From Vibrio astriarenae (lineage in GTDB: Bacteria > Pseudomonadota > Gammaproteobacteria > Enterobacterales > Vibrionaceae): 64,000 bases of DNA. The notes under the pieces are model-generated. The model worked only from the letters and a program-made list of their open reading frames with translations. It was not told the origin of the DNA and ran no database searches. The stretch's first letter is position 1, and each line of letters opens with the position of its first letter. This document shows, piece after piece, positions 1 through 64,000 of the stretch. The translations under genes and the position numbers were made by a program. The stretch is from the NCBI RefSeq assembly GCF_010587385.1, contig NZ_CP047476.1, forward strand, positions 1 through 64,000. The letters are read 5' to 3'.

Positions 1-483
1 ATGGCATCTCCCCTAATTCGCCCCATCAAACCAAAAGATGACGCAGCGATTTGCCAAGTTATTACATCGGTTGGCCGCGAGTTTGGTGCTATCGGAGATG
101 GATTTGGCCCCTCTGATGCTGAAGTTGCGATGATGAGTGCACACTATCTTCGCGAAGAGGGGGCTTTATATTTCGTCGTTGAGCTCGAGGGTGAAATTAT
201 TGGAGGCGGCGGTATTGCTCCATTTAATGATCAGGGTATATGTGAACTGCGTAAGCTTTTCTTGTTACCTCGTGCTAGAGGACTAGGTGTAGGGTCTCAA
301 CTGACTTCAGAATGTTTAAGCTTCGCTAAGTCGGTGGGCTATACGGCGTGCTACTTGGATACGTTAGCGAGTATGAAATCAGCGGTTAGCCTCTATGAAA
401 AGCTCGGGTTCCGACACTTGTCAGCACCGTACCCAGGAACGGTCCATGGTGGCTGTGATGTGTGGATGTTGAAGGAACTTTAG
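1..483 (+). CDS. GNAT family N-acetyltransferase
   Basis: Single-domain protein of 160 residues with the fold signature of GNAT acetyltransferases, which move an acetyl group from acetyl-CoA to an amine. The acetyl-CoA pyrophosphate loop is visible at residues 91-98 (RARGLGVG, fitting R/Q-x-x-G-x-G/A), after the beta-4 segment ELRKLFLLP. The C-terminal LYEKLGF motif is typical of the family. The substrate cannot be read from the sequence. The frame opens exactly at base 1, so the true start could lie upstream, although the N-terminus looks complete for the family. The next gene follows 56 bases downstream with its own ribosome binding site. Confidence 0.85.
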   Translation: MASPLIRPIKPKDDAAICQVITSVGREFGAIGDGFGPSDAEVAMMSAHYLREEGALYFVVELEGEIIGGGGIAPFNDQGICELRKLFLLPRARGLGVGSQLTSECLSFAKSVGYTACYLDTLASMKSAVSLYEKLGFRHLSAPYPGTVHGGCDVWMLKEL

Positions 484-539
484 TAGGAACAAGCCGCTAT
501 AATGAAATAAAGTGAGAGAGCGCCAAGGAGGGAGTTCTA

Positions 540-1388
540 ATGAAGAGAAAGTCTGCGAACTGGTTGATCGTTATGTTGCTAAGTGCATTCGTGTTAACTG
601 GGTGCGGTGTACGCTTTCTCTACAATAATGTCGACTGGCTGGTGATCGAATATCTCGATGATTATGTTGATTTAGAAAGTGGGCAGGAGGAGTGGCTCAG
701 TGACAAAATCAGCTTACTCAGCCAGTGGCATCGACGTCATGAATTACCACATTATATTGACCATCTCGATCAGCTTATCGAGTTAGATCTCAAAACCTTC
801 ACCGCACAAGAACTGGCGGCACAAAAAATCCAATTTCAACAACACGGTGAGCGCTTACTCATTGAAATTGAGCCGCAGCTATTGCTACTCGCTTCTCAAT
901 TGTCTGATGAACAGGTTGAGCAGTTTATGAAAAACTTGCGGGTTCGCCATGGAAAATATCAAGATAAGTACCAATCGCTAAATGACACCGAGATCCGCCA
1001 ACGCTATGCCGAAAGTATCGCAGAAAACGTTGAACGCTGGTTTGGTAGTTTGACCGAAGAGCAAGAGACCGTGGTAGAGCTTTGGACAAGTGAGATGGAG
1101 GTGACAGTACCCGATTGGGTTGCCTATCAAACTCAAGTTCGTTTGCAGGTGAAAGAGATGCTTGCCCTGCGTGCAGATGCCGATATTTTGTCTGGTCGCC
1201 TCAATCAAATATTAAACGAGCCTGAACGACTTTACAGTGACGAGTTGATAAGAAAACTCCATCACAATCGAGGTGTCATGGATGTTTATCTCGTACAGAT
1301 TGTCAACTTGGCGACTGACAAACAGGCGACTTATTACTGTGATACGCTTAAAGAGTGGAAAGATGTCGCGCTTGATATCTTACAATAA
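540..1388 (+). CDS. DUF6279-type lipoprotein
   Basis: Protein of 282 residues with a lipoprotein signal: a hydrophobic stretch at about residues 9-21 and the lipobox LTGC with the acylated Cys at residue 22. The residue after Cys is Gly, so outer-membrane sorting is likely. The motif RFLYNNVDWLVIEYLDDYVDL just after the lipobox is what I recall for the DUF6279 family of gammaproteobacteria. The rest is charged and mostly helical. The function is unknown. A strong GGAGG lies 7-11 bases before the ATG. Confidence 0.75.
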   Translation: MKRKSANWLIVMLLSAFVLTGCGVRFLYNNVDWLVIEYLDDYVDLESGQEEWLSDKISLLSQWHRRHELPHYIDHLDQLIELDLKTFTAQELAAQKIQFQQHGERLLIEIEPQLLLLASQLSDEQVEQFMKNLRVRHGKYQDKYQSLNDTEIRQRYAESIAENVERWFGSLTEEQETVVELWTSEMEVTVPDWVAYQTQVRLQVKEMLALRADADILSGRLNQILNEPERLYSDELIRKLHHNRGVMDVYLVQIVNLATDKQATYYCDTLKEWKDVALDILQ

Positions 1389-1394
1389 AAACAA

Positions 1395-1410
1395 GTGAGT
1401 ATTCACTCAC
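1395..1410. repeat. short inverted repeat before tauE/safE-type gene
   Basis: GTGAGT and ACTCAC form a 6-bp stem with a 4-base loop between the stop of the lipoprotein gene and the Shine-Dalgarno of the permease gene. It might be a weak mRNA hairpin. It has no U tract, so it is not an intrinsic terminator. Confidence 0.35.
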
Positions 1411-1416
1411 CAAGGA

Positions 1417-2187
1417 ATGATTTTGGAATGGATTCTTCTGTTTCTGGCAGGGTTTGCTGGAGGCATTCTTAATAGTATTGCAGGTGGTGGGAGCTTTATT
1501 ACTTTTCCTGCGTTGATGATGGCAGGTGTGCCCCCTATTCATGCTAACGCAACGAACACCTACGCCTCATGTGCTGGTTATATCAGTGGTGCTTTAGGGT
1601 TTCGCCAAGACATCGCGCAAACCAAGGGGAAATTGGCCCTGACGATTATCGGTAGCTTTATTGGGGGAGCGTTCGGGGCGTACCTTCTTCTCACGGTAAA
1701 TGATCAGCAGTTCTTGACAGCAATACCATGGTTGCTGTTGTTCGCAACGCTACTGTTTATCTTTGGTGGAAAGCTCACTCAACTCTTATCGCAGCTGACC
1801 CCACAAACCCGGCAAACCGCGTTTTGGTCGACGGTTTTCGTTTCATTATGTTTGGTGGGCGTGTCTGCATACGGAGGCTTCTTTAACGCGGGGTTAGGAG
1901 TGATAGTACTAAGCTATCTGGTGATCGCTGGCTATACCGATATCAATCAAATGAATGGTCTCAAACTACTGATTTCCTCAAGTGTTTCATTAATCGCTAT
2001 CGCTATTTTTATCTACGAAGGCGCCATTGATTGGCATCGCGGCAGTGTTGTCATGTTTGGCACATTGTTAGGAGGGTATTGTGCTGCGAGAGTCTCCAGA
2101 AACATTAAGCAAATCTATGTGAAACGCTTTGTTGCTATGTTCAGTATTGCCCTGACGTTGTATTTCTTTTTTGACGTGTATTTGTAG
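1417..2187 (+). CDS. TauE/SafE family sulfite exporter-like permease
   Basis: Integral inner-membrane protein of 256 residues with about eight predicted helices. The N-terminal GGILNSIAGGGSFITFPAL stretch, repeated in degenerate form near residues 150-160 (YGGFFNAGLGV), is the signature of the TauE/SafE (DUF81) family, whose members export or import sulfonates, sulfite and related organic anions. The exact substrate is not deducible. Start choice: AAGGA at 1412-1416 touches the ATG at 1417, so the in-frame TTG at 1423 (6 bases after the Shine-Dalgarno) may be the real start. Confidence 0.88.
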   Translation: MILEWILLFLAGFAGGILNSIAGGGSFITFPALMMAGVPPIHANATNTYASCAGYISGALGFRQDIAQTKGKLALTIIGSFIGGAFGAYLLLTVNDQQFLTAIPWLLLFATLLFIFGGKLTQLLSQLTPQTRQTAFWSTVFVSLCLVGVSAYGGFFNAGLGVIVLSYLVIAGYTDINQMNGLKLLISSSVSLIAIAIFIYEGAIDWHRGSVVMFGTLLGGYCAARVSRNIKQIYVKRFVAMFSIALTLYFFFDVYL

Positions 2188-2358
2188 ATCACGTTTTGAT
2201 AACTTTTGATGATGTTTTAGCCACTTTCTAGCCCGTTTATGTCATATTATCTATGACGCTGATTAACGCCATTCATGACCTAATTGCGAGATAAAGTTTA
2301 GCCTCAAGCGACGCCTATCGTTCCCTTTTGTTGGTCTTTTCCATAGGTAGGAGGGGTT

Positions 2359-2586
2359 ATGAACAAGAAGCTAGGTCAAGTGATGACAAGCAGTCGTATG
2401 ATTTCGTTTATCGCGTTTTTGGCAGCGACATTTGCGTGGGTTCTCGATCTCAAGGCGCTGTTTACCGTTTCCATCATTGCATTCATTGCGAGTGCAACGC
2501 TCTACTGGACTGAGAAAAATCAGTCTAATCGTGATAAGGATGATAGAGACGAACACTCCCACATGGATGAGCATTCTCAAACCTGA
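2359..2586 (+). CDS. small membrane protein of unknown function
   Basis: Protein of 75 residues. It has a hydrophobic region at about residues 14-49 that could form two short membrane helices, followed by a very polar, His/Asp/Glu-rich C-terminus (residues 55-75) that could bind metal. I do not recognise a family. It is supported as a gene by a strong ribosome binding site (AGGAGG, about 5 bases before the ATG) and by its own terminator at 2595-2628. An alternative frame starting at 2328 lacks such support. Confidence 0.6.
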   Translation: MNKKLGQVMTSSRMISFIAFLAATFAWVLDLKALFTVSIIAFIASATLYWTEKNQSNRDKDDRDEHSHMDEHSQT

Positions 2587-2593
2587 TTGATGC

Positions 2594-2628
2594 TAAGGCT
2601 AATTTCCTAATGGAGGTTAGCCTTTTTT
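2594..2628 (+). terminator. intrinsic terminator of the small membrane protein gene
   Basis: An 8-bp stem AAGGCTAA/TTAGCCTT (2595-2602 and 2617-2624) runs into six T residues. Confidence 0.8.
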
Positions 2629-2744
2629 GCTGGAGTTTTGTTCAGTTACTCAATCTATTCACATCTCGTTAAAATTAATACCCACATCTATCTTAGGGCT
2701 TGTTATGATGGTTGTACTGAGTGCGTAACAACAAAAGCCCTATA

Positions 2745-3458
2745 ATGAACGCAATAGAGTTTCGCCATATCAATAAATGGTATGGAGACTATCAAGCCTT
2801 AAACAGCATTAACCTGTCAGTGGCGAAAGGTGAAATCCTAGTCGTGTGTGGCCCATCTGGATCGGGAAAGTCCACGCTTATCCGCACCGTGAATGGTTTA
2901 GAACAGGTATCCAGTGGCGAGGTGTCTGTTTTACCGTATCTGAATGAGGACCTAACGGGCAAAGTTGGTATGGTGTTTCAGCATTTCAACCTCTTTCCCC
3001 ATCTGACCGTGATGGAGAATCTCACGCTTGCTCCCATGCGAACCCTCAAGCTCTCCAAACAAGAAGCGCAGGAGCGAGCTCGTCACTACTTAGCTCGCGT
3101 GAACATCAGTGAGCAAGCAGATAAGTATCCGGTCCAGTTATCTGGAGGTCAGCAACAACGCGTCGCAATTGCACGTTCATTGTGTATGCAACCGGAAGTT
3201 CTATTGTTTGATGAGCCAACCTCGGCACTCGACCCTGAAACCATTCAAGAAGTGCTCGATGTTATGGTTGACCTTGCGCAGGATGGCATCACTATGATGT
3301 GTGTTACTCATGAGATGGGCTTTGCGCGCAAAGTCGCCGACCGCGTGATTTTTATGGATCAGGGAGAAATCATTGAGGTTGCTGAGCCTGAAGCCCTGTT
3401 TTCTAACCCGCAGCATCAACGTACTCAGCTGTTCCTCAACCAGATTTTGAGTCACTGA
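2745..3458 (+). CDS. polar amino acid ABC transporter, ATP-binding protein
   Basis: Cytoplasmic ATPase of the GlnQ/HisP type. From the ATG at 2745 (237 residues) the Walker A GPSGSGKS is at 36-43, the Q-loop at about 79, the signature LSGGQ at 132-136 and the Walker B LLFDEP at 153-158; a switch-His motif (CVTHEM) follows. Its ending (about 237 residues, no regulatory domain) fits amino acid importers. A GTG at 2721 is an in-frame alternative start adding 8 residues; the ATG matches the family N-terminus better. It is first in a four-gene operon; the downstream permease ATG begins one base after its stop, suggesting translational coupling. Confidence 0.93.
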
Positions 3459-3459
3459 T

Positions 3460-4254
3460 ATGAGGAAAGTGTTGAAGCCGGTTATTTCGGCGCTATTACA
3501 AATTATCGTTTTGATTGGCGCGCTATCCTGGGTGTTAGATTCTGGCGCTCAGGCAATGGGCTATCGCTGGCAGTGGGAGCGCGTGCCAGACTATCTTTTC
3601 TTTTTTGAAGACGGTCAGTGGTGGCCTGCAGAGCTAATGGAAGGGCTTTGGGTCACCATCAAAATTTCGGCGATGAGCCTGGTTTTTACCCTTATATTTG
3701 GTTTAGCTACTGCTCTACTGAAATTATCGAATTCGATTGTTGGGCGGGGAATAGCGACCGCTTATGTCGAGATTATTCGTAACACCCCTTTGTTAGTGCA
3801 AATCTACTTACTCTACTTTGTATTTGGCCCGGTGATTGGCTTAGATCGTTTCTATACTGCTGTGTTAGCGTTGTCTCTGTTTCAAGGGGCGTATACCGCG
3901 GAAATCTTTCGTGGTGGGTTGAACAGCATTGATAAAGGGCAGTTTGAAGCGTCAAAAACACTGGGATTGTCGCCTTTTTACACCTATTACGATGTCATCT
4001 TACCGCAACTGGTGCAGCGTACATTGCCACCGTTGACCAATGAAGTCGTTTCTCTGATTAAAAACTCGTCGATTGTCAGTGTTATGGCGATTTTTGATTT
4101 GACGACAGAGGGGCGCAACATCGTTTCTGAGACTGCGATGCCGTTTGAAATTTGGTTTACGGTTGCGGCGATCTATTTGTTGTTAACACTGACGTTGTCG
4201 GGGTTATCAGCACTACTGGAACACAAGTTGGGTGCGCAGTGGCGCAGTCAATAA
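3460..4254 (+). CDS. polar amino acid ABC transporter, permease (HisM/GlnP type)
   Basis: Inner-membrane permease of 264 residues. It has an N-terminal helix (about residues 10-27), a periplasmic loop, then a five-helix BPD transport core. The IIRNTPLLVQIYLLYF motif typical of polar amino acid permeases starts near residue 105. The EAA coupling loop (FEASKTLGLSPFYTYYDVILPQ) near residue 160 contacts the ATPase. It pairs with the second permease at 5153-6070 as a probable heterodimer. There is only one base between it and the upstream stop. Confidence 0.93.
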   Translation: MRKVLKPVISALLQIIVLIGALSWVLDSGAQAMGYRWQWERVPDYLFFFEDGQWWPAELMEGLWVTIKISAMSLVFTLIFGLATALLKLSNSIVGRGIATAYVEIIRNTPLLVQIYLLYFVFGPVIGLDRFYTAVLALSLFQGAYTAEIFRGGLNSIDKGQFEASKTLGLSPFYTYYDVILPQLVQRTLPPLTNEVVSLIKNSSIVSVMAIFDLTTEGRNIVSETAMPFEIWFTVAAIYLLLTLTLSGLSALLEHKLGAQWRSQ

Positions 4255-4274
4255 ATATCCTCAAGGAGAAAATA

Positions 4275-5126
4275 ATGAAAATGAAAGGACTAGGCTCAAT
4301 GTTCAGTTTACTAGGAAAAAAAGGTTTCAAGGCATCGATAACGGCGCTGTTAGGCTTAGCAGTGAGCTTACCGACGATGGCCGCCGAAACGCCAAATCTC
4401 GACCAAATCAACGATCGCGGCACATTACGAGTGGGTATGTCGACATTTGTTCCGTGGGCGATGCGTGATAAACAGGGTGAGCTGATTGGTTTTGAAATCG
4501 ATGTTGCTAAGCGTTTGGCACAAGACTCGGGCTGGCAAGTTGAATTTGTTCCAACAGCTTGGGACGGCATTATCCCTGCTCTACTGGCTCAGAAATTTGA
4601 TGTGATCATCGGTGGTCTATCGATCACGGAAGAACGCTCCAAGAGCGTGTTGTTCTCCCAACCCTATTCTCATTCAGGGATTCAAGTGGCGGCAAGCAAA
4701 TCTCTCGCCGGCGATATGACAGAGCTGAGTGATTATGACTCTCGCCGAATCAAAATCGCAGTGCGTCGCGGAGCAACGCCAGTTCAAGTGGCTCGTGAAA
4801 CCTTCCCTAAAGCGAAACTACTTCAGTTTGACGATGAAGCGCAGGCTTTCCAAGAGGTGCTAAATGGTAATGCGCACGCAGTTATCGCCTCAAGCCCGAA
4901 GCCCGAGCATGAAGCGGTAAAACACGCAGATAAACTGTTCATTCCGTTCAGCGAGCGTCTATCTCAAGGTAACGAAGCATTTGCAGTTCGTTTAGGAGAG
5001 GAAGACAAAGCAGAGTTTTTCAATCAATGGATTGCTGAGCGCACTGCTGATGGTTGGCTGAAAGAGCGCTATGAATACTGGTTCTCTACTCTTGATTGGC
5101 AAGATCAAGTGGCGGCAGGTCAGTAA
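4275..5126 (+). CDS. polar amino acid ABC transporter, substrate-binding protein
   Basis: Periplasmic solute-binding protein of 283 residues (SBP_bac_3 family). It has a signal peptide of about 36 residues (basic start, hydrophobic core, AMA-A type cleavage), then the mature start LRVGMSTFVPWAM and the ligand-pocket segment WDGIIPALLAQKFDVIIGGLSITEER. I start it at the ATG at 4275, 6 bases after AAGGAGA; the frame is open further upstream but would run into the permease gene. The binding protein lies between the two permease genes. The amino acid it binds is not deducible. Confidence 0.92.
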   Translation: MKMKGLGSMFSLLGKKGFKASITALLGLAVSLPTMAAETPNLDQINDRGTLRVGMSTFVPWAMRDKQGELIGFEIDVAKRLAQDSGWQVEFVPTAWDGIIPALLAQKFDVIIGGLSITEERSKSVLFSQPYSHSGIQVAASKSLAGDMTELSDYDSRRIKIAVRRGATPVQVARETFPKAKLLQFDDEAQAFQEVLNGNAHAVIASSPKPEHEAVKHADKLFIPFSERLSQGNEAFAVRLGEEDKAEFFNQWIAERTADGWLKERYEYWFSTLDWQDQVAAGQ

Positions 5127-5152
5127 GACAGATTATTGAAGATAGATTAAAA

Positions 5153-6070
5153 GTGGAAAAGAGTCGTCATTTAAACTCGTCATCCCAACAGCAAGCTGTG
5201 ACCCTATTCAAGCTTAACAAGCTGGATTGGATATTGCTTGCGGTCGTTGGGGTGGTATTGGGTTGGTTATACTATCGTTCAGCGGTTGGAGTGAACTATC
5301 ATTGGCAGTGGGAAAGGGCAGTGAGCCTGATCTTCACGCCGCGCGCTGATGGTAGTTTGCCATATTTCTTCCAAGGGTTGATCGCAACGTTGCGACTTAG
5401 CTTTTGGGGTATGACACTCGCCTTGATATTAGGCACTCTTTTAGGAGTGGCTAGGCATAGTAAGGTGACGCTTTTTCGTATCCCTGCCAACTTGTTTGTT
5501 CAGCTAGTTCGCAACATACCGCCACTCGTCTTCATTTTTATCTTCTACTTCTTTATCTCTAATCAGCTGATTCCGCTGCTGGGTCTAGAGGATATTTTGC
5601 GTGGCTATCGAACCGAGCCTAACGCCTTGCAGCGCTTACTATTTGGCCCGGTTAACCTGTGGGAAAACTTACTTTCCGGCTTACTTTGTGTTGGGTTACT
5701 TTCATCTGCTTATGTTGCAGAAGTGGTGAGGTCAGGTTTGATGGCGATACCAAAAGGGCAGTGGGAAGCCGCTGACTCGCTGGGGCTTTCTGCATGGGTA
5801 AAATATCGCTATGTCATAGCACCGCAAGTGTTAGCGAGTATTACACCAGCACTAGCAGGACAGGCGATCTCTTTGGTAAAAGATACCTCTATCGTTTCTC
5901 TGATCTCGATACAGGAGATGACCTTTGCTGGCACAGAAATCGCCAATTCCTCAGGCCTAATCTTTGAAATCTGGCTACTAGTCGGTTTGGTGTATTTTTT
6001 GTTGTGCTTTAGCCTGTCAATGCTGTTTAAGCGCTTGGAAAAGCGAAGTCTACGACACCTGATAAAGTAA
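5153..6070 (+). CDS. polar amino acid ABC transporter, second permease
   Basis: Inner-membrane permease of about 306 residues, larger than the first because of an N-terminal helix (LDWILLAVVGVVLGWLYY) and an inserted loop around GYRTEPNALQRLLFGPVN. The core again has the motif LVRNIPPLVFIFIFYFF and an EAA loop (WEAADSLGLSAWVKYRYVIAPQ). The frame is open from 5096, overlapping the binding-protein gene; the GTG at 5153, 26 bases after that gene's stop, is the likelier start, though its ribosome binding site is weak. It is the last gene of the operon; a terminator follows at 6093. Confidence 0.88.
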   Translation: MEKSRHLNSSSQQQAVTLFKLNKLDWILLAVVGVVLGWLYYRSAVGVNYHWQWERAVSLIFTPRADGSLPYFFQGLIATLRLSFWGMTLALILGTLLGVARHSKVTLFRIPANLFVQLVRNIPPLVFIFIFYFFISNQLIPLLGLEDILRGYRTEPNALQRLLFGPVNLWENLLSGLLCVGLLSSAYVAEVVRSGLMAIPKGQWEAADSLGLSAWVKYRYVIAPQVLASITPALAGQAISLVKDTSIVSLISIQEMTFAGTEIANSSGLIFEIWLLVGLVYFLLCFSLSMLFKRLEKRSLRHLIK

Positions 6071-6092
6071 TGGCTTTCGCTGAGCTATTTGA

Positions 6093-6118
6093 AGAGTCGC
6101 TGTATGCGGCTCTTTTTG
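6093..6118 (+). terminator. terminator of the amino acid ABC operon
   Basis: AGAGTCGC/GCGGCTCT hairpin (one G-U pair) with a 4-base loop, followed by TTTTT. Confidence 0.8.
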
Positions 6119-6257
6119 TTGGTTAGAACTGGAATGCATGGTTCAATCTGCCTTGTGACAAATTGTAAGTGTCTCTGCGCTTGGGCTTGTATCTCACCAT
6201 CCTCAAGGTAGAATCATCGGTCTTTATTGTTTTGCCCCCAAACATAACGAATTTCTT

Positions 6258-7517
6258 ATGCCAAAAATCAATTTACATCGACGTGACCATGCTTCTGCGC
6301 TGGCAAATGAGATGACACCAGACAAGCTTAAGGAGAAGCTGGAGCCTCGCTTTGGAAGAGCGGAAAAGCGTCTGACACCGAGCCCTTACATTAGCGATAA
6401 AAACTTGGAGCGTCGTTGGAAGAAAATTGATAACTCAGAATGGCAAGCTCAGCTGTTAGACGGGTTTACTCGCGAACAAGCTGAACTGTACAACAAGAAT
6501 ATCGAGTATTTCATTGGCACGGTTAACGTTCCTGTAGGGGTCGCAGGCCCTTTGAGGGTAAATGGGCTGTTTGCTGAAGGTGACTATCTTGTTCCTTTAG
6601 CTACGACAGAGGCAGCATTAGTCGCCTCTTACCACCGAGGCTCGCAGCTGCTCACTGCTGCGGGTGGCGCAAGCGCAATGCTTCTCAATGAAGGCGTGAC
6701 TCGCACCCCCGGCTTTGCATTTTATAACCTTGCTGAAGCCGGTCAGTTTGTTGCTTGGGCGGTCACTCAGTATGCGGTTTTCAAAGAGATTGCTGAATCG
6801 ACCACCTCTCACGGCAAGTTGAAAGATATCAACATCAATATCGAAGGCAATCATGTCTATTTGGTATTTGAGTACCTGACAGGGGATGCCTCAGGTCAGA
6901 ACATGGTGACGATTGCCACCAATGCTGTGTTTGAGTTCATTATGCAGCACGCACCGATAGAGCCTGAGTTTGCTTTTCTGGACGGTAATTTGTCGGGTGA
7001 CAAAAAGGCCACGGCGCAAACTTTGCGTAGCGTACGGGGTAAAAAAGTCACCGCCGAAGCGAATATTCCTGCAGAGTTGGTAGAGAAATATCTTCATAGC
7101 ACCCCTGAAAAGATGATGCAGTTTGCTCAGATGACAACGGTAGGCGGCACATTGAGTGGCACAATTGGTATCAATGGGCACTATGCCAATGCGTTGGCAG
7201 CAATGTACATTGCTTGTGGTCAAGATGCAGCCTGTGTTGCTGAATCTGCGGTTGGTATGACGCGTCTAGAGGTGAATCGTGATGGTGGCTTATACGCGAG
7301 TGTGACACTACCAAATATCATGGTTGGCACCGTCGGTGGTGGTACCAGCTTGCCAACACAGAAAGCATGTTTAGAGATGATGGGGTTACATGGCAATGGT
7401 AAGTCACAGGCGTTGGCTGAAGTCGCCGCTGCTCTATGTTTGGCTGGAGAGCTTTCTATTGTCGGCGCTTTCTGTGCGGGGCATTTCTCTCGTGCGCACC
7501 ATAAGTTAGCCCGTTAA
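6258..7517 (+). CDS. mvaA: hydroxymethylglutaryl-CoA reductase (class I type)
   Basis: Reductase of 419 residues converting HMG-CoA to mevalonate. The substrate motif VPVGVAGPL is at 91-99. The catalytic set is complete: Glu118 in ATTEA, Lys249/250 in GDKKA, Asp323 in CGQDAA and a C-terminal His pair (414-415) in SRAHHKLAR. GTVGGGTSLPTQ (358-368) is the cofactor/CoA region. The layout resembles class I, NADPH-dependent enzymes rather than the Pseudomonas class II form. It is cytosolic, without the eukaryotic membrane anchor. No other mevalonate-pathway gene is in the window, so it stands alone here. The symbol is by family analogy. Confidence 0.92.
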   Translation: MPKINLHRRDHASALANEMTPDKLKEKLEPRFGRAEKRLTPSPYISDKNLERRWKKIDNSEWQAQLLDGFTREQAELYNKNIEYFIGTVNVPVGVAGPLRVNGLFAEGDYLVPLATTEAALVASYHRGSQLLTAAGGASAMLLNEGVTRTPGFAFYNLAEAGQFVAWAVTQYAVFKEIAESTTSHGKLKDININIEGNHVYLVFEYLTGDASGQNMVTIATNAVFEFIMQHAPIEPEFAFLDGNLSGDKKATAQTLRSVRGKKVTAEANIPAELVEKYLHSTPEKMMQFAQMTTVGGTLSGTIGINGHYANALAAMYIACGQDAACVAESAVGMTRLEVNRDGGLYASVTLPNIMVGTVGGGTSLPTQKACLEMMGLHGNGKSQALAEVAAALCLAGELSIVGAFCAGHFSRAHHKLAR

Positions 7518-7577
7518 TCGCCTCATTCAGCTTATAAAGCGCTTGGATTCGCATGGTTTCAAGTGCTTTACCTTCTC

Positions 7578-7973
7578 TTACCACTCTTCCTCAACGCTAA
7601 ATCTTGCCTGTCTTGCTTGTGTCATGGTGCACTGCGTTTGTGCCATCAACTCGTTGAGTGTCATTTCCGGTGTTGCTTTGAGTAGGCGAACGAGTTTGTC
7701 CTCAAATGGCTCAAGCTTATCTTGATGTTGGCAAAGCACAGCTTCTATCTTGGTACACAAGAAGCAGCGCTCGCTTGCTGAACTCGACTTGAATGCGTTT
7801 AAAAAAGCATCGATAGAAGGAGCGGTGCCGATGAGCTGCCAGTTTCTTGAGCGCCGAACGCGTTTTAGGGTGCAGTCATGCTCAAGAGAAAGTTGTTTTG
7901 CCATACCCACTTGTGCACGTTCAAGACGGTGTAATAGTGAAGGAAGAGCAACGGTAATTTGGGTGTCAGACAT
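7578..7973 (-). CDS. small ribosome-recycling-factor-like family protein (RRF_GI type)
   Basis: Protein of 131 residues starting at the ATG at 7973 (a TTG lies just before it). The N-terminal ITVALPSLLHRLER segment and the CTLKRVRRSRNW motif match what I remember of a small family, about 130 residues long, annotated as ribosome recycling factor family protein in Vibrio. It is not the essential Frr, and its activity is unproven. Two Cys in ERCFLCTKIEAVLC may be structural. Its Shine-Dalgarno lies in the arm of a 9-bp inverted repeat (7977-8009). The function should be treated as unknown. Confidence 0.6.
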   Translation of the reverse strand: MSDTQITVALPSLLHRLERAQVGMAKQLSLEHDCTLKRVRRSRNWQLIGTAPSIDAFLNAFKSSSASERCFLCTKIEAVLCQHQDKLEPFEDKLVRLLKATPEMTLNELMAQTQCTMTQARQARFSVEEEW

Positions 7974-7976
7974 CAA

Positions 7977-8009
7977 AACCTAGGCGACAAATTATTTGCT
8001 GCCTAGGTT
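7977..8009 (-). terminator. 9-bp inverted repeat between the MFS gene and the RRF-like gene
   Basis: AACCTAGGC (7977-7985) pairs perfectly with GCCTAGGTT (8001-8009) around a 15-base loop. On the minus strand the stem is followed by TTTTG, so it may be a weak terminator of the MFS transcript. The same arm carries the AGG that would serve as Shine-Dalgarno of the gene starting at 7973, so it may also gate its translation. Confidence 0.5.
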
Positions 8010-8029
8010 AGGCTTTGTCTCGTAGAACT

Positions 8030-9184
8030 TCAAGACATCATCACTTCTCTGCGCCCTTTGACACTCATGAGTAGCATGTAGATGCAAGTGGCAAGCAGTG
8101 ATAGAAACAAATAGCTCATTAGGCCGTTGTTTTCACCCATCGATAAATCGGCCACCACCGGACCAAGCACTGAACCAATACTATAGCTAAACAGCATGAC
8201 TTGAGTGGCTGAGACAATGTAGCGTGTTTCCAACTTGTCGCAGGCTAAGTTGATGGCTATTGGGTACAGAGCAAAAGTCGCCATGCCGAGCAGGAATAGA
8301 TTAACCGCTAATGTTGCTATGTCTTTTTGCAAGAACGTCATCGCTAATGCACCCACACCCAATAGCGAGAACATTGCCATTAGCAGAGTACGGCCCAAGT
8401 ACTTAGATAACCATGGAACCATAGGCTGTACTGCCATACCGCCCAGGATAACTAGCGCCATCAAACTACCGACATTTTCTCGGTCAATGCCGCGGTTGGA
8501 AAGTTCTAGCGGCATGAGTCCATAGATCGCGCCCAGTGTCAGCCCAGAAACGATACAACCAATTAAAGCCGCTTGATTGAGTTTAGAAATCTGTTTTAGG
8601 CTTAGGCTGTCACTGTGTCCCGATTTTGGTTGGTCGGAGTGACCAAACATCAAGCTGAACACCGCGAGCATCAAAAGCCCAATGATGGTAGCAATAGGCA
8701 GCATACCTTCAATGCCAATAACACCAATCCCCAGCTGACCTAGCGCTGCGCCGCCATACAGTGATCCCATGTACAATCCTAAGCGCTTGGCACGACCTGC
8801 TTCATCTCCATGTAGCAACCAAGATTCAACAGTGACGAAAATGCCAGCCACTGAGATCCCCGCAAGGAGACGAGCTGCTAACCAGATAGCGGCCACTGGA
8901 AAGACGACAAGCACCGCAATGGTGAAAATAAAAACCAGTAGCGATGCGATAAACGCAAATCGGTGCCCGATTCGGTTAACCAGCGGCTCGATCATCATGG
9001 CACCGATAAGTAAACCTGCGTAAAAAGCACTCGCAAGCCAGCTAGCCAATGAATGATCTAAACCGTATTGAGGCAATGCCAACGGGATGACACTCATCAA
9101 ATAACCCGATGCGATAGCGTAAAGAAATAGGGCAATAACCGGCACAGCGATGCGTGGCTTTGCGATAGCTAAAGTCGAGTTCAT
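8030..9184 (-). CDS. MFS transporter, YcaD-like
   Basis: Inner-membrane major facilitator protein of 384 residues with 12 predicted helices. The A-like motif EPLVNRIGHRFAF is in the loop between helices 2 and 3, and there is a central cytoplasmic loop around GHSDQPKSGHSDSLS. The overall pattern (AIASGYLMSVIPLALPQYGL at the start, VTVESWLLHGDEAGRAKRLGLYMGSLYGGAALGQ in the first half) is that of YcaD-like transporters. The substrate is unknown. The start ATG has AGGAA about 10 bases upstream. Confidence 0.85.
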   Translation of the reverse strand: MNSTLAIAKPRIAVPVIALFLYAIASGYLMSVIPLALPQYGLDHSLASWLASAFYAGLLIGAMMIEPLVNRIGHRFAFIASLLVFIFTIAVLVVFPVAAIWLAARLLAGISVAGIFVTVESWLLHGDEAGRAKRLGLYMGSLYGGAALGQLGIGVIGIEGMLPIATIIGLLMLAVFSLMFGHSDQPKSGHSDSLSLKQISKLNQAALIGCIVSGLTLGAIYGLMPLELSNRGIDRENVGSLMALVILGGMAVQPMVPWLSKYLGRTLLMAMFSLLGVGALAMTFLQKDIATLAVNLFLLGMATFALYPIAINLACDKLETRYIVSATQVMLFSYSIGSVLGPVVADLSMGENNGLMSYLFLSLLATCIYMLLMSVKGRREVMMS

Positions 9185-9315
9185 GAGGCTTGCGTTCCTA
9201 AAGATTGGTTTGTGTATTTAGGGCGCGAATATGGGGCTTTTATCCCTCTGGGTAAAACGATTGTTTTTTCTCTTCTCGATAAAAAATTTTTATCGATCGA
9301 AACTTATTTTTAACG

Positions 9316-9346
9316 CGAAAAACAGAGCCAGCACATCGGCTGGCTA
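9316..9346 (-). terminator. terminator of the VOC protein gene
   Basis: On the minus strand AGCCAGC and GCTGGCT form a 7-bp stem with a 6-base loop, followed by CTGTTTTT. Confidence 0.75.
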
Positions 9347-9396
9347 TTAGGTTTTATAGGTAAATACTTGTATTTGAAATCAATAAACCTTAGTGG

Positions 9397-9825
9397 TCAA
9401 GCAACATTGTCATAGCGATAGCGCTGCTCTGGGTCATTAGTGAAATACTCTACCAACTCCCACTCAAAGCCTGCGCTATCCCAGAAATAGACGCGTTTGC
9501 GACTGACTTCATCGGCGATTTGGCCATTCATTTTGTAGCCCTTATCTAACAGTACTTGCTTGATTGCCTCGACGTCATTAACGATCAGAGCAAGATGGTT
9601 GATGCCGATGTCATAGTACGGTCTGCGTGTGTCCTTGGCGGTTTGATCAAGTTGAGGTTCTTGCAGAGCAAGGTAGTTCTCGTGGTTGCCAACATGTGCC
9701 CAACGGTAGCTGTCTTCCGGCTCGTTGTCGGCACGTACTTCAAAGTCGGGTGCGACAATTTTCAAAAAATCGACGGCTGCGTCGATGCTGGGTACAGTGA
9801 TGTTCGCATGTTCTAGTTTTGTCAT
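9397..9825 (-). CDS. VOC (glyoxalase/dioxygenase-fold) family protein
   Basis: Protein of 142 residues from the ATG at 9825, which has AAGGGAA about 7 bases upstream; the frame is open 17 codons further but without a ribosome binding site. It is a vicinal-oxygen-chelate domain: LEHANITVPSIDAAVDFL at the start with a metal-ligand His, a second repeat INHLALIVNDVEAIKQVLLDKGY and a C-terminal FEWELVEYF with a candidate metal-ligand Glu. Substrate unknown; glyoxalase, fosfomycin-resistance-like or antibiotic/quinone-binding roles are all possible. It is divergent from soxR, and a SoxR box overlaps its promoter, so it is probably induced by redox-cycling compounds. Confidence 0.85.
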   Translation of the reverse strand: MTKLEHANITVPSIDAAVDFLKIVAPDFEVRADNEPEDSYRWAHVGNHENYLALQEPQLDQTAKDTRRPYYDIGINHLALIVNDVEAIKQVLLDKGYKMNGQIADEVSRKRVYFWDSAGFEWELVEYFTNDPEQRYRYDNVA

Positions 9826-9903
9826 AGTGCATTCCCTTATAAGACATAAAGTCAAAGTGGTGATTTTGGTTCTCAAAATCTGTGTTACGGTTTGTTAACA
9901 TTG

Positions 9904-9934
9904 AGCGTAAAGCCTAAACTTAACTTGAGGTCAA
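9904..9934 (-). promoter_or_regulatory. SoxR box within a 19-bp-spacer promoter
   Basis: CCTAAACTTAACTTGAGG (9913-9930) differs at two positions from the palindrome CCTCAAGTTAACTTGAGG known for SoxR at the E. coli soxS promoter. On the minus strand it sits exactly between TTGACC (-35, 9929-9934) and TACGCT (-10, 9904-9909), separated by 19 bp. That over-long spacer is characteristic of MerR-family activation. The arrangement predicts SoxR-dependent transcription of the VOC gene. Confidence 0.88.
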
Positions 9935-9949
9935 GAAGGAATTTGAAAA

Positions 9950-10369
9950 ATGTTATCAGTAGGTCAAGTCGCGAAACGTGCCGATGTTGCTGTCTCTGCT
10001 ATCCACTTCTATGAAAAGAAGGGGTTAATTGTCTCGACACGCAATAGTGGTAATCAACGTCAATACACCAGCGATGTGTTGCGCCGCATCGCGGTCATCA
10101 AAATTGCCCAGCAAGTTGGGTTGTCCTTACAAGAGATCAAACAGGCGATGGCAGTATTGCCAATTAACAAGGCACCGACTCAAGATGAGTGGCAGAAGAT
10201 GAGCCAGATTTGGCGGCAAGAGTTAGAGGCTCGAATTGAAAACATGCAGAAACTCCACAGTCAGCTTGGGCACTGCATTGGGTGTGGGTGTTTGTCGATG
10301 AAAAGCTGTCACCTGTATAACCCAGAAGATGAGCATGGAGAGACCCGTGCTGGAGCCGTGCTTTGGTAG
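9950..10369 (+). CDS. soxR: redox-sensing MerR-type regulator SoxR
   Basis: Protein of 139 residues with an N-terminal MerR winged helix-turn-helix (LSVGQVAKRADVAVSAIHFYEKKGLI), a dimerisation helix at about 77-105, and the [2Fe-2S] cluster motif CIGCGCLSMKSC with Cys109, Cys112, Cys114 and Cys120. In SoxR, oxidation of this cluster by redox-cycling agents switches on the target promoter by untwisting it. It is slightly shorter than E. coli SoxR (154). No soxS is beside it; as in many non-enteric bacteria the target appears to be the divergent gene. Ribosome binding site AAGAAGGA at 9933-9940. Confidence 0.95.
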   Translation: MLSVGQVAKRADVAVSAIHFYEKKGLIVSTRNSGNQRQYTSDVLRRIAVIKIAQQVGLSLQEIKQAMAVLPINKAPTQDEWQKMSQIWRQELEARIENMQKLHSQLGHCIGCGCLSMKSCHLYNPEDEHGETRAGAVLW

Positions 10370-10382
10370 AACAGTGGCAATA

Positions 10383-10407
10383 AAAAAGGTGCCAATTTTG
10401 ACACCTT
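10383..10407 (-). terminator. terminator of ychJ
   Basis: AAGGTG and CACCTT flank an A/T-rich paired core. On the minus strand the hairpin is followed by a run of six T residues, so it serves the leftward ychJ gene, and it may also stop soxR transcripts. Confidence 0.75.
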
Positions 10408-10416
10408 AGTACGAGA

Positions 10417-10914
10417 TTATCCGCAACACTTTTTGTGTTTTTTTCCGCTACCGCACGGGCAAGGGTCGTTGCGCCCAACCTTGTCGCTGGTGGCGGGCTT
10501 TTCAGCAACAGCGGCTGATTGTGTCGCTTCTGGAAAAGTACCATCGATGTAGAACCAAAGCCCGTTCTCGCGCACGAAACGTGAGCGCTCTTCAAGGCAA
10601 AACTCTTCACCATCTTGCTGCAGATAGGCCTTGAATGTGACAAAGCCTTCGTTGTCATTTTGTCCGCTCTGTGTGTGTGTGACTTCTAAGTTCACCCAGT
10701 CACTATGTACCGATTCAGCGATGGCGTCATAATCATCTTGAGCATGGCAGCTCGGGTGGTAGGTCGCGACGACAAAATCGACATTGTCGAGTACATGTGC
10801 ACAGTATCGTGAGCGCATCAGCTGTTCAGGCACCAGTGCGTTGCTATGGTCGTTGTGGATGAGTTCACAGCACTGTGAATAGGTTTTGCCACTGTTACAC
10901 GGGCATAGAGTCAT
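10417..10914 (-). CDS. ychJ: YchJ family SEC-C metal-binding protein
   Basis: Protein of 165 residues with a Cys-rich motif at each end: [14 protein letters not shown] at residues 4-17 and the C-terminal [17 protein letters not shown]. These are SEC-C zinc-binding motifs as at the SecA C-terminus. The middle ([18 protein letters not shown], and W/F-rich strands) has the NTF2-like fold of the UPF0225/YchJ family. The exact function is unknown. Its ATG overlaps the stop of the upstream EAL/HDOD gene (ATGA), so the two are probably co-translated. Confidence 0.9.
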
Positions 10915-12140
10915 GATGTTTTTCCAGTTTCATTTGGTGCGAGTAGATCGCCTGTCCATTGGACCGCTTCGTCATAGCACTGTTTCAGTGCGTCATCAGA
11001 GAGTTGTAGAGTTACCGAAAGCTCTGCTAAGGCTTGCCAGTTCGCTTTCTCATAGCTGATGGCAACCCCTAAAATATTCGCTAACGCACCTTCACCCTTT
11101 GCAAGTGCTGCCTTAACCGTTTCATCCACAGGCATTGATTCAAGAAGGTCATCAATAGGTTGATCTAAAAGACTATCGAGTAGTGAAAACATACCCGTGA
11201 GAAAGGCGTCACCAGGCTCAACATGACCGGTAATCTGACGAGCAACTAGCTCACAAAAACGAGCACGCTGTACCGACAGTCGATAAAGGTAATCAGGTTT
11301 AGACTCTTTCGTTGATGCAATGGCAACCAAGGCAACAAACTTTCTCAACCGTTCTTCACCAAGGTAGACCAGCGCTTGTTTGAATGACTTGATCTTTGCA
11401 GATACCATCACCGATGAATTCACATAAGTCAGCAGCTTATACGACAGTGATAAATCTTGTGAAAAGAGGTTTTCTAGCGCTTTGTAATCAATCGATGGTT
11501 TAGCAAGCTCGTTACACAATTGAATAACGGTGATGAACGACGGTTCTAACGCTTTGCGTTGAATCATCTCAGGCTTGCTGAAAAAGTACCCTTGAAAGTA
11601 ATCAAACCCAGCATCATGGGCTTGCTGAAAGTCATCGTAGGTTTCCACTTTTTCGGCTAAAAACTGGATTTTGGTTTGCTCTAGTTTTTTTATGAATTTC
11701 TGTGCTTTTTCAATCGAGATTGATCGAATATCAAATTTGATGATGGATACGAAGGGCAAGAATGGGCGCCACTCTTTACTTGGTATGAAGTCATCGAGCG
11801 CGATACTGTACCCGGCTAATGCCATTTCTCTGACTGCGGTGAGCAGCTCAGAGGTTGGAGGACAGTCTTCTAATATCTCTATCACCAAGTTTTCACTTGG
11901 GAACAGAGTAGGGATGCGATTGATTAAGCTCTGATAAGGGAAATTAACAAACCCAAGGTTATTACCTAGTGTACTGTAGTGAGTCGACAAAAAGTGGTCG
12001 GACAATAGTCGACTGGTGGCTAAGTCCGGATCAATTTCCGGAAAGGTATTTTTAGGGCCATCACGAAACAGCAACTCGTAACCAATGGTCCGTTTGGAGC
12101 GATCAAGAATCGGCTGTCTTGCTATATACGAGTACTTCAA
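10911..12140 (-). CDS. EAL-HDOD domain signalling protein
   Basis: Protein of 409 residues: an EAL-type domain at about 1-200 and an HDOD domain at about 200-400. The EAL signature is degenerate. The family EAL is ELL at 22-24, the loop DDFGTG is reduced to DDFIPS, and AEGVET reads AEKVET, though QGYFFSKP is kept. It is therefore likelier to bind c-di-GMP, or act as a non-enzymatic partner, than to hydrolyse it. Such proteins (YuxH type, CdgJ in V. cholerae) affect motility and biofilm. The start at 12140 is a TTG; the next residues [10 protein letters not shown] match the family N-terminus. It is followed by overlapping ychJ. Confidence 0.85.
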
Positions 12141-12222
12141 AGGTGTTCTTATCTAAATCAGCAGTGGATTAATAATACTGATAGTTGAGTGAATTACCCA
12201 GTGCTATCTTAGTTTTGTGACA

Positions 12223-12948
12223 TTAATCGATGGGGAAAGAGTCTTGGCTGAGGCTTTTCTCATTAATACGCAATACATAGCCATAATATCCCCAATCACC
12301 AAGAACGATGCGACGTGCCTCATGCCCATCCATATTAAAGTGATGAATATTAGGGCGATGGGTGTGCCCATGTATCATTAGACTCACTCGATGATGATGC
12401 ATAACGTTTTCGACTTCAGCTTGGGTCACGTCCATGATGTCCAGCGACTTGCTTTTTTTATCATCTTTTATTTCGCCTTTAATCTTTGCAACGATTTTTT
12501 CGCGCACGGAAAAAGGCAGGTGATTGAACAGCCATTGTAACCAAGGCAGATGCACTTTCTTACGGTAGTTGAGATAAGCTTCATCAAGGGTACAAAGGGT
12601 ATCACCATGCAACAGCACGGCTTTTTGACCATACAACTCGACGACGGTTTCATCCCCAAGCAGGGTGACACCTGTCTCTTTGGCGAAGCCTTTACCGACT
12701 AGAAAGTCGCGATTGCCGCGGGTGAAGTAGCAAGGCACACCAGAATCGGTCAGTTGCTTAAAAGCTTCAATGATTGAGCGAGCAAAAGGAGAAGGGTCAT
12801 CATCCCCGGTCCAGAAGTCGAATAGGTCTCCCAGGACATAGAGTGCATCCGCCTTTGGAGCTTCTTTTCGCATGAAATGGAAAAAAGCCTGGTTGAGCTT
12901 TGGCACGTTGGGAGAGAGGTGCAGATCGGAAATAAACAGTGTGGTCAT
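12223..12948 (-). CDS. lpxH: UDP-2,3-diacylglucosamine diphosphatase LpxH
   Basis: Peripheral membrane enzyme of 241 residues that cleaves UDP-2,3-diacylglucosamine to lipid X in lipid A synthesis. The metallophosphoesterase motifs are complete and in order: ISDLHLS (Asp8, His10), LGDLFDFW, RGNRDF, LLHGD and IHGHTHRPN, binding two Mn ions. Length matches E. coli LpxH (240). It lies 51 bases downstream of ppiB, with a hairpin between them, so some transcription may read through. Confidence 0.96.
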   Translation of the reverse strand: MTTLFISDLHLSPNVPKLNQAFFHFMRKEAPKADALYVLGDLFDFWTGDDDPSPFARSIIEAFKQLTDSGVPCYFTRGNRDFLVGKGFAKETGVTLLGDETVVELYGQKAVLLHGDTLCTLDEAYLNYRKKVHLPWLQWLFNHLPFSVREKIVAKIKGEIKDDKKSKSLDIMDVTQAEVENVMHHHRVSLMIHGHTHRPNIHHFNMDGHEARRIVLGDWGYYGYVLRINEKSLSQDSFPID

Positions 12949-12970
12949 GCGGTTATCTTAGTAAGAACAA

Positions 12971-12990
12971 GGGGTAGCATCAGCTACCCC
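12971..12990 (-). terminator. terminator downstream of ppiB
   Basis: GGGGTAGC/GCTACCCC forms a perfect 8-bp stem with a 4-base loop. On the minus strand it is followed by TTGTTCTT, a poor U tract, so termination may be partial. Confidence 0.65.
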
Positions 12991-12999
12991 AAATCGAGA

Positions 13000-13494
13000 T
13001 TACTCTTCGATTGTTGTACCTGTAATCAGTACATCTTCAAGTGGTACGTCTTGGTGCATACCGTAAGAGCCTGTGCTCACACCTTTAATTTGGTTTACCA
13101 CGTCCATGCCTTCAACCACTTCAGCAAACACACAGTAACCCCAACCATCTAGGCTTTCGCTGCGGAAGTCTAGGAACGTGTTGTTGTTTACGTTGATGAA
13201 GAACTGAGAGCTTGCTGAGTGTGGTTCCATAGTACGAGCCATTGCCAACGTACCTACTTTGTTGCTTAGGCCATTGTTTGCTTCGTTCTTAATTGACTCA
13301 CGTGTTGTCTTTTCACGTAGACCAGATTCCATGCCGCCGCCTTGGATCATGAAACCGTCAATCACACGGTGGAAAAGCGTGTTGTCGTAGAAACCATCAC
13401 GACAGTACTGTAGGAAGTTTGCACAAGTGATTGGTGCTTTTTCTTCGTTAAGTTGGATTTTGATGTCACCAAAATTAGTGTGAAGGGTGATCAT
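13000..13494 (-). CDS. ppiB: peptidyl-prolyl cis-trans isomerase B (cyclophilin)
   Basis: Cytoplasmic cyclophilin of 164 residues without a signal peptide, catalysing proline isomerisation. The active-site segment [15 protein letters not shown] (residues 40-54) has the catalytic Arg, and [11 protein letters not shown] and [15 protein letters not shown] follow as in E. coli PpiB (164 residues). The gene order lpxH-ppiB-cysS, with ppiB divergent from cysS, is conserved in enterics and vibrios. Confidence 0.96.
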
Positions 13495-13627
13495 GATGAT
13501 GTCCTTTGTTCATATGGATAGGTTTAGGATAGCAATTCTATCTTAACTACTTTGATAATCCTACGTGAAAAAGGGCGCTTTGATGGAAATTGCTGGTGTT
13601 TATGCTGCCTTTTTACACGATTGAGGA

Positions 13628-13656
13628 TTACTTAAGTCCGACCATGTTGCTATACT
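13628..13656 (+). promoter_or_regulatory. candidate cysS promoter
   Basis: TTACTT (13628-13633) and TATACT (13651-13656) are separated by 17 bp, about 40 bp before the cysS ATG. Confidence 0.5.
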
Positions 13657-13696
13657 GACCTTCAGATTTTTTTACACCAATATTTAGATAGAGATC

Positions 13697-15079
13697 ATGC
13701 TGAAAATATATAACTCACTTACACGCAAGAAAGAGGAATTCAAGCCAATCGAAGCCGGTAAAGTCGGTATGTATGTGTGTGGGGTAACCATTTACGATCT
13801 CTGTCATATTGGTCACGGTCGTACGTTTGTTTCATTTGATGTTGTTTCGCGATACCTGCGCTACCTTGGCTACGATTTGAACTTCGTACGCAACATCACA
13901 GATATTGATGACAAGATCATCAAACGTGCAGCAGAAAACGGTGAACCATGTGAAGTTCTTACAGAGCGCTTGATTGCTGAAATGCATGCCGATTTTGATG
14001 CTCTTAACATGGCGCGCCCAAACGTTGAGCCGCGTGCGACGGAATATATTCAAGAGATCATCGACCTTGTTCAAAAGCTGATTGAGCGTGGTTTTGCTTA
14101 CGTTGCTGACAACGGCGATGTGATGTTTGAAGTGAGCAAATATGATGACTACGGTAAGCTTTCTAAACAAGATCTCGATCAACTACAAGCGGGCGCTCGT
14201 GTTAGCATCGAAGTGACAAAGCGCAGCCCACTAGACTTTGTACTTTGGAAAATGTCTAAGCCAGGTGAACCGACATGGGAATCGCCATGGGGCCCTGGTC
14301 GTCCGGGATGGCACATCGAGTGTTCAGCAATGAACTCATCTATCTTGGGTAACCATTTCGATATCCACGGCGGTGGTTCTGATCTGCAGTTCCCACACCA
14401 CGAAAATGAAATCGCACAATCTTGCTGTGCTCATGATACGCAATACGTGAACACGTGGATGCACAGCGGTATGGTCATGGTAGATCGCGAGAAGATGTCT
14501 AAGTCTTTGGGTAATTTCTTTACCATTCGTGATGTTCTTGGTCACTATGATGCTGAAACGGTTCGTTACTTCCTCATGTCAGGTCACTACCGTAGCCAGC
14601 TTAACTACAGTGAAGAGAACTTGAACCAGGCTCGCGCGTCTCTTGAGCGTCTGTACACGTCTCTACGTGGCTTGGATACCTCGGTAGAAGCACAAGGTGG
14701 TGAAGAGTACGTGACCCGCTTTGAAGCTGCAATGAACGATGACTTCAACACACCAGAAGCTTACTCAGTGCTCTTTGACATGGCTCGTGAGATCAACCGT
14801 GTGAAAGCAGAAGACATCGCTGCGGCAAATGCGATGGGTGCAGTGATGCGCAAGCTTGCAGAGGTGATTGGTATCCTATACCAAGACCCAGAAGCGTTCC
14901 TAAAAGGGGATGCAGGCGATGATGACGAAGTTGCAGAGATTGAAGCATTAATTAAGCTACGTAACGACTCTCGCGCAGCAAAAGACTGGGCAAACGCAGA
15001 TATGGCACGCGATAAGCTAACTGAAATGGGTATCGTTCTCGAAGATGGCCCTGAAGGCACAACGTGGCGTCGTAAATAG
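13697..15079 (+). CDS. cysS: cysteinyl-tRNA synthetase
   Basis: Class I aminoacyl-tRNA synthetase of 460 residues that charges tRNA-Cys. The zinc ligand Cys28 is in [10 protein letters not shown], the HIGH motif is at 37-40 and KMSKS at 266-270. Further zinc-site residues lie in WHIECSAMN and [11 protein letters not shown]. The C-terminal anticodon-binding domain ends in the [18 protein letters not shown] motif typical of the bacterial enzyme. It is transcribed alone and ends at a strong terminator. Confidence 0.98.
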
Positions 15080-15090
15080 TTGATTTTAAA

Positions 15091-15116
15091 AAGGGGCTGA
15101 GTTTTCAGCCCTTTTT
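15091..15116 (+). terminator. cysS terminator
   Basis: AAGGGGCTGA pairs with TCAGCCCTTT around a short loop and runs into TTTTT. Confidence 0.9.
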
Positions 15117-15151
15117 CTTAACCTTTATTCTTTTTTTACTAGGTAACTCCC

Positions 15152-15730
15152 TTGGCTCAGATGTACTTCTATTACTCGGCAATGAACGCGGGTAAGTCGA
15201 CAACTCTTCTTCAATCTTCTTTTAACTATCAAGAACGTGGCATGAATCCTTTGATTCTGACGGCCGCACTTGACGATCGTTACGGTGTGGGCAAGGTGAG
15301 CTCTCGTATTGGCTTACAAGCAGAAGCACAGCTATTTGGCACGGATACCGACTTGTTTGCGGATATCAGCGCTCTCAACGAGCAAGAGAAGCGTCACTGT
15401 GTTCTGGTGGATGAGTGTCAGTTTTTGAGTAAAGAGCAGGTGTACCAGCTTACTGAAGTGGTGGATAAGCTGAATATACCCGTGCTTTGCTATGGTCTAC
15501 GCACAGACTTTTTAGGAGAGCTTTTCGAAGGTAGCCGTCATCTTCTTGCGTGGGCAGATAAATTGATTGAGCTGAAAACGATTTGTCACTGTGGTCGTAA
15601 AGCCAACATGGTGATTCGTACCGATGAGCACGGTAAAGCGATTGCTGAAGGCGATCAGGTTGCGATTGGTGGTAATGACCGTTATGTGTCGGTATGCCGT
15701 CAGCACTACAAGGAAGCGTTAGGTAAGTAA
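15152..15730 (+). CDS. tdk: thymidine kinase
   Basis: Type II thymidine kinase of 192 residues that phosphorylates thymidine in pyrimidine salvage. The P-loop SAMNAGKST is at 9-17, the Walker B-like [10 protein letters not shown] near residue 90, and the zinc-site Cys pairs are in CHCGRKA and at CRQH near the C-terminus. The start is a TTG at 15152, giving the family N-terminus MAQMYFYYS; the ATG three codons later would trim it. It ends before a strong bidirectional hairpin shared with infA. Confidence 0.95.
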
Positions 15731-15760
15731 GGCTTTATTAATGCTTTTGTCATTACAATA

Positions 15761-15790
15761 AAAAACGGAGCCAAAAGGCTCCGTTTTTTA
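15761..15790. terminator. bidirectional terminator between tdk and infA
   Basis: AAAAACGGAGCC/GGCTCCGTTTTT is a 12-bp perfect stem with an AAAA loop, giving A/T tracts on both sides. It ends the convergent tdk and infA transcripts. Confidence 0.92.
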
Positions 15791-15810
15791 TCTGGCTTGA
15801 AAATCTAAGA

Positions 15811-16029
<219 letters not shown>

Positions 16030-16109
16030 TTAATCCTCTTATATAAATGGTGTGTTTTGCACCTCTAAGCATGGGTACAAAAGCGGAATAAATAAAGTTG
16101 GGCCGTATT

Positions 16110-16808
16110 CTACCCTTGCCAACGATGATTTACTAGCCTTTGATGGCGATGAAAGCGGACTTTGTAGTTCATAGCTGGACATTCGTCGATTTGATAGCCT
16201 AAATATAACCACTGTTTCTGAGTTTCTTGGCTATATTCTATCTGCTTAAGTACGGCGAGCGTTCCCAACGATATTGGGTAGTCCGGGTCGAAAAAAGTGT
16301 AGAAGGCACTGGCACAATGCGGCATCACATCTGTGACAGCAACAGCGATTAATCGCTCCTCGTCATACAAGTGTAGAAATCGCGTTGGCAACCAAGAACA
16401 GTGAGCGAATTTAAAGAAGTCATCTTTCTTGGGCGGATACATGGTACCGTTGCGATGACGCGCTTCTATATATCTAGCATACAGTTCGAACCACTCCTCA
16501 TCGAGTTCTTCTTTCATCTCAGCACGAATATGGCGTGATTTACTCACAATACGTTTTTGGCTTGGGGACACTTTGAAGTCACCAATGGACACGCGAATCG
16601 CCTCACAGGCCTGGCATAAAGTGCAGTGTGGCTTATAGATCACATCACCACTGCGACGAAACCCGTTGGCTAGCAGTATTTCATACCCTTCAGGAGAGTG
16701 ATTAGGTTCGTCGAGTGCAACCGCCATTCTCTCCTGATGGTTGGGGAGATAGGCGCATTCATGTGGGGCGGTAAGACCGATCCTAATATGGTAGAGATCT
16801 GAGTTCAT
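16110..16808 (-). CDS. bpt: aspartate/glutamate leucyltransferase Bpt
   Basis: Enzyme of 232 residues that adds leucine from Leu-tRNA to proteins with N-terminal Asp or Glu, marking them for ClpS/ClpAP degradation by the N-end rule. It has the ATE N-terminal domain (HECAYLPNHQERMAV, and the Cys motif CTLCQACEA near residues 61-69) and the ATE C-terminal domain (RHRNGTMYPP, FYTFFDPDYPISLGTLAVLKQI, YLGYQIDECPAMNYK). Together with the neighbouring aat it makes a two-enzyme N-degron module. Confidence 0.95.
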   Translation of the reverse strand: MNSDLYHIRIGLTAPHECAYLPNHQERMAVALDEPNHSPEGYEILLANGFRRSGDVIYKPHCTLCQACEAIRVSIGDFKVSPSQKRIVSKSRHIRAEMKEELDEEWFELYARYIEARHRNGTMYPPKKDDFFKFAHCSWLPTRFLHLYDEERLIAVAVTDVMPHCASAFYTFFDPDYPISLGTLAVLKQIEYSQETQKQWLYLGYQIDECPAMNYKVRFHRHQRLVNHRWQG

Positions 16809-16866
16809 TTATTGTCTGGTTGGTGCAAAAGCGTTAATTAAATAGGGTTAAGACTAACGTAGTTGA

Positions 16867-17574
16867 TTAATCCAAAGTTATCCATTGTGGTTCAAAACAC
16901 CCGATGCCGATGCTTTGATCTCTAAGCGTCTCTAATTGTTGCATAAATTCAAGCCTTGGCAACTCTTGTGCCCCTAATGATGCTAGGTGAGGGTTCATGA
17001 TCTGGCAGTCAATGAGTCTGCCGCTGTGTTGTTTAAAATGCTCACAGAAATACCAAAGACCGATCTTTGAGGCGTTGCTTTCTAAGCTAAACATCGATTC
17101 ACCACAAAAGAGCTGACCCATTGAAAGACCGTAGAGTCCACCGATAAGGGTTTGATCGCGCCATACCTCAACGGAATGACAGTATCCAAGGCTTGCTAGA
17201 CGTTTGTACGCTTTGCGCATTTCTGGATGAATCCAGGTCTCTTCGGCGCTGCGAGTCGAGGCGCAGTAGTCAATCACTTGCTCTGTGGCTTGATTTATTG
17301 AGACTCGATAATCGTGTTTGCGTTGAAACTTTTTCAAGCTTTTGGCGGGCTGAAAGGTGACTGGATTAAACACAGCACGTGGTGCAGGGCTCCACCATAA
17401 CAAAGGCTCATCAGGGCCATACCAAGGAAAGATACCGCTTCGGTAGGCAGTCAGTAGTCGCTTTGGCGACAAATCACCGCCAAAGGCTAATAAGCCGCTT
17501 GGTTCTTCGAGCGCGTCAAATACTGATGGGAACTCGACGTTGAAGGGGTCTAATTCGGTTAGGTAAATCGCCAT
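16867..17574 (-). CDS. aat: leucyl/phenylalanyl-tRNA-protein transferase
   Basis: Enzyme of 235 residues that attaches Leu or Phe to proteins with N-terminal Lys or Arg. Diagnostic motifs include GLLAFGGDLSPKRLLTAYRSGIFPWY, WWSPAPRAVF, ETWIHPEMRKAY and GGLYGLSMGQLFCGESMFS. I place the start at the ATG at 17574 (MAIYLTELDP); the frame extends 17 codons upstream but that part is not conserved in the family. Gene order aat-bpt-infA links two N-degron transferases with IF-1. Confidence 0.95.
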   Translation of the reverse strand: MAIYLTELDPFNVEFPSVFDALEEPSGLLAFGGDLSPKRLLTAYRSGIFPWYGPDEPLLWWSPAPRAVFNPVTFQPAKSLKKFQRKHDYRVSINQATEQVIDYCASTRSAEETWIHPEMRKAYKRLASLGYCHSVEVWRDQTLIGGLYGLSMGQLFCGESMFSLESNASKIGLWYFCEHFKQHSGRLIDCQIMNPHLASLGAQELPRLEFMQQLETLRDQSIGIGCFEPQWITLD

Positions 17575-17796
17575 GTGGTTCGTTTTGTTTGGAGTTTCGA
17601 TGATTGTATTACTCGACCGACTCAATTAGCAAAGAGATTGTTTGTCAGCGTAGGTTTACGCGACAAATACTTTATTTTTGATGTTTATCGAGTCTGGAGT
17701 TCTCACTTTTTTTTCGTTAGTCTGCTTTTACGAAGAATTATAGCTAACTGCTGCCTCCTCTAGCTCAGCAGTAGACCTTAGGGAACAACTAAATTA

Positions 17797-19077
17797 ATGG
17801 AAAGCCTGACTTTAAATCCTATTCAACGCGTGAATGGCGTTGTGAACTTACCTGGCTCGAAGAGTGTATCGAATCGTGCGTTACTGCTTGCCGCTCTTGC
17901 CAAAGGAACCACACGACTGACTAACCTACTCGATAGTGATGACATCCGTCATATGTTAAATGCTCTGACTAAGCTTGGGGTGAGCTATCGTCTGTCTGAA
18001 GATAAAACAGTATGTGAAGTTGAAGGCTTGGGACGTCCATTTGATGTAACAGAAGCCCAAGAGCTGTTTTTGGGTAATGCGGGCACGGCGATGCGTCCAT
18101 TAGCCGCTGCGCTGTGTTTAGGTCGTGGTGAGTTTGTTCTTACGGGTGAGCCGCGCATGAAAGAGCGCCCTATTGGCCACTTAGTTAATGCACTTCGAGA
18201 AGCAGGTGCAGATATTGAGTACCTAGAGAACACGGATTACCCACCGCTAAAAATTAATGCGACTGGACTCAAGTCTGGCTCTGTATCGATTGATGGATCT
18301 ATCTCAAGCCAGTTTTTAACGGCATTTTTAATGTCAGCACCCCTAGCGGAAGGTGAAATCACAATTAACATCGTCGGTGAATTGGTTTCAAAGCCCTACA
18401 TCGATATTACACTGCACATCATGAAGCAGTTTGGTGTTGAGGTGATGAACAACGATTACCAACAGTTCGTCGTTCCGGCGGGTCAGCACTACCTTGCTCC
18501 AGGTGATTTCTTGGTAGAGGGTGATGCGTCATCTGCGTCATACTTCCTTGCTGCAGCGGCGATCAAAGGTGGCGAGATCAAGGTAACGGGCATTGGTAAA
18601 AACAGCATTCAAGGTGATATCCAGTTTGCCGATGCACTGGAGAAAATGGGTGCAGAAATTGAGTGGGGTGATGACTATGTGATCTCTCGTGTCGGTGAGC
18701 TAAAAGCCATCGATATGGATTACAACCACATCCCAGATGCGGCAATGACGATTGCAACCACAGCGCTATTTGCTGAGGGAACAACGGCGATACGCAATGT
18801 CTATAACTGGCGCGTAAAAGAGACAGATCGCTTGGCTGCAATGGCAACGGAACTGCGTAAAGTCGGTGCTGAAGTTGAAGAGGGTGAGGACTACCTAATC
18901 GTTCAACCGCCCGCTCAGTTGAAGCATGCTGCAATCGATACGTATGATGATCACCGCATGGCAATGTGCTTCTCACTAGTTGCATTGAGCGATACACCGG
19001 TGACTATTAATGATCCGGGCTGCACGTCTAAGACGTTCCCTGATTACTTTGACAAGCTTGCAGAGCTAAGCTGTTAA
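17797..19077 (+). CDS. aroA: 3-phosphoshikimate 1-carboxyvinyltransferase (EPSP synthase)
   Basis: Shikimate-pathway enzyme of 426 residues that joins shikimate-3-phosphate and phosphoenolpyruvate. The N-terminal [22 protein letters not shown] (about 18-39), the PEP-site [27 protein letters not shown] and the C-terminal [11 protein letters not shown] are all intact. The Gly and Pro of the PEP loop are of the glyphosate-sensitive type. AGGGA precedes the ATG. It ends before a bidirectional hairpin shared with yciN. Confidence 0.98.
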
Positions 19078-19095
19078 TTTTCAGCTGCATTTAGA

Positions 19096-19129
19096 ACACA
19101 AAGGGGAGCAATGCTCCCCTTTGTTGTGT
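19096..19129. terminator. terminator between aroA and yciN
   Basis: ACACAAAGGGGAGC and GCTCCCCTTTGTTGTGT pair through a long near-perfect stem with a tiny loop; suited to stopping convergent transcripts. Confidence 0.85.
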
Positions 19130-19140
19130 CTACGCGCATG

Positions 19141-19389
19141 TTACTTTTGTATGGTGAACTCTTTAGAAAGGTGGTGAGCGAGATACTTGAACATATTAAA
19201 CACAGCCGTAGTATTTTGTGTCGGTAGGCCATTGGCGTCAAGGAAGTACTCCCCTTTAAAAACCAAAACGCCCTCTTTTTCTGTGACTGAGTCTGCGCGC
19301 ATACCCTCGATATAATCGTCGTGCTCTTGGATAATCTGGTTAGCAATCAGTAGTAGGTCGAATTCAGAGATGGTTTTCTTGTCACTCAT
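19141..19389 (-). CDS. yciN: YciN family protein (DUF2498)
   Basis: Protein of 82 residues close to E. coli YciN (83). The shared pattern includes a LLLIANQIIQEHDDYIEGM-like helix, VLVFKGEYFLDANGLPT and TAVFNMFKYLAHHLS. The function is unknown. In E. coli yciN is also a divergent neighbour of topA, which supports the call. A frame starting in another phase over the same bases (19074-19346) is a shadow. Confidence 0.9.
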   Translation of the reverse strand: MSDKKTISEFDLLLIANQIIQEHDDYIEGMRADSVTEKEGVLVFKGEYFLDANGLPTQNTTAVFNMFKYLAHHLSKEFTIQK

Positions 19390-19702
19390 GAGTTTATCTA
19401 TCCGTTAATATCGATTTGCCGTCAGTCTAAAAAAAACCGTTTGTAGAATCTAGCGCTTTTGATAATTCGGTTGTTTTCTTTGGTTATTTGAGCCAACACA
19501 AACGAAGAATCAATCGCTATATATAGAGGGAAAACTGCACTGAGAGTGCTGCTGATGGATTGCCCAAATGTCCAGCAGTTAGAATTTTTTTTGCAAAAAG
19601 ATATTGATCTTCTGAAAATCTCGCTCAATAGTAAAAAAAGAACGAGACATTGAGTATGGCGTACCGTAACTCCATACCTAACAAATAGAGCATATTATTA
19701 CT
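19390..19702. other. intergenic region upstream of topA
   Basis: It is AT-rich and holds the divergent yciN/topA promoters, which I cannot place with confidence. A plus-strand frame is stop-free from 19492 to 19653, with an ATG at 19555 giving 32 codons (MDCPNVQQLEFFLQK...), but there is no convincing ribosome binding site. It may be a gene remnant or chance. Confidence 0.4.
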
Positions 19703-22333
19703 ATGGGTAAATCACTGGTTATTGTGGAGTCGCCAGCCAAGGCGAAAACCATCAATAAGTACCTAGGTAAAGACTTTGTCGTTAAGTCGAGTGTTGGTCA
19801 CGTACGTGATCTTCCAACGGCTGGTCAAAGCACTGGGCAGAAAAAAGCAGCGCCAATATCCACCAAAGGCATGAGTGCGGAAGAGAAAGCTCGAGTCAAA
19901 AAAGAAAAAGACCGTAAGTCTCTCATCAAGAAGATGGGTATCGACCCGTACAACGGATGGGAAGCGAACTACCAAATCCTTCCAGGTAAGGAAAAGGTGG
20001 TTTCTGAGCTACAAAAACTCGCACAAGACGCTGATTACGTTTATCTCGCAACCGATTTGGACCGTGAGGGAGAGGCTATCGCTTGGCACCTTCGCGAGAT
20101 CATCGGCGGTGATGAAGAGCGATACAAACGCGTTGTGTTTAATGAAATTACTAAAAACGCGATTCAACAAGCATTTGAACAGCCGGGTGAGTTAAACATT
20201 GACGGTGTCAATGCGCAGCAAGCCCGTCGTTTTATGGACCGTGTCGTGGGCTTTATGGTTTCACCTCTGCTGTGGAAGAAAGTCGCACGTGGTCTATCGG
20301 CAGGTCGTGTACAGTCGGTTGCAGTGAAGCTGTTGGTTGAGCGTGAGCGCGAAATCAAAGCCTTCATTCCAGAAGAGTTCTGGGATATTCATGCTAATAC
20401 GGTAACGAAAGATACTACGGACTTTAGACTGCAAGTTGCACAGAAAGATGGTTCGGCTTTCAAACCGGTGAATGAAGCGGAAACGAAAGCAGCAATGAGC
20501 GTGCTTGAGAAAGCAGCTTATGAAGTGTGTAAGCGCGAAGACCGCCCAACAAGCAGCAAGCCATCAGCGCCATATATCACGTCGACGCTGCAACAAGCAG
20601 CAAGCACCCGTCTAGGCTACGGCGTGAAAAAGACCATGATGCTCGCTCAGCGCCTCTATGAGGCGGGTTACATCACTTATATGCGTACAGACTCAACTAA
20701 CCTAAGTAAAGAGGCTGTAGAGGCTGCTCGTGAGTTTATTGGTAGTGAGTTTGGTGATGCTTACCTTCCTGCAAGCCCATTGGTCTATGGCAGCAAAGAG
20801 GGTGCACAAGAAGCGCACGAAGCGATTCGTCCTTCTGATGTTGCCGTGAAAGCTGATGACCTACAAGGTATGGAAGCCGATGCACACAAGCTTTACGCTC
20901 TAATTTGGAATCAATTCGTTGCCTGTCAAATGACACCTGCGAAGTACGATTCAACCACAGTGAGTGTGAAAGCGGCAGAGTATACGCTTAAAGCGAAAGG
21001 TCGTATTCTTAAGTTTGATGGTTGGACGCGTGTACAACGTCCACTAGGCAAAAATGAAGACCAAATTCTCCCAGCAGTACAAGTGGGTGATGTATTGAGC
21101 TTGAAAGATCTTGAGCCGAAACAGCACTTCACTAAGCCACCAGCGCGATTTACCGAAGCTGCCTTGGTTAAAGAACTGGAGAAACGTGGTATTGGCCGTC
21201 CTTCGACGTATGCATCGATCATCTCCACAATTCAAGATCGTGGCTACGTGAGAGTAGATCAACGCCGTTTCTACGCAGAGAAAATGGGCGAAATCGTGAC
21301 CGATCGCCTCGATGATAGCTTTAATGATCTCATGAACTATGACTTCACGGCGCGTATGGAAGAGAAGCTCGACCAAGTGGCTGAAGGTGAAGTGAACTGG
21401 AAGAACATGCTGGATAACTTCTTTGGTGATTTCACCGGTGAGTTAGAGAAAGCTGAGCTCGATGAAGATCACGGCGGTATGAAACCAAACCATATCGTGA
21501 TGACAGACATTGAATGTCCGACATGTTCGCGTCCAATGGGTATTCGCACCGCTTCTACGGGTGTATTCTTGGGCTGTTCTGGCTATGCATTACCGCCGAA
21601 AGAGCGTTGTAAGACCACCATCAACTTGGGTGATGAAGAGGGGATTATCAATGTTCTTGAAGAAGATGTAGAAACTGCTGCACTGAGAGCGAAAAAGCGT
21701 TGTCCAATCTGTGAAACCGCGATGGATGCGTACCTTATCGATGATAAGCGCAAGATGCACGTCTGTGGTAACAACCCGAACTGTGATGGTTATGTGGTTG
21801 AACACGGTGAGTTCAAAGTGAAAGGTTACGATGGACCGGTTGTTGAGTGTGACAAGTGTGGTTCAGACATGGTGCTGAAAAATGGTCGCTTTGGTAAGTA
21901 CATGGACTGTACCAATGAAGACTGTAAGAACACGCGTAAGATTCTGAAAAATGGTGAAGTTGCACCTCCAAAAGAGGATCCTGTGCACTTCCCTGAGCTT
22001 CCTTGTGAAAACTCAGATGCTTACTTTGTCTTGCGTGATGGTGCTTCTGGTCTGTTCATGGCCGCAAGTAACTTCCCTAAATCACGTGAAACACGTGCGC
22101 CGTTAGTGGAAGAGCTGGCTCGATTTAAAGACCGTATTTCACCGAAGTTCCAATATCTGGCAGATGCACCGACTCATGATCCTGATGGTCGTCCAGCGGT
22201 GGTTCGATTTAGCCGTAAAACCAAGGAAAATTACATTCGCTCGGAAGACGATGGTAAGCCTTCAGGTTGGACTGGCTTGTTTATCGATGGTAAATGGGAA
22301 ATTACCGATAAGCGTAAAAAGCCTAAAAAATAA
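19703..22333 (+). CDS. topA: DNA topoisomerase I
   Basis: Type IA topoisomerase of 876 residues that relaxes negative supercoils. The Toprim domain starts at [19 protein letters not shown] with the acidic motif [15 protein letters not shown]. The active-site Tyr326 lies in [10 protein letters not shown]. The C-terminus has three Cys4 zinc ribbons ([16 protein letters not shown] and CDKCGSDM starts) and then a zinc-free ribbon-like tail ending in KKPKK. Size and layout match E. coli TopA (865). The Shine-Dalgarno is weak. Confidence 0.98.
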
Positions 22334-22360
22334 TCGTGAATAAGAACGATACGTAATAGC

Positions 22361-22393
22361 AAGGCAGCCCAAGTGGCTGCCTTGTTGTTTTTG
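22361..22393 (+). terminator. topA terminator
   Basis: AAGGCAGCC and GGCTGCCTT form a 9-bp stem with a 5-base loop, followed by GTTGTTTTTG. Confidence 0.85.
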
Positions 22394-22437
22394 TGCTTTC
22401 TGTATGAAAGTTACATTAACATTATGTAACCAGGATC

Positions 22438-22710
22438 TTAAAATTCACTGGTATGAGTTGTGTTGAATAAAATCTGTGACACGTGCCATTGAATCATGTC
22501 GTAATTTTTCTTCATAATGAACACACTCTGGTAGGTAAAGTCCGAAAGGAAGCCAGAGGCATCAAAAAGTCGCGCTTTTCGCATCGTCATGTTGGCTCCA
22601 ATCGTTTGTTTTTCATCTTCCCGAACGCAAACATCATAAAAAACAGCAGATGAATTGAAAGTTGTAGACGCTATTTTTGATGTAGCTAGTTTGGCGCAAT
22701 GGAAAGCGAA
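22438..22710 (-). pseudogene. possible remnant of a small NTF2-like gene
   Basis: A minus-strand frame stays open for 90 codons with no start in its first 40; the first ATG, at 22590, would leave only 50 residues. The composition is protein-like, ending with FTYQSVFIMKKNYDMIQWHV, a strand pattern like the end of SnoaL/NTF2-type domains (a final W-x-V/I-x-x-x-x-S strand). This suggests the 3' part of a decayed gene whose 5' half has been lost. No ribosome binding site supports expression. The family is a guess. Confidence 0.35.
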
Positions 22711-22754
22711 TTAATCTAACCCAAACATCGACTCCATTTGTGTCAAATCAGGCA

Positions 22755-22770
22755 TCGTAAACGTTTGCTT
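22755..22770. promoter_or_regulatory. LacI-family operator-like site upstream of glgC
   Basis: TCGTAAACGTTTGCTT fits the E. coli PurR consensus ANGCAANCGNTTNCNT at all but two fixed positions. It is about 60 bp before glgC. It could bind PurR (encoded at 28575) or another LacI-family protein. Confidence 0.4.
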
Positions 22771-22830
22771 CGCTCCCCCTCATCTAAAGCGAAGTGAAGG
22801 TTAATATAAATATAAAATGGAGAATAAACT

Positions 22831-24048
22831 ATGGCTGGTGTTTTAGGGATGATCCTTGCTGGTGGCGAAGGCTCACGTCTTATGCCTTTGACTGAGTCTC
22901 GTACTAAACCTGCTGTACCATTCGGTGGCAGCTACCGTCTAATCGACTTTGCTTTAAACAACTTCCGTAACGCAGACCTGATGAAGGTTTACGTACTGAC
23001 ACAGTTTAAATCTCAATCACTCTACCTACACATGAAGAAAGGTTGGAACCCAACCAGCATTACTGGCCGTTTTATTGACCTTATCCCTGCGCAAATGCGT
23101 GACGGTAAGCGTTGGTACGAAGGGACTGCTGATGCTATCTACCAAAACGTAGGTTTCATCAAAGAGGAAGATCCTGAGCAAGTTGCTATCTTCGGTTCTG
23201 ACCACATCTACAAGATGGATATCCGTCAAATGCTCGATTTCCACAAGGAAAATAAAGCGAGTTTGACAGTTTCAGCGCTGCGTATGCCTTTGTCAGAGGC
23301 ATCGTCGTTCGGTGTTATCGAAGTGGATGAGCAAGGTAAAATGATTGGTTTCGAGGAAAAACCAAAGAATCCTAAGTCAATTCCTGGTCATCCAGATATG
23401 GCTCTGGTTTCTATGGGTAACTACATCTTCGAAACAGAGTGTTTGTGCAGTGAACTGCACGAAGATGCGAAAAACACAGAGTCTAGCCATGACTTTGGTA
23501 AAGACATCATTCCAAAGCTTTACCCACAAGGTGAAGTGTATGTATACGACTTCTCAACCAATGACATTCCTGGTGAGAAGCCAACAACTTACTGGCGTGA
23601 TGTTGGTACCATTGGCTCTTACTGGGCGGCACATATGGACCTGCTAGAAGAAGATGCGCCGTTCTCACTTTACAACCGCTCTTGGCAGCTACACACGTAC
23701 TACCCGCCATTGCCACCAGCGACATTCGTTGATGCGGACCATCGTAAAGTTAAGATCACGGATAGCTTGATTTCGGGCGGTAGTTATATCCAAGGATCAA
23801 CCATTTACAAGTCGGTACTGGGCTATCGTAGTAACATTGCTTCTGGTACAACCATCTCAGAATCTGTTATTTTAGGTGACGTAAAGATTGGCGCAGGCTG
23901 TAAAATTCGCCGTGCCGTCATTGATAAAGACGTCGAAATTGCACCAGGCACTGTCATTGGCGAGGACTTAGAGGTGGATGCAAAACGCTTCCACGTTTCG
24001 TCTGAAGGCATTGTCGTGATTGCGAAAGGAACTAAAGTAGGATTCTAA
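22831..24048 (+). CDS. glgC: glucose-1-phosphate adenylyltransferase
   Basis: Enzyme of 405 residues that makes ADP-glucose for glycogen. The nucleotidyl-transferase N-terminal motif LGMILAGGEGSRLMPLTESRTKPAVPFGG is at about 5-33, the sugar-phosphate/catalytic region GTADAIYQN and FGSDHIYKMD follow, and FEEKP binds glucose-1-phosphate. The C-terminal left-handed beta helix (about 295-400) has hexapeptide repeats. Allosteric control by glycolytic intermediates is expected for the family. It is one base from glgA, so they form an operon. Confidence 0.97.
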   Translation: MAGVLGMILAGGEGSRLMPLTESRTKPAVPFGGSYRLIDFALNNFRNADLMKVYVLTQFKSQSLYLHMKKGWNPTSITGRFIDLIPAQMRDGKRWYEGTADAIYQNVGFIKEEDPEQVAIFGSDHIYKMDIRQMLDFHKENKASLTVSALRMPLSEASSFGVIEVDEQGKMIGFEEKPKNPKSIPGHPDMALVSMGNYIFETECLCSELHEDAKNTESSHDFGKDIIPKLYPQGEVYVYDFSTNDIPGEKPTTYWRDVGTIGSYWAAHMDLLEEDAPFSLYNRSWQLHTYYPPLPPATFVDADHRKVKITDSLISGGSYIQGSTIYKSVLGYRSNIASGTTISESVILGDVKIGAGCKIRRAVIDKDVEIAPGTVIGEDLEVDAKRFHVSSEGIVVIAKGTKVGF

Positions 24049-24049
24049 A

Positions 24050-25507
24050 GTGGAAAAACTCAATCTCTGGTTTACCGTTTCAGAAGCTCAAGGATTGGTG
24101 AAAAGTGGCGGGCTTGCCGATGTGGCAAAAGCCCTGCCTAAAGCATTACAGGAACTTGGTCATCAGGTAGCGATTGCGCTACCTGCTTATCAAAGCATCC
24201 CTCACGTATCTGACGCACCAGTTCTGTTTGAAACAGAGCTTAATCATTGGCCTCACACGGCATATAAGGTCCGTAAGTCTGAGTTAGACGGTGTTGATGT
24301 TTATCTTATTGATTGTCCGCAGTACTTTGCTCGCCCAGAGCTCTATGCTGAAAACAATCATGCGTATGACGATAACGGTGAGCGTTTTAGCTTCTTCTCT
24401 GCCGCGAGCCTAGATGTTTTGCAAAAGCTCGATATTAAGCCAGATTTGGTTCATGCGAACGATTGGCATACCGGGTTTGTCCCGTTTTTGCTGAAAACTC
24501 GCTACCGTGAAGATCCTTACTTTGCGAATATGAAGAGTGTACTCACTGTTCACAACGCAGTGTTTAAAGGTATTTTCCATTACCATCAAGTGCAGAATAT
24601 TCCGGAACTGAATTTGTCTGGGATGGAGTTCCTGCGTTACGGGCATGATCAAGTAAGCATGCTCCGTGCGGGTATTGCATTCGCGGATAAGATTAATGCG
24701 GTGAGCCCAAACTATGCATCAGAGTTGCTGACACCGTTGGGCGCACATGGCTTAGTGGATGATTTTGTTCACCGAGCTTGTGACCTTCACGGAATCGTTA
24801 ACGGTTGTGATTACTCAGAGTGGGAGCCTTCTACTGATGAGTTCTTACCAACGCCGTATACATCAGAGGCAACGTCTCTGCACAAGGGTAAAGCAGACGC
24901 TAAGCTGACACTGCAACAAGAAGTAGGCTTACCTCAAGAGAACAAACCTATGTTTGGTATGGTGTGTCGTTTGACTCACCAAAAAGGCTTCTCATACCTT
25001 CTGCCTATTCTCGAGAAGTTTCTTAAGAATGATGTTCAGGTGGTGATCATCGGTACCGGCGAGGCTGAAATTGCTTCTTGGTTACGTGGTATCGCAAGTC
25101 GTCACCCGCAGAAGTTTGCTTTCTTGGAAGCCTACAGTAACCGTTATGCCCATTTGATCGAGGCGGGTTCAGACTTCTTCCTTATGCCATCAGAGTTTGA
25201 GGCTTGTGGTTTGAATCAAATCTACAGCATGGCTTACGGAACGCTGCCAATTGTACGTGAAGTGGGTGGCCTAAAAGATACGGTTATTGACTACGATATA
25301 GCACCAGAAGAGGCGACAGGCTTTAGCTTTAGAGAGCCAACCCCTGAAGCGCTATTGGTTGCGATGCAACGTGCTTTGTTGTTGTTACTTCAAGAACCAG
25401 ACAGGTTTGTCGAGATTCAACAACGAGCGATGCAGAAAGATTTTAGCTGGAAAGAGTCTGCTGTTCAGTACGTGAAAATGTATGAAATGGCAAAGAAAGA
25501 CGGCTAG
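24050..25507 (+). CDS. glgA: glycogen synthase (ADP-glucose)
   Basis: GT5 glycosyltransferase of 485 residues that elongates alpha-1,4-glucan from ADP-glucose. The ADP-glucose loop KSGGLADV is at about 18-25, then HANDWHTGFVP, and in the C-terminal half FGMVCRLTHQKGF and the E-x7-E type motif in PSEFEACGLNQIYSMAYGTLPIV. The start is a GTG one base after the glgC stop, with AGGATTC just upstream. It is the last gene of the glgCA operon. Confidence 0.97.
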   Translation: MEKLNLWFTVSEAQGLVKSGGLADVAKALPKALQELGHQVAIALPAYQSIPHVSDAPVLFETELNHWPHTAYKVRKSELDGVDVYLIDCPQYFARPELYAENNHAYDDNGERFSFFSAASLDVLQKLDIKPDLVHANDWHTGFVPFLLKTRYREDPYFANMKSVLTVHNAVFKGIFHYHQVQNIPELNLSGMEFLRYGHDQVSMLRAGIAFADKINAVSPNYASELLTPLGAHGLVDDFVHRACDLHGIVNGCDYSEWEPSTDEFLPTPYTSEATSLHKGKADAKLTLQQEVGLPQENKPMFGMVCRLTHQKGFSYLLPILEKFLKNDVQVVIIGTGEAEIASWLRGIASRHPQKFAFLEAYSNRYAHLIEAGSDFFLMPSEFEACGLNQIYSMAYGTLPIVREVGGLKDTVIDYDIAPEEATGFSFREPTPEALLVAMQRALLLLLQEPDRFVEIQQRAMQKDFSWKESAVQYVKMYEMAKKDG

Positions 25508-25531
25508 CTGCCTAGAGTCATGAAACAAGGG

Positions 25532-25565
25532 AGGGTCGAGCTGATAGGGCTTGACCCTTTTTTTA
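25532..25565 (+). terminator. glgCA terminator
   Basis: AGGGTCGAG pairs with CTTGACCCT (one mismatch/wobble), with a T run following. Confidence 0.8.
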
Positions 25566-25657
25566 GTTTAGGGCAACCATTGCTTACAAATCCCAATGCA
25601 GTTTAGTTTTATTAGGTATGCTAAACTGTCACCATTAGAAACTCTTTATTAATAGTT

Positions 25658-26458
25658 ATGTCAGATAGTTTGCTTTTCCATAAGACCTTTTTACACCCGA
25701 CCAGCAAAGAGTGGGTGGTCTTTGTACATGGAGCAGGCGGTAGCTCTTCGATTTGGTTTAAGCAGATCAAGTCGTATCGAGAGCATTTTAATTTGCTGCT
25801 CGTTGACCTTCGTGGACATGGAAAGTCGAATCAATTCATAAAAGACATTATCAGCCATACCTATACCTTTAAAGAGGTCACCAAAGATGTGGTGAAAGTG
25901 CTCGATCACTTAAAGATCTCCTCTGCACATTTTGTTGGGATGTCTTTAGGAACCATTATTGTTCGCACGCTGGCAGAGTTAGAAACCCAACGCGTAAGGA
26001 GCATGGTGCTAGGTGGAGCGGTAACGCGTTTAAACGCGCGTTCACAGGTGTTAGTAAAGGTTGGGGACTGGTCGAAAAACTTCGTGCCTTATATGTGGTT
26101 GTACAGCCTTTTCGCTTATATCGTGATGCCACAGCGTAACCAGAGAGAATCACGACACCTTTTCATTCGCGAGGCGAACAAGCTTTGCCAAAAAGAGTTC
26201 AAACGGTGGTTTAAACTGGCTGCTGATGTGAATCCTTTAATGCACTACTTCCGCGATAGAGAACTGCCGATCCCAACGCTTTATTTGATGGGTGATCGCG
26301 ACTACATGTTTATCAAACCAGTAAAAGAGATGGTGGCCCGCCATGATAAGAGCGAGCTACTTGAAATTGAAGACTGTGGACATGTTTGCAACGTAGAAAA
26401 GCCAGATGAGTTTAATACACACTCTATCGGCTTTATTCAGCGCCACTCTTTAGCCTAG
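25658..26458 (+). CDS. alpha/beta hydrolase
   Basis: Cytoplasmic alpha/beta-fold hydrolase of 266 residues. The oxyanion strand VVFVHGAGGSSSIWF is at about 20-34, the nucleophile elbow is GMSLG (Ser in FVGMSLGTIIVR), an acid Asp is likely in YLMGDRDYMF, and the catalytic His in DCGHVCNVEKPDEF. The triad therefore looks complete. Esterase or lipase-like activity is possible; the substrate is unknown. Its stop shares the palindrome CTAG with the convergent DUF2007 gene. Confidence 0.88.
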   Translation: MSDSLLFHKTFLHPTSKEWVVFVHGAGGSSSIWFKQIKSYREHFNLLLVDLRGHGKSNQFIKDIISHTYTFKEVTKDVVKVLDHLKISSAHFVGMSLGTIIVRTLAELETQRVRSMVLGGAVTRLNARSQVLVKVGDWSKNFVPYMWLYSLFAYIVMPQRNQRESRHLFIREANKLCQKEFKRWFKLAADVNPLMHYFRDRELPIPTLYLMGDRDYMFIKPVKEMVARHDKSELLEIEDCGHVCNVEKPDEFNTHSIGFIQRHSLA

Positions 26459-26772
26459 CCTTGATGTGGAGCGGCAGCTCCACACTGCCAACACGCTCCG
26501 AACTGCCCCTCATTGAGTTCGTGACACTCATGACACTGCCACTCTTTTAAACTCGCTTTTTGCTGTAGGTATTCTTTAATGTGAGCCTGTGCTTGAGGGG
26601 CTAGCGCGTTATCAAATAGCCACACGTGAGGAAACGTCTCCTCATTGAAGGGCAATTCTCCCTGTAAACTAAACAACGTATCTCCACGCACCTCACATTG
26701 AAAACCTTGTTGCTGGAGCATTTGAGCAACAATATGGGCTTCCGTGGGATGTTTAGCAAAATAGATTTTCAT
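26455..26772 (-). CDS. DUF2007 protein with zinc ribbon
   Basis: Protein of 105 residues. The N-terminal half (MKIYFAKHPTEAHIVAQMLQQQGFQCEV...) is the DUF2007 ferredoxin-like fold, annotated as a putative signal-transducing or ligand-sensing module. The C-terminus adds a CHECHELNEGQFGACWQC Cys4 zinc ribbon. The function is unknown. It lies 10 bases downstream of the TVP38-type gene on the same strand, so they are probably co-transcribed. Confidence 0.8.
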   Translation of the reverse strand: MKIYFAKHPTEAHIVAQMLQQQGFQCEVRGDTLFSLQGELPFNEETFPHVWLFDNALAPQAQAHIKEYLQQKASLKEWQCHECHELNEGQFGACWQCGAAAPHQG

Positions 26773-26782
26773 CTATCTTCCT

Positions 26783-27484
26783 TTATTTACTGGCAGGGAT
26801 ATTGCGTTTTCGCTCAAGTAAGTTCATCACCCATTTCATAATGACAGGGAATAGACCCAGTAAAGCAAATGAGACAAGCACAGAAGGGGAGACGATACCT
26901 GATAGTGAGTCTATTTGCGCAAGTTGGGTACCCGCATTGAGGTAGACCGCTGTTCCCGGTAGCATACCCAATTGGCTAAATAGGTAGAAACGACCAATTG
27001 AAATGGGTGTCAATCCCATGAGTAAGTTAATCAAGAAGAAAGGAAAAACTGGAATTAAACGTAGTGATATTAGGTACAACGCACCATCTTTTTCGACGCC
27101 CTGATTAATGACACTGAGCTTATCGCCAAACTTACCCTGTACCCAATCTCTGAAGAGGAATCGACTACTTAAAAAGGCCAGAGTAGCACCAATGGTACTA
27201 GCGAAAGAGACTAAGACTAAACTGGTCCAGAAACCGAATAGAGCGGCGCCAAGAAGAGTAACGACGGCTGCCCCCGGTACTGAGAATGCCGTGATGCCTA
27301 CATAGGCAAAGAAGTAGATTGTTGCAGCGGTGATGAAGTTTTGATCAATGTAATCTCTTAGCGCCGCTTGCTGGACTTTGGCGTTTTCTAACGTTAAGTA
27401 CTGCCCAAACTGAGTGGCTAAAATGATGATGGTGGTAACCAAAACGATACCAATAATTACTTTTGGATTTAAAAACTTGCTCAT
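26783..27484 (-). CDS. TVP38/TMEM64 (DedA-like) membrane protein
   Basis: Integral membrane protein of 233 residues from the ATG at 27484 (AGGAG 8 bases upstream; the frame opens 7 codons earlier). The core GAAVVTLLGAALFGFWTSLVLVSFASTIGATLAFLSSRFLFRDWV and LRLIPVFPFFLINLLMGLT carry the conserved Gly-rich and Arg/Pro motifs of the VTT/SNARE-associated family. This family includes DedA and eukaryotic VMP1/TMEM41B lipid scramblases. A role in lipid movement or membrane homeostasis is likely but unproven. Confidence 0.88.
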   Translation of the reverse strand: MSKFLNPKVIIGIVLVTTIIILATQFGQYLTLENAKVQQAALRDYIDQNFITAATIYFFAYVGITAFSVPGAAVVTLLGAALFGFWTSLVLVSFASTIGATLAFLSSRFLFRDWVQGKFGDKLSVINQGVEKDGALYLISLRLIPVFPFFLINLLMGLTPISIGRFYLFSQLGMLPGTAVYLNAGTQLAQIDSLSGIVSPSVLVSFALLGLFPVIMKWVMNLLERKRNIPASK

Positions 27485-27573
27485 CGTGCAGACTCCTGTC
27501 GCCAATTTAAGCTAATGATTCAGGTGAGTATACAGACAGGATAGGAGGTATTTTTCTTTCAATCAAAACGAAC

Positions 27574-27598
27574 AAAGCCAGCAAATAGTGCTGACTTT
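27574..27598 (-). terminator. tfoY terminator
   Basis: AAAGCCAGC pairs with GCTGACTTT (one mismatch). Read on the minus strand it is followed by a T-containing GTTCGTTTTG. Confidence 0.65.
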
Positions 27599-27620
27599 GG
27601 TGTTTGAAGGTTTGTGGAGC

Positions 27621-28211
27621 TTAATTAATCTGGCTAGCGAGATCTTCACGTTGAGGTTGGGGGATCACAGTCCAGTGTGTGCCGCGAATCGCCCCTTCCA
27701 GTGAATAGAGTAGCTCAAGGCTAACCGGTGTTGTGTGCGACTCTTGTATCGCTTGATAAGCTCTCACCGCTCCCGCTTCTTCTAGTTGAGTCACAGTCTC
27801 GATTCCAGCTTTTTTTAGCATTCTCTCTGTTGCAAGACGAAGGTTAGGGAGATCTTTTAAACGTTGAGGCTTCGTTGTTTCTTGCTTCACTTTATCAGCA
27901 ACAGCCGCTTTGAGAGCGGTAGTTGCTACCGATAGAAGGCGCGCAGGCTCATTGACCCACGAATCAGGTAGCTGGAAGTATTTAGTGACGACAGGAAAGC
28001 CCCGCTTCTCATAAACATAAGGCTCGAGTTCGTGTTGAGAGATCGCAGTTTCTAGGTCAGCACACTTACGAACGTGTAGCTTGTTCTTCACGACCAATGC
28101 AAACATTGTGTCATTGACGAATATGCCAAAGCCACCAAACATTGATCGTGACTTGACAGTGCCAAGTTGCTCGAATAAGCGCATCGAGTCTTTTAAAATT
28201 GGTTTATCCAT
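27621..28211 (-). CDS. tfoY: TfoX/Sxy-family regulator TfoY
   Basis: Regulator of 196 residues with a TfoX N-terminal domain (about 1-95; SRSMFGGFGIFVNDTMFALVV) and a TfoX C-terminal domain (about 110-190; LKDLPNLRLATERMLKKAGI). Sequence alone could fit either Vibrio paralogue, TfoX or TfoY. The c-di-GMP-I aptamer upstream and purR as the next gene match V. cholerae VC1722 (tfoY), so I call TfoY. In vibrios TfoY drives motility and type VI secretion at low c-di-GMP, whereas TfoX drives chitin-induced competence. The leader between aptamer and ATG is about 107 nt. Confidence 0.9.
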   Translation of the reverse strand: MDKPILKDSMRLFEQLGTVKSRSMFGGFGIFVNDTMFALVVKNKLHVRKCADLETAISQHELEPYVYEKRGFPVVTKYFQLPDSWVNEPARLLSVATTALKAAVADKVKQETTKPQRLKDLPNLRLATERMLKKAGIETVTQLEEAGAVRAYQAIQESHTTPVSLELLYSLEGAIRGTHWTVIPQPQREDLASQIN

Positions 28212-28318
28212 GCTTTGTATTCTCGGTGTAGAAATTTCACGCCACCAAATTCAGGCCCGAGAGAATAGCAAAAAACAGCATGCCCTTTGTCATGGAAAGG
28301 TTATGCTCGTGTATTTTA

Positions 28319-28429
28319 CCATCGGCAACCCCGCTACCTTTCCTGAATAATATCATAGTTATGAATAAAATTCTGATTAAGGCCGGAAGCTTTGCGTCCC
28401 ATCTTTTCAAATGGTTTGCCCTGTGCGTG
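28319..28429 (-). ncRNA. c-di-GMP-I (GEMM) riboswitch upstream of tfoY
   Basis: On the minus strand the aptamer begins CACGCACAGGGCAAACC and continues with GGGACGCAAAGC, CTTCCGGCCT and GGTAGCGGGGTTGCCGATGG. These blocks agree almost base for base with the V. cholerae Vc2 aptamer, including the GAAA tetraloop arm. The arm between CCGGCCT and GGTAGCGG is about 20 nt longer and AT-rich compared with Vc2. It controls tfoY in response to c-di-GMP. Whether control is by translation or by termination at the CCTTT/AAAGG hairpin near 28280-28300 cannot be read from sequence. Confidence 0.96.
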
Positions 28430-28499
28430 GCTCTCAAAAGAGCATAAAGAAAAGCGGAATAGGTATCACATCTTGAAAGGTGATAATGTGATGTTGATT

Positions 28500-28550
28500 C
28501 AAAAAAATAACCCTAACATTTTGCATGCGTATGCATAGTGCCAGGGTTAA
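28500..28550 (-). terminator. purR terminator
   Basis: On the minus strand AACCCT and AGGGTT close a long imperfect hairpin followed by ATTTTTTT. Confidence 0.7.
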
Positions 28551-28574
28551 TAGTTTTCTTATGAAATCAGTATC

Positions 28575-29582
28575 TTACTTGTTGAGGTCGCGTACGGTTA
28601 AACGTTCAACAATTTCTGGATGCATTTCGAACACACGCTTTTCATGCTCTTTGTCTTTGATGCGCTCTAGTAAGATCTCAAAGGCATTTTTACCCACACG
28701 GCGTTTCGGTTGGTGAACCGTCGTTAGTGGTGGTGAAAAGTATTCGGCAAGTTCGATATTGTCATAGCCGATGATTGACATGTCTTCTGGAATTCGGATG
28801 CCATTTTCTTGCAGGCGGCTCATAAGCCCGAGTGCCATAGTATCGTTGAAACAGAAGACAGCGGTAGGCTTCTCATCCATGGCAACAATTTTGTCTGCGG
28901 CTAATACAGCAGTATCACACTCGAAGTTACCTTCCAAGATCCAGTCTTCGACGACATCAAGTTTTGCTTCATTCATCGCGCGGCGGAAGCCGTTAATACG
29001 CTCTTTACACGCCGCTTTTTCGAAGTGACCACTTAGACAGGCAATCTTATCGTGACCTTTTTCGATCAGATATTTCGTCGCTAGGTAGCCACCTTCTTCT
29101 GAGTTGTCGATAATCTTATCTGCTTGTGAAGTCTCTGGGCCCCAGTCCATGATTACTTTAGGAATATCTGGGTGGCCGTCCAGCATTTCACTTAGCTCTT
29201 CGGTTAAGTCTGAACACATCACCAAAATGCCGTCAACACGCTTTTCTGCAAGCATACGGATGTAATCACGCTGCTTTTCGTATATACCACCAGTGTTACA
29301 CAAAATTAGCGTGTAACCTTGACGGTAACAGTAGCTCTCAACACCATCGATGACTTCTGAGAAGAAAAGGTTGGTAGATTGGGTAACGAGCATACCAATC
29401 GTGCGTGTGGTGTTGCATTTAAGGCTGCGGGCAACCGCACTGGGTGCATAGTTTAGCTCTTTTACTGCCTTCATTACTTTTTCTTGAGTTGTTTCAGCAA
29501 CAAAGCGCGTTTTGTTGATAACGTGCGAGACAGTCGTTGTTGAGACACCGGCAAGACGCGCAACATCTTTTATCGTGGCCAT
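28575..29582 (-). CDS. purR: purine repressor PurR
   Basis: LacI/GalR-family repressor of 335 residues. The N-terminal [29 protein letters not shown] is nearly identical to E. coli PurR, including the STTTVSH recognition helix and the PSAVARSLK hinge. The periplasmic-binding-like core follows, with CFNDTMALG and [25 protein letters not shown]. It represses purine synthesis genes when bound to hypoxanthine or guanine. It is the neighbour of tfoY, as in V. cholerae. Confidence 0.95.
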
Positions 29583-29692
29583 AGTTGTGGTCCTTGATTC
29601 GTATTTTTATGTACCGCACGTTGCTCAAGCGGTGACTAAAACCTAGTATGAGCCGTGTTGCGGTAGTCTTTTGTAGGAAAAAACCAAATAAA

Positions 29693-29716
29693 AAACCGCT
29701 TTGTTGAAAGCGGTTT
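29693..29716 (-). terminator. terminator downstream of torD
   Basis: AAACCGCTTT/AAAGCGGTTT is a perfect 10-bp stem with a 4-base loop and T-rich flank on the minus strand. Confidence 0.85.
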
Positions 29717-29775
29717 AAAAACATCCGAGTATTTTAGACTGCTATCGTTTGCGACGCAATCCTAATCGTTTTGAT

Positions 29776-30432
29776 CTAAGACTGCTCATCCAGTAAATAT
29801 AAACAGTCTAGCTCAAGAAATGCCACTAACAGGCCACTAACCGCAGAATAGAAGCCAAAGTCATCTTTTTTCTGACAAAGTGCATGGAATTGGGGAGTCC
29901 AGCTGAGAATATGCTGTTTAATAAAGTTAGCTTGCTCGACAAGTGCTTGATTGATATATGCTTCTTGCTCTAGCTCGTTAGAGCGAATGATCAAGTTGCC
30001 CAGAAAATCGAGCTCAATCGCGATATGGTCTGCCGGTTCATTCATGCCTTTTGTGACTTGAATATTGTGCTTGGCAAGGACTTCATTCATCTCTTCAGCG
30101 GGTTTGCCGTTAAGAGTACCTGATTTATCAAGGTAGATTGACGCGTAGGGAAGAGCGCCTTCTTTGTCTGACTTTAGAAACAGCTCACAGAAGTCCGCAG
30201 AAAGCTCAAGTTGGGCATCTTCACGTACTTGTAGTCTATTCAGTGCATCAACGAGCTTTTCAACCGGTTTAGCTAATTGAACATTTTCTCCAAGGCCGGA
30301 GATAAATGCGCGGATCTCCGGGCTTTGATATTGCTCTAGACCTTGCTCATCAAGTTCGCTTGCAAATAGGCTCGACAGCCACCAATAAATCTCTGCACGT
30401 TTTTCATTAAACGCTTTGATCTCTTCAATCAC
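29776..30432 (-). CDS. torD: TorD chaperone for TMAO reductase
   Basis: Cytoplasmic chaperone of about 218 residues that binds the Tat signal and apo form of the molybdenum enzyme TorA before export. It has the all-helical TorD/DmsD fold with [17 protein letters not shown] at the start and the family signature [16 protein letters not shown] (E-P-x-D-H type). I favour the GTG at 30432, 6 bases after GGAG; a TTG 12 bases upstream is in frame. torA and torC are not in the window; the cognate regulator torR is divergent. Confidence 0.92.
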
Positions 30433-30444
30433 GAGAAGCTCCAA

Positions 30445-30785
30445 ATCATAAATGGATAAGTCATAAGTATAGAAAGGCTGTATTGAGAGCGCTATCTAGT
30501 TGATAGGTGGAGTATAAAGGGAAAATATGAATAGTGTTATTGGCTTGTGTGAATGAAAGTGATGGTTTGTGGGAAATTATGTCTAGGATCCAAGCGGATA
30601 TATTTGAACGAGTGATTGTTGTGCACTTGCTTGCGTATTTGTGAGTGTCAGGGCGTAAAATCTTTAAAACTGAGTAATTGTGATTCATCAAGAAAACTCG
30701 AATAAAGTGCATCTTCAGGTTGAATAGAATGTAAATATGTCTAATTATGAATGGGACTGAGTAATTTCCGAGTAAAGAGAATAAC
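30445..30785. other. torD-torR intergenic region
   Basis: It is AT-rich and must contain the divergent promoters. I see no copy of the E. coli tor box (CTGTTCATAT) and no gene with a credible start. A possible torR promoter is TTGAAT (about 30719) with a TAATTA-type -10. Confidence 0.4.
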
Positions 30786-31499
30786 ATGAGCTATCACGTT
30801 CTAGTTGTTGAAGATGATCTAGTAACCCGCAGCAAACTGGTTGGCTATTTTCAAAATGAAGGCTACACAGTAAGTGAAGCGAGTTCTGGGTCTGAAATGC
30901 GAGAGTGTCTGCAAAGCAATGATGTTGATTTGGTCATGCTAGACATTAACTTGCCAGGAGAAGATGGCTTGATGTTGACGCGAGAACTTCGTGGTCAATC
31001 AAACATCGGAATTATTTTGGTAACAGGACGTACCGATAGCATTGATAAGATTGTTGGCCTTGAAATGGGCGCAGACGATTATGTCACTAAACCCTTTGAG
31101 CTACGCGAACTTTTGGTTCGAGTAAAGAACCTGCTTTGGCGTATCTCTCTAACAGGACAACTTCAGCCCCAAGAAGAGGAGGTTGAAGAGGATACAAACC
31201 TTGTTCGCTTTGGCGAATGGACCTTCGACATCCAGCGTCGTGCCCTAAGTCGTGACGGTGAACCGGTAAAACTAACGAAAGCAGAATACGAATTGTTAGT
31301 TGCACTCTCTTCACATCCGCGTCAGGTGTTAAGTCGTGACCGCATACTGAGCATGATTAGTCACCGTGTTGATGCGCCAAACGATCGCACTATTGATGTA
31401 TTGATTCGACGCATGCGTGCGAAGATGGAGTTTGACCCGAAGAACCCGCAAATCTTTGTCACGGTTCATGGTGAAGGCTATATGTTTGCCGGCGATTGA
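30786..31499 (+). CDS. torR: response regulator TorR
   Basis: OmpR-type response regulator of 237 residues. The receiver domain (1-120) has the acidic pair EDD near residue 9, the phospho-acceptor in VMLDINLPGEDGLML (about residue 53) and KPFELRELLVRVKNLLWRI, which closely matches E. coli TorR. The winged-helix domain (about 140-237) has DGEPVKLTKAEYELLVAL and DRTIDVLIRRMRAK. It activates TMAO respiration genes. The sensor kinase torS is not adjacent here. Confidence 0.92.
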   Translation: MSYHVLVVEDDLVTRSKLVGYFQNEGYTVSEASSGSEMRECLQSNDVDLVMLDINLPGEDGLMLTRELRGQSNIGIILVTGRTDSIDKIVGLEMGADDYVTKPFELRELLVRVKNLLWRISLTGQLQPQEEEVEEDTNLVRFGEWTFDIQRRALSRDGEPVKLTKAEYELLVALSSHPRQVLSRDRILSMISHRVDAPNDRTIDVLIRRMRAKMEFDPKNPQIFVTVHGEGYMFAGD

Positions 31500-31528
31500 T
31501 GCGTTAGTGCTTTGTAAGTGCATTCAGA

Positions 31529-31555
31529 TAGGGTCTCGAAAGAGGCCCTTTTTTG
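31529..31555 (+). terminator. torR terminator
   Basis: AGGGTCTC/GAGGCCCT hairpin (one wobble) with a GAAA-like loop and six T residues after. Confidence 0.85.
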
Positions 31556-31591
31556 TGAACCAGACCTAATAGGTTCTGTCGATGATGGCTG

Positions 31592-31629
31592 ATAGGTATC
31601 GCCTATTGTGAACGATAGGAAACTTCTAT
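31592..31629. promoter_or_regulatory. candidate OxyR site upstream of ahpC
   Basis: Four tetranucleotides ATAG, CTAT, ATAG and CTAT start at 31592, 31603, 31615 and 31626. OxyR sites are known to have this order at about one-turn spacing (ATAG-N7-CTAT-N7-ATAG-N7-CTAT). Here the spacers are 7, 8 and 7. The site is about 105 bp before the ahpC ATG. Confidence 0.65.
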
Positions 31630-31733
31630 TGATTTGATAGAAACAGACAATTTCTAAAATTTCTCTCTCAGAGGCATTATTACCTCAACGACACAGCGAA
31701 GTGTCAAACAATCAAATAAAGAGAGACAAAGTC

Positions 31734-32291
31734 ATGATCAACACTACAATCAAACCATTCAACGCGACAGCATTCAAAAACGGCGACTTCGTAGAAATTA
31801 CAGAGCAGGACGTTCTAGGTAAATGGGCAGTATTCTTCTTCTACCCAGCTGACTTTACTTTCGTATGTCCAACTGAGCTAGTTGACCTTCAAGAGAAATA
31901 CGCAGAGCTTCAATCACGCGGTGTAGAAGTTTACTCAGTGTCAACAGATACTCACTTCTCTCACAAAGCATGGCACGATACTTCTGAAAAAATCGGCACT
32001 ATCGAGTACTTCATGGTAGGCGACCAAACAGGCACTATCACAAACAACTTCAACGTGATGCGTGAAGGTCAAGGCCTAGCAGACCGTGCAACGTTCCTAA
32101 TCGACCCAGAAGGTACTATCCAAGCGATGGAAATCACAGCGGAAGGTATCGGTCGTGATGCAGAAGACCTACTTCGCAAGGTAAAAGCGGCTCAATACGT
32201 AGCAAACAACCCAGGTGAAGTTTGCCCAGCTAAGTGGAAAGAAGGCGAAGAGACACTGGCTCCTTCTCTAGATCTAGTAGGTAAAATCTAA
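31734..32291 (+). CDS. ahpC: alkyl hydroperoxide reductase peroxidase subunit
   Basis: Typical 2-Cys peroxiredoxin of 185 residues that reduces H2O2, organic peroxides and peroxynitrite. The peroxidatic Cys45 lies in [12 protein letters not shown], the resolving Cys164 in [10 protein letters not shown], and the C-terminal tail is of the sensitive type. It starts at the ATG at 31734; the frame extends 11 codons upstream without conservation. Codon use is strongly biased, as for abundant proteins. AhpF, its reductase, follows after 172 bases. Confidence 0.97.
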
Positions 32292-32315
32292 TCAACTCTG
32301 ATTAGAACCCAGTTT

Positions 32316-32353
32316 GCATGCTCCGCTTCTTGCTCCTAAAGGGCGGGGTGTGC
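32316..32353 (+). terminator. hairpin between ahpC and ahpF
   Basis: GCATGCTCCGC pairs with GCGGGGTGTGC (three G-U pairs) around a 16-nt loop. There is no U tract, so it is more likely an mRNA-stability or partial-attenuation element that lets ahpC be expressed above ahpF. Confidence 0.45.
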
Positions 32354-32463
32354 ACTCCCAAATATAAAGCATCATAAGATAACCCCTTTTTATACATTTC
32401 CTTTTTTATTCTTACTGATGCAATTAGTTCAGTAGTGAAGATTGACAGTTAGCAGGTATCCCC

Positions 32464-34056
32464 ATGTTAGATCAAGCAATGAAGCAGCAGCTTAAAGCGT
32501 ACTTAGAAAACTTAAAAACAAACGTAGAGCTTGTCCTAAGCCTCGACGAGAGCGAAACCGCCAACAAACTCGATGGTTTGGCGCAAAACATCGCTTCATT
32601 GACGGATAAGATCATTGTGAAACGCGACGATCAAGCCAGTGACCGCAAGCCAGTTATGCAGGTAGTCAATGCAGAAAAAGGCACTGCGATTGGTTTCGCT
32701 GGTCTTCCAATGGGACATGAGTTCACTTCACTGGTGCTAGCACTACTGCATAGTGGTGGCCACCCAATCAAGCTTGAAGCGGAAGTGATCGAGCAAATCA
32801 AGCAGCTAGATAAGCCACTTAATGTTGAGATCTTTATTTCTCTGTCTTGCCAGAACTGTCCAGAAGTGGTTCAGGCATTCAACATGATGTCAGCAATCAA
32901 TCCACTGATTAACGCAACCATGATTGATGGCGCTGCTTTCCAAGATGAAGTGAAACAGCGTGACATCATGGCAGTACCAAGCGTGTTCATTAATGGTGAG
33001 CTATTTGGACAAGGCCGTATGTCTCTGGCTGAAATCTTGAACAAAGTGGATACGGGTGCGGCAAAAAAACAAGCACAGAAAATCAGTGAAAAAGAACCGT
33101 TCGATGTACTGGTTGTAGGCGGTGGCCCTTCAGGTTCATCTGCAGCGATTTACGCAGCGCGTAAAGGTATTCGTACCGGTGTGGTGGCAGAGCGCTTTGG
33201 TGGTCAAGTGATGGATACGATGGCGATTGAGAACTTTATCTCTGTGAAAGCGACAACAGGTCCAAAGCTGGTTGCGAGCCTAGAAGAGCATGTGAAAGAG
33301 TACGGCGTTGACATCATGAGCGAGCAGCGCGCGGCAAACATCATTGATGCAAAAGACACGGATGATGGTTACACACATGTTGTATTAGAGAGTGGTGCCG
33401 TTCTGCGTTCTCGTACCGTTATCACCAGTACGGGTGCAAGATGGCGTGAAATGAACGTTCCAGGTGAGCAAGAGTACCGCAATAAGGGTGTGGCTTACTG
33501 CCCACACTGTGATGGTCCACTGTTCAAAGGCAAGCGTACTGCAGTGATTGGTGGTGGTAACTCTGGCATTGAAGCTGCGATTGACCTAGCAGGTATCGTA
33601 GACCATGTCACTGTGCTGGAATTTGCTGACACACTGCGAGCTGACCAAGTACTTATCGACAAAGCAAACAGCACACCAAACATCGATATCATCACGATGG
33701 CGCAAACGACAGAAGTGATCGGTGACGGCACGCGAGTAACGGGTCTTGAATACATTGATCGTAATACTGGTGAGAAGAAGCAGATTGAACTGGCGGGTAT
33801 TTTTGTTCAAATCGGTCTAGTGCCAAACAGCGAATGGCTAAAAGATTCAGGTGTTGCTCTGTCACCACGCGGTGAGATTGAGATTGATGCCCACGGCGCA
33901 ACCAGCATGAGTGGCGTGTTTGCGGCAGGTGACGTGACAACCGTACCTTACAAACAAATCATTATTGCGATGGGTGAGGGAGCGAAAGCAAGCTTGGGGG
34001 CATTTGATTACCTAATCCGCACTCCGGCACCAGTGAAGACGCCCGTCGAAGCGTAA
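32464..34056 (+). CDS. ahpF: alkyl hydroperoxide reductase flavoprotein subunit
   Basis: FAD-dependent NADH:disulfide reductase of 530 residues that recharges AhpC. The N-terminal tandem thioredoxin-like domain carries Cys129/Cys132 (CQNC). The thioredoxin-reductase-like part has the FAD motif [19 protein letters not shown], the redox-active Cys346/Cys349 (YCPHCDGP), the NAD motif [12 protein letters not shown] and the C-terminal [15 protein letters not shown]. The arrangement and length match E. coli AhpF (521). Confidence 0.97.
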
Positions 34057-34080
34057 AAGAAAACTTGTACGAAACTTTTA

Positions 34081-34109
34081 AGTCACCAGTGAAAACTGGT
34101 GGCTTTTTT
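34081..34109 (+). terminator. ahpF terminator
   Basis: GTCACCAGT and ACTGGTGGC pair (one wobble) around GAAA, followed by TTTTTT. Confidence 0.85.
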
Positions 34110-34259
34110 CATTTCTATCAGTTTAATGACGCTGAACCGATGATTATCAATAATTAATTGAAAGTGTTTTCATCCACTGACGGCTTATCAAAGTCTGAAT
34201 TCTCGGTAAACTGCACACCACTTGTTAAGAATCACGATCTACCTGTTAGGAGTATTCAC

Positions 34260-34916
34260 GTGTCTCATCAAATTATTAAAGACCTTCACAGCCGTTACAC
34301 AGCGAAAAAATACGATGCAGAGAAGAAGATTTCTGCACAAGATATGGAAGTCATTCTAGAAGCGCTGCGTCTATCGGCATCTTCTATCAACTCTCAGCCT
34401 TGGAAATTCGTTATCGTAGAGAGTGATGAAGCAAAGCAGCGTCTACATGATTCATTTGCTAACAAGCACCAATTCAACCAACCACACGCAAAAGAAGCAT
34501 CACACACAATTTTGTTTGCTTACGATCCTAACTTCACTAAAGAGAAGTTCGCGAAACGTGTGGATGCGGAAGTCAGCTCTGGTCACCTGCCAGCTGAAAT
34601 GTACGATCAGTTCATGGGCGCGTACGCGTTTGCTGAAATGAACACTGACGAGTCGGGTTACAACGGCACTTGGACTAAAGCACAAGTTTACCTAGCACTG
34701 GGTAACATCATGCATGTTCTTGCACGTCTAGGCATCGCATCGACACCGATGGAAGGTGTTGACGGCGAGCTTATTGGTGAGCTATTCAAAGACGAGCTGG
34801 ATGGACACGTATGTGAACTTGCACTGTCTATGGGGTATCACAAAGACGGTGAAGACTATAACTTCGGTCTACCAAAAGCGCGCTTGGCTCGCGAGCAGAT
34901 CATCGAAATCGCATAA
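34260..34916 (+). CDS. oxygen-insensitive NAD(P)H nitroreductase, NfsB-like
   Basis: FMN-dependent reductase of 218 residues. The start is the GTG at 34260, preceded by AGGAG (34248-34252); the longer open frame from 34158 is unlikely. RYTAKKYDAEKKIS with LRLSASSINSQPWKFVIV at about 40-57 is the FMN-binding N-terminus of NfsB/FRase I, and GIASTPMEGVDGELIGELF is the matching C-terminal part. It can reduce nitroaromatics, quinones or dihydropteridine. Its placement after ahpCF suggests a role in redox defence, but it has its own promoter space and terminator. Confidence 0.9.
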   Translation: MSHQIIKDLHSRYTAKKYDAEKKISAQDMEVILEALRLSASSINSQPWKFVIVESDEAKQRLHDSFANKHQFNQPHAKEASHTILFAYDPNFTKEKFAKRVDAEVSSGHLPAEMYDQFMGAYAFAEMNTDESGYNGTWTKAQVYLALGNIMHVLARLGIASTPMEGVDGELIGELFKDELDGHVCELALSMGYHKDGEDYNFGLPKARLAREQIIEIA

Positions 34917-34934
34917 GCGTTGAACAAATGCATT

Positions 34935-34965
34935 AGGCGTCAAACCGAAAGGTTGGCGCCTTTTT
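34935..34965 (+). terminator. terminator of the nitroreductase gene
   Basis: AGGCGTCAAACC pairs with GGTTGGCGCCT (one bulge/wobble) around GAAA and runs into TTTTT. Confidence 0.88.
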
Positions 34966-35041
34966 ATTATTTTGAATTTTGTCTTTCCAAATCATTAACT
35001 GCGTTTATAATATCGTTTCTTGATTGTAACGCGGATTTGTC

Positions 35042-35509
35042 GTGCTTAAATTAGCCCGTAGACTTTTTGTCATGTTGGCCATGATGCTGAGCTTCTTTGC
35101 TTCAGCGGCTTCATTGCAGCTAGAGTTTATGGCGTCACCGACACAATCATTGGTCTCTTTGGGCATCGAGCAAGTCGATATCGCCGCCAGCGACCAAGCC
35201 GATGCGGTCTCTTCAGAGAGCGAATCACAAGATGGTTATCTGTTTTTGGACGCAGGTTCAGAAGCTTGTTTACCCAACTCTCGCCGTGTATTAAGCATGG
35301 ATGAGGTTGCCACCAAGGGCGAAAAACCCGACTATTTCCTCGTTATCTCATTTCAATCTCCCGATCCGCTCGCGTTCGCGCGATTAGCTGACTTTGACCC
35401 GCACTTCGCTCCAAGCTGGGAGTTTTCTGCCTCTGACCAAAACCTCCGACTTGGCGGCTGGAAAGAGAGCAACCTACAATACCGTTTCCTTCAATCCTCT
35501 CTCGTTTAG
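35042..35509 (+). CDS. vemP: VemP, secretion-monitoring translation-arrest peptide
   Basis: Protein of 155 residues starting at GTG. It has a clear Sec signal peptide (LARRLFVMLAMMLSFFASA-A), a polar middle, and near the end HFAPSWEFSASDQ followed by LRLGGWKESNLQ, with Gln at residue 146. This layout, length and position upstream of secD2 match V. alginolyticus VemP (159 residues, stalling at Gln156). VemP stalls its own ribosome unless its nascent chain is pulled by active SecDF, thereby regulating secD2/secF2. Nine residues remain after the predicted stall. The codons just after it (35493-35501) can pair with the secD2 Shine-Dalgarno. Confidence 0.88.
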   Translation: MLKLARRLFVMLAMMLSFFASAASLQLEFMASPTQSLVSLGIEQVDIAASDQADAVSSESESQDGYLFLDAGSEACLPNSRRVLSMDEVATKGEKPDYFLVISFQSPDPLAFARLADFDPHFAPSWEFSASDQNLRLGGWKESNLQYRFLQSSLV

Positions 35510-35645
35510 GTCAGTACCTACAGCCCAGCTGTAATTGACTTATTCAAACCCTGACAGTGAATTTCTAGCGTCCTTCGTTTACGAAGTGTCTTATTATGCT
35601 TGTACGTCATGGTTTGACTCTACCCCTCATCTTATTGAGAAGATT
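35493..35645 (+). promoter_or_regulatory. stem masking the secD2 ribosome binding site, opened by VemP stalling
   Basis: AATCCTCTC (35493-35501, inside vemP codons 151-154) can pair 4+4 bp around one mismatch with GAGAAGATT (35637-35645), which contains the secD2 Shine-Dalgarno GAGAAG, 9 bases before the ATG at 35652. A ribosome stalled with the Gln146 codon (35477-35479) in its active site would cover roughly the upstream arm and free the Shine-Dalgarno. The intervening 135 bases may add further structure. Confidence 0.65.
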
Positions 35646-35651
35646 AGATAA

Positions 35652-37445
35652 ATGAGAAACAAACAGACCAAACACGTCATTAACCGCAATCGGTACTGGC
35701 ACTACTTTACGCTTGCCTTGTGTGTGCTTTTAATGGCGTTGAGCGCATTGCCATCATGGTATGGTGAAAATGCGGCATTACATGTCTCTACAAGAGGCGA
35801 TGCTACGCTCGATGCAACCCAAGTTGCCAACGTACTCGCCTCTCACAACATCGACACTAAACAGATTACCCAGCAAGATAATCGTGTGGTTGTTACGTTA
35901 GAAAACCCAGAACAGCAGGCTTTGGCACAAGCAGAGTTAGCAGACACTCTACCGGAAGGGGCAACGATTGCCCTTGCATCGGAACCAGCTGCCCCTCAAT
36001 GGTTACTTAACCTCGGTTTTAATCCTGTTAAATTGGGATTGGATCTGCGTGGCGGCGTACAGTTCCTGTTAGACGTCGATATGGAGCCTGTGTATCAGGC
36101 ACATCGTCAAATGGTGATTGACGATCTCACATCAGAACTGTCTCGCGCTCGTGGTCGAGTGGTAGGAGATAGTGCGCAAATTACGCTTCGAAGCGATGCT
36201 GACGCGAGTGAATTGCGACGTTTAGCAAGAGAGCGCTTTCCAAATTGGCAATTGACTGGCTCAGATAGACAATTTCAACTGTCGTTATCAACAGAAGAGC
36301 AAAATGAGCTGCGACGCTTAACGGTAATGCAGAACCTACAAATAATGCGTAGCCGACTCACCGAGCTAGGGATTACCGAAGCGTCTGTGCAACGCCAAGG
36401 AGAGAATCGTATTCGTATTGAGTTGCCGGGCGTCCAAGACCCTGCAGCGGCGAAGGATGTGATTGGTGCTACGGCATCACTGGCATTTCACTCGGTGCCA
36501 AATACCGTCAATCGTGACTCTTTAGTGATTGACGACCAGCAAGGGCAACCTGTCAGCGTATCACGCCGTGCTGTATTGGGTGGTGAGCATATTGTTGATG
36601 CACGCGCTGGCGTGGGTGAGTTTGGTGACGCTGAAGTGAATATCAGTTTAGATGGACTAGGCGGTCGAAAAATGGCGAACTTCTCCCGTCAGAACATCGG
36701 TAACCCTATGGCGACGGTGTATAGCGAATACAGTCGTGCTCAAGATGGTTCGAGTGAGAAAAATAGCGAAGTGATCAGTGTGGCGACGATTCAATCACAG
36801 CTAGGTAACCGCTTCAGAATCACGGGTATTGGCACGATGAATGATGCTCAAGAGCTGGCTCTTCTTTTGCGTGCTGGCTCGCTGACTGCGCCTGTGACCA
36901 TTGTTGAAGAGCGTACAATTGGCCCTTCTCTTGGTGCTGAGAACGTGAAGAATGGCTTTGCTGCACTAGCGTTAGGTTTGGGGATTACGTTTACCTTCAT
37001 CGCACTTTGGTATCGTCGTCTTGGTTGGGTGGCAAACGCGGCATTGCTGACGAATATGGTGATGTTGTTTGGACTCATTGCTTTGTTGCCCGGTGCGGTG
37101 CTAACGCTACCTGGTATAGCAGGGCTGGTTCTAACTGTAGGTATGGCAGTAGATACCAATGTACTTATCTTCGAGCGTATTAAGGATAAAATGGGTGAGG
37201 GGCGCACCTTTGCAGCTTCAATTGATAGAGGTTTCCAGAGTGCATTCTCGTCTGTCTTTGATGCCAACTTAACCACCATGATTGTCGCGATAGCACTTTA
37301 CGCTATCGGTAATGGGCCTGTTCAGGGGTTTGCGTTGACACTTGCCTTAGGTCTATTGACCAGTATGTTTACTGGTATTTTTGCTTCAAGAATCTTGATC
37401 AATACGATTTGGGGGCGTGATCAACGCCGAGATGTGAGGGTGTAA
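35652..37445 (+). CDS. secD2: protein translocase subunit SecD (second, VemP-controlled copy)
   Basis: RND-family membrane protein of 597 residues that, with SecF, uses ion flow to pull proteins across the inner membrane. It has an N-terminal helix (about 17-33), a large periplasmic P1 region with the signature LGLDLRGGVQFLLDVD near 132, and five C-terminal helices with ALGLGITFTFIALWYRRLGW, TVGMAVDTNVLIFERIKD and GFALTLALGLLTSMFTG. The Asp in AVDTN is the conserved ion-path residue. The VemP leader identifies it as the regulated SecDF2 set; the main copy (with yajC) is elsewhere. Confidence 0.93.
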   Translation: MRNKQTKHVINRNRYWHYFTLALCVLLMALSALPSWYGENAALHVSTRGDATLDATQVANVLASHNIDTKQITQQDNRVVVTLENPEQQALAQAELADTLPEGATIALASEPAAPQWLLNLGFNPVKLGLDLRGGVQFLLDVDMEPVYQAHRQMVIDDLTSELSRARGRVVGDSAQITLRSDADASELRRLARERFPNWQLTGSDRQFQLSLSTEEQNELRRLTVMQNLQIMRSRLTELGITEASVQRQGENRIRIELPGVQDPAAAKDVIGATASLAFHSVPNTVNRDSLVIDDQQGQPVSVSRRAVLGGEHIVDARAGVGEFGDAEVNISLDGLGGRKMANFSRQNIGNPMATVYSEYSRAQDGSSEKNSEVISVATIQSQLGNRFRITGIGTMNDAQELALLLRAGSLTAPVTIVEERTIGPSLGAENVKNGFAALALGLGITFTFIALWYRRLGWVANAALLTNMVMLFGLIALLPGAVLTLPGIAGLVLTVGMAVDTNVLIFERIKDKMGEGRTFAASIDRGFQSAFSSVFDANLTTMIVAIALYAIGNGPVQGFALTLALGLLTSMFTGIFASRILINTIWGRDQRRDVRV

Positions 37446-37447
37446 CA

Positions 37448-38347
37448 ATGAAACGATTGATTAATTTGAGCAAGATTCGTTTTGGCATGTCAGTGATCTC
37501 TTTGGCTTTGGTGCTAGGTGCCCTCGTCACTATCGTATTTAAAGGCTTTAATTGGGGACTAGACTTCACTGGCGGTGTGGTGAGCGAGTTCCAAGTAGAG
37601 CACGCATTAACGGCAGATGAGATTAAACAGACGTTTGATCAAGTGCTTGGGCAAGAGGTCCAACTCACACAATCTGGCGAGAGTGGCCGATGGTCTGTTC
37701 GCTACAGCCAGCCGGAAGGTGAAATGCAATCGATAGGAGAGATCCTGTCGTCCCTGCACACTAATGTCAAAGTGCTCAATAGCAGCATCGTTGGCCCACA
37801 AGTGGGTCAGGATATGGTGGAAAAAGGCGGCCTAGCTGTGTTGAGTTGTATCATTCTCACCATGCTTTACTTGAGTTGGCGCTTTGAGTGGCGTTTGGCT
37901 CTGGGCGCTTTGAGCGCACTTGTTTACGATATTGTGTTGGTGCTTGGCCTGTTCTCTCTTACGGGTTTAGAGTTTAACCTTACTGTATTGGCGGCTGTTT
38001 TGGCTGTGCTGGGTTACTCACTTAATGACTCAATCATTATTGCAGACCGCGTAAGGGAGTTGTTTAAAGGTAACCCGAACGGCAATACTGGTAAGCTGAT
38101 TGATTCGGCAGTGATGGCGACCTTCTCAAGAACAGTGATTACATCAGGAACGACATTCGCGACTGTAGCGTGTTTGTGGTTGCTAGGGGGCGCGCCTTTG
38201 CAAGGATTTGCGATAGCCCTGTGCTTCGGTATCGTGAGTGGTACTTGGTCATCAATATCGGTGGGGGTGACACTGCCTCAGCTTATCGGTTTGAAGCCTG
38301 AGCACTACATCGTAAGAAAAGATGAGTATGAAGAGGAGTACCCTTAA
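37448..38347 (+). CDS. secF2: protein translocase subunit SecF (second copy)
   Basis: Membrane partner of SecD, 299 residues, starting two bases after the secD2 stop. The N-terminal helix is followed by the SecF motif GFNWGLDFTGGVV, a small periplasmic domain, and five helices with VYDIVLVLGLFSLTGLEFNLTVLAAVLAVLGYSLNDSIIIADRVRE, which holds the conserved Asp/Asn pair. The RTVITSGTTFATVACLWLLGG segment is typical of SecF. Confidence 0.95.
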   Translation: MKRLINLSKIRFGMSVISLALVLGALVTIVFKGFNWGLDFTGGVVSEFQVEHALTADEIKQTFDQVLGQEVQLTQSGESGRWSVRYSQPEGEMQSIGEILSSLHTNVKVLNSSIVGPQVGQDMVEKGGLAVLSCIILTMLYLSWRFEWRLALGALSALVYDIVLVLGLFSLTGLEFNLTVLAAVLAVLGYSLNDSIIIADRVRELFKGNPNGNTGKLIDSAVMATFSRTVITSGTTFATVACLWLLGGAPLQGFAIALCFGIVSGTWSSISVGVTLPQLIGLKPEHYIVRKDEYEEEYP

Positions 38348-38365
38348 CTCATTCCCTTAGCGATA

Positions 38366-38404
38366 AAAAAATGCCGCTCTTTTTGCAGGAGCGGCATTTT
38401 TGTT
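38366..38404. terminator. terminator shared by secF2 and the ATP-grasp gene
   Basis: AAAAATGCCGCTC pairs with GAGCGGCATTTTT around a 9-nt loop, with A/T tracts at both ends serving both convergent transcripts. Confidence 0.92.
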
Positions 38405-38419
38405 TATGGGTGATTTTTG

Positions 38420-39385
38420 CTATTTACTAAAAATACCAAACTGCTTGGCAGCGTAGGCAACACGCTCAGCCGGTTTAGGATACTCAGCAGGAGTACCCAG
38501 ATTTTCGATGTGTTGTAGGCGAGGCAGTAATCCAGAACCATTGGCAATTTGGATAGCGAGGCCCGGACGAGCGTTTAGCTCAAGTACCATTGGGCCTTCT
38601 TCTTTATCTAGAACCATATCAGTGCCCATATAGCCAAGCCCTGTCATTTCCCAAGCACTTGCTGCCAGTTCAAGTAAGCGATCCCAGTGAGGAACTTGCA
38701 GTTGCCCCAGCTCTTGGCCCGTATCGGGGTGATGAGTGACCGGTTGGTCAAACTGAACCGCTCGAACTGCTCGTCCAGTGGCGATATCGATACCGATGCC
38801 GACAGCACCTTGGTGCAAGTTAGCTTTGCCATCAGAGGCGGTAGTTGAACAGCGCATCATTGCCATCACTGGGTAGCCTTTAAACACGATAATACGTACG
38901 TCAGGTACCCCTTCGACACTGTAACCTTCGAAGCAATCATCAAACTTGATGAGGTTTTCAACCACGGCAACGTCATTTTTACCACCTAAAGAGAACAGAC
39001 CCGCCAATGTATTGCTAATGTGGCGCTCGACATCTTCTTCATTGATGGTTGAGCCAGAAGGTTTGGTGTAAACGCCATCTTTGTGTGAAATCACAACCAA
39101 AATGCCTTTACCACCACTACCTTGCGCTGGTTTGATTACAAACCCTGGCCAGTTTTTTACCATCTTGTGGATAGATTTAACGTCTGCCTGAGTCGAAATC
39201 GTGCCAATCAGAGCTGGCACAGTACAACCAGCGGCTTCTGCAATAATTTTGGTTTTGAGCTTATCGTCCACCAAAGGGTATTTTGAGCGATCATTGTAGC
39301 GGCCAATGTAACTGTGGTTACGCTGGTTCATGCCCATGATACCCTTGGCACGAAGCTTACCTGGTGAGGTTAAACGTGAAAACAT
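38420..39385 (-). CDS. RimK-like ATP-grasp ligase (alpha-L-glutamate ligase-like)
   Basis: ATP-grasp enzyme of 321 residues. The ATP-binding loop GFVIKPAQGSGGKGILVV (about 75-92), the middle region ENLIKFDDCF and PDVRIIVFKGYPVMAMMRCST, and the metal-binding end LDKEEGPMVLELNARPGLAIQIAN are intact, so it is probably active. Relatives attach amino acids or peptides to a carboxylate. It is the last gene of a tight three-gene operon with a 7TM transglutaminase-like protein (3 bases upstream) and a retropepsin-like lipoprotein. The substrate is not known to me. Confidence 0.9.
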   Translation of the reverse strand: MFSRLTSPGKLRAKGIMGMNQRNHSYIGRYNDRSKYPLVDDKLKTKIIAEAAGCTVPALIGTISTQADVKSIHKMVKNWPGFVIKPAQGSGGKGILVVISHKDGVYTKPSGSTINEEDVERHISNTLAGLFSLGGKNDVAVVENLIKFDDCFEGYSVEGVPDVRIIVFKGYPVMAMMRCSTTASDGKANLHQGAVGIGIDIATGRAVRAVQFDQPVTHHPDTGQELGQLQVPHWDRLLELAASAWEMTGLGYMGTDMVLDKEEGPMVLELNARPGLAIQIANGSGLLPRLQHIENLGTPAEYPKPAERVAYAAKQFGIFSK

Positions 39386-39388
39386 CGT

Positions 39389-40894
39389 TTAGTCCTCCGC
39401 AAGTGGTTTGAAGCGACGTAGCTCTGTTAGACGGTAGCCAGTGTATGTACCAAGCAGCAGAATACCGCCCAATACAATCAGCTGTAGACCAATGAAGTTA
39501 AAGGTTAGGTGCTGTACATAGCTGTTCGTCATTGCCAGATAAACAAGCACAGCAGTCAGTAATGAACCACCACCTTGCATTAGTACTTCCTTCGGACCTT
39601 CCTCTTCCCAAAGGATCGACATACGTTCGATTGTCCAAGATAGGATGATCATAGGGAAGAAGGTAATTGAGAGACCTTCAGTTAGGCCAATGCGGTAAGC
39701 CACCACTGTAAATACTGAGATGATCATAATTACCGTAATAATCACCGCAGATATTCGAGCCACAAGAAGCAAGTTGAGCCTTGATAGGTAGCTTCGAATA
39801 ATCAGACCCGTACCGACAATCAGCAGGAAGCCAATAATACCTGTGACAAGCTGAGTTTGAACAAAAGCAACCGCTATTAGAACTGGCATAAAGGTACCAG
39901 ACGTTTTCAGGCCAATAATCACACGTAAGAACACAACAATGAGTGCACCAATTGGGATCAGCATGATGGTTTTAAACATCGCTTGTTCCTCAAGAGGCAG
40001 ACTGTGAATGGACATGTTGAGTAGGCCGTCAGCATCCACTTTGTTGTTGGTTGCTGTTTTTGCTGAGACTTCTTGAGCGATCATTGAGAACAGCACTTGA
40101 CTGTTACTACCGCCAATCAAGTCTAGTAATGAAACGTTAGATTCATCCCAGATAAGAATGTTTGGACCAACACCTTGAGCGCCTGACTCTGGGTTGAACA
40201 GTTGCCAAGCTTTACCATCCCACACTTGGTTCATTGGTTGGATGCTTTGGCGACGGCGGCCATCTTCAAGCTCAATCACGCCAGCAATTTTGCTTGGTAC
40301 ACCCGCATAGGCAAGAATCTTGTCTACTGCTTCTACCTTCGGGAGCTCATTTAGAATTAATGCGGCATTTTGGCTATCGCCATCGTTCAATGTTTTGATC
40401 AGCTCACGCGTGAAGGTGATGTCATCCGCAGAGCGTTTTTCAGAGCGGTCGATCAATGCGATAGCAGCAGCTTCGACAGGGCCGCTAAAGGTTGGCTGGT
40501 TTCGCTCACCTTGAGGAGGGATGACTTCAACGTCAGCGTTTGGATCAACAAGGAATTGGGTTCGGTAATAAATGGTTTGCGGGCCGTTGGCCTCACGAAT
40601 CGACCATTCAGCGCGACGACCAGTTTCCGTTTCAAGGTAGGCAACACCGTAGCCTTGAGAAGAGGCAGACTCACTGATGAGTGTGTAGCCCGGTTGGGTG
40701 TGAGGTGCGGCTAAAGAAGCTTTGATTGGCTCACCTTGACCTGAGAACTCTAATCTTGCTTCGATATCCCATACTTGTCGCGTTTCGCCTGGTGTCCATG
40801 GAACACCGTAGGTTTGGTGTCTGAATACACTAAGCATGATCCCTGCGACGACCAGTGCAACGACTGATATATAAAATGGAATTTTAGACGTCAT
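39389..40894 (-). CDS. inactive transglutaminase-like 7TM protein
   Basis: Protein of 501 residues. An N-terminal helix (about 6-23) anchors a large periplasmic region containing a transglutaminase-like fold (about 40-270), annotated in this family as catalytically inactive. The C-terminal part (about 305-490) has seven predicted helices, including IMLIPIGALIVVFLRVIIGLKTSGTFMPVLIAVAFV. The family occurs with RimK-like ligases. It may present or transport the ligase's peptide substrate. It is the middle gene of the operon. Confidence 0.88.
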   Translation of the reverse strand: MTSKIPFYISVVALVVAGIMLSVFRHQTYGVPWTPGETRQVWDIEARLEFSGQGEPIKASLAAPHTQPGYTLISESASSQGYGVAYLETETGRRAEWSIREANGPQTIYYRTQFLVDPNADVEVIPPQGERNQPTFSGPVEAAAIALIDRSEKRSADDITFTRELIKTLNDGDSQNAALILNELPKVEAVDKILAYAGVPSKIAGVIELEDGRRRQSIQPMNQVWDGKAWQLFNPESGAQGVGPNILIWDESNVSLLDLIGGSNSQVLFSMIAQEVSAKTATNNKVDADGLLNMSIHSLPLEEQAMFKTIMLIPIGALIVVFLRVIIGLKTSGTFMPVLIAVAFVQTQLVTGIIGFLLIVGTGLIIRSYLSRLNLLLVARISAVIITVIMIISVFTVVAYRIGLTEGLSITFFPMIILSWTIERMSILWEEEGPKEVLMQGGGSLLTAVLVYLAMTNSYVQHLTFNFIGLQLIVLGGILLLGTYTGYRLTELRRFKPLAED

Positions 40895-40905
40895 AAGTTA
40901 CCTTG

Positions 40906-41667
40906 TTATAGTTGTTTAATGTCCGTATGAATATATTTTTTGCCCACATCAACCACCGCGATGTCACGAATAAACTCACGCCCAAGTAGAACGGGGTGAC
41001 TCATCTGTGAGCGGTCAGCTAGAGTGAACTGTGCTTTCTCATGGATATCACCCAATCGAACCCACATTTCAATGACGAAACGACGCTCCGCTTCTTCATT
41101 GCTAGATTGACGAATTTTGGCCATACGCACTACCGGAGCTTCAACCCAAGTTGGCTCTGCTTTGTCATTTTGAACCACTTCTCCATCATCACCAGCGATG
41201 TGGAAGCGTACCCAGCGTTTGCCATTACGTTCAAACTGCTCAATATCTGCTGCATTGACCGATGAGGTCGCGGCGCCGGTATCTACTCTCGCATCAAACG
41301 TTGAATCGATGCCATCGAATTGAATTCGTTCCACTGAGCCTAAAGTCACTTCATTAACAGGTGTTGGCACTTGTGTTACAACAACCGGTGGTTGAGCACT
41401 TTTCTCTGAAATATCGTCCAACTGTTCGTTAAATACAGAGCGGCTCTGCTCCAAAGCAGACTGCAGTTCCAAAATTTCGTCTTCTAAAGTAAGAATGTAG
41501 TCGCTTTGGTTTGAAATTTGTAGCTCTAAATAGCTAATTTTGTTAAGAATCGAGAGCTCTGATGATTTTAGTTGTTCAAGTGTTTGCTCATGGAGAGCGA
41601 CATGATCTGTCGTAGCACAACCCGATAAGGCAAGAACCAGTAATGCAGGGAAAAGTCTTGATGTCAT
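40906..41667 (-). CDS. retropepsin-like ATP-dependent zinc protease family lipoprotein
   Basis: Lipoprotein of 253 residues: signal peptide with lipobox LSGC (Cys18), then a coiled-coil stretch (about 25-90) and a C-terminal retropepsin-like domain (about 110-253). That domain has the aspartyl motif RVDTGAATSSV with Asp, and the late VLLGREFIRD segment. It is annotated in databases as an ATP-dependent zinc protease (PF05618), though the motif points to an aspartyl-protease fold. It is the first gene of the three-gene operon and has its own promoter space after cmoB. Confidence 0.87.
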   Translation of the reverse strand: MTSRLFPALLVLALSGCATTDHVALHEQTLEQLKSSELSILNKISYLELQISNQSDYILTLEDEILELQSALEQSRSVFNEQLDDISEKSAQPPVVVTQVPTPVNEVTLGSVERIQFDGIDSTFDARVDTGAATSSVNAADIEQFERNGKRWVRFHIAGDDGEVVQNDKAEPTWVEAPVVRMAKIRQSSNEEAERRFVIEMWVRLGDIHEKAQFTLADRSQMSHPVLLGREFIRDIAVVDVGKKYIHTDIKQL

Positions 41668-41715
41668 GGTGTTTCAGTGATGATGAACTAAATTAGCGCG
41701 AGTGTAGCGCATAAC

Positions 41716-41741
41716 GGAGGAGGCTGAAAGCCTTCTCCGGT
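41716..41741 (-). terminator. hairpin downstream of cmoB
   Basis: CGGAGGAGGCT pairs with AGCCTTCTCCG (one mismatch) around GAA. No T run follows, so it may be a weak terminator or a stabilising hairpin for cmoB. Confidence 0.5.
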
Positions 41742-41785
41742 ACGTGAGAGTAAAACGATGGGAAGTTAGGTTAAGTTTCTGTCAA

Positions 41786-42757
41786 TTATGGTTTATTTGC
41801 TACTAAAATCGCACGACGAGGAGCAGGGTGTCCCTCAACTGTCTTGTTTGGATCATTCGGGTCAAGGTAGTCCGGTAGAGAGTTGTGTGTCATCCATTCG
41901 GTTGTGCGCTGTTCGCCAATGGTTGTGGTGTTTTCATCCACAATTCGTACGTTCTCAAAACCGACTTGCTCAAGCCAAACTTTCAGTGCTTTTGCAGAAG
42001 GGAAGAAGTAGACATTACGCATCTGAGCGTAACGATCGACAGGAACCAGAACCGCATTTTCGTCACCCTCAATAACGAGCGTTTCAAGAATCAATTCACC
42101 ACCAGAAACCAACTGGTCTTTGAGTTGGATAAGGTGGTCAAGTGGCGAACGGCGATGGTACAGCACCCCCATACTGAACACAGTATCGAACGCTTCCAAT
42201 TTCGGTAACTGTTCAATGCCAAGTGGTAGCAGATGTGCTCGCTGATCGTCACCCATTAACTTTCGGATGGCTTCAAATTGAACCAAAAATAGATGTGATG
42301 GATCGATGCCCACACATAAGCGAGCACCTTCACCCAGCATACGCCACATGTGATAGCCATTACCACAACCGACATCAAGTACTGAGCGATTTTCTAAAGG
42401 AGAAATATGAGGCAGGACGCGATCCCATTTCCAGTCACTACGCCACTCGGTATCAATATGAATACCGTAAACATGGTATGGACCTTTACGCCACGGATGG
42501 AAGGTCTTTAGTAGATTCTCAAGCTTTTTCAGTTCACCTTGGTGCATTGCCTCAGCATTGCCTAGCTCGACCTTCTCTTTTAGCTCAATGTTATCTGGCG
42601 TGCCGCTCGGGATCTTGTTGAGTGCACGCACCCAACGAGCAAAGTCACCATGTTCGGCATTTTGCCAGTCCGTCAGCTGCTGGGGCAGAGTGTTGAGCCA
42701 AGGCTGAAGACGTGTGTCTTGAGCAATCAATTGGTAAAAGTTGGCAAAATTGAACAT
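41786..42757 (-). CDS. cmoB: tRNA U34 carboxymethyltransferase
   Basis: Enzyme of 323 residues that uses carboxy-S-adenosylmethionine to convert 5-hydroxyuridine to 5-carboxymethoxyuridine at tRNA position 34. The methyltransferase fold starts at [21 protein letters not shown], with [12 protein letters not shown] and [17 protein letters not shown] as in E. coli CmoB (same length). The N-terminal domain [25 protein letters not shown] is diagnostic. It follows cmoA on the same strand after 83 bases. Confidence 0.97.
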
Positions 42758-42840
42758 AGTGTTGAATCCAGTCGATAAATCAGTGCCTTGGGGTTCTTTC
42801 CGCAGGCTAGAGTAAAATTGTGTGATAACTAAATCGTAGT

Positions 42841-43581
<741 letters not shown>

Positions 43582-43835
43582 TTATGCATTGTCTGATGAA
43601 GGTTCACCAGTCATAAAAAAGGCGCGTATTTTACGGTAAAAAAGGAACTGTCTCAATCACTTCATTTTCATATCATTCACGGTCACGCCCTCAATACTAG
43701 TCTATGCTCAAATTGGTGCCAGAGAGCCCGTGATTATTTACATAAGTATCAGAGATATACCGACCAATGATTCGATGATTTTTTGATGGTTCGGACAGAG
43801 GCCGGAGCCATCGTTGATTTTAGGGAGAATGGACT

Positions 43836-45008
43836 GTGAAGAAGATGATTCGTGCCACCTTGTTTGTCATTGCAATGAACAGTTTTACCGTCGCGGCGAT
43901 CAGCATACCAAACCCACCAGAGTTGAGTGCGAAAGGCTACGTACTGATGGACTATCACTCAGAAAAAGTGATCGCAGAGCAAAATGGTCGCGCTGGACTT
44001 GCACCCGCGAGCCTAACAAAATTGATGACTGCTTACGTCGTAGGCCAAGAGATTCTCGCCGAGAGGTTAGCATGGGAAGACACGGTCACGGTTGGAGTCA
44101 ATGCTTGGTCTCAAAAATTTCCTGATTCGTCAAAAATGTTCATCAAGCCAAAAGATGAAATCTCGGTCTCTGATCTAATGCATGGGGTGATTGTGCAATC
44201 TGGCAATGACGCCTGTGTTGCGCTTGCTGAGCATGTTGCGGGGAGTGAGTCTGCTTTTGTCAGTTTGATGAACGATTGGGCTGATAGCCTAGGTATGCAT
44301 GATACACGGTTTATAAATTCACATGGGCTTGATGCCGAGGGGATTCAAACTTCTCCGCGGGACATGGCAATTTTGATGAAGAACATCATCGAGGATGTAC
44401 CGGATGTGTACGAAATTTATAATGAAAAAGAGTTTACTTGGAACAAGATAAAACAGTACAACCGCAACAGCCTTCTTTGGGATAACGGCATCAATGTGGA
44501 CGGTGGAAAAACCGGTTATACCTCGAATGCAGGATATAGCCTCGTCAGTTCTGCTGTCGATGGAGATATGCGTTTGATCTCTGTTGTCATGGGAACAGAA
44601 AGCAAAAACGCACGCGTTAGCCAATCAAAGAACCTTTTGAGCTATGGTTTTCGTTTTTACACGACCAAGAAAGTCGCTGATGCTCATCAGGTGGAATCAA
44701 AAGTTCACGTGTGGAAAGGAGACATAAACGAAGTAGACGCGAGTTTCTCAAGAGACGCATACATCACACTGCCAAGGTCCAAAACTAAAAACTTAGAGCG
44801 CGCCGTAATATTCAATGAACCCCTAATGGCCCCAATTGAACTTGGGCAACAAGTGGGTGAAGTGGTTTGGATGAAAGACGAAGAAATAGTCGCAACTTAT
44901 CCACTGGTCAGCGCGCAAGCCGTGGCGGAGGGTGGTTGGTTTTCAAAGCTGTGGGATGGTTTTATGTTGTGGTTTAAGAACTTGTTTGCGTCCTTTTTGA
45001 GTAGTTAG
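43836..45008 (+). CDS. D-alanyl-D-alanine carboxypeptidase (PBP5/6 type)
   Basis: Serine peptidase of the low-molecular-mass PBP class, 390 residues, trimming the terminal D-Ala of peptidoglycan side chains. It has a signal peptide (about 1-21) and all three active-site motifs: Ser59-Leu-Thr-Lys62, Ser122-Gly-Asn and Lys225-Thr-Gly. A PBP5-like beta domain follows. The C-terminus (GGWFSKLWDGFMLWFKNLFASF) is the amphipathic helix that anchors the protein to the outer leaflet of the inner membrane. The start is a GTG with AGGGAGA upstream. Vibrios often have two such genes, so I do not name it. Confidence 0.93.
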   Translation: MKKMIRATLFVIAMNSFTVAAISIPNPPELSAKGYVLMDYHSEKVIAEQNGRAGLAPASLTKLMTAYVVGQEILAERLAWEDTVTVGVNAWSQKFPDSSKMFIKPKDEISVSDLMHGVIVQSGNDACVALAEHVAGSESAFVSLMNDWADSLGMHDTRFINSHGLDAEGIQTSPRDMAILMKNIIEDVPDVYEIYNEKEFTWNKIKQYNRNSLLWDNGINVDGGKTGYTSNAGYSLVSSAVDGDMRLISVVMGTESKNARVSQSKNLLSYGFRFYTTKKVADAHQVESKVHVWKGDINEVDASFSRDAYITLPRSKTKNLERAVIFNEPLMAPIELGQQVGEVVWMKDEEIVATYPLVSAQAVAEGGWFSKLWDGFMLWFKNLFASFLSS

Positions 45009-45010
45009 TT

Positions 45011-45889
45011 CTAGAAAAGATCAAACTGTGACTGATGATCATCGGCAGGAAATGGCGCTAAGCCAGGTAGCATAACCTTGTTATCCATATGCTTATTTAG
45101 CTGAGTATAGAGTTGAACCGCTAACTCTGGTGCGAGGACATTATCTGGAGTGTGAATCATTAAGTAAGGCTCGATTCCCTGCTTTATCCAAAGGGGCAAC
45201 TTAGTGAGCCAGGGGGCGAAAAATGCGTTGTTAGCCTCCATCTCTGGGTGGCCGATAAAGCGAATCATCGGTCGCTTTGCCGTTGCGAGCGCATGGACGG
45301 GAACGCGTGGTTTTTTCTGATGTGCATCGATCACCGCTTCAGAGGTTGGTGCTGCGGCAAATACGGGGCGGCTGTCCATAATCACTCGATTAATTTCTTG
45401 GTCGATCATCCAGCTATTTAATGTCGTCTCTGCTTCACCTTTTGCGAAAAACGCTGGATTTCGCACTTCAACGCCTAAATTAAACGCTTTGGGGAAAGAA
45501 TGGCAAAACTGCTTGAGCCGTTCTAAATCCTCAAAGCCAAAAGTTGCGGGTAGTTGAATGGTCCATTGGCCCACTTTTTCTGATAGTGGTTCCATCACTT
45601 TAAGGAAGTTCAGTAGCTCGCCGCGACTATTTTTGAGCAACTGATCGTGGGTGATGGCCTTCGGTAACTTGAAGGTAAAGCGAAAGTGATCTGGGGTGGC
45701 GTCACGCCAGTTGAGAACGGTTTGAGCACTCGGTGTCGCGTAGAACGTCGTATTACCCTCTACGGTCGAAAAAACTTGAGCGTATTTCGCGAGCCGTTCA
45801 GCGGGTTTTGTCCCTTTCCCGTAGAAGCTCTGCTGCCATTGATTGTGCGACCACAGTGTGAGACCGAGTCGAATAGGGTAGTGTTCCAT
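45011..45889 (-). CDS. DUF72 family protein (YecE-like)
   Basis: Protein of 292 residues from the ATG at 45889 (MEHYPIRLGLTLWSH; a longer frame from 45931 lacks a ribosome binding site). It is a TIM-barrel-like DUF72 protein: FSTVEGNTTFYATPS, DHFRFTFKLPKAITH, GQWTIQLPATFGF and VEVRNPAFF are family motifs. In E. coli yecE also sits between cmoA and aspS. Function unknown. It converges on the carboxypeptidase gene with only two bases between stops. Confidence 0.85.
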   Translation of the reverse strand: MEHYPIRLGLTLWSHNQWQQSFYGKGTKPAERLAKYAQVFSTVEGNTTFYATPSAQTVLNWRDATPDHFRFTFKLPKAITHDQLLKNSRGELLNFLKVMEPLSEKVGQWTIQLPATFGFEDLERLKQFCHSFPKAFNLGVEVRNPAFFAKGEAETTLNSWMIDQEINRVIMDSRPVFAAAPTSEAVIDAHQKKPRVPVHALATAKRPMIRFIGHPEMEANNAFFAPWLTKLPLWIKQGIEPYLMIHTPDNVLAPELAVQLYTQLNKHMDNKVMLPGLAPFPADDHQSQFDLF

Positions 45890-46193
45890 ACTGCTGAATT
45901 GTCCTTTTAAATCTGTCTCACTTTCGCCCATTTTGTGCGATTTTCACAACTTAATAAAGCCTATATCTCAACGCCAATAATCGGTATAATCGCCGCCAAA
46001 TTTCACCACATTGCTATGCTTTTGCACACTAATTAAGCTAAATGCAGCCAATGGGGTATAAAACACACCAAATTATCAGCTGAACAGTCGATTTAATCCG
46101 ACTTTCAGCGTATAAATGGAACTTTGAACCATCAGTATTTCTCGTGCTGGTGGAGAGTCATCAACAAATTTAAAAGATATTGGGAATTTCATT

Positions 46194-47972
46194 ATGCGTA
46201 CCCATTACTGTGGTCACCTGAACAAGTCCCTTGCAGGACAAACTGTAGAACTTTGCGGCTGGGTTAACCGTCGTCGTGATTTGGGCGGTCTTATTTTCAT
46301 CGATATGCGAGATCGTGAAGGTATCGTTCAGGTAGTAGTTGACCCAGATATGGCAGATGCGTACGAAGTGGCTAACCAACTTCGTAATGAATTCTGTATC
46401 AAACTAACGGGTGAAGTACGCGTTCGTCCAGACAGCCAAGTTAATAAAGACATGGCAACGGGTGAAGTTGAGATCATCGCTAAAGGCCTTGAGATCATCA
46501 ACCGCGCTGACGTTCTGCCACTAGACTTCAACCAAAAGAACTCTGAAGAGCAGCGTCTAAAATACCGTTACCTAGACCTACGTCGTCCAGAAATGAGCGA
46601 CCGCATCAAGCTACGCGCTAAAGCATCAAGCTTTGTTCGTCGCTTCCTAGATGATAACGGCTTCCTGGACATCGAAACACCAGTACTAACCAAAGCGACA
46701 CCAGAAGGTGCGCGTGACTACTTAGTACCAAGCCGTGTTCATAAAGGTTCGTTCTACGCACTGCCTCAGTCTCCACAGCTATTCAAACAGCTGCTAATGA
46801 TGTCTGGCTTTGACCGTTACTACCAGATCGTTAAATGTTTCCGTGATGAAGACCTACGTGCTGACCGTCAGCCAGAATTCACACAGATCGATATCGAAAC
46901 ATCATTCATGAGCGCAGAACAAGTTCGCGCAACCACTGAGAAGATGATTCGTGACATGTGGCAAGAGCTTCTAGACGTTGATCTAGGTGAGTTCCCAATC
47001 ATGCCATTCTCTGAAGCGATGCGTCGTTTTGGTTCTGATAAGCCAGACCTACGTAACCCACTAGAACTAGTAGACGTTGCTGACCTAGTTAAAGACGTTG
47101 AGTTCAAAGTATTCTCTGGTCCTGCTAACGACGAGAAAGGTCGCGTTGCAGTAATCCGCGTACCAGGTGGCGCTAAGCTAACTCGTAAGCAGATTGACAG
47201 CTACGGTGAGTTCGTTGGTATCTACGGTGCGAAAGGTCTAGCATGGATGAAGGTTAACGACCGTGCTGCAGGCATGGAAGGCATCCAATCTCCAGTGGCT
47301 AAGTTCCTAAACGAAGAAGTGATCAACGGTATTCTTGAGCGCACTGGCGCAGAGACTGGCGATATCATCCTATTCGGCGCAGACAAAGCGAACACTGTCT
47401 CTGAAGCAATGGGCGCACTTCGCCTGAAGCTAGGTACAGACCTAGAGCTTACCGATGAGTCTGCATGGGCTCCACTATGGGTTGTTGACTTCCCAATGTT
47501 TGAAGAAGACGATGAAGGCAACCTACACGCGATGCACCACCCATTCACATCACCTCTAGGTGTGACTGCAGAAGAGCTAAAAGCGAACCCAGCAGCGGCA
47601 AACTCTAACGCATACGACATGGTTCTAAACGGCTACGAAGTGGGCGGCGGTTCTGTACGTATTCACAACGCTGAGATGCAATCTGCGGTATTCGATATCC
47701 TAGGTATTGAAGCAGACGAGCAACAAGCGAAGTTCGGCTTCCTGCTAGACGCACTGAAGTTCGGTACACCACCGCACGCAGGTCTAGCATTCGGTCTTGA
47801 CCGTCTAGTCATGCTGCTTTGTGGCACAGAGAACATCCGTGATGTTATCGCATTCCCGAAAACAACAAACGCAAGCTGTCTACTAACAGACGCACCGAGC
47901 CTAGCAAACCCAGCTGCGCTTGAAGAGCTAGCGATTGCTGTGACGGCGGCGAAAGAGAAAGACGCTGAGTAA
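46194..47972 (+). CDS. aspS: aspartyl-tRNA synthetase
   Basis: Class II synthetase of 592 residues that charges tRNA-Asp. The N-terminal OB fold ([41 protein letters not shown]) binds the anticodon. The catalytic core has [25 protein letters not shown] (motif 1/flipping loop), [18 protein letters not shown] (motif 2) and [11 protein letters not shown] (motif 3). A bacterial GAD insertion domain lies at about 290-420. Length matches the E. coli enzyme. Codon use is highly biased. Confidence 0.98.
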
Positions 47973-47997
47973 GACGTCACCTCTGTTAAAAATATTA

Positions 47998-48026
47998 AGC
48001 CCGCTCAAATGAGCGGGCTTTTTTAT
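47998..48026 (+). terminator. aspS terminator
   Basis: AAGCCCGCTC/GAGCGGGCTT is a perfect 10-bp stem with a 4-base loop and a T run. Confidence 0.93.
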
Positions 48027-48040
48027 AGGTTGTTTTCCTG

Positions 48041-48745
48041 TTACTTACTAAGAAGCTGTTCAACTAACTCAGGAATCAAAACGGTCGCTTTCCCCTGACG
48101 GCTTTCATCAAACTCCCCACACAGATCCCCTGGCTCCAAATTAATCTCAATCGTTTCAGCACCAAAGTGATTCGCTTCATCGACAAAGCCTGCGGCAGGG
48201 TAGACCTTACCAGAGGTGCCGACGGCGATGAAAAGCTCTGCTTTTGCTAGGAGCGATTGAATCTCGGTCATGCGATACGGCATTTCGCCAAAAAATACGA
48301 TATCGACTCTAAGTTGCGATGGTATTTCGCAGCAGGTGCAGTAGGACTCACCAACGATGATGTCCTGCTTCCATTCAACACGTTGACCTGATGTTGGGCA
48401 CAGTGCAGAGTTGAGCTCACCATGCATATGGATAACATCAGCGCCGGCCATGTCCAAAAAGTTGTCTACGTTTTGTGTGATGAGGTGACAATTTCCGTCA
48501 AACTCGCGTTGAAGTTTAGCTAAGGCGTGATGGGCGGCATTGGGTTCGATGTCCACCATCTTTGAGCGGAGGTTATTGTAAAATTCGTTGACCAAATGGG
48601 GATCTCTTTCGAGTGCCTCTGGGGTGCAAACGTCTTCTATTCGGTGCTCGTTCCAAAGACCGTTACTGTAGCGAAAGGTACGCATCCCCTCTGATTCAGC
48701 ACTTAATCCCGCTCCAGATAAGATGACGATGTTCTTTGGTTTCAT
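48041..48745 (-). CDS. cobB: NAD-dependent protein deacylase CobB (class III sirtuin)
   Basis: Sirtuin of 234 residues that removes acetyl or acyl groups from lysines using NAD. The NAD-binding VILSGAGLSAESEGMRTFR (about 7-25), LITQNVDNFLD, catalytic His in VIHMHGELN, and a zinc site with Cys pairs at CPTSG and YCTCC are present. The FYNNLRSK segment supplies the Tyr-x-x-Arg pair associated with succinyl/malonyl-lysine activity in class III sirtuins. It ends convergent to aspS. Confidence 0.93.
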   Translation of the reverse strand: MKPKNIVILSGAGLSAESEGMRTFRYSNGLWNEHRIEDVCTPEALERDPHLVNEFYNNLRSKMVDIEPNAAHHALAKLQREFDGNCHLITQNVDNFLDMAGADVIHMHGELNSALCPTSGQRVEWKQDIIVGESYCTCCEIPSQLRVDIVFFGEMPYRMTEIQSLLAKAELFIAVGTSGKVYPAAGFVDEANHFGAETIEINLEPGDLCGEFDESRQGKATVLIPELVEQLLSK

Positions 48746-48927
48746 ATGACGGCCTATTTTTAACTTGTACTCATTTCCCCATCATAGCAGTGTTATCAAT
48801 CACTTGAATAGCTTCGTGTGAATCACGGTTTCATAGCAGTTGCATGGGAAGTGTATTGTTCGTGAAGTTTCGCTCAATTGGACAGAATCCCACTTGTTGA
48901 GTAGGGGAAAGGGAGTAATATCAAATC

Positions 48928-48947
48928 AAAAGAAAGCGCTTTCTTTT
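48928..48947. promoter_or_regulatory. LacI-family operator O1
   Basis: A perfect 20-bp palindrome, AAAAGAAAGCGCTTTCTTTT, centred on GCGC-like AGCGCT. LacI-family operators are palindromes with a central CG. It lies where transcription from the promoter-like pair at 48894-48921 would begin. Confidence 0.75.
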
Positions 48948-49150
48948 TGAGTTATCAAAATAGAGAGTGCTGATATGGACGACGATAAGCCAGCTCAAAC
49001 GAACAGTCTGAGATAAGCGATTACTGTAAATAACCATCTGCCAATAGGTTACCACAGTAAAAAACAGACCAATTTCTAATGATGCCGTGCTTAGATTGAT
49101 GCTCAAATGACACGATCATTTGCATTCAAATCGACACTACTGATAAGCGC

Positions 49151-49170
49151 AAAAGAAAGCGCTTTCTTTT
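49151..49170. promoter_or_regulatory. LacI-family operator O2
   Basis: An exact copy of the 20-bp palindrome at 48928, located 18 bp before the ATG of the GH94-like gene. The centres are 223 bp apart, a distance suited to repressor-mediated looping. Confidence 0.75.
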
Positions 49171-49188
49171 TGAGGTTGAAAATTTTCT

Positions 49189-52100
49189 ATGATTCAAAGA
49201 ACTTTCTCAGAGCACGCGGTAAGCGGCAAGTTTATAGACAAGCGCGGTGAGCGCTTTTATAAGATCTCACACGTTGATCAGATGGCACCGTTCTTTATTA
49301 GTGTGGTGTCATCCAGTGATCATTGGCTGTTTATTTCATCGACTGGGAGTCTATCCGCCGGGCGTATTCGTCCAGAGAATGCGTTATTTCCCTACAAGTC
49401 CGTCGATCATATTCATGAGAGCGCTGAAAATACGGGCTCCAAAACGATTGTTAGAGTACATAAAGCGCAAGGCGTAGCTTTATGGGAACCGTTCAACCCG
49501 CAACATGATGGGCTCTATCAAGTATCGCGCAATCTCTACAAGAACACGATCGGTGATAAGATCTTGTTTGAAGAGATAAACCATACACTCGGACTGAAGT
49601 TTGAGTATAGCTGGGCAACCAGTGAAGAGTATGGCTTTGTTCGAGAGAGCCAAATAACTAACCTCACTGAAGAGGCTTTAGAGGTTGAGTTACTGGATGG
49701 GATCCAGAACCTTTTGCCTTCAGGTGCGCCACTTCAGGCACTGCAGACACGTAGTGCTCTGGTTGACGCGTATAAATGGAATGAGCGAGCAAAAGACAGT
49801 TCGCTAGCCCTGTTTACTATGTATGCCAAGCTGAGTGATCGTGCTGACCCTGCTGAGTCACTATTCGCGACAACGGTATTTAGCTTGGGTATGCCAGGGG
49901 AGATTCTTCTAACCAGCCGCCAAGTGGGGCGTTTCCGAAAGGGGCTACCCTTAGAGCAAGAAATGCTTACCAAGGGCGCTCGCGGCAGCTACTTACTCAC
50001 TCATCGAATGGTACTGGGTGCTAATCAAAGTGATTCTTGGCAGATCGTCGCAGATATCGATAAAACCCACAGTGATGTCTGTAAGCTAAAACAAGCGCTT
50101 CAAGACCCAAGCGCACTCAGCGGCATCGTAAATAATAGTGTTTCTGCTAACCAACAAGAGCTGGTGAACTTGATGTCTGGGGCTGATGCGTGGCAGTTAA
50201 CCGCCGACGAAAGTACCAGCGTGCACCATTATGCCAATGTGCTGTTCAACAACATGCGTGGTGGTGTTGTCTTGGATGGCTACGTTCTCGATAAAGCCGA
50301 CGTAGAAAAAACGATGCGCAGAGCAAACCGAGTTGTATGTGTGCGTCATGAAGGCTTCTTTGCCCAACTACCAGAGAGCTTCACACATGCCGGTTTGGTG
50401 AGCAAAGCAAAACAGACGGGTGACCAACAGTTGGTGCGCCTGAGTTATGAGTACTTGCCACTGACATTTGGACGACGCCATGGTGATCCGAGTCGTCCGT
50501 GGAACCACTACGAAATTAAGTTAAAAGATGAGCAAGGCGAGCGCTTGCTGTCATATCAAGGCAACTGGCGTGACATCTTCCAAAACTGGGAAGCGATGGC
50601 GATGAGCTATCCGGGCTTTATCCAGTCGTTTATTGCCAAGTTTGTCAATGCGTCAACGATGGACGGCTACAACCCTTACCGTATTACTAAAGATGGCGTT
50701 GATTGGGAGCTACTAGAGCCGGACGATCCTTGGAGCAATATTGGTTACTGGGGTGATCACCAGATCATCTACCTACTGAAATTCTTAGAGCTTGCGGACA
50801 AGTTTGACCAACAAGGGTTAATCGAATCTCTAAGTAGTGACACGTTTAGCTATGCCAATGTGCCCTATGAGTTATGTGACGTAGAGGGTCTATTTAACAA
50901 CCCGAAAGATACGGTGAACTTCAGCGATGGGACTCAAGCCCTGACCGAGGAGAAGACACAACAACTCGGTAGTGATGGAAAGCTGGTATTAGGTAGCGAT
51001 GATGAAGTCTACCTCGTCAACCTGATGGAAAAGGTTCTCGTCCCACTGTTGGCGAAATTGAGCAACCTTGTTGTTGATGGTGGGATTTGGCTCAACACAC
51101 AACGCCCGGAATGGAATGACGCCAATAACGCCATTGTCGGTAATGGCCTATCGATGGTGACTCTGTACTACATGCGTCGCTATGTTGCCTTTATGCAGAA
51201 GCTATTAGATAAAGCACCGAATCAGTTCTGGTTGTCTTTGGAAGTAGCGGATTGGATGATACAAATTACCGAGATCTTAGAGCAAGCCGCGAAAGAGATC
51301 ACACAAGAGACGATGACGCCGCAAACGCAGAAGGCACTGCTGACAAACTTGGCGCGAGCAGCTGAGCAATATCGCAACTCAGTCTACAAGCAAGGAGGCT
51401 TCTCAGCGAAGTCAGAGACTGAGAAAGCAAGAATCGAGCAGCTGTTGAGTGTCAGTCTAGAGGTGATTGATTCAAGTTGTCGCAATAACTTGCGAGAAGA
51501 TGGTTTGTACAATGCCTATAACATTCTGAACTGCAAAGCGGAAACCTTAACTGTGGATGAGCTTTATCCAATGTTAGAGGGGCAAGTCGCAGTGCTGAGC
51601 TCTGGTCTATTGTCGGCGCAAGAGGCAGTAGAATTATTGGATCAACTCTTCGATAGTGCAATGTATCGAGAAGATCAGCATAGCTTCATGCTCTATCCAG
51701 ACCGCGAGCTCTCATCGTTTATGGATAAGAATGTCATTTCTAGCGAGAGTGTGGCCAATAACCCAGCGTTGATGGCGATGTTAGAGGTTAATGACCAACG
51801 ACTGATTATCCGAGACAGTGAAGGAAAGTATCACTTTAATGCTGGCTTTGAGAATGTCGGCTATCTGAATACGGCTTTGGAAGCGGTACAAACAGACTAC
51901 CCAAATCAGCCGGAGCAAGTATGGTTCGATATACAAACCCTATACGAGCAGGTATTCAATCACAAAGCATTCACGGGTCGTTCAGGCACCATGTTTGGTT
52001 ATGAAGGGTTAGGTTGTATCTATTGGCATATGGTGTCAAAGCTGTTATTGGCAGTTCAAGAGAACTATCAAGCTGCTTGGCAACAAGATCCAACTTCTCA

Positions 52101-52632
52101 GCAGACACAAAAGCTTGCGCAGCACTACTATCGCGTGCGTGAAGGTATTGGTTTCAATAAAACGCCAGACAATTACGGCGCGTTCCCAACAGACCCTTAC
52201 TCTCACACGCCAAAGAGTGCAGGTGCTCAGCAACCAGGTATGACGGGACAAGTGAAAGAGGAAGTATTGACTCGATTTGGTGAGTTAGGAATCAAGGTTG
52301 AGAATCGTGAAATAACGATTGAGCCATCTCTGCTCAAGCGCGACGAGTTTTTGTCTAAGGCCGCCACGTTTGTTTGCCAAAGTATCGAAGGCGTTGAGCG
52401 TCGCTACCCTCTAAATAGAGGCCAGCTTGCGTTTACTTATTGCCAGGTACCCTTTATCTACACGGCGGTGCAGTTTGGCGGCGAGAGCGTAAAAGTAACG
52501 TTCAGTAATGGGCACTCAGAAATGCTAGAGCATTTAGTACTGACTGAGAGTTTATGTGAACATCTTTTCTCGCGTTCAGGTTTGATAGAAAAGGTGGAAG
52601 TCACAATATCTGAAGGGAAGCTATTAGCTTAG
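49189..52632 (+). CDS. large GH94-like glycoside phosphorylase, possibly acting on 1,2-beta-oligoglucan
   Basis: Cytoplasmic protein of 1147 residues, no signal peptide. The N-terminal 300 residues are beta-rich, as in GH94/GH65 enzymes; the middle and C-terminal parts are helical and Trp-rich like an (alpha/alpha)6 barrel. RPEWNDANNAIVG near residue 640 (Asp644) resembles the general-acid region (D/E-W-N-D) of GH94, and QPGMTGQVKEE near 1020 resembles a C-terminal phosphorylase motif. The length fits 1,2-beta-oligoglucan phosphorylases (about 1100) better than cellobiose phosphorylases (about 800). It would split beta-glucan with phosphate to glucose-1-phosphate. The specificity is inferred; a GH3 gene and LacI gene are neighbours. 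Confidence 0.6.
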   Translation: MIQRTFSEHAVSGKFIDKRGERFYKISHVDQMAPFFISVVSSSDHWLFISSTGSLSAGRIRPENALFPYKSVDHIHESAENTGSKTIVRVHKAQGVALWEPFNPQHDGLYQVSRNLYKNTIGDKILFEEINHTLGLKFEYSWATSEEYGFVRESQITNLTEEALEVELLDGIQNLLPSGAPLQALQTRSALVDAYKWNERAKDSSLALFTMYAKLSDRADPAESLFATTVFSLGMPGEILLTSRQVGRFRKGLPLEQEMLTKGARGSYLLTHRMVLGANQSDSWQIVADIDKTHSDVCKLKQALQDPSALSGIVNNSVSANQQELVNLMSGADAWQLTADESTSVHHYANVLFNNMRGGVVLDGYVLDKADVEKTMRRANRVVCVRHEGFFAQLPESFTHAGLVSKAKQTGDQQLVRLSYEYLPLTFGRRHGDPSRPWNHYEIKLKDEQGERLLSYQGNWRDIFQNWEAMAMSYPGFIQSFIAKFVNASTMDGYNPYRITKDGVDWELLEPDDPWSNIGYWGDHQIIYLLKFLELADKFDQQGLIESLSSDTFSYANVPYELCDVEGLFNNPKDTVNFSDGTQALTEEKTQQLGSDGKLVLGSDDEVYLVNLMEKVLVPLLAKLSNLVVDGGIWLNTQRPEWNDANNAIVGNGLSMVTLYYMRRYVAFMQKLLDKAPNQFWLSLEVADWMIQITEILEQAAKEITQETMTPQTQKALLTNLARAAEQYRNSVYKQGGFSAKSETEKARIEQLLSVSLEVIDSSCRNNLREDGLYNAYNILNCKAETLTVDELYPMLEGQVAVLSSGLLSAQEAVELLDQLFDSAMYREDQHSFMLYPDRELSSFMDKNVISSESVANNPALMAMLEVNDQRLIIRDSEGKYHFNAGFENVGYLNTALEAVQTDYPNQPEQVWFDIQTLYEQVFNHKAFTGRSGTMFGYEGLGCIYWHMVSKLLLAVQENYQAAWQQDPTSQQTQKLAQHYYRVREGIGFNKTPDNYGAFPTDPYSHTPKSAGAQQPGMTGQVKEEVLTRFGELGIKVENREITIEPSLLKRDEFLSKAATFVCQSIEGVERRYPLNRGQLAFTYCQVPFIYTAVQFGGESVKVTFSNGHSEMLEHLVLTESLCEHLFSRSGLIEKVEVTISEGKLLA

Positions 52633-52646
52633 TATTTGGTGGACAC

Positions 52647-52677
52647 ATCCCCATTGGTGCTTTTCACCAATGGGGAT
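52647..52677. terminator. 13-bp inverted repeat after the GH94-like gene
   Basis: ATCCCCATTGGTG (52647-52659) and CACCAATGGGGAT (52665-52677) pair perfectly around a 5-base loop. There is no long T run on either side. It lies between convergent genes and probably acts as a bidirectional stop or stabiliser. Confidence 0.75.
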
Positions 52678-52690
52678 GATTGTTAAAGCT

Positions 52691-53200
52691 CTAGAAACGG
52701 TAGCCAAACGTCCAAGAGAACTGGTCGTACTCGAGAGAGTCAAACGTAGGCATATCAAAGCGCATTTCAGAGTAGAAGTGACGGTTGATATCCGCGCGAG
52801 CACCGAAACCAAAGAACATTGATGTGTCGTTAAACGTCTCTGAATAACCATCAAACGAGAACTTTTCACTGTTGCGCGCGAAACCTAGCGCGATAAATGG
52901 CTTGATTGCAAAGCCATCTAAGTCAAACTTATAGCCAATATCAGTGTCAACCTTGAAGGTAGAACCATCTAACTTAAGGCCATACTCGCTGTCTTTGTTT
53001 TGAGCGTATGAAACGTTCAAGCCAAAGATGTGGTTAAAGTCATAGCCATATTCCACTTTAAGACCACTGCCCCAGCTAACATCTTCCACATCAGTGCTAG
53101 AGAAACCAAGACCAATGCGGTGACCTTCCATCATAGGGTTAGCCAAAGCGTTAGAAGAGAGTAGTGCCGTCGTCAAAAGTGCAGGTAAAAGGGTTTTCAT
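52691..53200 (-). CDS. outer membrane beta-barrel protein
   Basis: Protein of 169 residues with a signal peptide (about 1-20, ALANP cleavage region) and alternating amphipathic strands suited to an eight-stranded barrel of the OmpX/OmpA-domain type. It ends in FGYRF, the C-terminal Phe being the BAM recognition signal. It may be adhesive, protective or channel-forming; nothing in it points to a substrate. Confidence 0.82.
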   Translation of the reverse strand: MKTLLPALLTTALLSSNALANPMMEGHRIGLGFSSTDVEDVSWGSGLKVEYGYDFNHIFGLNVSYAQNKDSEYGLKLDGSTFKVDTDIGYKFDLDGFAIKPFIALGFARNSEKFSFDGYSETFNDTSMFFGFGARADINRHFYSEMRFDMPTFDSLEYDQFSWTFGYRF

Positions 53201-53337
53201 AGAATACTTCTCAATTAAGCGTGTTAATTGCGCAGTTTCTTCCTTGGCGCTGATCTCCTTAAATTGGCACGTATCTTAGAGAGAAGGGGATGATAACTCT
53301 AATTCGCTTTGATTATCACCGTGATAAGTAATGCTAA

Positions 53338-54288
53338 TCACTTGGTCAAATTGTGCTTGATTTGAGCCTGGATGACACGACCTATTTCTTCAGTCAGCCA
53401 GTGAGTGAGAGGGTTCTTGTCATTCTTCTTGTGGTAGTAAGCGAATATTGGCCAAGTGAAATCGGTAGGGTTTTGTTCTATCTCGCGTAAGGTATGCGTG
53501 GTGAGCTTAGGGTGCTCTTTGATAGGGAATAAGGTGGTAAACCCAATAAACATATCGGTGGTAGATATCACATCAAGCAGGGCTTGAAATGACTCAGAAC
53601 GTAAACCAACTTGGATGCTGACACCATGAGCCCTTGCAATGTCTTTCGTTTGTACAAAGTTATCATTCCAGCCAGAATTAATGATTGATGCAAGTTTGTA
53701 GTCCGCTAAATCTTCGATTCTTAAGTCGTCCTGACCCGTGAGAGGATGTCCTTTACGAGTGAGTACCAAGCCTTTTGCACCTGCGACTTCGGTATTAGAG
53801 ATTGTCGTGATTTTCGGAAGATCATAGTGCAGCCCAATCGTTATTTCATCTCTGTCTAGCGACTGTAATGTCGTGTTGTTCCAATCCAGCAGTTCTATTT
53901 TTGCTTTTGGCGCTAATGTTTGTAGATGTGTGAAGAGCCTGCCGCCAAAGCAGTACATAAATATTGAGGGCATGGCGATTTTTATCGACTGTTCAATATC
54001 TTCAGGGATAAACGTACCAGTCGAATTAATCTCACTTTCAAGCTTGTCCAGCAGCGGTTTGATTCTGCCAGCCAAGTCATCAGCGAATGGCGTGCTTTTA
54101 AGGCCTGATGGCACTTTGACGAAGAGCTCATCGTTAAAATGATTACGAAGCTTTTTAAGAGCTTGACTGATGGCCGGTTGAGAAACTAAGAGGCGCTTTG
54201 AAGCCGCTCGCATGTTGAGCTCTTGATGCAGAATGATAAACGTTTTTAGCAAGTTAAGATCTAAGGTGAGATAGAGGTTTTTTGGCAT
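53338..54288 (-). CDS. LysR family transcriptional regulator
   Basis: Regulator of 316 residues. The N-terminal winged helix (DLNLLKTFIILHQELNMRAASKRLLVSQPAISQALKKLRNHFNDELFVK, about 9-57) is typical of LysR, with the recognition helix at SQPAISQALKKLR. The effector domain (about 90-300) is a PBP2-like fold. The target cannot be read from sequence. It lies between the barrel gene (137 bases) and the LacI gene on the same strand. It may be unrelated to sugar use. Confidence 0.88.
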   Translation of the reverse strand: MPKNLYLTLDLNLLKTFIILHQELNMRAASKRLLVSQPAISQALKKLRNHFNDELFVKVPSGLKSTPFADDLAGRIKPLLDKLESEINSTGTFIPEDIEQSIKIAMPSIFMYCFGGRLFTHLQTLAPKAKIELLDWNNTTLQSLDRDEITIGLHYDLPKITTISNTEVAGAKGLVLTRKGHPLTGQDDLRIEDLADYKLASIINSGWNDNFVQTKDIARAHGVSIQVGLRSESFQALLDVISTTDMFIGFTTLFPIKEHPKLTTHTLREIEQNPTDFTWPIFAYYHKKNDKNPLTHWLTEEIGRVIQAQIKHNLTK

Positions 54289-54355
54289 GGCTTAAAGTAT
54301 TTAACGACAACCTTATCGACAGGTTAGCTTGGTTCGCAATGAATATACAGATGTT

Positions 54356-55384
54356 TTACACCTGTGATTTTGAGGAAAGTAAACACACGCACCCTGTTGA
54401 AACAGAATCTCTAATGACAAGCGCGGGTTGAAGAGCGCTGATATCAGAGGCCGACGAGCGATTTAACATCGATAAAAGTCTTTCTACTGCTAGCTGTCCC
54501 ATCTCTTGAACAGGGAAGTTGACGGTCGTCAGGCTAGGGCGAATGTGTTGGCTGTAGGTATCATTATCAAAGCCTACAATCGACAGATTTTTTCCTACCG
54601 CGATGCCTCTCTCGTAACACACATCATATAGAGCCAATGCGATGGCATCGTTTTGACAGAATACTGCTGTAGCCCCCGTGTTTCTGTCTAAGAGTTTTTC
54701 TGCGACTTGATGGTTGCCTTCATGATCGAAGCGTCCCTCTATTACTAGGCTAAGATCATGGTCGATATTGTGCTCTTGCAAAGCTAATCGATAACCTTGT
54801 AGCCTCTCCCTACTATCAACTTTGCTCGCCTGCCCAGTGATGCAGGCGATACGCTGGTGGCCTCGCTCTATGAGGTGTTTGGTTGCCAAATAGCCACCAA
54901 GTTCATTATCGAAATAGAGGCAGTGGTCTGCAATCTCGGGAATAAAGCGATTGAGTATCAGCGTCATTGGATTTTTAGCGACAACATCGATGAGCTCACT
55001 ATCAGTGAGTTTGTCGGTGTGTAGGATCATACCATCGACGCGCTTTGCCTTGAGGAAGCGAATGGAGTCTAGTTCTCGACTTTTACTCTCTTGTCCACTT
55101 GTGACAATCAAATGCATGTTATTGTTGCGCGCGGTATTTTCAGCATGATGCATTAAAGGGCCGTAAAAAGGGCCGTCGAGAGAACCGACTAGCATACCAA
55201 TACTATTAGACCGACTAGAAGCCAAAGCTTGTGCGAACGCGTTGGGCGTGTAACCCAGTTGCTCAATCGCCGCGAACACTTTTTGTCGGTTAGCTTCTTT
55301 GACAGAGGCGTGTCCGTTGAGTGTACGAGACACGGTAGATTGAGAGACCTTCGCCAACTCTGAGACTTCTTTAATGGTAATCAA
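54356..55384 (-). CDS. LacI family transcriptional regulator
   Basis: Regulator of about 342 residues. The N-terminal helix-turn-helix TIKEVSELAKVSQSTVSRTLNGHASVKE and hinge PNAFAQALASSRSNS are followed by the PBP1-like sugar-binding core (SIGMLVGSLDGPFYGPLM, CQNDAIALALYD, SIVGFDNDTYSQHIRPSLTTVNFP). The frame opens at GTG 55390, but AGGA is 7 bases before the TTG at 55384, giving the family start (M)ITIKEV. It is the best candidate to bind the twin palindromes at 48928 and 49151 and the imperfect site at 56917. Confidence 0.9.
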   Translation of the reverse strand: MITIKEVSELAKVSQSTVSRTLNGHASVKEANRQKVFAAIEQLGYTPNAFAQALASSRSNSIGMLVGSLDGPFYGPLMHHAENTARNNNMHLIVTSGQESKSRELDSIRFLKAKRVDGMILHTDKLTDSELIDVVAKNPMTLILNRFIPEIADHCLYFDNELGGYLATKHLIERGHQRIACITGQASKVDSRERLQGYRLALQEHNIDHDLSLVIEGRFDHEGNHQVAEKLLDRNTGATAVFCQNDAIALALYDVCYERGIAVGKNLSIVGFDNDTYSQHIRPSLTTVNFPVQEMGQLAVERLLSMLNRSSASDISALQPALVIRDSVSTGCVCLLSSKSQV

Positions 55385-55390
55385 CGACAC

Positions 55391-55742
55391 TTCCTAGCAG
55401 GTAACGGGGAGGAAATATTGTAGCGATAAGAATTGTACGATGATAGATGTCCTTAGCCAAAAGTTGCCATATTTATAATTTAAGATATTTAATTTGGTAA
55501 GTTGAATTTGATTAATTTTATTTTTCCACTTATGAAAAATTGTATTTATTTTTGGTTGTTAATCTAGTCACATTTCCAAGCTTGATCAGCGTGCCTATCT
55601 CGACACAGAATAAGCCAACTGCCGAATTTCTGGCTTTGTTTTATCACCAATAACACGAATTACAAACCATACCCTACTGGATAAAACGAGTGTGTATAAG
55701 GTTGGTGAAGCATCACATCATTAACGCAAGGATATAGTAAGC
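55391..55742. other. LacI gene / ABC ATPase intergenic region
   Basis: It is AT-rich, with the divergent promoters presumably inside. I found no copy of the palindrome seen upstream of the GH94-like gene and no gene. Confidence 0.45.
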
Positions 55743-56843
55743 ATGGCATCAGTATCATTTAGAAACGTCGACAAGACCTACCCGGGTAATGTTCAGATAG
55801 TGAAGAACTTCAATCTTGATATTGAAGATGGTGAATTTATCGTATTTCTTGGTCCGTCGGGTTGTGGGAAGTCGACAACGCTGCGCATGCTTGCAGGCCT
55901 TGAGGAGATCACTGGTGGCGAAGTTTCCATTGGCGATAGCGTCGTTAACGACCTGAAACCGAACGAAAGGGATATTGCGATGGTGTTCCAAAGCTATGCG
56001 CTTTATCCGCACATGACCGTCTATGACAACATTGGTTTCGCACTGAAAATGGCAGGAGTGAAAAAAGACGAAATTGATCGCCAAGTTCGTCCTGTGGCGG
56101 ATATGCTTCAGCTGACTCCCCTACTCGATCGTAAACCGCGTGCTTTATCAGGTGGTCAGCGTCAACGTGTCGCGATGGGACGAGCGATGGTGCGCACGCC
56201 TGAAGTATTCTTGTTTGATGAGCCATTATCGAACCTTGACGCTAAATTACGTAACGCGATGCGCGGTGAGATTAAGCTACTGCACAAAAAACTCAAGAAG
56301 ACCACGATTTACGTCACGCATGACCAAGTAGAGGCGATGACACTCGCTGATCGCATCGTGATTTTAAAAGACGGCAACATTGAACAAGTCGGTACACCAG
56401 AAGAGATCTACCATAACCCGGCAAACAAGTTTGTCGCTGGCTTTATCGGTAGCCCAACGATGAACCTGTTACCGGCAAATATGTATCAAAGTGGTGGCGC
56501 TTGGCAGTTAGAGATAGCTAACCAAATCTTGCCGTTGCGTGGCCGATTGTCGCAAGAAACAGAATCAGAGGTGACCGTCGGTCTTCGCCCAAGTGACATA
56601 TATCTAGTCAACGACAACCTAGTTGAGCCAATTGAAATCACCGCAACCGTTGAGAGCTACGAGTTGTTGGGAACGACAATCCAAGTCACCTACGACTTCG
56701 GTGAACATAAACTGGTGGTTGAAGCGCCTTCAAGCTACAAAGTAGAGGCGGGTCAGGAAATGACACTCTATGTTGATGCAGCTCAGCTGCATGTGTTCGA
56801 TAAAAACACTGAAAATGCGATTTATGATAATCACAAAGATTAA
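55743..56843 (+). CDS. sugar ABC transporter ATP-binding protein (UgpC/MsmK/MalK type)
   Basis: Cytoplasmic ATPase of 366 residues for CUT1-type sugar importers. Walker A GPSGCGKST is near 36-44, Q-loop VFQSYALYPHMTVYDN, signature LSGGQRQRVAMGRA, Walker B VFLFDEPLSNLDAKLR and the switch VTHDQVEAMTLADR. The C-terminal third has TOBE/OB regulatory folds (about 240-366), as in MalK. No permease or binding protein is next to it, so it is an orphan that must serve transporters encoded elsewhere. Its neighbours suggest beta-glucoside or oligoglucan uptake. Confidence 0.93.
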   Translation: MASVSFRNVDKTYPGNVQIVKNFNLDIEDGEFIVFLGPSGCGKSTTLRMLAGLEEITGGEVSIGDSVVNDLKPNERDIAMVFQSYALYPHMTVYDNIGFALKMAGVKKDEIDRQVRPVADMLQLTPLLDRKPRALSGGQRQRVAMGRAMVRTPEVFLFDEPLSNLDAKLRNAMRGEIKLLHKKLKKTTIYVTHDQVEAMTLADRIVILKDGNIEQVGTPEEIYHNPANKFVAGFIGSPTMNLLPANMYQSGGAWQLEIANQILPLRGRLSQETESEVTVGLRPSDIYLVNDNLVEPIEITATVESYELLGTTIQVTYDFGEHKLVVEAPSSYKVEAGQEMTLYVDAAQLHVFDKNTENAIYDNHKD

Positions 56844-56865
56844 CTCTTGAGCGGTTCCTTGCTTA

Positions 56866-56893
56866 ATGCCTAACCTTGGTTAGGCATTTTTTT
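56866..56893 (+). terminator. terminator of the sugar ABC ATPase gene
   Basis: ATGCCTAA/TTAGGCAT hairpin with a 6-base loop and eight T residues. Confidence 0.92.
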
Positions 56894-56916
56894 TGCGCAC
56901 AATATCATCATTTCTT

Positions 56917-56928
56917 GAAAGCGATTTC
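56917..56928. promoter_or_regulatory. imperfect LacI-type operator upstream of the GH3 gene
   Basis: GAAAGCGATTTC shares the GAAAGCG half of the 20-bp palindrome at 48928 and is palindromic except at one pair. It is about 180 bp before the GH3 start. Confidence 0.4.
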
Positions 56929-57109
56929 ATGGTTATTTCACAACAGTTGAAGAAACTCACGATTATTTAATTTGTACCAAAAAAAGTAACAAATTAAACA
57001 AATATACCAATGATTATTCCTCCCTTTGAGCTCTATATTGAGCCTAATAATCTACAGCAAAAGCTTCCATCGAAGATATGGAGGCAATCATCTCTTTAGG
57101 AGACATAAC

Positions 57110-59323
57110 GTGAACGAAATATACAAAGATAAGAGCTACTCTACAGCAGAGCGTGTTGCCAATCTTCTAAGCCTAATGACGGTCGAGGAGAAAGTCGGTC
57201 AGTTGGTTCAATTGCCAGCGCACTTTGGTGGCTATACCGAGAAGTTAGAGGAGTGGCATGTGGGCAGTTACCTGCACTGTACTGGTAATATGGTCCATGA
57301 GCTTCAAGAGCGTGCCGCGAATACTCGTCTAGGTATCCCTTTAATCTTTGGTATTGATGCGATTCATGGACACTGCTTTGACAATGATTCAACCGTCTTC
57401 CCAACGCAGTTGTCTGCTTCTTCAAGCTGGGATTTAGACTTGGCGTACCGCATGGCTCGCGTGACCGCCAAAGAGACGCGTGCAACTGGTCAGCACTGGA
57501 CGTTTTCTCCTGTTCTCTGTGTCGGCCGTGACGCTCGCTGGGGGCGTGTGAATGAAACCTATGGTGAGGATCCATGGTTGATTGGTGAAATGGCGGCTGC
57601 CACGATTAAGGGTTATCAGGGGGATAGCGCGAGTTCCACCGACAATATCTTAGCTTGTGCTAAGCACTACGTTGCTTACGGTGAAGCACTCGGGGGTCGT
57701 GATTCTTACGAAGTGGATGTTTCTCGTCGTAAACTGCTATCAACCTTCCTACCACCGTTTGAAAAGGCGGTAAAAGAAGCCAATGTTGCATCGTTGATGA
57801 CCGGTTACCAAGCGATTGATGGTGTCCCAGTGACGGCTGATAAGTGGCTGCTTACTGACGTAGCAAAAACGGATTGGGGTCTTGACGGCTTTATTGTGAC
57901 GGACTGGGAAAATGTACGCTCATTGCATACTAAGCAAACTGTTTGCGCGGATGAAAAAGAAGCATGCTATCAGTCATTGATGGCGGGTAATGACATGATG
58001 ATGTCAGTGCCTGAGTTCTATCCTCTGACGGTTGAACTCGTCAACGAAGGTCGAGTACCGCAAGAAATACTTGATGAGGCGGTGAGCCGTATCCTGACTA
58101 AGAAATTTGAACTTGGGCTATTTGACGAGCTGCGTTCATACATGGGCAACCGTGAGCAAGATATGTCGACACCCGAGCATATGGCGGTATCACTAGAGGC
58201 TAGCCGTAAATCACTCGTTCTGCTTAAAAACGAAGGTCTATTGCCACTGGAGCCTTCCAAGCTAAACAAGGTATTGGTCATCGGGCCTAACGCGGATGAT
58301 GTGATTGCACAGCTTGGAGATTGGTCATTTGGCTCGATGCAGGCAGGGGCAACCAATGATACATTCCATCGCGACCAAACGATCACAACCCTTCAAGCTC
58401 TCACACTTGCAGGTCAAGAGCATGGCTTTGATGTTCAGTACATTAAAGGTGCTGATTGCGAAGATGAAACATTTGAAGAGCTCGTTGCCGTGCAAGATGC
58501 TGCCAGCAGTGCCGATATCATCATTGCTTGTGTGGGTGATACGTTAGCACAGAATGGTGAGTTCCATGATCGCGCTAACTTAGATCTTACGGGCCAGCAA
58601 CAAGCGTTGTTAGAAGTGGCAAAAGCATCAGGTAAGCCATTGATCGTTAACTTTGTTGCGTCTAAGCCTCTTACCATTCCTTGGGTTAAAGACAACGCGG
58701 ATGCACTGATCTGTGGATTCAACGCAGGTCCCAAAGCGGGGCAGGCATTTAAAGAGGTGCTATTTGGTGAGGTAAACCCAGGGGGTAAGTTGACCATTTC
58801 TTTCCCTGTTCATGTCGGCCAATCACCAGTGTATTACAACAAGTATCAAGGTTGGCATGCACAGAATTGTGCCAAGTTAGAGGGTGAGGAGCGTTATATT
58901 GATATGCCAACAGCGCCTCTATTCTCATTTGGTGAAGGTGAGTCTTTCAGTACTTTTGTGTATGGCGCGCCTACGTTGAATAAAACGCAGCTAGAGAAAG
59001 GTGAAGATCTGTTGGTGACATTCAGCTTAACCAACACATCATCACGTGATGGCGTTGAAGTCGCACAGGTTTATTTCAATGATCGCTATTCATCGGTGAC
59101 AACGCCAATTAAGAACTTGTGTGGCTTTGCAAGAGTTGAGCTAGCAGCAGGTGAGAGCAAACAAGTCGTTGTAACGATCAATCAAGAGCAGCTTGCGATC
59201 GTGTTGCCAAGTCTTGAGCGCTGTGTTGAAGCGGGCGAGTTTGACCTGATGGTGGGAGCATCCTCGAAAGATGAAGATCTGCAAAAGATTGAATTTAGCG
59301 TTTTAGAAACCTATTCGTTGTAA
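57110..59323 (+). CDS. GH3 family beta-glucosidase
   Basis: Protein of 737 residues with no signal peptide from the GTG at 57110, which has TAGGAGA 6 bases upstream (the frame opens earlier, at 57026). It has the GH3 N-terminal barrel (EEKVGQLVQLP, IPLIFGIDAIHGH, FSPVLCVGRDARWGRVNETYGEDP), with the nucleophile Asp265 in GFIVTDWENV. The GH3 C-terminal alpha/beta domain follows (SLVLLKNEGLLPL, VIGPNADD), then a fibronectin-III-like end (about 640-737). It is cytoplasmic, so it would act on imported glucosides such as sophorose, cellobiose or laminaribiose. It completes the pathway with the GH94-like enzyme. Confidence 0.9.
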   Translation: MNEIYKDKSYSTAERVANLLSLMTVEEKVGQLVQLPAHFGGYTEKLEEWHVGSYLHCTGNMVHELQERAANTRLGIPLIFGIDAIHGHCFDNDSTVFPTQLSASSSWDLDLAYRMARVTAKETRATGQHWTFSPVLCVGRDARWGRVNETYGEDPWLIGEMAAATIKGYQGDSASSTDNILACAKHYVAYGEALGGRDSYEVDVSRRKLLSTFLPPFEKAVKEANVASLMTGYQAIDGVPVTADKWLLTDVAKTDWGLDGFIVTDWENVRSLHTKQTVCADEKEACYQSLMAGNDMMMSVPEFYPLTVELVNEGRVPQEILDEAVSRILTKKFELGLFDELRSYMGNREQDMSTPEHMAVSLEASRKSLVLLKNEGLLPLEPSKLNKVLVIGPNADDVIAQLGDWSFGSMQAGATNDTFHRDQTITTLQALTLAGQEHGFDVQYIKGADCEDETFEELVAVQDAASSADIIIACVGDTLAQNGEFHDRANLDLTGQQQALLEVAKASGKPLIVNFVASKPLTIPWVKDNADALICGFNAGPKAGQAFKEVLFGEVNPGGKLTISFPVHVGQSPVYYNKYQGWHAQNCAKLEGEERYIDMPTAPLFSFGEGESFSTFVYGAPTLNKTQLEKGEDLLVTFSLTNTSSRDGVEVAQVYFNDRYSSVTTPIKNLCGFARVELAAGESKQVVVTINQEQLAIVLPSLERCVEAGEFDLMVGASSKDEDLQKIEFSVLETYSL

Positions 59324-59343
59324 TGATGAGTTAAACTGTTGAA

Positions 59344-59372
59344 AGAGCATGCCATTGGTGTGCTCTTTTTTT
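59344..59372 (+). terminator. GH3 gene terminator
   Basis: AGAGCAT pairs with GTGCTCT (one wobble) around a 9-nt loop, followed by seven T residues. Confidence 0.82.
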
Positions 59373-59513
59373 ATTACCAGAATCAATGACCTTTGTGAGT
59401 GATATCACTGTTTCATTTAGTGAGACACTGAATTACCGATCCACAGTCTGATGGTTGTCTTTTTTTGTGTGTAAAATGAGCCAAATTACTGGTATATGCA
59501 TCAAGGACATCAT

Positions 59514-60731
59514 ATGGAAGTTATCGATAATCAGATACTTGTCGACTCCTTTTTCACTTTTACGCTGGGCATTATTGTTCTATTCATTGGACGTCGCCTG
59601 AGTCAAGCCATCAAGCCTCTTGCTCATTTTAACATTCCCGAACCAGTCAGTGGTGGTCTACTGGTTTCTGTGCTTATCGCGGTGGTCTATTTTGCGTCAG
59701 GATATGAAGTGAGCTTTAACCTGACCAGCCGTGATGTATTACTGGTGTACTTCTTCACCACCATCGGTATAAACGCCAGCCTGCAAGATTTAGTGAAAGG
59801 TGGTAAGCCGTTAATCATATTGTTGGTGATTACCATTTCCTACATGTTTGTACAAAACTATGTTGGGATCAGTGTTGCAAGTGCGTTTGAGTTGCCACGT
59901 CAGGTTGGCTTGCTGGGGGGCAGTGTCTCTTTGATTGGCGGCCATGGTACGGCTATCGCATGGGCACCGCGCATTAGTGAGACCTATGGAATTAGCAATG
60001 CAATGGAGATCGGTATCGCCTGTGCCACTTTTGGACTGATATTAGCCAGCTTGATGGGTGGACCAATCGCACAGTTCTTGATTAAGCGCCACCAGTTGAT
60101 ACCAAGTGTGGTTGAGCCTTTGGATGTGGGTGTTAGTCAAGACGAAAATCAACAGCCAGTGACTGCAATGGGTTTTCTTGATGCGATTTTAGCGATCCAT
60201 GTGTGTATGATTTTTGGCTTTGTTTTGAATGAAGCTCTCGCTGCATGGGGGCTTCAACTGCCGCTGTTCGTCACTTGTCTTTTTGCGGGCATCATTGCGA
60301 CGAATTTAGTGCCTAAATCTTTGCCACGATTAACTGGAACTAAATGGCCCGCACGCCAACCGGCGATCGCGTTAATTTCTGAAATATCGCTTGGCACCTT
60401 TTTAGCCATGTCATTGATGAGTATGCAGTTATGGACGCTGATCGACCTTGCTGGCCCCATTTTCGCGATACTCGGAGCCCAGTTCCTAGTAGCGGTATTA
60501 GTGACAATGTTCGTCGTTTTTCCTGCGATGGGGAGAAACTATGATGCTGCAGTCGTGTGTGCAGGTTTTGGTGGTATCTCGTTAGGCTCAACACCAACAG
60601 CAATGGCTAACATGTCCGCGGTGGCAACACGATATGGTAACTCCCACTTAGCATTTGTCGTTGTGCCACTGGTGTGTGCGTTCTTTATCGATTTAGCGAA
60701 TGCACTGATGATTCCTTGGTTGTTAGGGTAA
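59514..60731 (+). CDS. gltS: sodium/glutamate symporter
   Basis: Inner-membrane Na+/glutamate symporter of 405 residues. I use the ATG at 59514, 7 bases after AAGGA; an ATG 6 codons upstream is in frame. GltS signatures include PEPVSGGLL near the start of the first half, LLGGSVSLIGGHGTAIAW and, in the second half, CAGFGGISLGSTPTAMANM, the two re-entrant Gly/Ser-rich loops. About ten helices are predicted. It has its own promoter space and is not obviously tied to the sugar genes. Confidence 0.95.
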   Translation: MEVIDNQILVDSFFTFTLGIIVLFIGRRLSQAIKPLAHFNIPEPVSGGLLVSVLIAVVYFASGYEVSFNLTSRDVLLVYFFTTIGINASLQDLVKGGKPLIILLVITISYMFVQNYVGISVASAFELPRQVGLLGGSVSLIGGHGTAIAWAPRISETYGISNAMEIGIACATFGLILASLMGGPIAQFLIKRHQLIPSVVEPLDVGVSQDENQQPVTAMGFLDAILAIHVCMIFGFVLNEALAAWGLQLPLFVTCLFAGIIATNLVPKSLPRLTGTKWPARQPAIALISEISLGTFLAMSLMSMQLWTLIDLAGPIFAILGAQFLVAVLVTMFVVFPAMGRNYDAAVVCAGFGGISLGSTPTAMANMSAVATRYGNSHLAFVVVPLVCAFFIDLANALMIPWLLG

Positions 60732-60751
60732 TTGGTTATTAGGGTAAAAAG

Positions 60752-60782
60752 ATCAAAAAAGAGCCGCTATTACAGCGGCTCA
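60752..60782 (-). terminator. xylA terminator
   Basis: GAGCCGCT/AGCGGCTC is a perfect 8-bp stem; on the minus strand it is followed by TTTTTTGATCTTTTT. Confidence 0.88.
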
Positions 60783-60821
60783 AACGACTCTAAGGATTGG
60801 AGGCGTTAATTTGATTGGTTT

Positions 60822-62141
60822 CTATTTAAAGATGAAACCATTGACGATGTTCTCAAGGTGCTCTTGGCGACCAGAAACCTTTGAAGGGCTAATGCTGTTA
60901 TCAACGGCGTACTTCGCAACTTCCTCTAGTGATAAATCACCTGATAAGATTTTCTTACCAAGATCACCATTCCAGTCCGCGTAGCGTTGGGCGATATTTT
61001 GCGACAGTACATCGTTTTCAATCATTTCTGCAGCACGTTTTAGCGACAGAGCCATGGTATCCATGCCACCAATGTGACCGTGGAAGAAGTCTGCCAGGTC
61101 AGTCGACGGACGACGTACACGTGCATCAAAGTTGAAACCACCAGTAGTGAAGCCGCCAGCTTTCAAGATTTCGTACATCACTAATGTGTTTTCTTCTACG
61201 CTGTTCGGGAATTGGTCAGTGTCCCAACCTAATTGAGCGTCACCACGGTTTGCGTCGATAGAGCCAAAGATACCGAGTGAAGTCGCGGTGGCGACTTCGT
61301 GGTGGAAGCTGTGACCAGCCAGTGTTGCGTGGTTGGCTTCGATATTCACTTTTATCTCGTTCTCTAAGCCAAACTGTTTCAAGAAACCGTAAACGGTTGC
61401 CGTGTCGTAGTCGTACTGGTGCTTAGTTGGCTCTTGTGGTTTTGGTTCAATCAAGATGGAGCCTTTAAAGCCAATCTTATGTTTGTGCTCAACGACCATC
61501 TGCATTAGTCGACCAAGCTGCTCGCGCTCTTGACGTAGATCTGTGTTTAGCAACGTTTCATAACCTTCACGACCACCCCAAAGTACGTAGTTTTCACCAC
61601 CAAGTCGTTGTGTTGCGCCCATTGCGTTGAAGATTTGAGTAGCCGCGTAAGCAAACACTTTAGGATCAGGGTTAGTACCTGCCCCCGCCATGTAGCGTGG
61701 GTTAGAGAAAGCGTTCGCAGTGCCCCAAAGGAGCTTCATGCCAGTCTCTTCTTGTTTCTGCTCAAGCACGTCAACCATAGTTTGAAAGTTGTTTACGTAC
61801 TCTTTTAGAGAGTGACCTTCTGGAGCTACGTCAGTATCGTGGAAACAATAGTAAGGCACGCCAAGCTTTGCGAAAAACTCGAATGCAGCATCCGCTTTAA
61901 CGCGTGCTTGTTCCATTGGGTCAGAAGCTTTTAGCCACTCATGGTCAAATGTGCCATCACCGAAGATGTCTGCACCACCCCAGCGGAAGTTGTGCCAGTA
62001 ACAAGCAGCAAAGCGCAAGTGCTCTTTCATGCTTTTACCGAGGATCATCTGATCGGCATCGTAGTGACGAAATGCTAGAGGGTTTGTTGAGTTTGTTCCC
62101 TCGAACTGTATTTTTTTAATGTCTTTGAAAAATTCGGTCAT
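60822..62141 (-). CDS. xylA: xylose isomerase
   Basis: Metal-dependent aldose-ketose isomerase of 439 residues, type II (long) form as in E. coli (440). Catalytic and metal residues are visible in [11 protein letters not shown] (His/Asp), [38 protein letters not shown] and [19 protein letters not shown]. It turns D-xylose into D-xylulose. It is divergent from xylR, which probably activates it. xylB and xylose transporters are not in the window. The ribosome binding site (GGACAA) is modest. Confidence 0.97.
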
Positions 62142-62479
62142 TGGGCATTGTCCATAATAATCAGGAGTTAAACATGTGGTGTATGCCAGTAAACATAAAT
62201 TAATACACTGGGGGTGCTGTTTGCTGGTGTGTATTAATAGTTTAACGTTTGTATAAAATGAACAATTACGAAATCTATTAACGTGCTTCAGCTATTTGGT
62301 TAATGTGCAATATGTCTCACTGTATCGGTTAACATTTTTGGCAAGTATATTTTTATATTTGGTAATTAGCTGTAAAAATGAATTTTCGTGTCAAAATAGA
62401 TTGTATAAATAAATACCCAAATGAACAGTTCGTTTGGCGGCTCAAAGATTAGCTGTGTGACCGTCATAGGAGAGACAAT
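62142..62479. promoter_or_regulatory. xylA-xylR divergent control region
   Basis: 338 bases without a gene. It contains a perfect 10-bp inverted repeat ATTAATACAC/GTGTATTAAT (62199-62208 and 62229-62238) and a direct repeat AAATGAACAATT (62256-62267) / AAATGAACAGTT (62419-62430). These are candidate XylR or CRP-type binding elements. Confidence 0.5.
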
Positions 62480-63580
62480 ATGAACAAGGTGCTGGTACTA
62501 CTTGATGTGATGGTGTTTTACGACCGTGAGGTTTTTCAGGGTATAAAGTCGAGTATCAATAGTCGTGACGAAGAGGCGAGTATTTACATCAGTAGTGAAA
62601 GCAATCTTCCACAGCTAAAACAAGAACATTGGGACATAGTGATTGCCGATGGCGATAAACTCAGTGACCTTGAAGCTGTTAGCCATCTGGCATCTAAATG
62701 CCTTATCTATTCGAGCTATCAGCTGTCGAATGTTCCCGCCAATGTCACTACGTTAGCCCTCAAAAATGAACAGTTTTCGGATCTGGCATTGGGTAAGTTT
62801 ATCGAGTTGGACATCAATAAAGTCGCCTTCTTCGAGAATGAGTTTGATAGCACTTTTGAGTGGAGTCGAGAGCGTAAAGAGGCCTTTGTTAGCAAAGCAC
62901 GCAACCTTGGCTTTGAGCTGGTGGACATTAACCGAGCCAGTGCCCTAGTTGGCGGTAAAAAGGTAGGTGTGCTTTGCAGTACCGACCGTTCAGCCAGAAC
63001 TCTGATTCAAAGGTTAGCCGATGAAAATATCATGGTACCGCAACAGGTGAGTATTATCGGAATTGATTGTGACCCGATAGAAAACGAGATATCACCGATA
63101 TCCATTACGTCTATCGACATCAGTCCGTTTGAAATTGGCAAGCTTGCTGCAAATGTCATTTCTAGCTATCGACCTGCCAACAACCAATTCTATGTGCCAT
63201 GGCGACTGGAGGAAAATGACTCTTGTACGAGTACAGAGGAGAGCGATTGTCTGGTGAGTAGAGCTCTGTTTTTCATCTACAACAACTATCAGAACAGTAT
63301 AAAAGTCACTGACGTGGCGAGGTACTGCAGGGTATCTCGAAAAACACTCGACAACCGTTTTTTTGCTGCGAAGAACATTACAGTGCATCAGTATATTGCT
63401 GACCAACGATTAGACAAATGCAAGCGTCTGTTGAAAGAAACAGAGCAAAGTGTTGAAGATATCGCGCTGCAGTGTGGTTATCCTCACCAAAGCTATCTGT
63501 ATCAGGTGTTTAGAAAGAATGTCGACTGTACACCACTTGAATATCGCAAAGAGCATCTATTAGCACATGGAGCGGTTTAA
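62480..63580 (+). CDS. xylR: xylose operon activator XylR
   Basis: Regulator of 366 residues with a LacI-like sugar-binding N-terminal domain (about 1-255; SIIGIDCDPIENEISPISITSIDIS) and a C-terminal AraC-type double helix-turn-helix (about 262-360; IKVTDVARYCRVSRKTLDNRF and VEDIALQCGYPHQSYLYQVFRKNVDCTPLEYRK). This unusual order is that of E. coli XylR (392). D-xylose binding is expected to switch it to an activator. It is divergent from xylA. GGAGAG precedes the ATG. Confidence 0.93.
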   Translation: MNKVLVLLDVMVFYDREVFQGIKSSINSRDEEASIYISSESNLPQLKQEHWDIVIADGDKLSDLEAVSHLASKCLIYSSYQLSNVPANVTTLALKNEQFSDLALGKFIELDINKVAFFENEFDSTFEWSRERKEAFVSKARNLGFELVDINRASALVGGKKVGVLCSTDRSARTLIQRLADENIMVPQQVSIIGIDCDPIENEISPISITSIDISPFEIGKLAANVISSYRPANNQFYVPWRLEENDSCTSTEESDCLVSRALFFIYNNYQNSIKVTDVARYCRVSRKTLDNRFFAAKNITVHQYIADQRLDKCKRLLKETEQSVEDIALQCGYPHQSYLYQVFRKNVDCTPLEYRKEHLLAHGAV

Positions 63581-63583
63581 TAT

Positions 63584-63611
63584 GATAAAAGATAAAAGAT
63601 AAAAGATAAAA
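63584..63611. repeat. short tandem repeat GATAAAA x4
   Basis: Four exact head-to-tail copies of the 7-mer GATAAAA right after the xylR stop. This is a slippage-prone array that might vary in copy number. Confidence 0.85.
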
Positions 63612-63616
63612 GAAGA

Positions 63617-63640
63617 TGCCCACAAATTGTGGGTGTTTTT
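63617..63640 (+). terminator. xylR terminator
   Basis: CCCAC/GTGGG stem extended by flanking pairs, with an AAATT loop, followed by TGTTTTT. Confidence 0.82.
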
Positions 63641-63793
63641 ATTTGCAAGAAATACAATCAATTTGCTATCTATCACACTTATTAATAGGTGAGGGAAATT
63701 ACTCAATTCATTTCTAAAATCTAGTAAAGAATCCAAGTTACTTCTATTTCATATTGTCTGCGAACCCCAAAATACTAATTAGAAGGTCGCAAA

Positions 63794-64000
63794 ATGAAAT
63801 GGAACTCTGTCTGTCTACTGTTAGGGACGTCTGCTGTACTTCAAGGCTGTTTACTCGATTCAGCTGATACTGAAACGGTTGAGATTCCTCAACCTGAGGT
63901 TGAAAGCCTATACGCACTTGCAGATGGCTACCCAATTGGCACCGCTCTTCCTGCGGGTGATGCTGAAAACTCGGTTCATGAACGCAATGATCTGCAAGCG
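63794..64000 (+). CDS. N-terminal part of a lipoprotein, possibly a GH10 xylanase
   Basis: Partial gene: 69 codons to the window edge. It has a lipoprotein signal with lipobox LQGC (acylated Cys at about residue 19), then a short acidic linker, then ALADGYPIGTALPAG and VHERNDLQ. The last part resembles the start of GH10 endo-1,4-beta-xylanase domains (F-x-I-G-x-A-V). A surface xylanase next to xylA/xylR would make sense. With so little sequence the family is a guess. AAGG lies about 7 bases before the ATG. Confidence 0.6.
   Translation, partial: MKWNSVCLLLGTSAVLQGCLLDSADTETVEIPQPEVESLYALADGYPIGTALPAGDAENSVHERNDLQA

Follow-up and report, generated by a model that had tools for sequence, protein, structure and literature searches.

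The 64,000-nucleotide stretch of Vibrio astriarenae DNA analysed here (the window) carries a secreted leader peptide that is, by its sequence, a VemP: a divergent copy of a known Vibrio device, lying directly upstream of secD2 and secF2, as is characteristic of VemP. VemP leaders are believed to stall the ribosome that translates them when protein export slows, which switches on synthesis of a reserve export motor; the original report is said to be that of Ishii in 2015. We put a probability of roughly 0.8 on the locus being a VemP-secD2-secF2 feedback operon, with a stall near Ser153 of the leader that is relieved by export. A VemP ahead of secDF2 is an already known kind of system, of which the window holds a divergent further instance. 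The preliminary description of this DNA had recognized the right system and named the wrong codon, and the stall-site prediction is corrected here. A divergent VemP with serine at the P-site position offers a test case for how much of the arrest code sits in the tunnel anchor and how much beside the catalytic centre.

All features of the vemP-secD2-secF2 locus lie on the forward strand. The vemP gene (35042..35509, stop codon included), assigned by ORF, alignment and profile search, encodes 155 residues from a GTG start. After a gap of 142 nt comes secD2 (35652..37445), whose product matches NF009545 at E=1.6e-277, and two bases on from its end secF2 (37448..38347), matching TIGR00966 at E=8.6e-78. 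The coordinates, peptide length and gene order in the preliminary description proved exact when the window was re-read. Its view of secD2-secF2 as a second SecDF pair also holds: another contig of the same genome carries tgt-yajC-secD-secF-type genes (yajC and tgt named by eye), the SecD of which is 44% identical to SecD2, and with this housekeeping-type secDF located separately, the window pair is the second one. Upstream of vemP, a nitroreductase gene (PF00881) ends in a hairpin and T-run near 34936-34966, seen by eye; vemP therefore probably has its own promoter. A promoter-like site with 10/12 matches in a site scan (34984..35011) would fit this role, though such sites occur at chance number in the region. 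The genome holds one vemP copy.

A putative export signal is clear by eye in the translation, in keeping with the secreted polypeptide first described: a basic n-region (KLARR), a hydrophobic stretch and an Ala-rich cleavage-like site follow the GTG start, giving a putative signal peptide of about residues 1-23 (35042..35110). Near the C-terminus lies R136-LGG-W140-K141-ES-N144-LQ-Y147 (35447..35482). According to PMC10987492, a survey of arrest-peptide monitors ahead of sec and yidC genes, an RxxxWKxxNxxY-like motif in an upstream ORF with a localization signal is the criterion by which these leaders are recognized; the exact motif occurs in one of the 252 window ORFs (stop to stop, at least 60 aa). 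A profile of 50 secD2-linked VemPs, from which the window peptide and its nearest relative were left out, detected the peptide at E=1.4e-24, with the next window ORF at 0.17. The same profile found the peptide body at 1.5e-14 without motif and tail, and at 8.9e-08 without the signal peptide as well. When the profile was built from 20 V. alginolyticus-type sequences alone, the full peptide scored 9.3e-08 and the body 0.3, which is not significant, so the window body is far diverged. Pfam and NCBIfam gave no match to the peptide, and neither the whole peptide nor its last 49 residues matched a PDB sequence, although a VemP-ribosome structure exists (5NWY, according to PMC8887479). PMC11470409 describes a short hydrophobic segment three residues before Arg85 and a (hydrophilic)xP motif in VemP. 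By eye, R81/R82 and hydrophobic stretches are present in the window peptide, with no clear match to these features in its diverged body. The homology at 1.4e-24, the gene order and the openable start-site stem described below agree with the initial assignment of a VemP-type peptide tied to a second SecDF.

The stall codon is a different matter. In V. alginolyticus, arrest occurs with Gln156 in the P site and Phe157 in the A site (PMC5449182), and the residues named there and in PMC8887479 (R139, W143, K144, N147, Y150, L153, N154, Q156 and F157) fit the numbering of 159-residue class I sequences among the relatives, e.g. L087. The preliminary description proposed Gln146 as the stall site and an alignment with characterised VemP as a check. 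That alignment is gapless through the arrest region and pairs Q156 with Ser153, F157 with Leu154 and M149 with Gln146. The Ser153 codon (35498..35500) is thus the predicted stall codon by alignment and folding, whereas the Gln146 codon (35477..35479) corresponds to Met149 of V. alginolyticus-type sequences. At the P-site position, R+17, 18 of the 52 secD2-linked VemPs carry Q, 7 carry A, and S, R and L are each found in 6; with glutamine in only 18/52, a P-site Gln does not define the family. In V. alginolyticus, 17 of the 19 arrest-window residues are important (PMC5449182), and the window peptide differs at R+15 and R+18 as well as at R+17. Across the 52 secD2-linked sequences the anchor shows no variation at R, W, K and N and a single F in place of Y, a constancy that is partly by construction, since the collecting pattern required K, N and Y/F/H at R+11 and limited R and W; the first screen of 60 loci required only W[KR]xxN. 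The last residue falls at R+17 to R+20 in 48/52. As judged from these alignments, what is retained is the putative tunnel anchor and its spacing from the stop codon; residues near the catalytic centre, the majority of them important in V. alginolyticus (PMC5449182), are exchanged between clades.

RNA folding agrees with this placement. When the vemP end is folded with the secD2 start, the last vemP codons (35500..35508) form an anti-start arm that pairs with the secD2 start region (35649..35657) at probabilities of 0.38-0.87, and the fold of 35470-35700 is more stable than 197/200 shuffles (z -2.67). A stall was modelled by hiding the RNA up to 15 nt downstream of the first base of the P-site codon. 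With the P site at codons 128-143, opening the start region then costs 8.3-10.0 kcal/mol; at codons 144-148 it costs 11.2-11.3, and at codon 149 or beyond 6.4-7.8. A ribosome at Ser153 hides the arm and one at Gln146 does not, which corresponds to the opening costs of 7.1 and 11.2 kcal/mol, respectively, against 9.3 without a stall. When the 21 nt between the two footprints were shuffled, 0/60 shuffles reached the native cost at Gln146. Relative to unstalled RNA, the predicted stall lowers the cost by about 2 kcal/mol, and the start region's mean unpaired fraction rises only from 0.45 to 0.49, so opening of the secD2 start is only partial and local structure remains. The predicted folds thus share a further feature of VemP, a secD2 start sequestered by RNA that a modelled stalled ribosome opens in part.

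The same behaviour is common among relatives. The opening cost drops by at least 2 kcal/mol between R+10 and R+17 in 53/72 secD2 loci (42/56, plus 11/16 loci that had no assigned start at first and were added later under a looser start rule), leaving 19/72 without such a drop. The native segment lies above 95% of shuffles in 38/56 and 9/16 loci. A switch point could be placed in 50/55 and 14/16; it falls at R+11 to R+17 in 55/64, earlier in 6 and later in 3, although the rule, which compares offsets 4-10 with 13 onward, itself leans to that interval, as the shuffle control does not. L044, with its broken vemP frame, is part of the opening-cost drop count and left out of the switch-point count; loci without a motif match (L109, L110 and L115) are left out of the counts. 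The nearest relative (L036) forms its arm from the same vemP codons, but there they pair at positions -11 to -4 relative to the start codon rather than with the start codon itself; the arm is kept and its partner shifted, so there is no base-pair covariation.

In the operon model that we favour, the VemP nascent chain would be targeted to SecYEG. With normal pulling by SecDF1, vemP would be translated to its end, its last codons would re-pair with the secD2 start, and secDF2 expression would stay low. With slow export, the R136/W140/K141/N144/Y147 anchor would hold the chain in the ribosome tunnel, translation would stop near codon Ser153, and the stalled ribosome, covering 35500-35508, would free the secD2 start so that SecDF2 is made. 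Homology, gene order, the motif, the pairing arm and the fit of that arm to a stall at codon 149 or later support this model. We infer that arrest occurs, that Ser153 is its site, that it is relieved by pulling and that low sodium would be a natural trigger. Low-sodium induction comes from work on V. alginolyticus, and a Na+-driven SecDF1 with a Na+-independent SecDF2 is known for that species only (PMC5449182, PMC11470409).

Three other readings compete with a stall near Ser153. A ribosome stalled with Gln146 in the P site would match the P-site residue of V. alginolyticus VemP, and early opening (R+10 or before) occurs in the 6/64 loci noted above; however, Gln146 aligns with Met149 rather than Gln156, sits inside the conserved anchor between N144 and Y147, and a ribosome placed there leaves the stem intact, making this site highly improbable. 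Arrest of the VemP type might instead fall on a different late codon (149-155) or on the stop codon, the peptide's C-terminal end having changed. This is easier to accommodate: a stall anywhere from codon 149 opens the start region similarly, the residues beside the catalytic centre differ from clade to clade, and in some relatives the peptide ends at R+16 to R+18. We nonetheless consider it unlikely, given an anchor-to-stop distance as well kept as would be expected of a kept stall distance.

The window peptide could also be a VemP relative that has lost arrest, with secDF2 expressed otherwise. The residues changed at R+15, R+17 and R+18 and the merely partial opening by the predicted stall would suit such a loss. 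Against it stand the intact anchor, the specificity of the arm against shuffles, and the nearest relative, which is 59% identical overall and has all but one of the last 20 residues in common; over the last 24 codons this pair has a dN/dS of 0.12 at a dS of about 1.1. A loss of arrest is accordingly rather improbable, and a functioning VemP with its stall near Ser153 is retained.

Compared with V. alginolyticus VemP (159 aa, arrest at Gln156), the window system has in common the secreted leader ahead of secD2-secF2, the R/W/K/N/Y anchor with identical spacing, the C-terminal position of the motif, and a stem at the start site open to disruption by a stalled ribosome (PMC5449182 and PMC11470409). 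It differs in its 155 aa, in a body hardly recognisable from V. alginolyticus-type sequences alone, and in the P-site Ser, Gln for Asn at R+15 and Leu for Phe at R+18; in the window, moreover, the arrest is a prediction. As described in PMC10987492, SecM-secA and MifM-yidC2 likewise have an exported or inserted leader whose late arrest makes a downstream start site accessible, but with their own arrest sequences and their own downstream genes; no homology is claimed. ApdA/ApdP and RQH-type leaders resemble the window in placing an upstream ORF before a second secDF (same source), but carry a RAPP-like C-terminal motif that by eye is absent from the window peptide.

A single-sequence search with the window peptide matched 66/196 same-genus genomes, its own included, and one contig scan returned a single distant relative. 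Searching with a 36-sequence alignment, which contains the window peptide and many of these genomes' own copies, gave matches in 157/196 same-genus genomes and, in a family sample, in 168/197 genomes from 9/13 genera. SecD2 matches at 1e-160 or better occur in 153/196 same-genus genomes. Sixty secD2-like loci were fetched, picked non-randomly from the listed matches to span the identity range, and 52/60 have a W[KR]xxN ORF just upstream; the genomes are akin, and such locus counts are non-independent events.

Some VemP homologues stand without any secDF behind them. In six loci (L097, L103, L107, L126, L127 and L128) the next gene encodes a ChaA-type antiporter; those of L097 and L103 match PF01699 above its cut-off and NF007895 at 2e-96 and 5e-93, below its cut-off, and the other ChaA-type genes match L097 at 62-74% identity (tblastn). 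L115 has a ChaA-type antiporter after a degenerate vemP peptide, and L104 and L105 have chaA remnants. A DedA-type protein (PF09335 for L129 and L132) is encoded immediately after the vemP homologue in L129; in L130, L131, L132 and L141 a small ORF stands between the two. In twelve further loci (L096, L098-L102, L108-L110, L116, L117 and L124) a small exported-looking protein comes next, for which no family scored above cut-off (L102 and L104 tested); among these, the motif is lost in L109 and L110 and the vemP frame broken in L116 and L117. A VemP profile made from secD2-linked sequences only, stripped of motif and signal peptide, finds ChaA-linked L127 (6e-18) and L103 (7.2e-09), DedA-linked L129 (7.2e-18) and L132 (3.1e-12), and small-protein-linked L098 (7.7e-10). 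Chance-like matches of the full profile, run unfiltered, to ORFs on the opposite strand reach 3.6e-05, which makes weak evidence of the degraded copies (L115 at 1.5e-07, fragments of L116 and L117). The idea that such loci hold extra vemP copies beside another secDF proved wrong for L096-L105 and true of L111-L114, L118 and L125, where vemP stands before secD2.

In other genomes these gene orders merge. Eight same-genus genomes (G024, G035, G181, G148, G166, G034, G051 and G082) have vemP, secD2 and chaA in line, with chaA 902-905 nt after secD2, a spacing that by coordinates equals one secF; in G282 (L145), secF2 was read between secD2 and chaA. In G169, secD2 and chaA are partial, and in G055 the vemP start lies in one frame with the secD2 end. 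A dedA homologue comes next after chaA in G181, G148, G166, G035 and G282, and the order vemP-chaA-dedA occurs without secDF in G268, G290 and G273. In the window genome, chaA gave no match, and none at 1e-60 either, a threshold at which 37/196 same-genus genomes have one; its best dedA match (C2:662742) is far from vemP.

A view of the non-sec vemP genes as dead leftovers is weakened by their dN/dS values: three DedA-linked pairs fall at 0.14-0.31, two ChaA-linked pairs at 0.22 and 0.44, and of four small-protein-linked pairs three fall at 0.11-0.17 and the fourth at 0.6. Seven of the nine pairs lie at 0.11-0.31, five of these with dS >1; the two pairs at 0.44 and 0.6 are nearly identical and say little. 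Among the 20 non-sec vemP rows, the anchor drifts in small-protein-linked peptides (W to R in 3, R to H in 5). A shared start-site switch is not supported: the cost drops by at least 2 kcal/mol in 0/6 ChaA, 2/10 small-protein and 0/1 DedA loci, and the native segment lies above 95% of shuffles in 1/6, 1/10 and 0/1, respectively, the loci exceeding the gap limit (L104, L130-L132 and L141) being left out. With the small ORF before dedA as the target, the drop appears in 1/4 loci (L132, 9.1 to 5.1), where the segment does not beat shuffles (0.13). Terminator-like elements between vemP and the next gene occur in 0/6 ChaA, 0/5 DedA and 0/10 small-protein loci, and in 5/56 secD2 loci. Among the open-access literature matches listed, no VemP paper dealt with ChaA (12 of 71 and 10 of 80 matches) or with DedA (12 of 132).

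The position of VemP homologues before an antiporter and a DedA-type protein suggests that arrest in response to export may regulate genes outside the export machinery as well. One tentative, somewhat doubtful extension is that VemP is a portable export (sodium-force) sensor heading ion-homeostasis operons of Vibrionaceae and not a dedicated SecDF2 regulator, its anchor kept and its catalytic-centre residues exchanged between clades. If so, VemP stalling would switch on ion pumps either alongside the backup export motor or in its place, by a mechanism that would have to differ, as the start-site switch is mostly absent from the ChaA, DedA and small-protein loci. We regard this wider use of VemP as a lead and not a result. 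The eight fetched secD2-like loci that lack a W[KR]xxN ORF (L056-L063) make up a single SecD group of their own that lacks vemP; their SecD shares 63-65% identity with that of the window. A chaA lies downstream on the same strand, at 1.1-1.25 kb, a spacing that by coordinates leaves room for a secF.

Among the 52 secD2-linked vemP genes, that at 35042 in the window included, ATG starts (24) are nearly matched by TTG (22), with GTG in a further 6, a tally that depends on the start-assignment rule used; on these counts, vemP may often be weakly initiated.

VemP homologues in related genomes (individual loci carry L-numbers) were also found beside other genes. A ChaA-type antiporter gene lies directly downstream in L097, L103, L107, L126, L127 and L128, with degraded cases in L115, L104 and L105, and the order in one locus, L145, reads vemP-secD2-secF2-chaA. 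A further SecD group (L056-L063), 63-65% identical to the window SecD2, has no vemP-like ORF upstream, and chaA is found 1.1-1.25 kb downstream of its secD. In L129, L130, L131, L132 and L141 the downstream gene encodes a DedA-type (VTT domain) membrane protein, separated from the VemP homologue by a small ORF in L130-L132 and L141; the peptides of L131, L132 and L141 end at R+16, counted from the Arg of the anchor motif RxxxWKxxNxxY, short of the residue equivalent to V. alginolyticus Gln156. Where a small exported-looking protein follows (L096, L098-L102, L108-L110, L116, L117, L124), the VemP homologues have either drifting anchor residues, with R in place of W and H in place of R, or broken vemP frames.

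Elsewhere in the window, a c-di-GMP-I-GGC riboswitch (28320-28429, minus strand; RF03167, 64.7 bits) is located upstream of a TfoX-domain gene (27621-28211; PF04993, PF04994), and a c-di-GMP riboswitch preceding tfoY is a known arrangement in vibrios.
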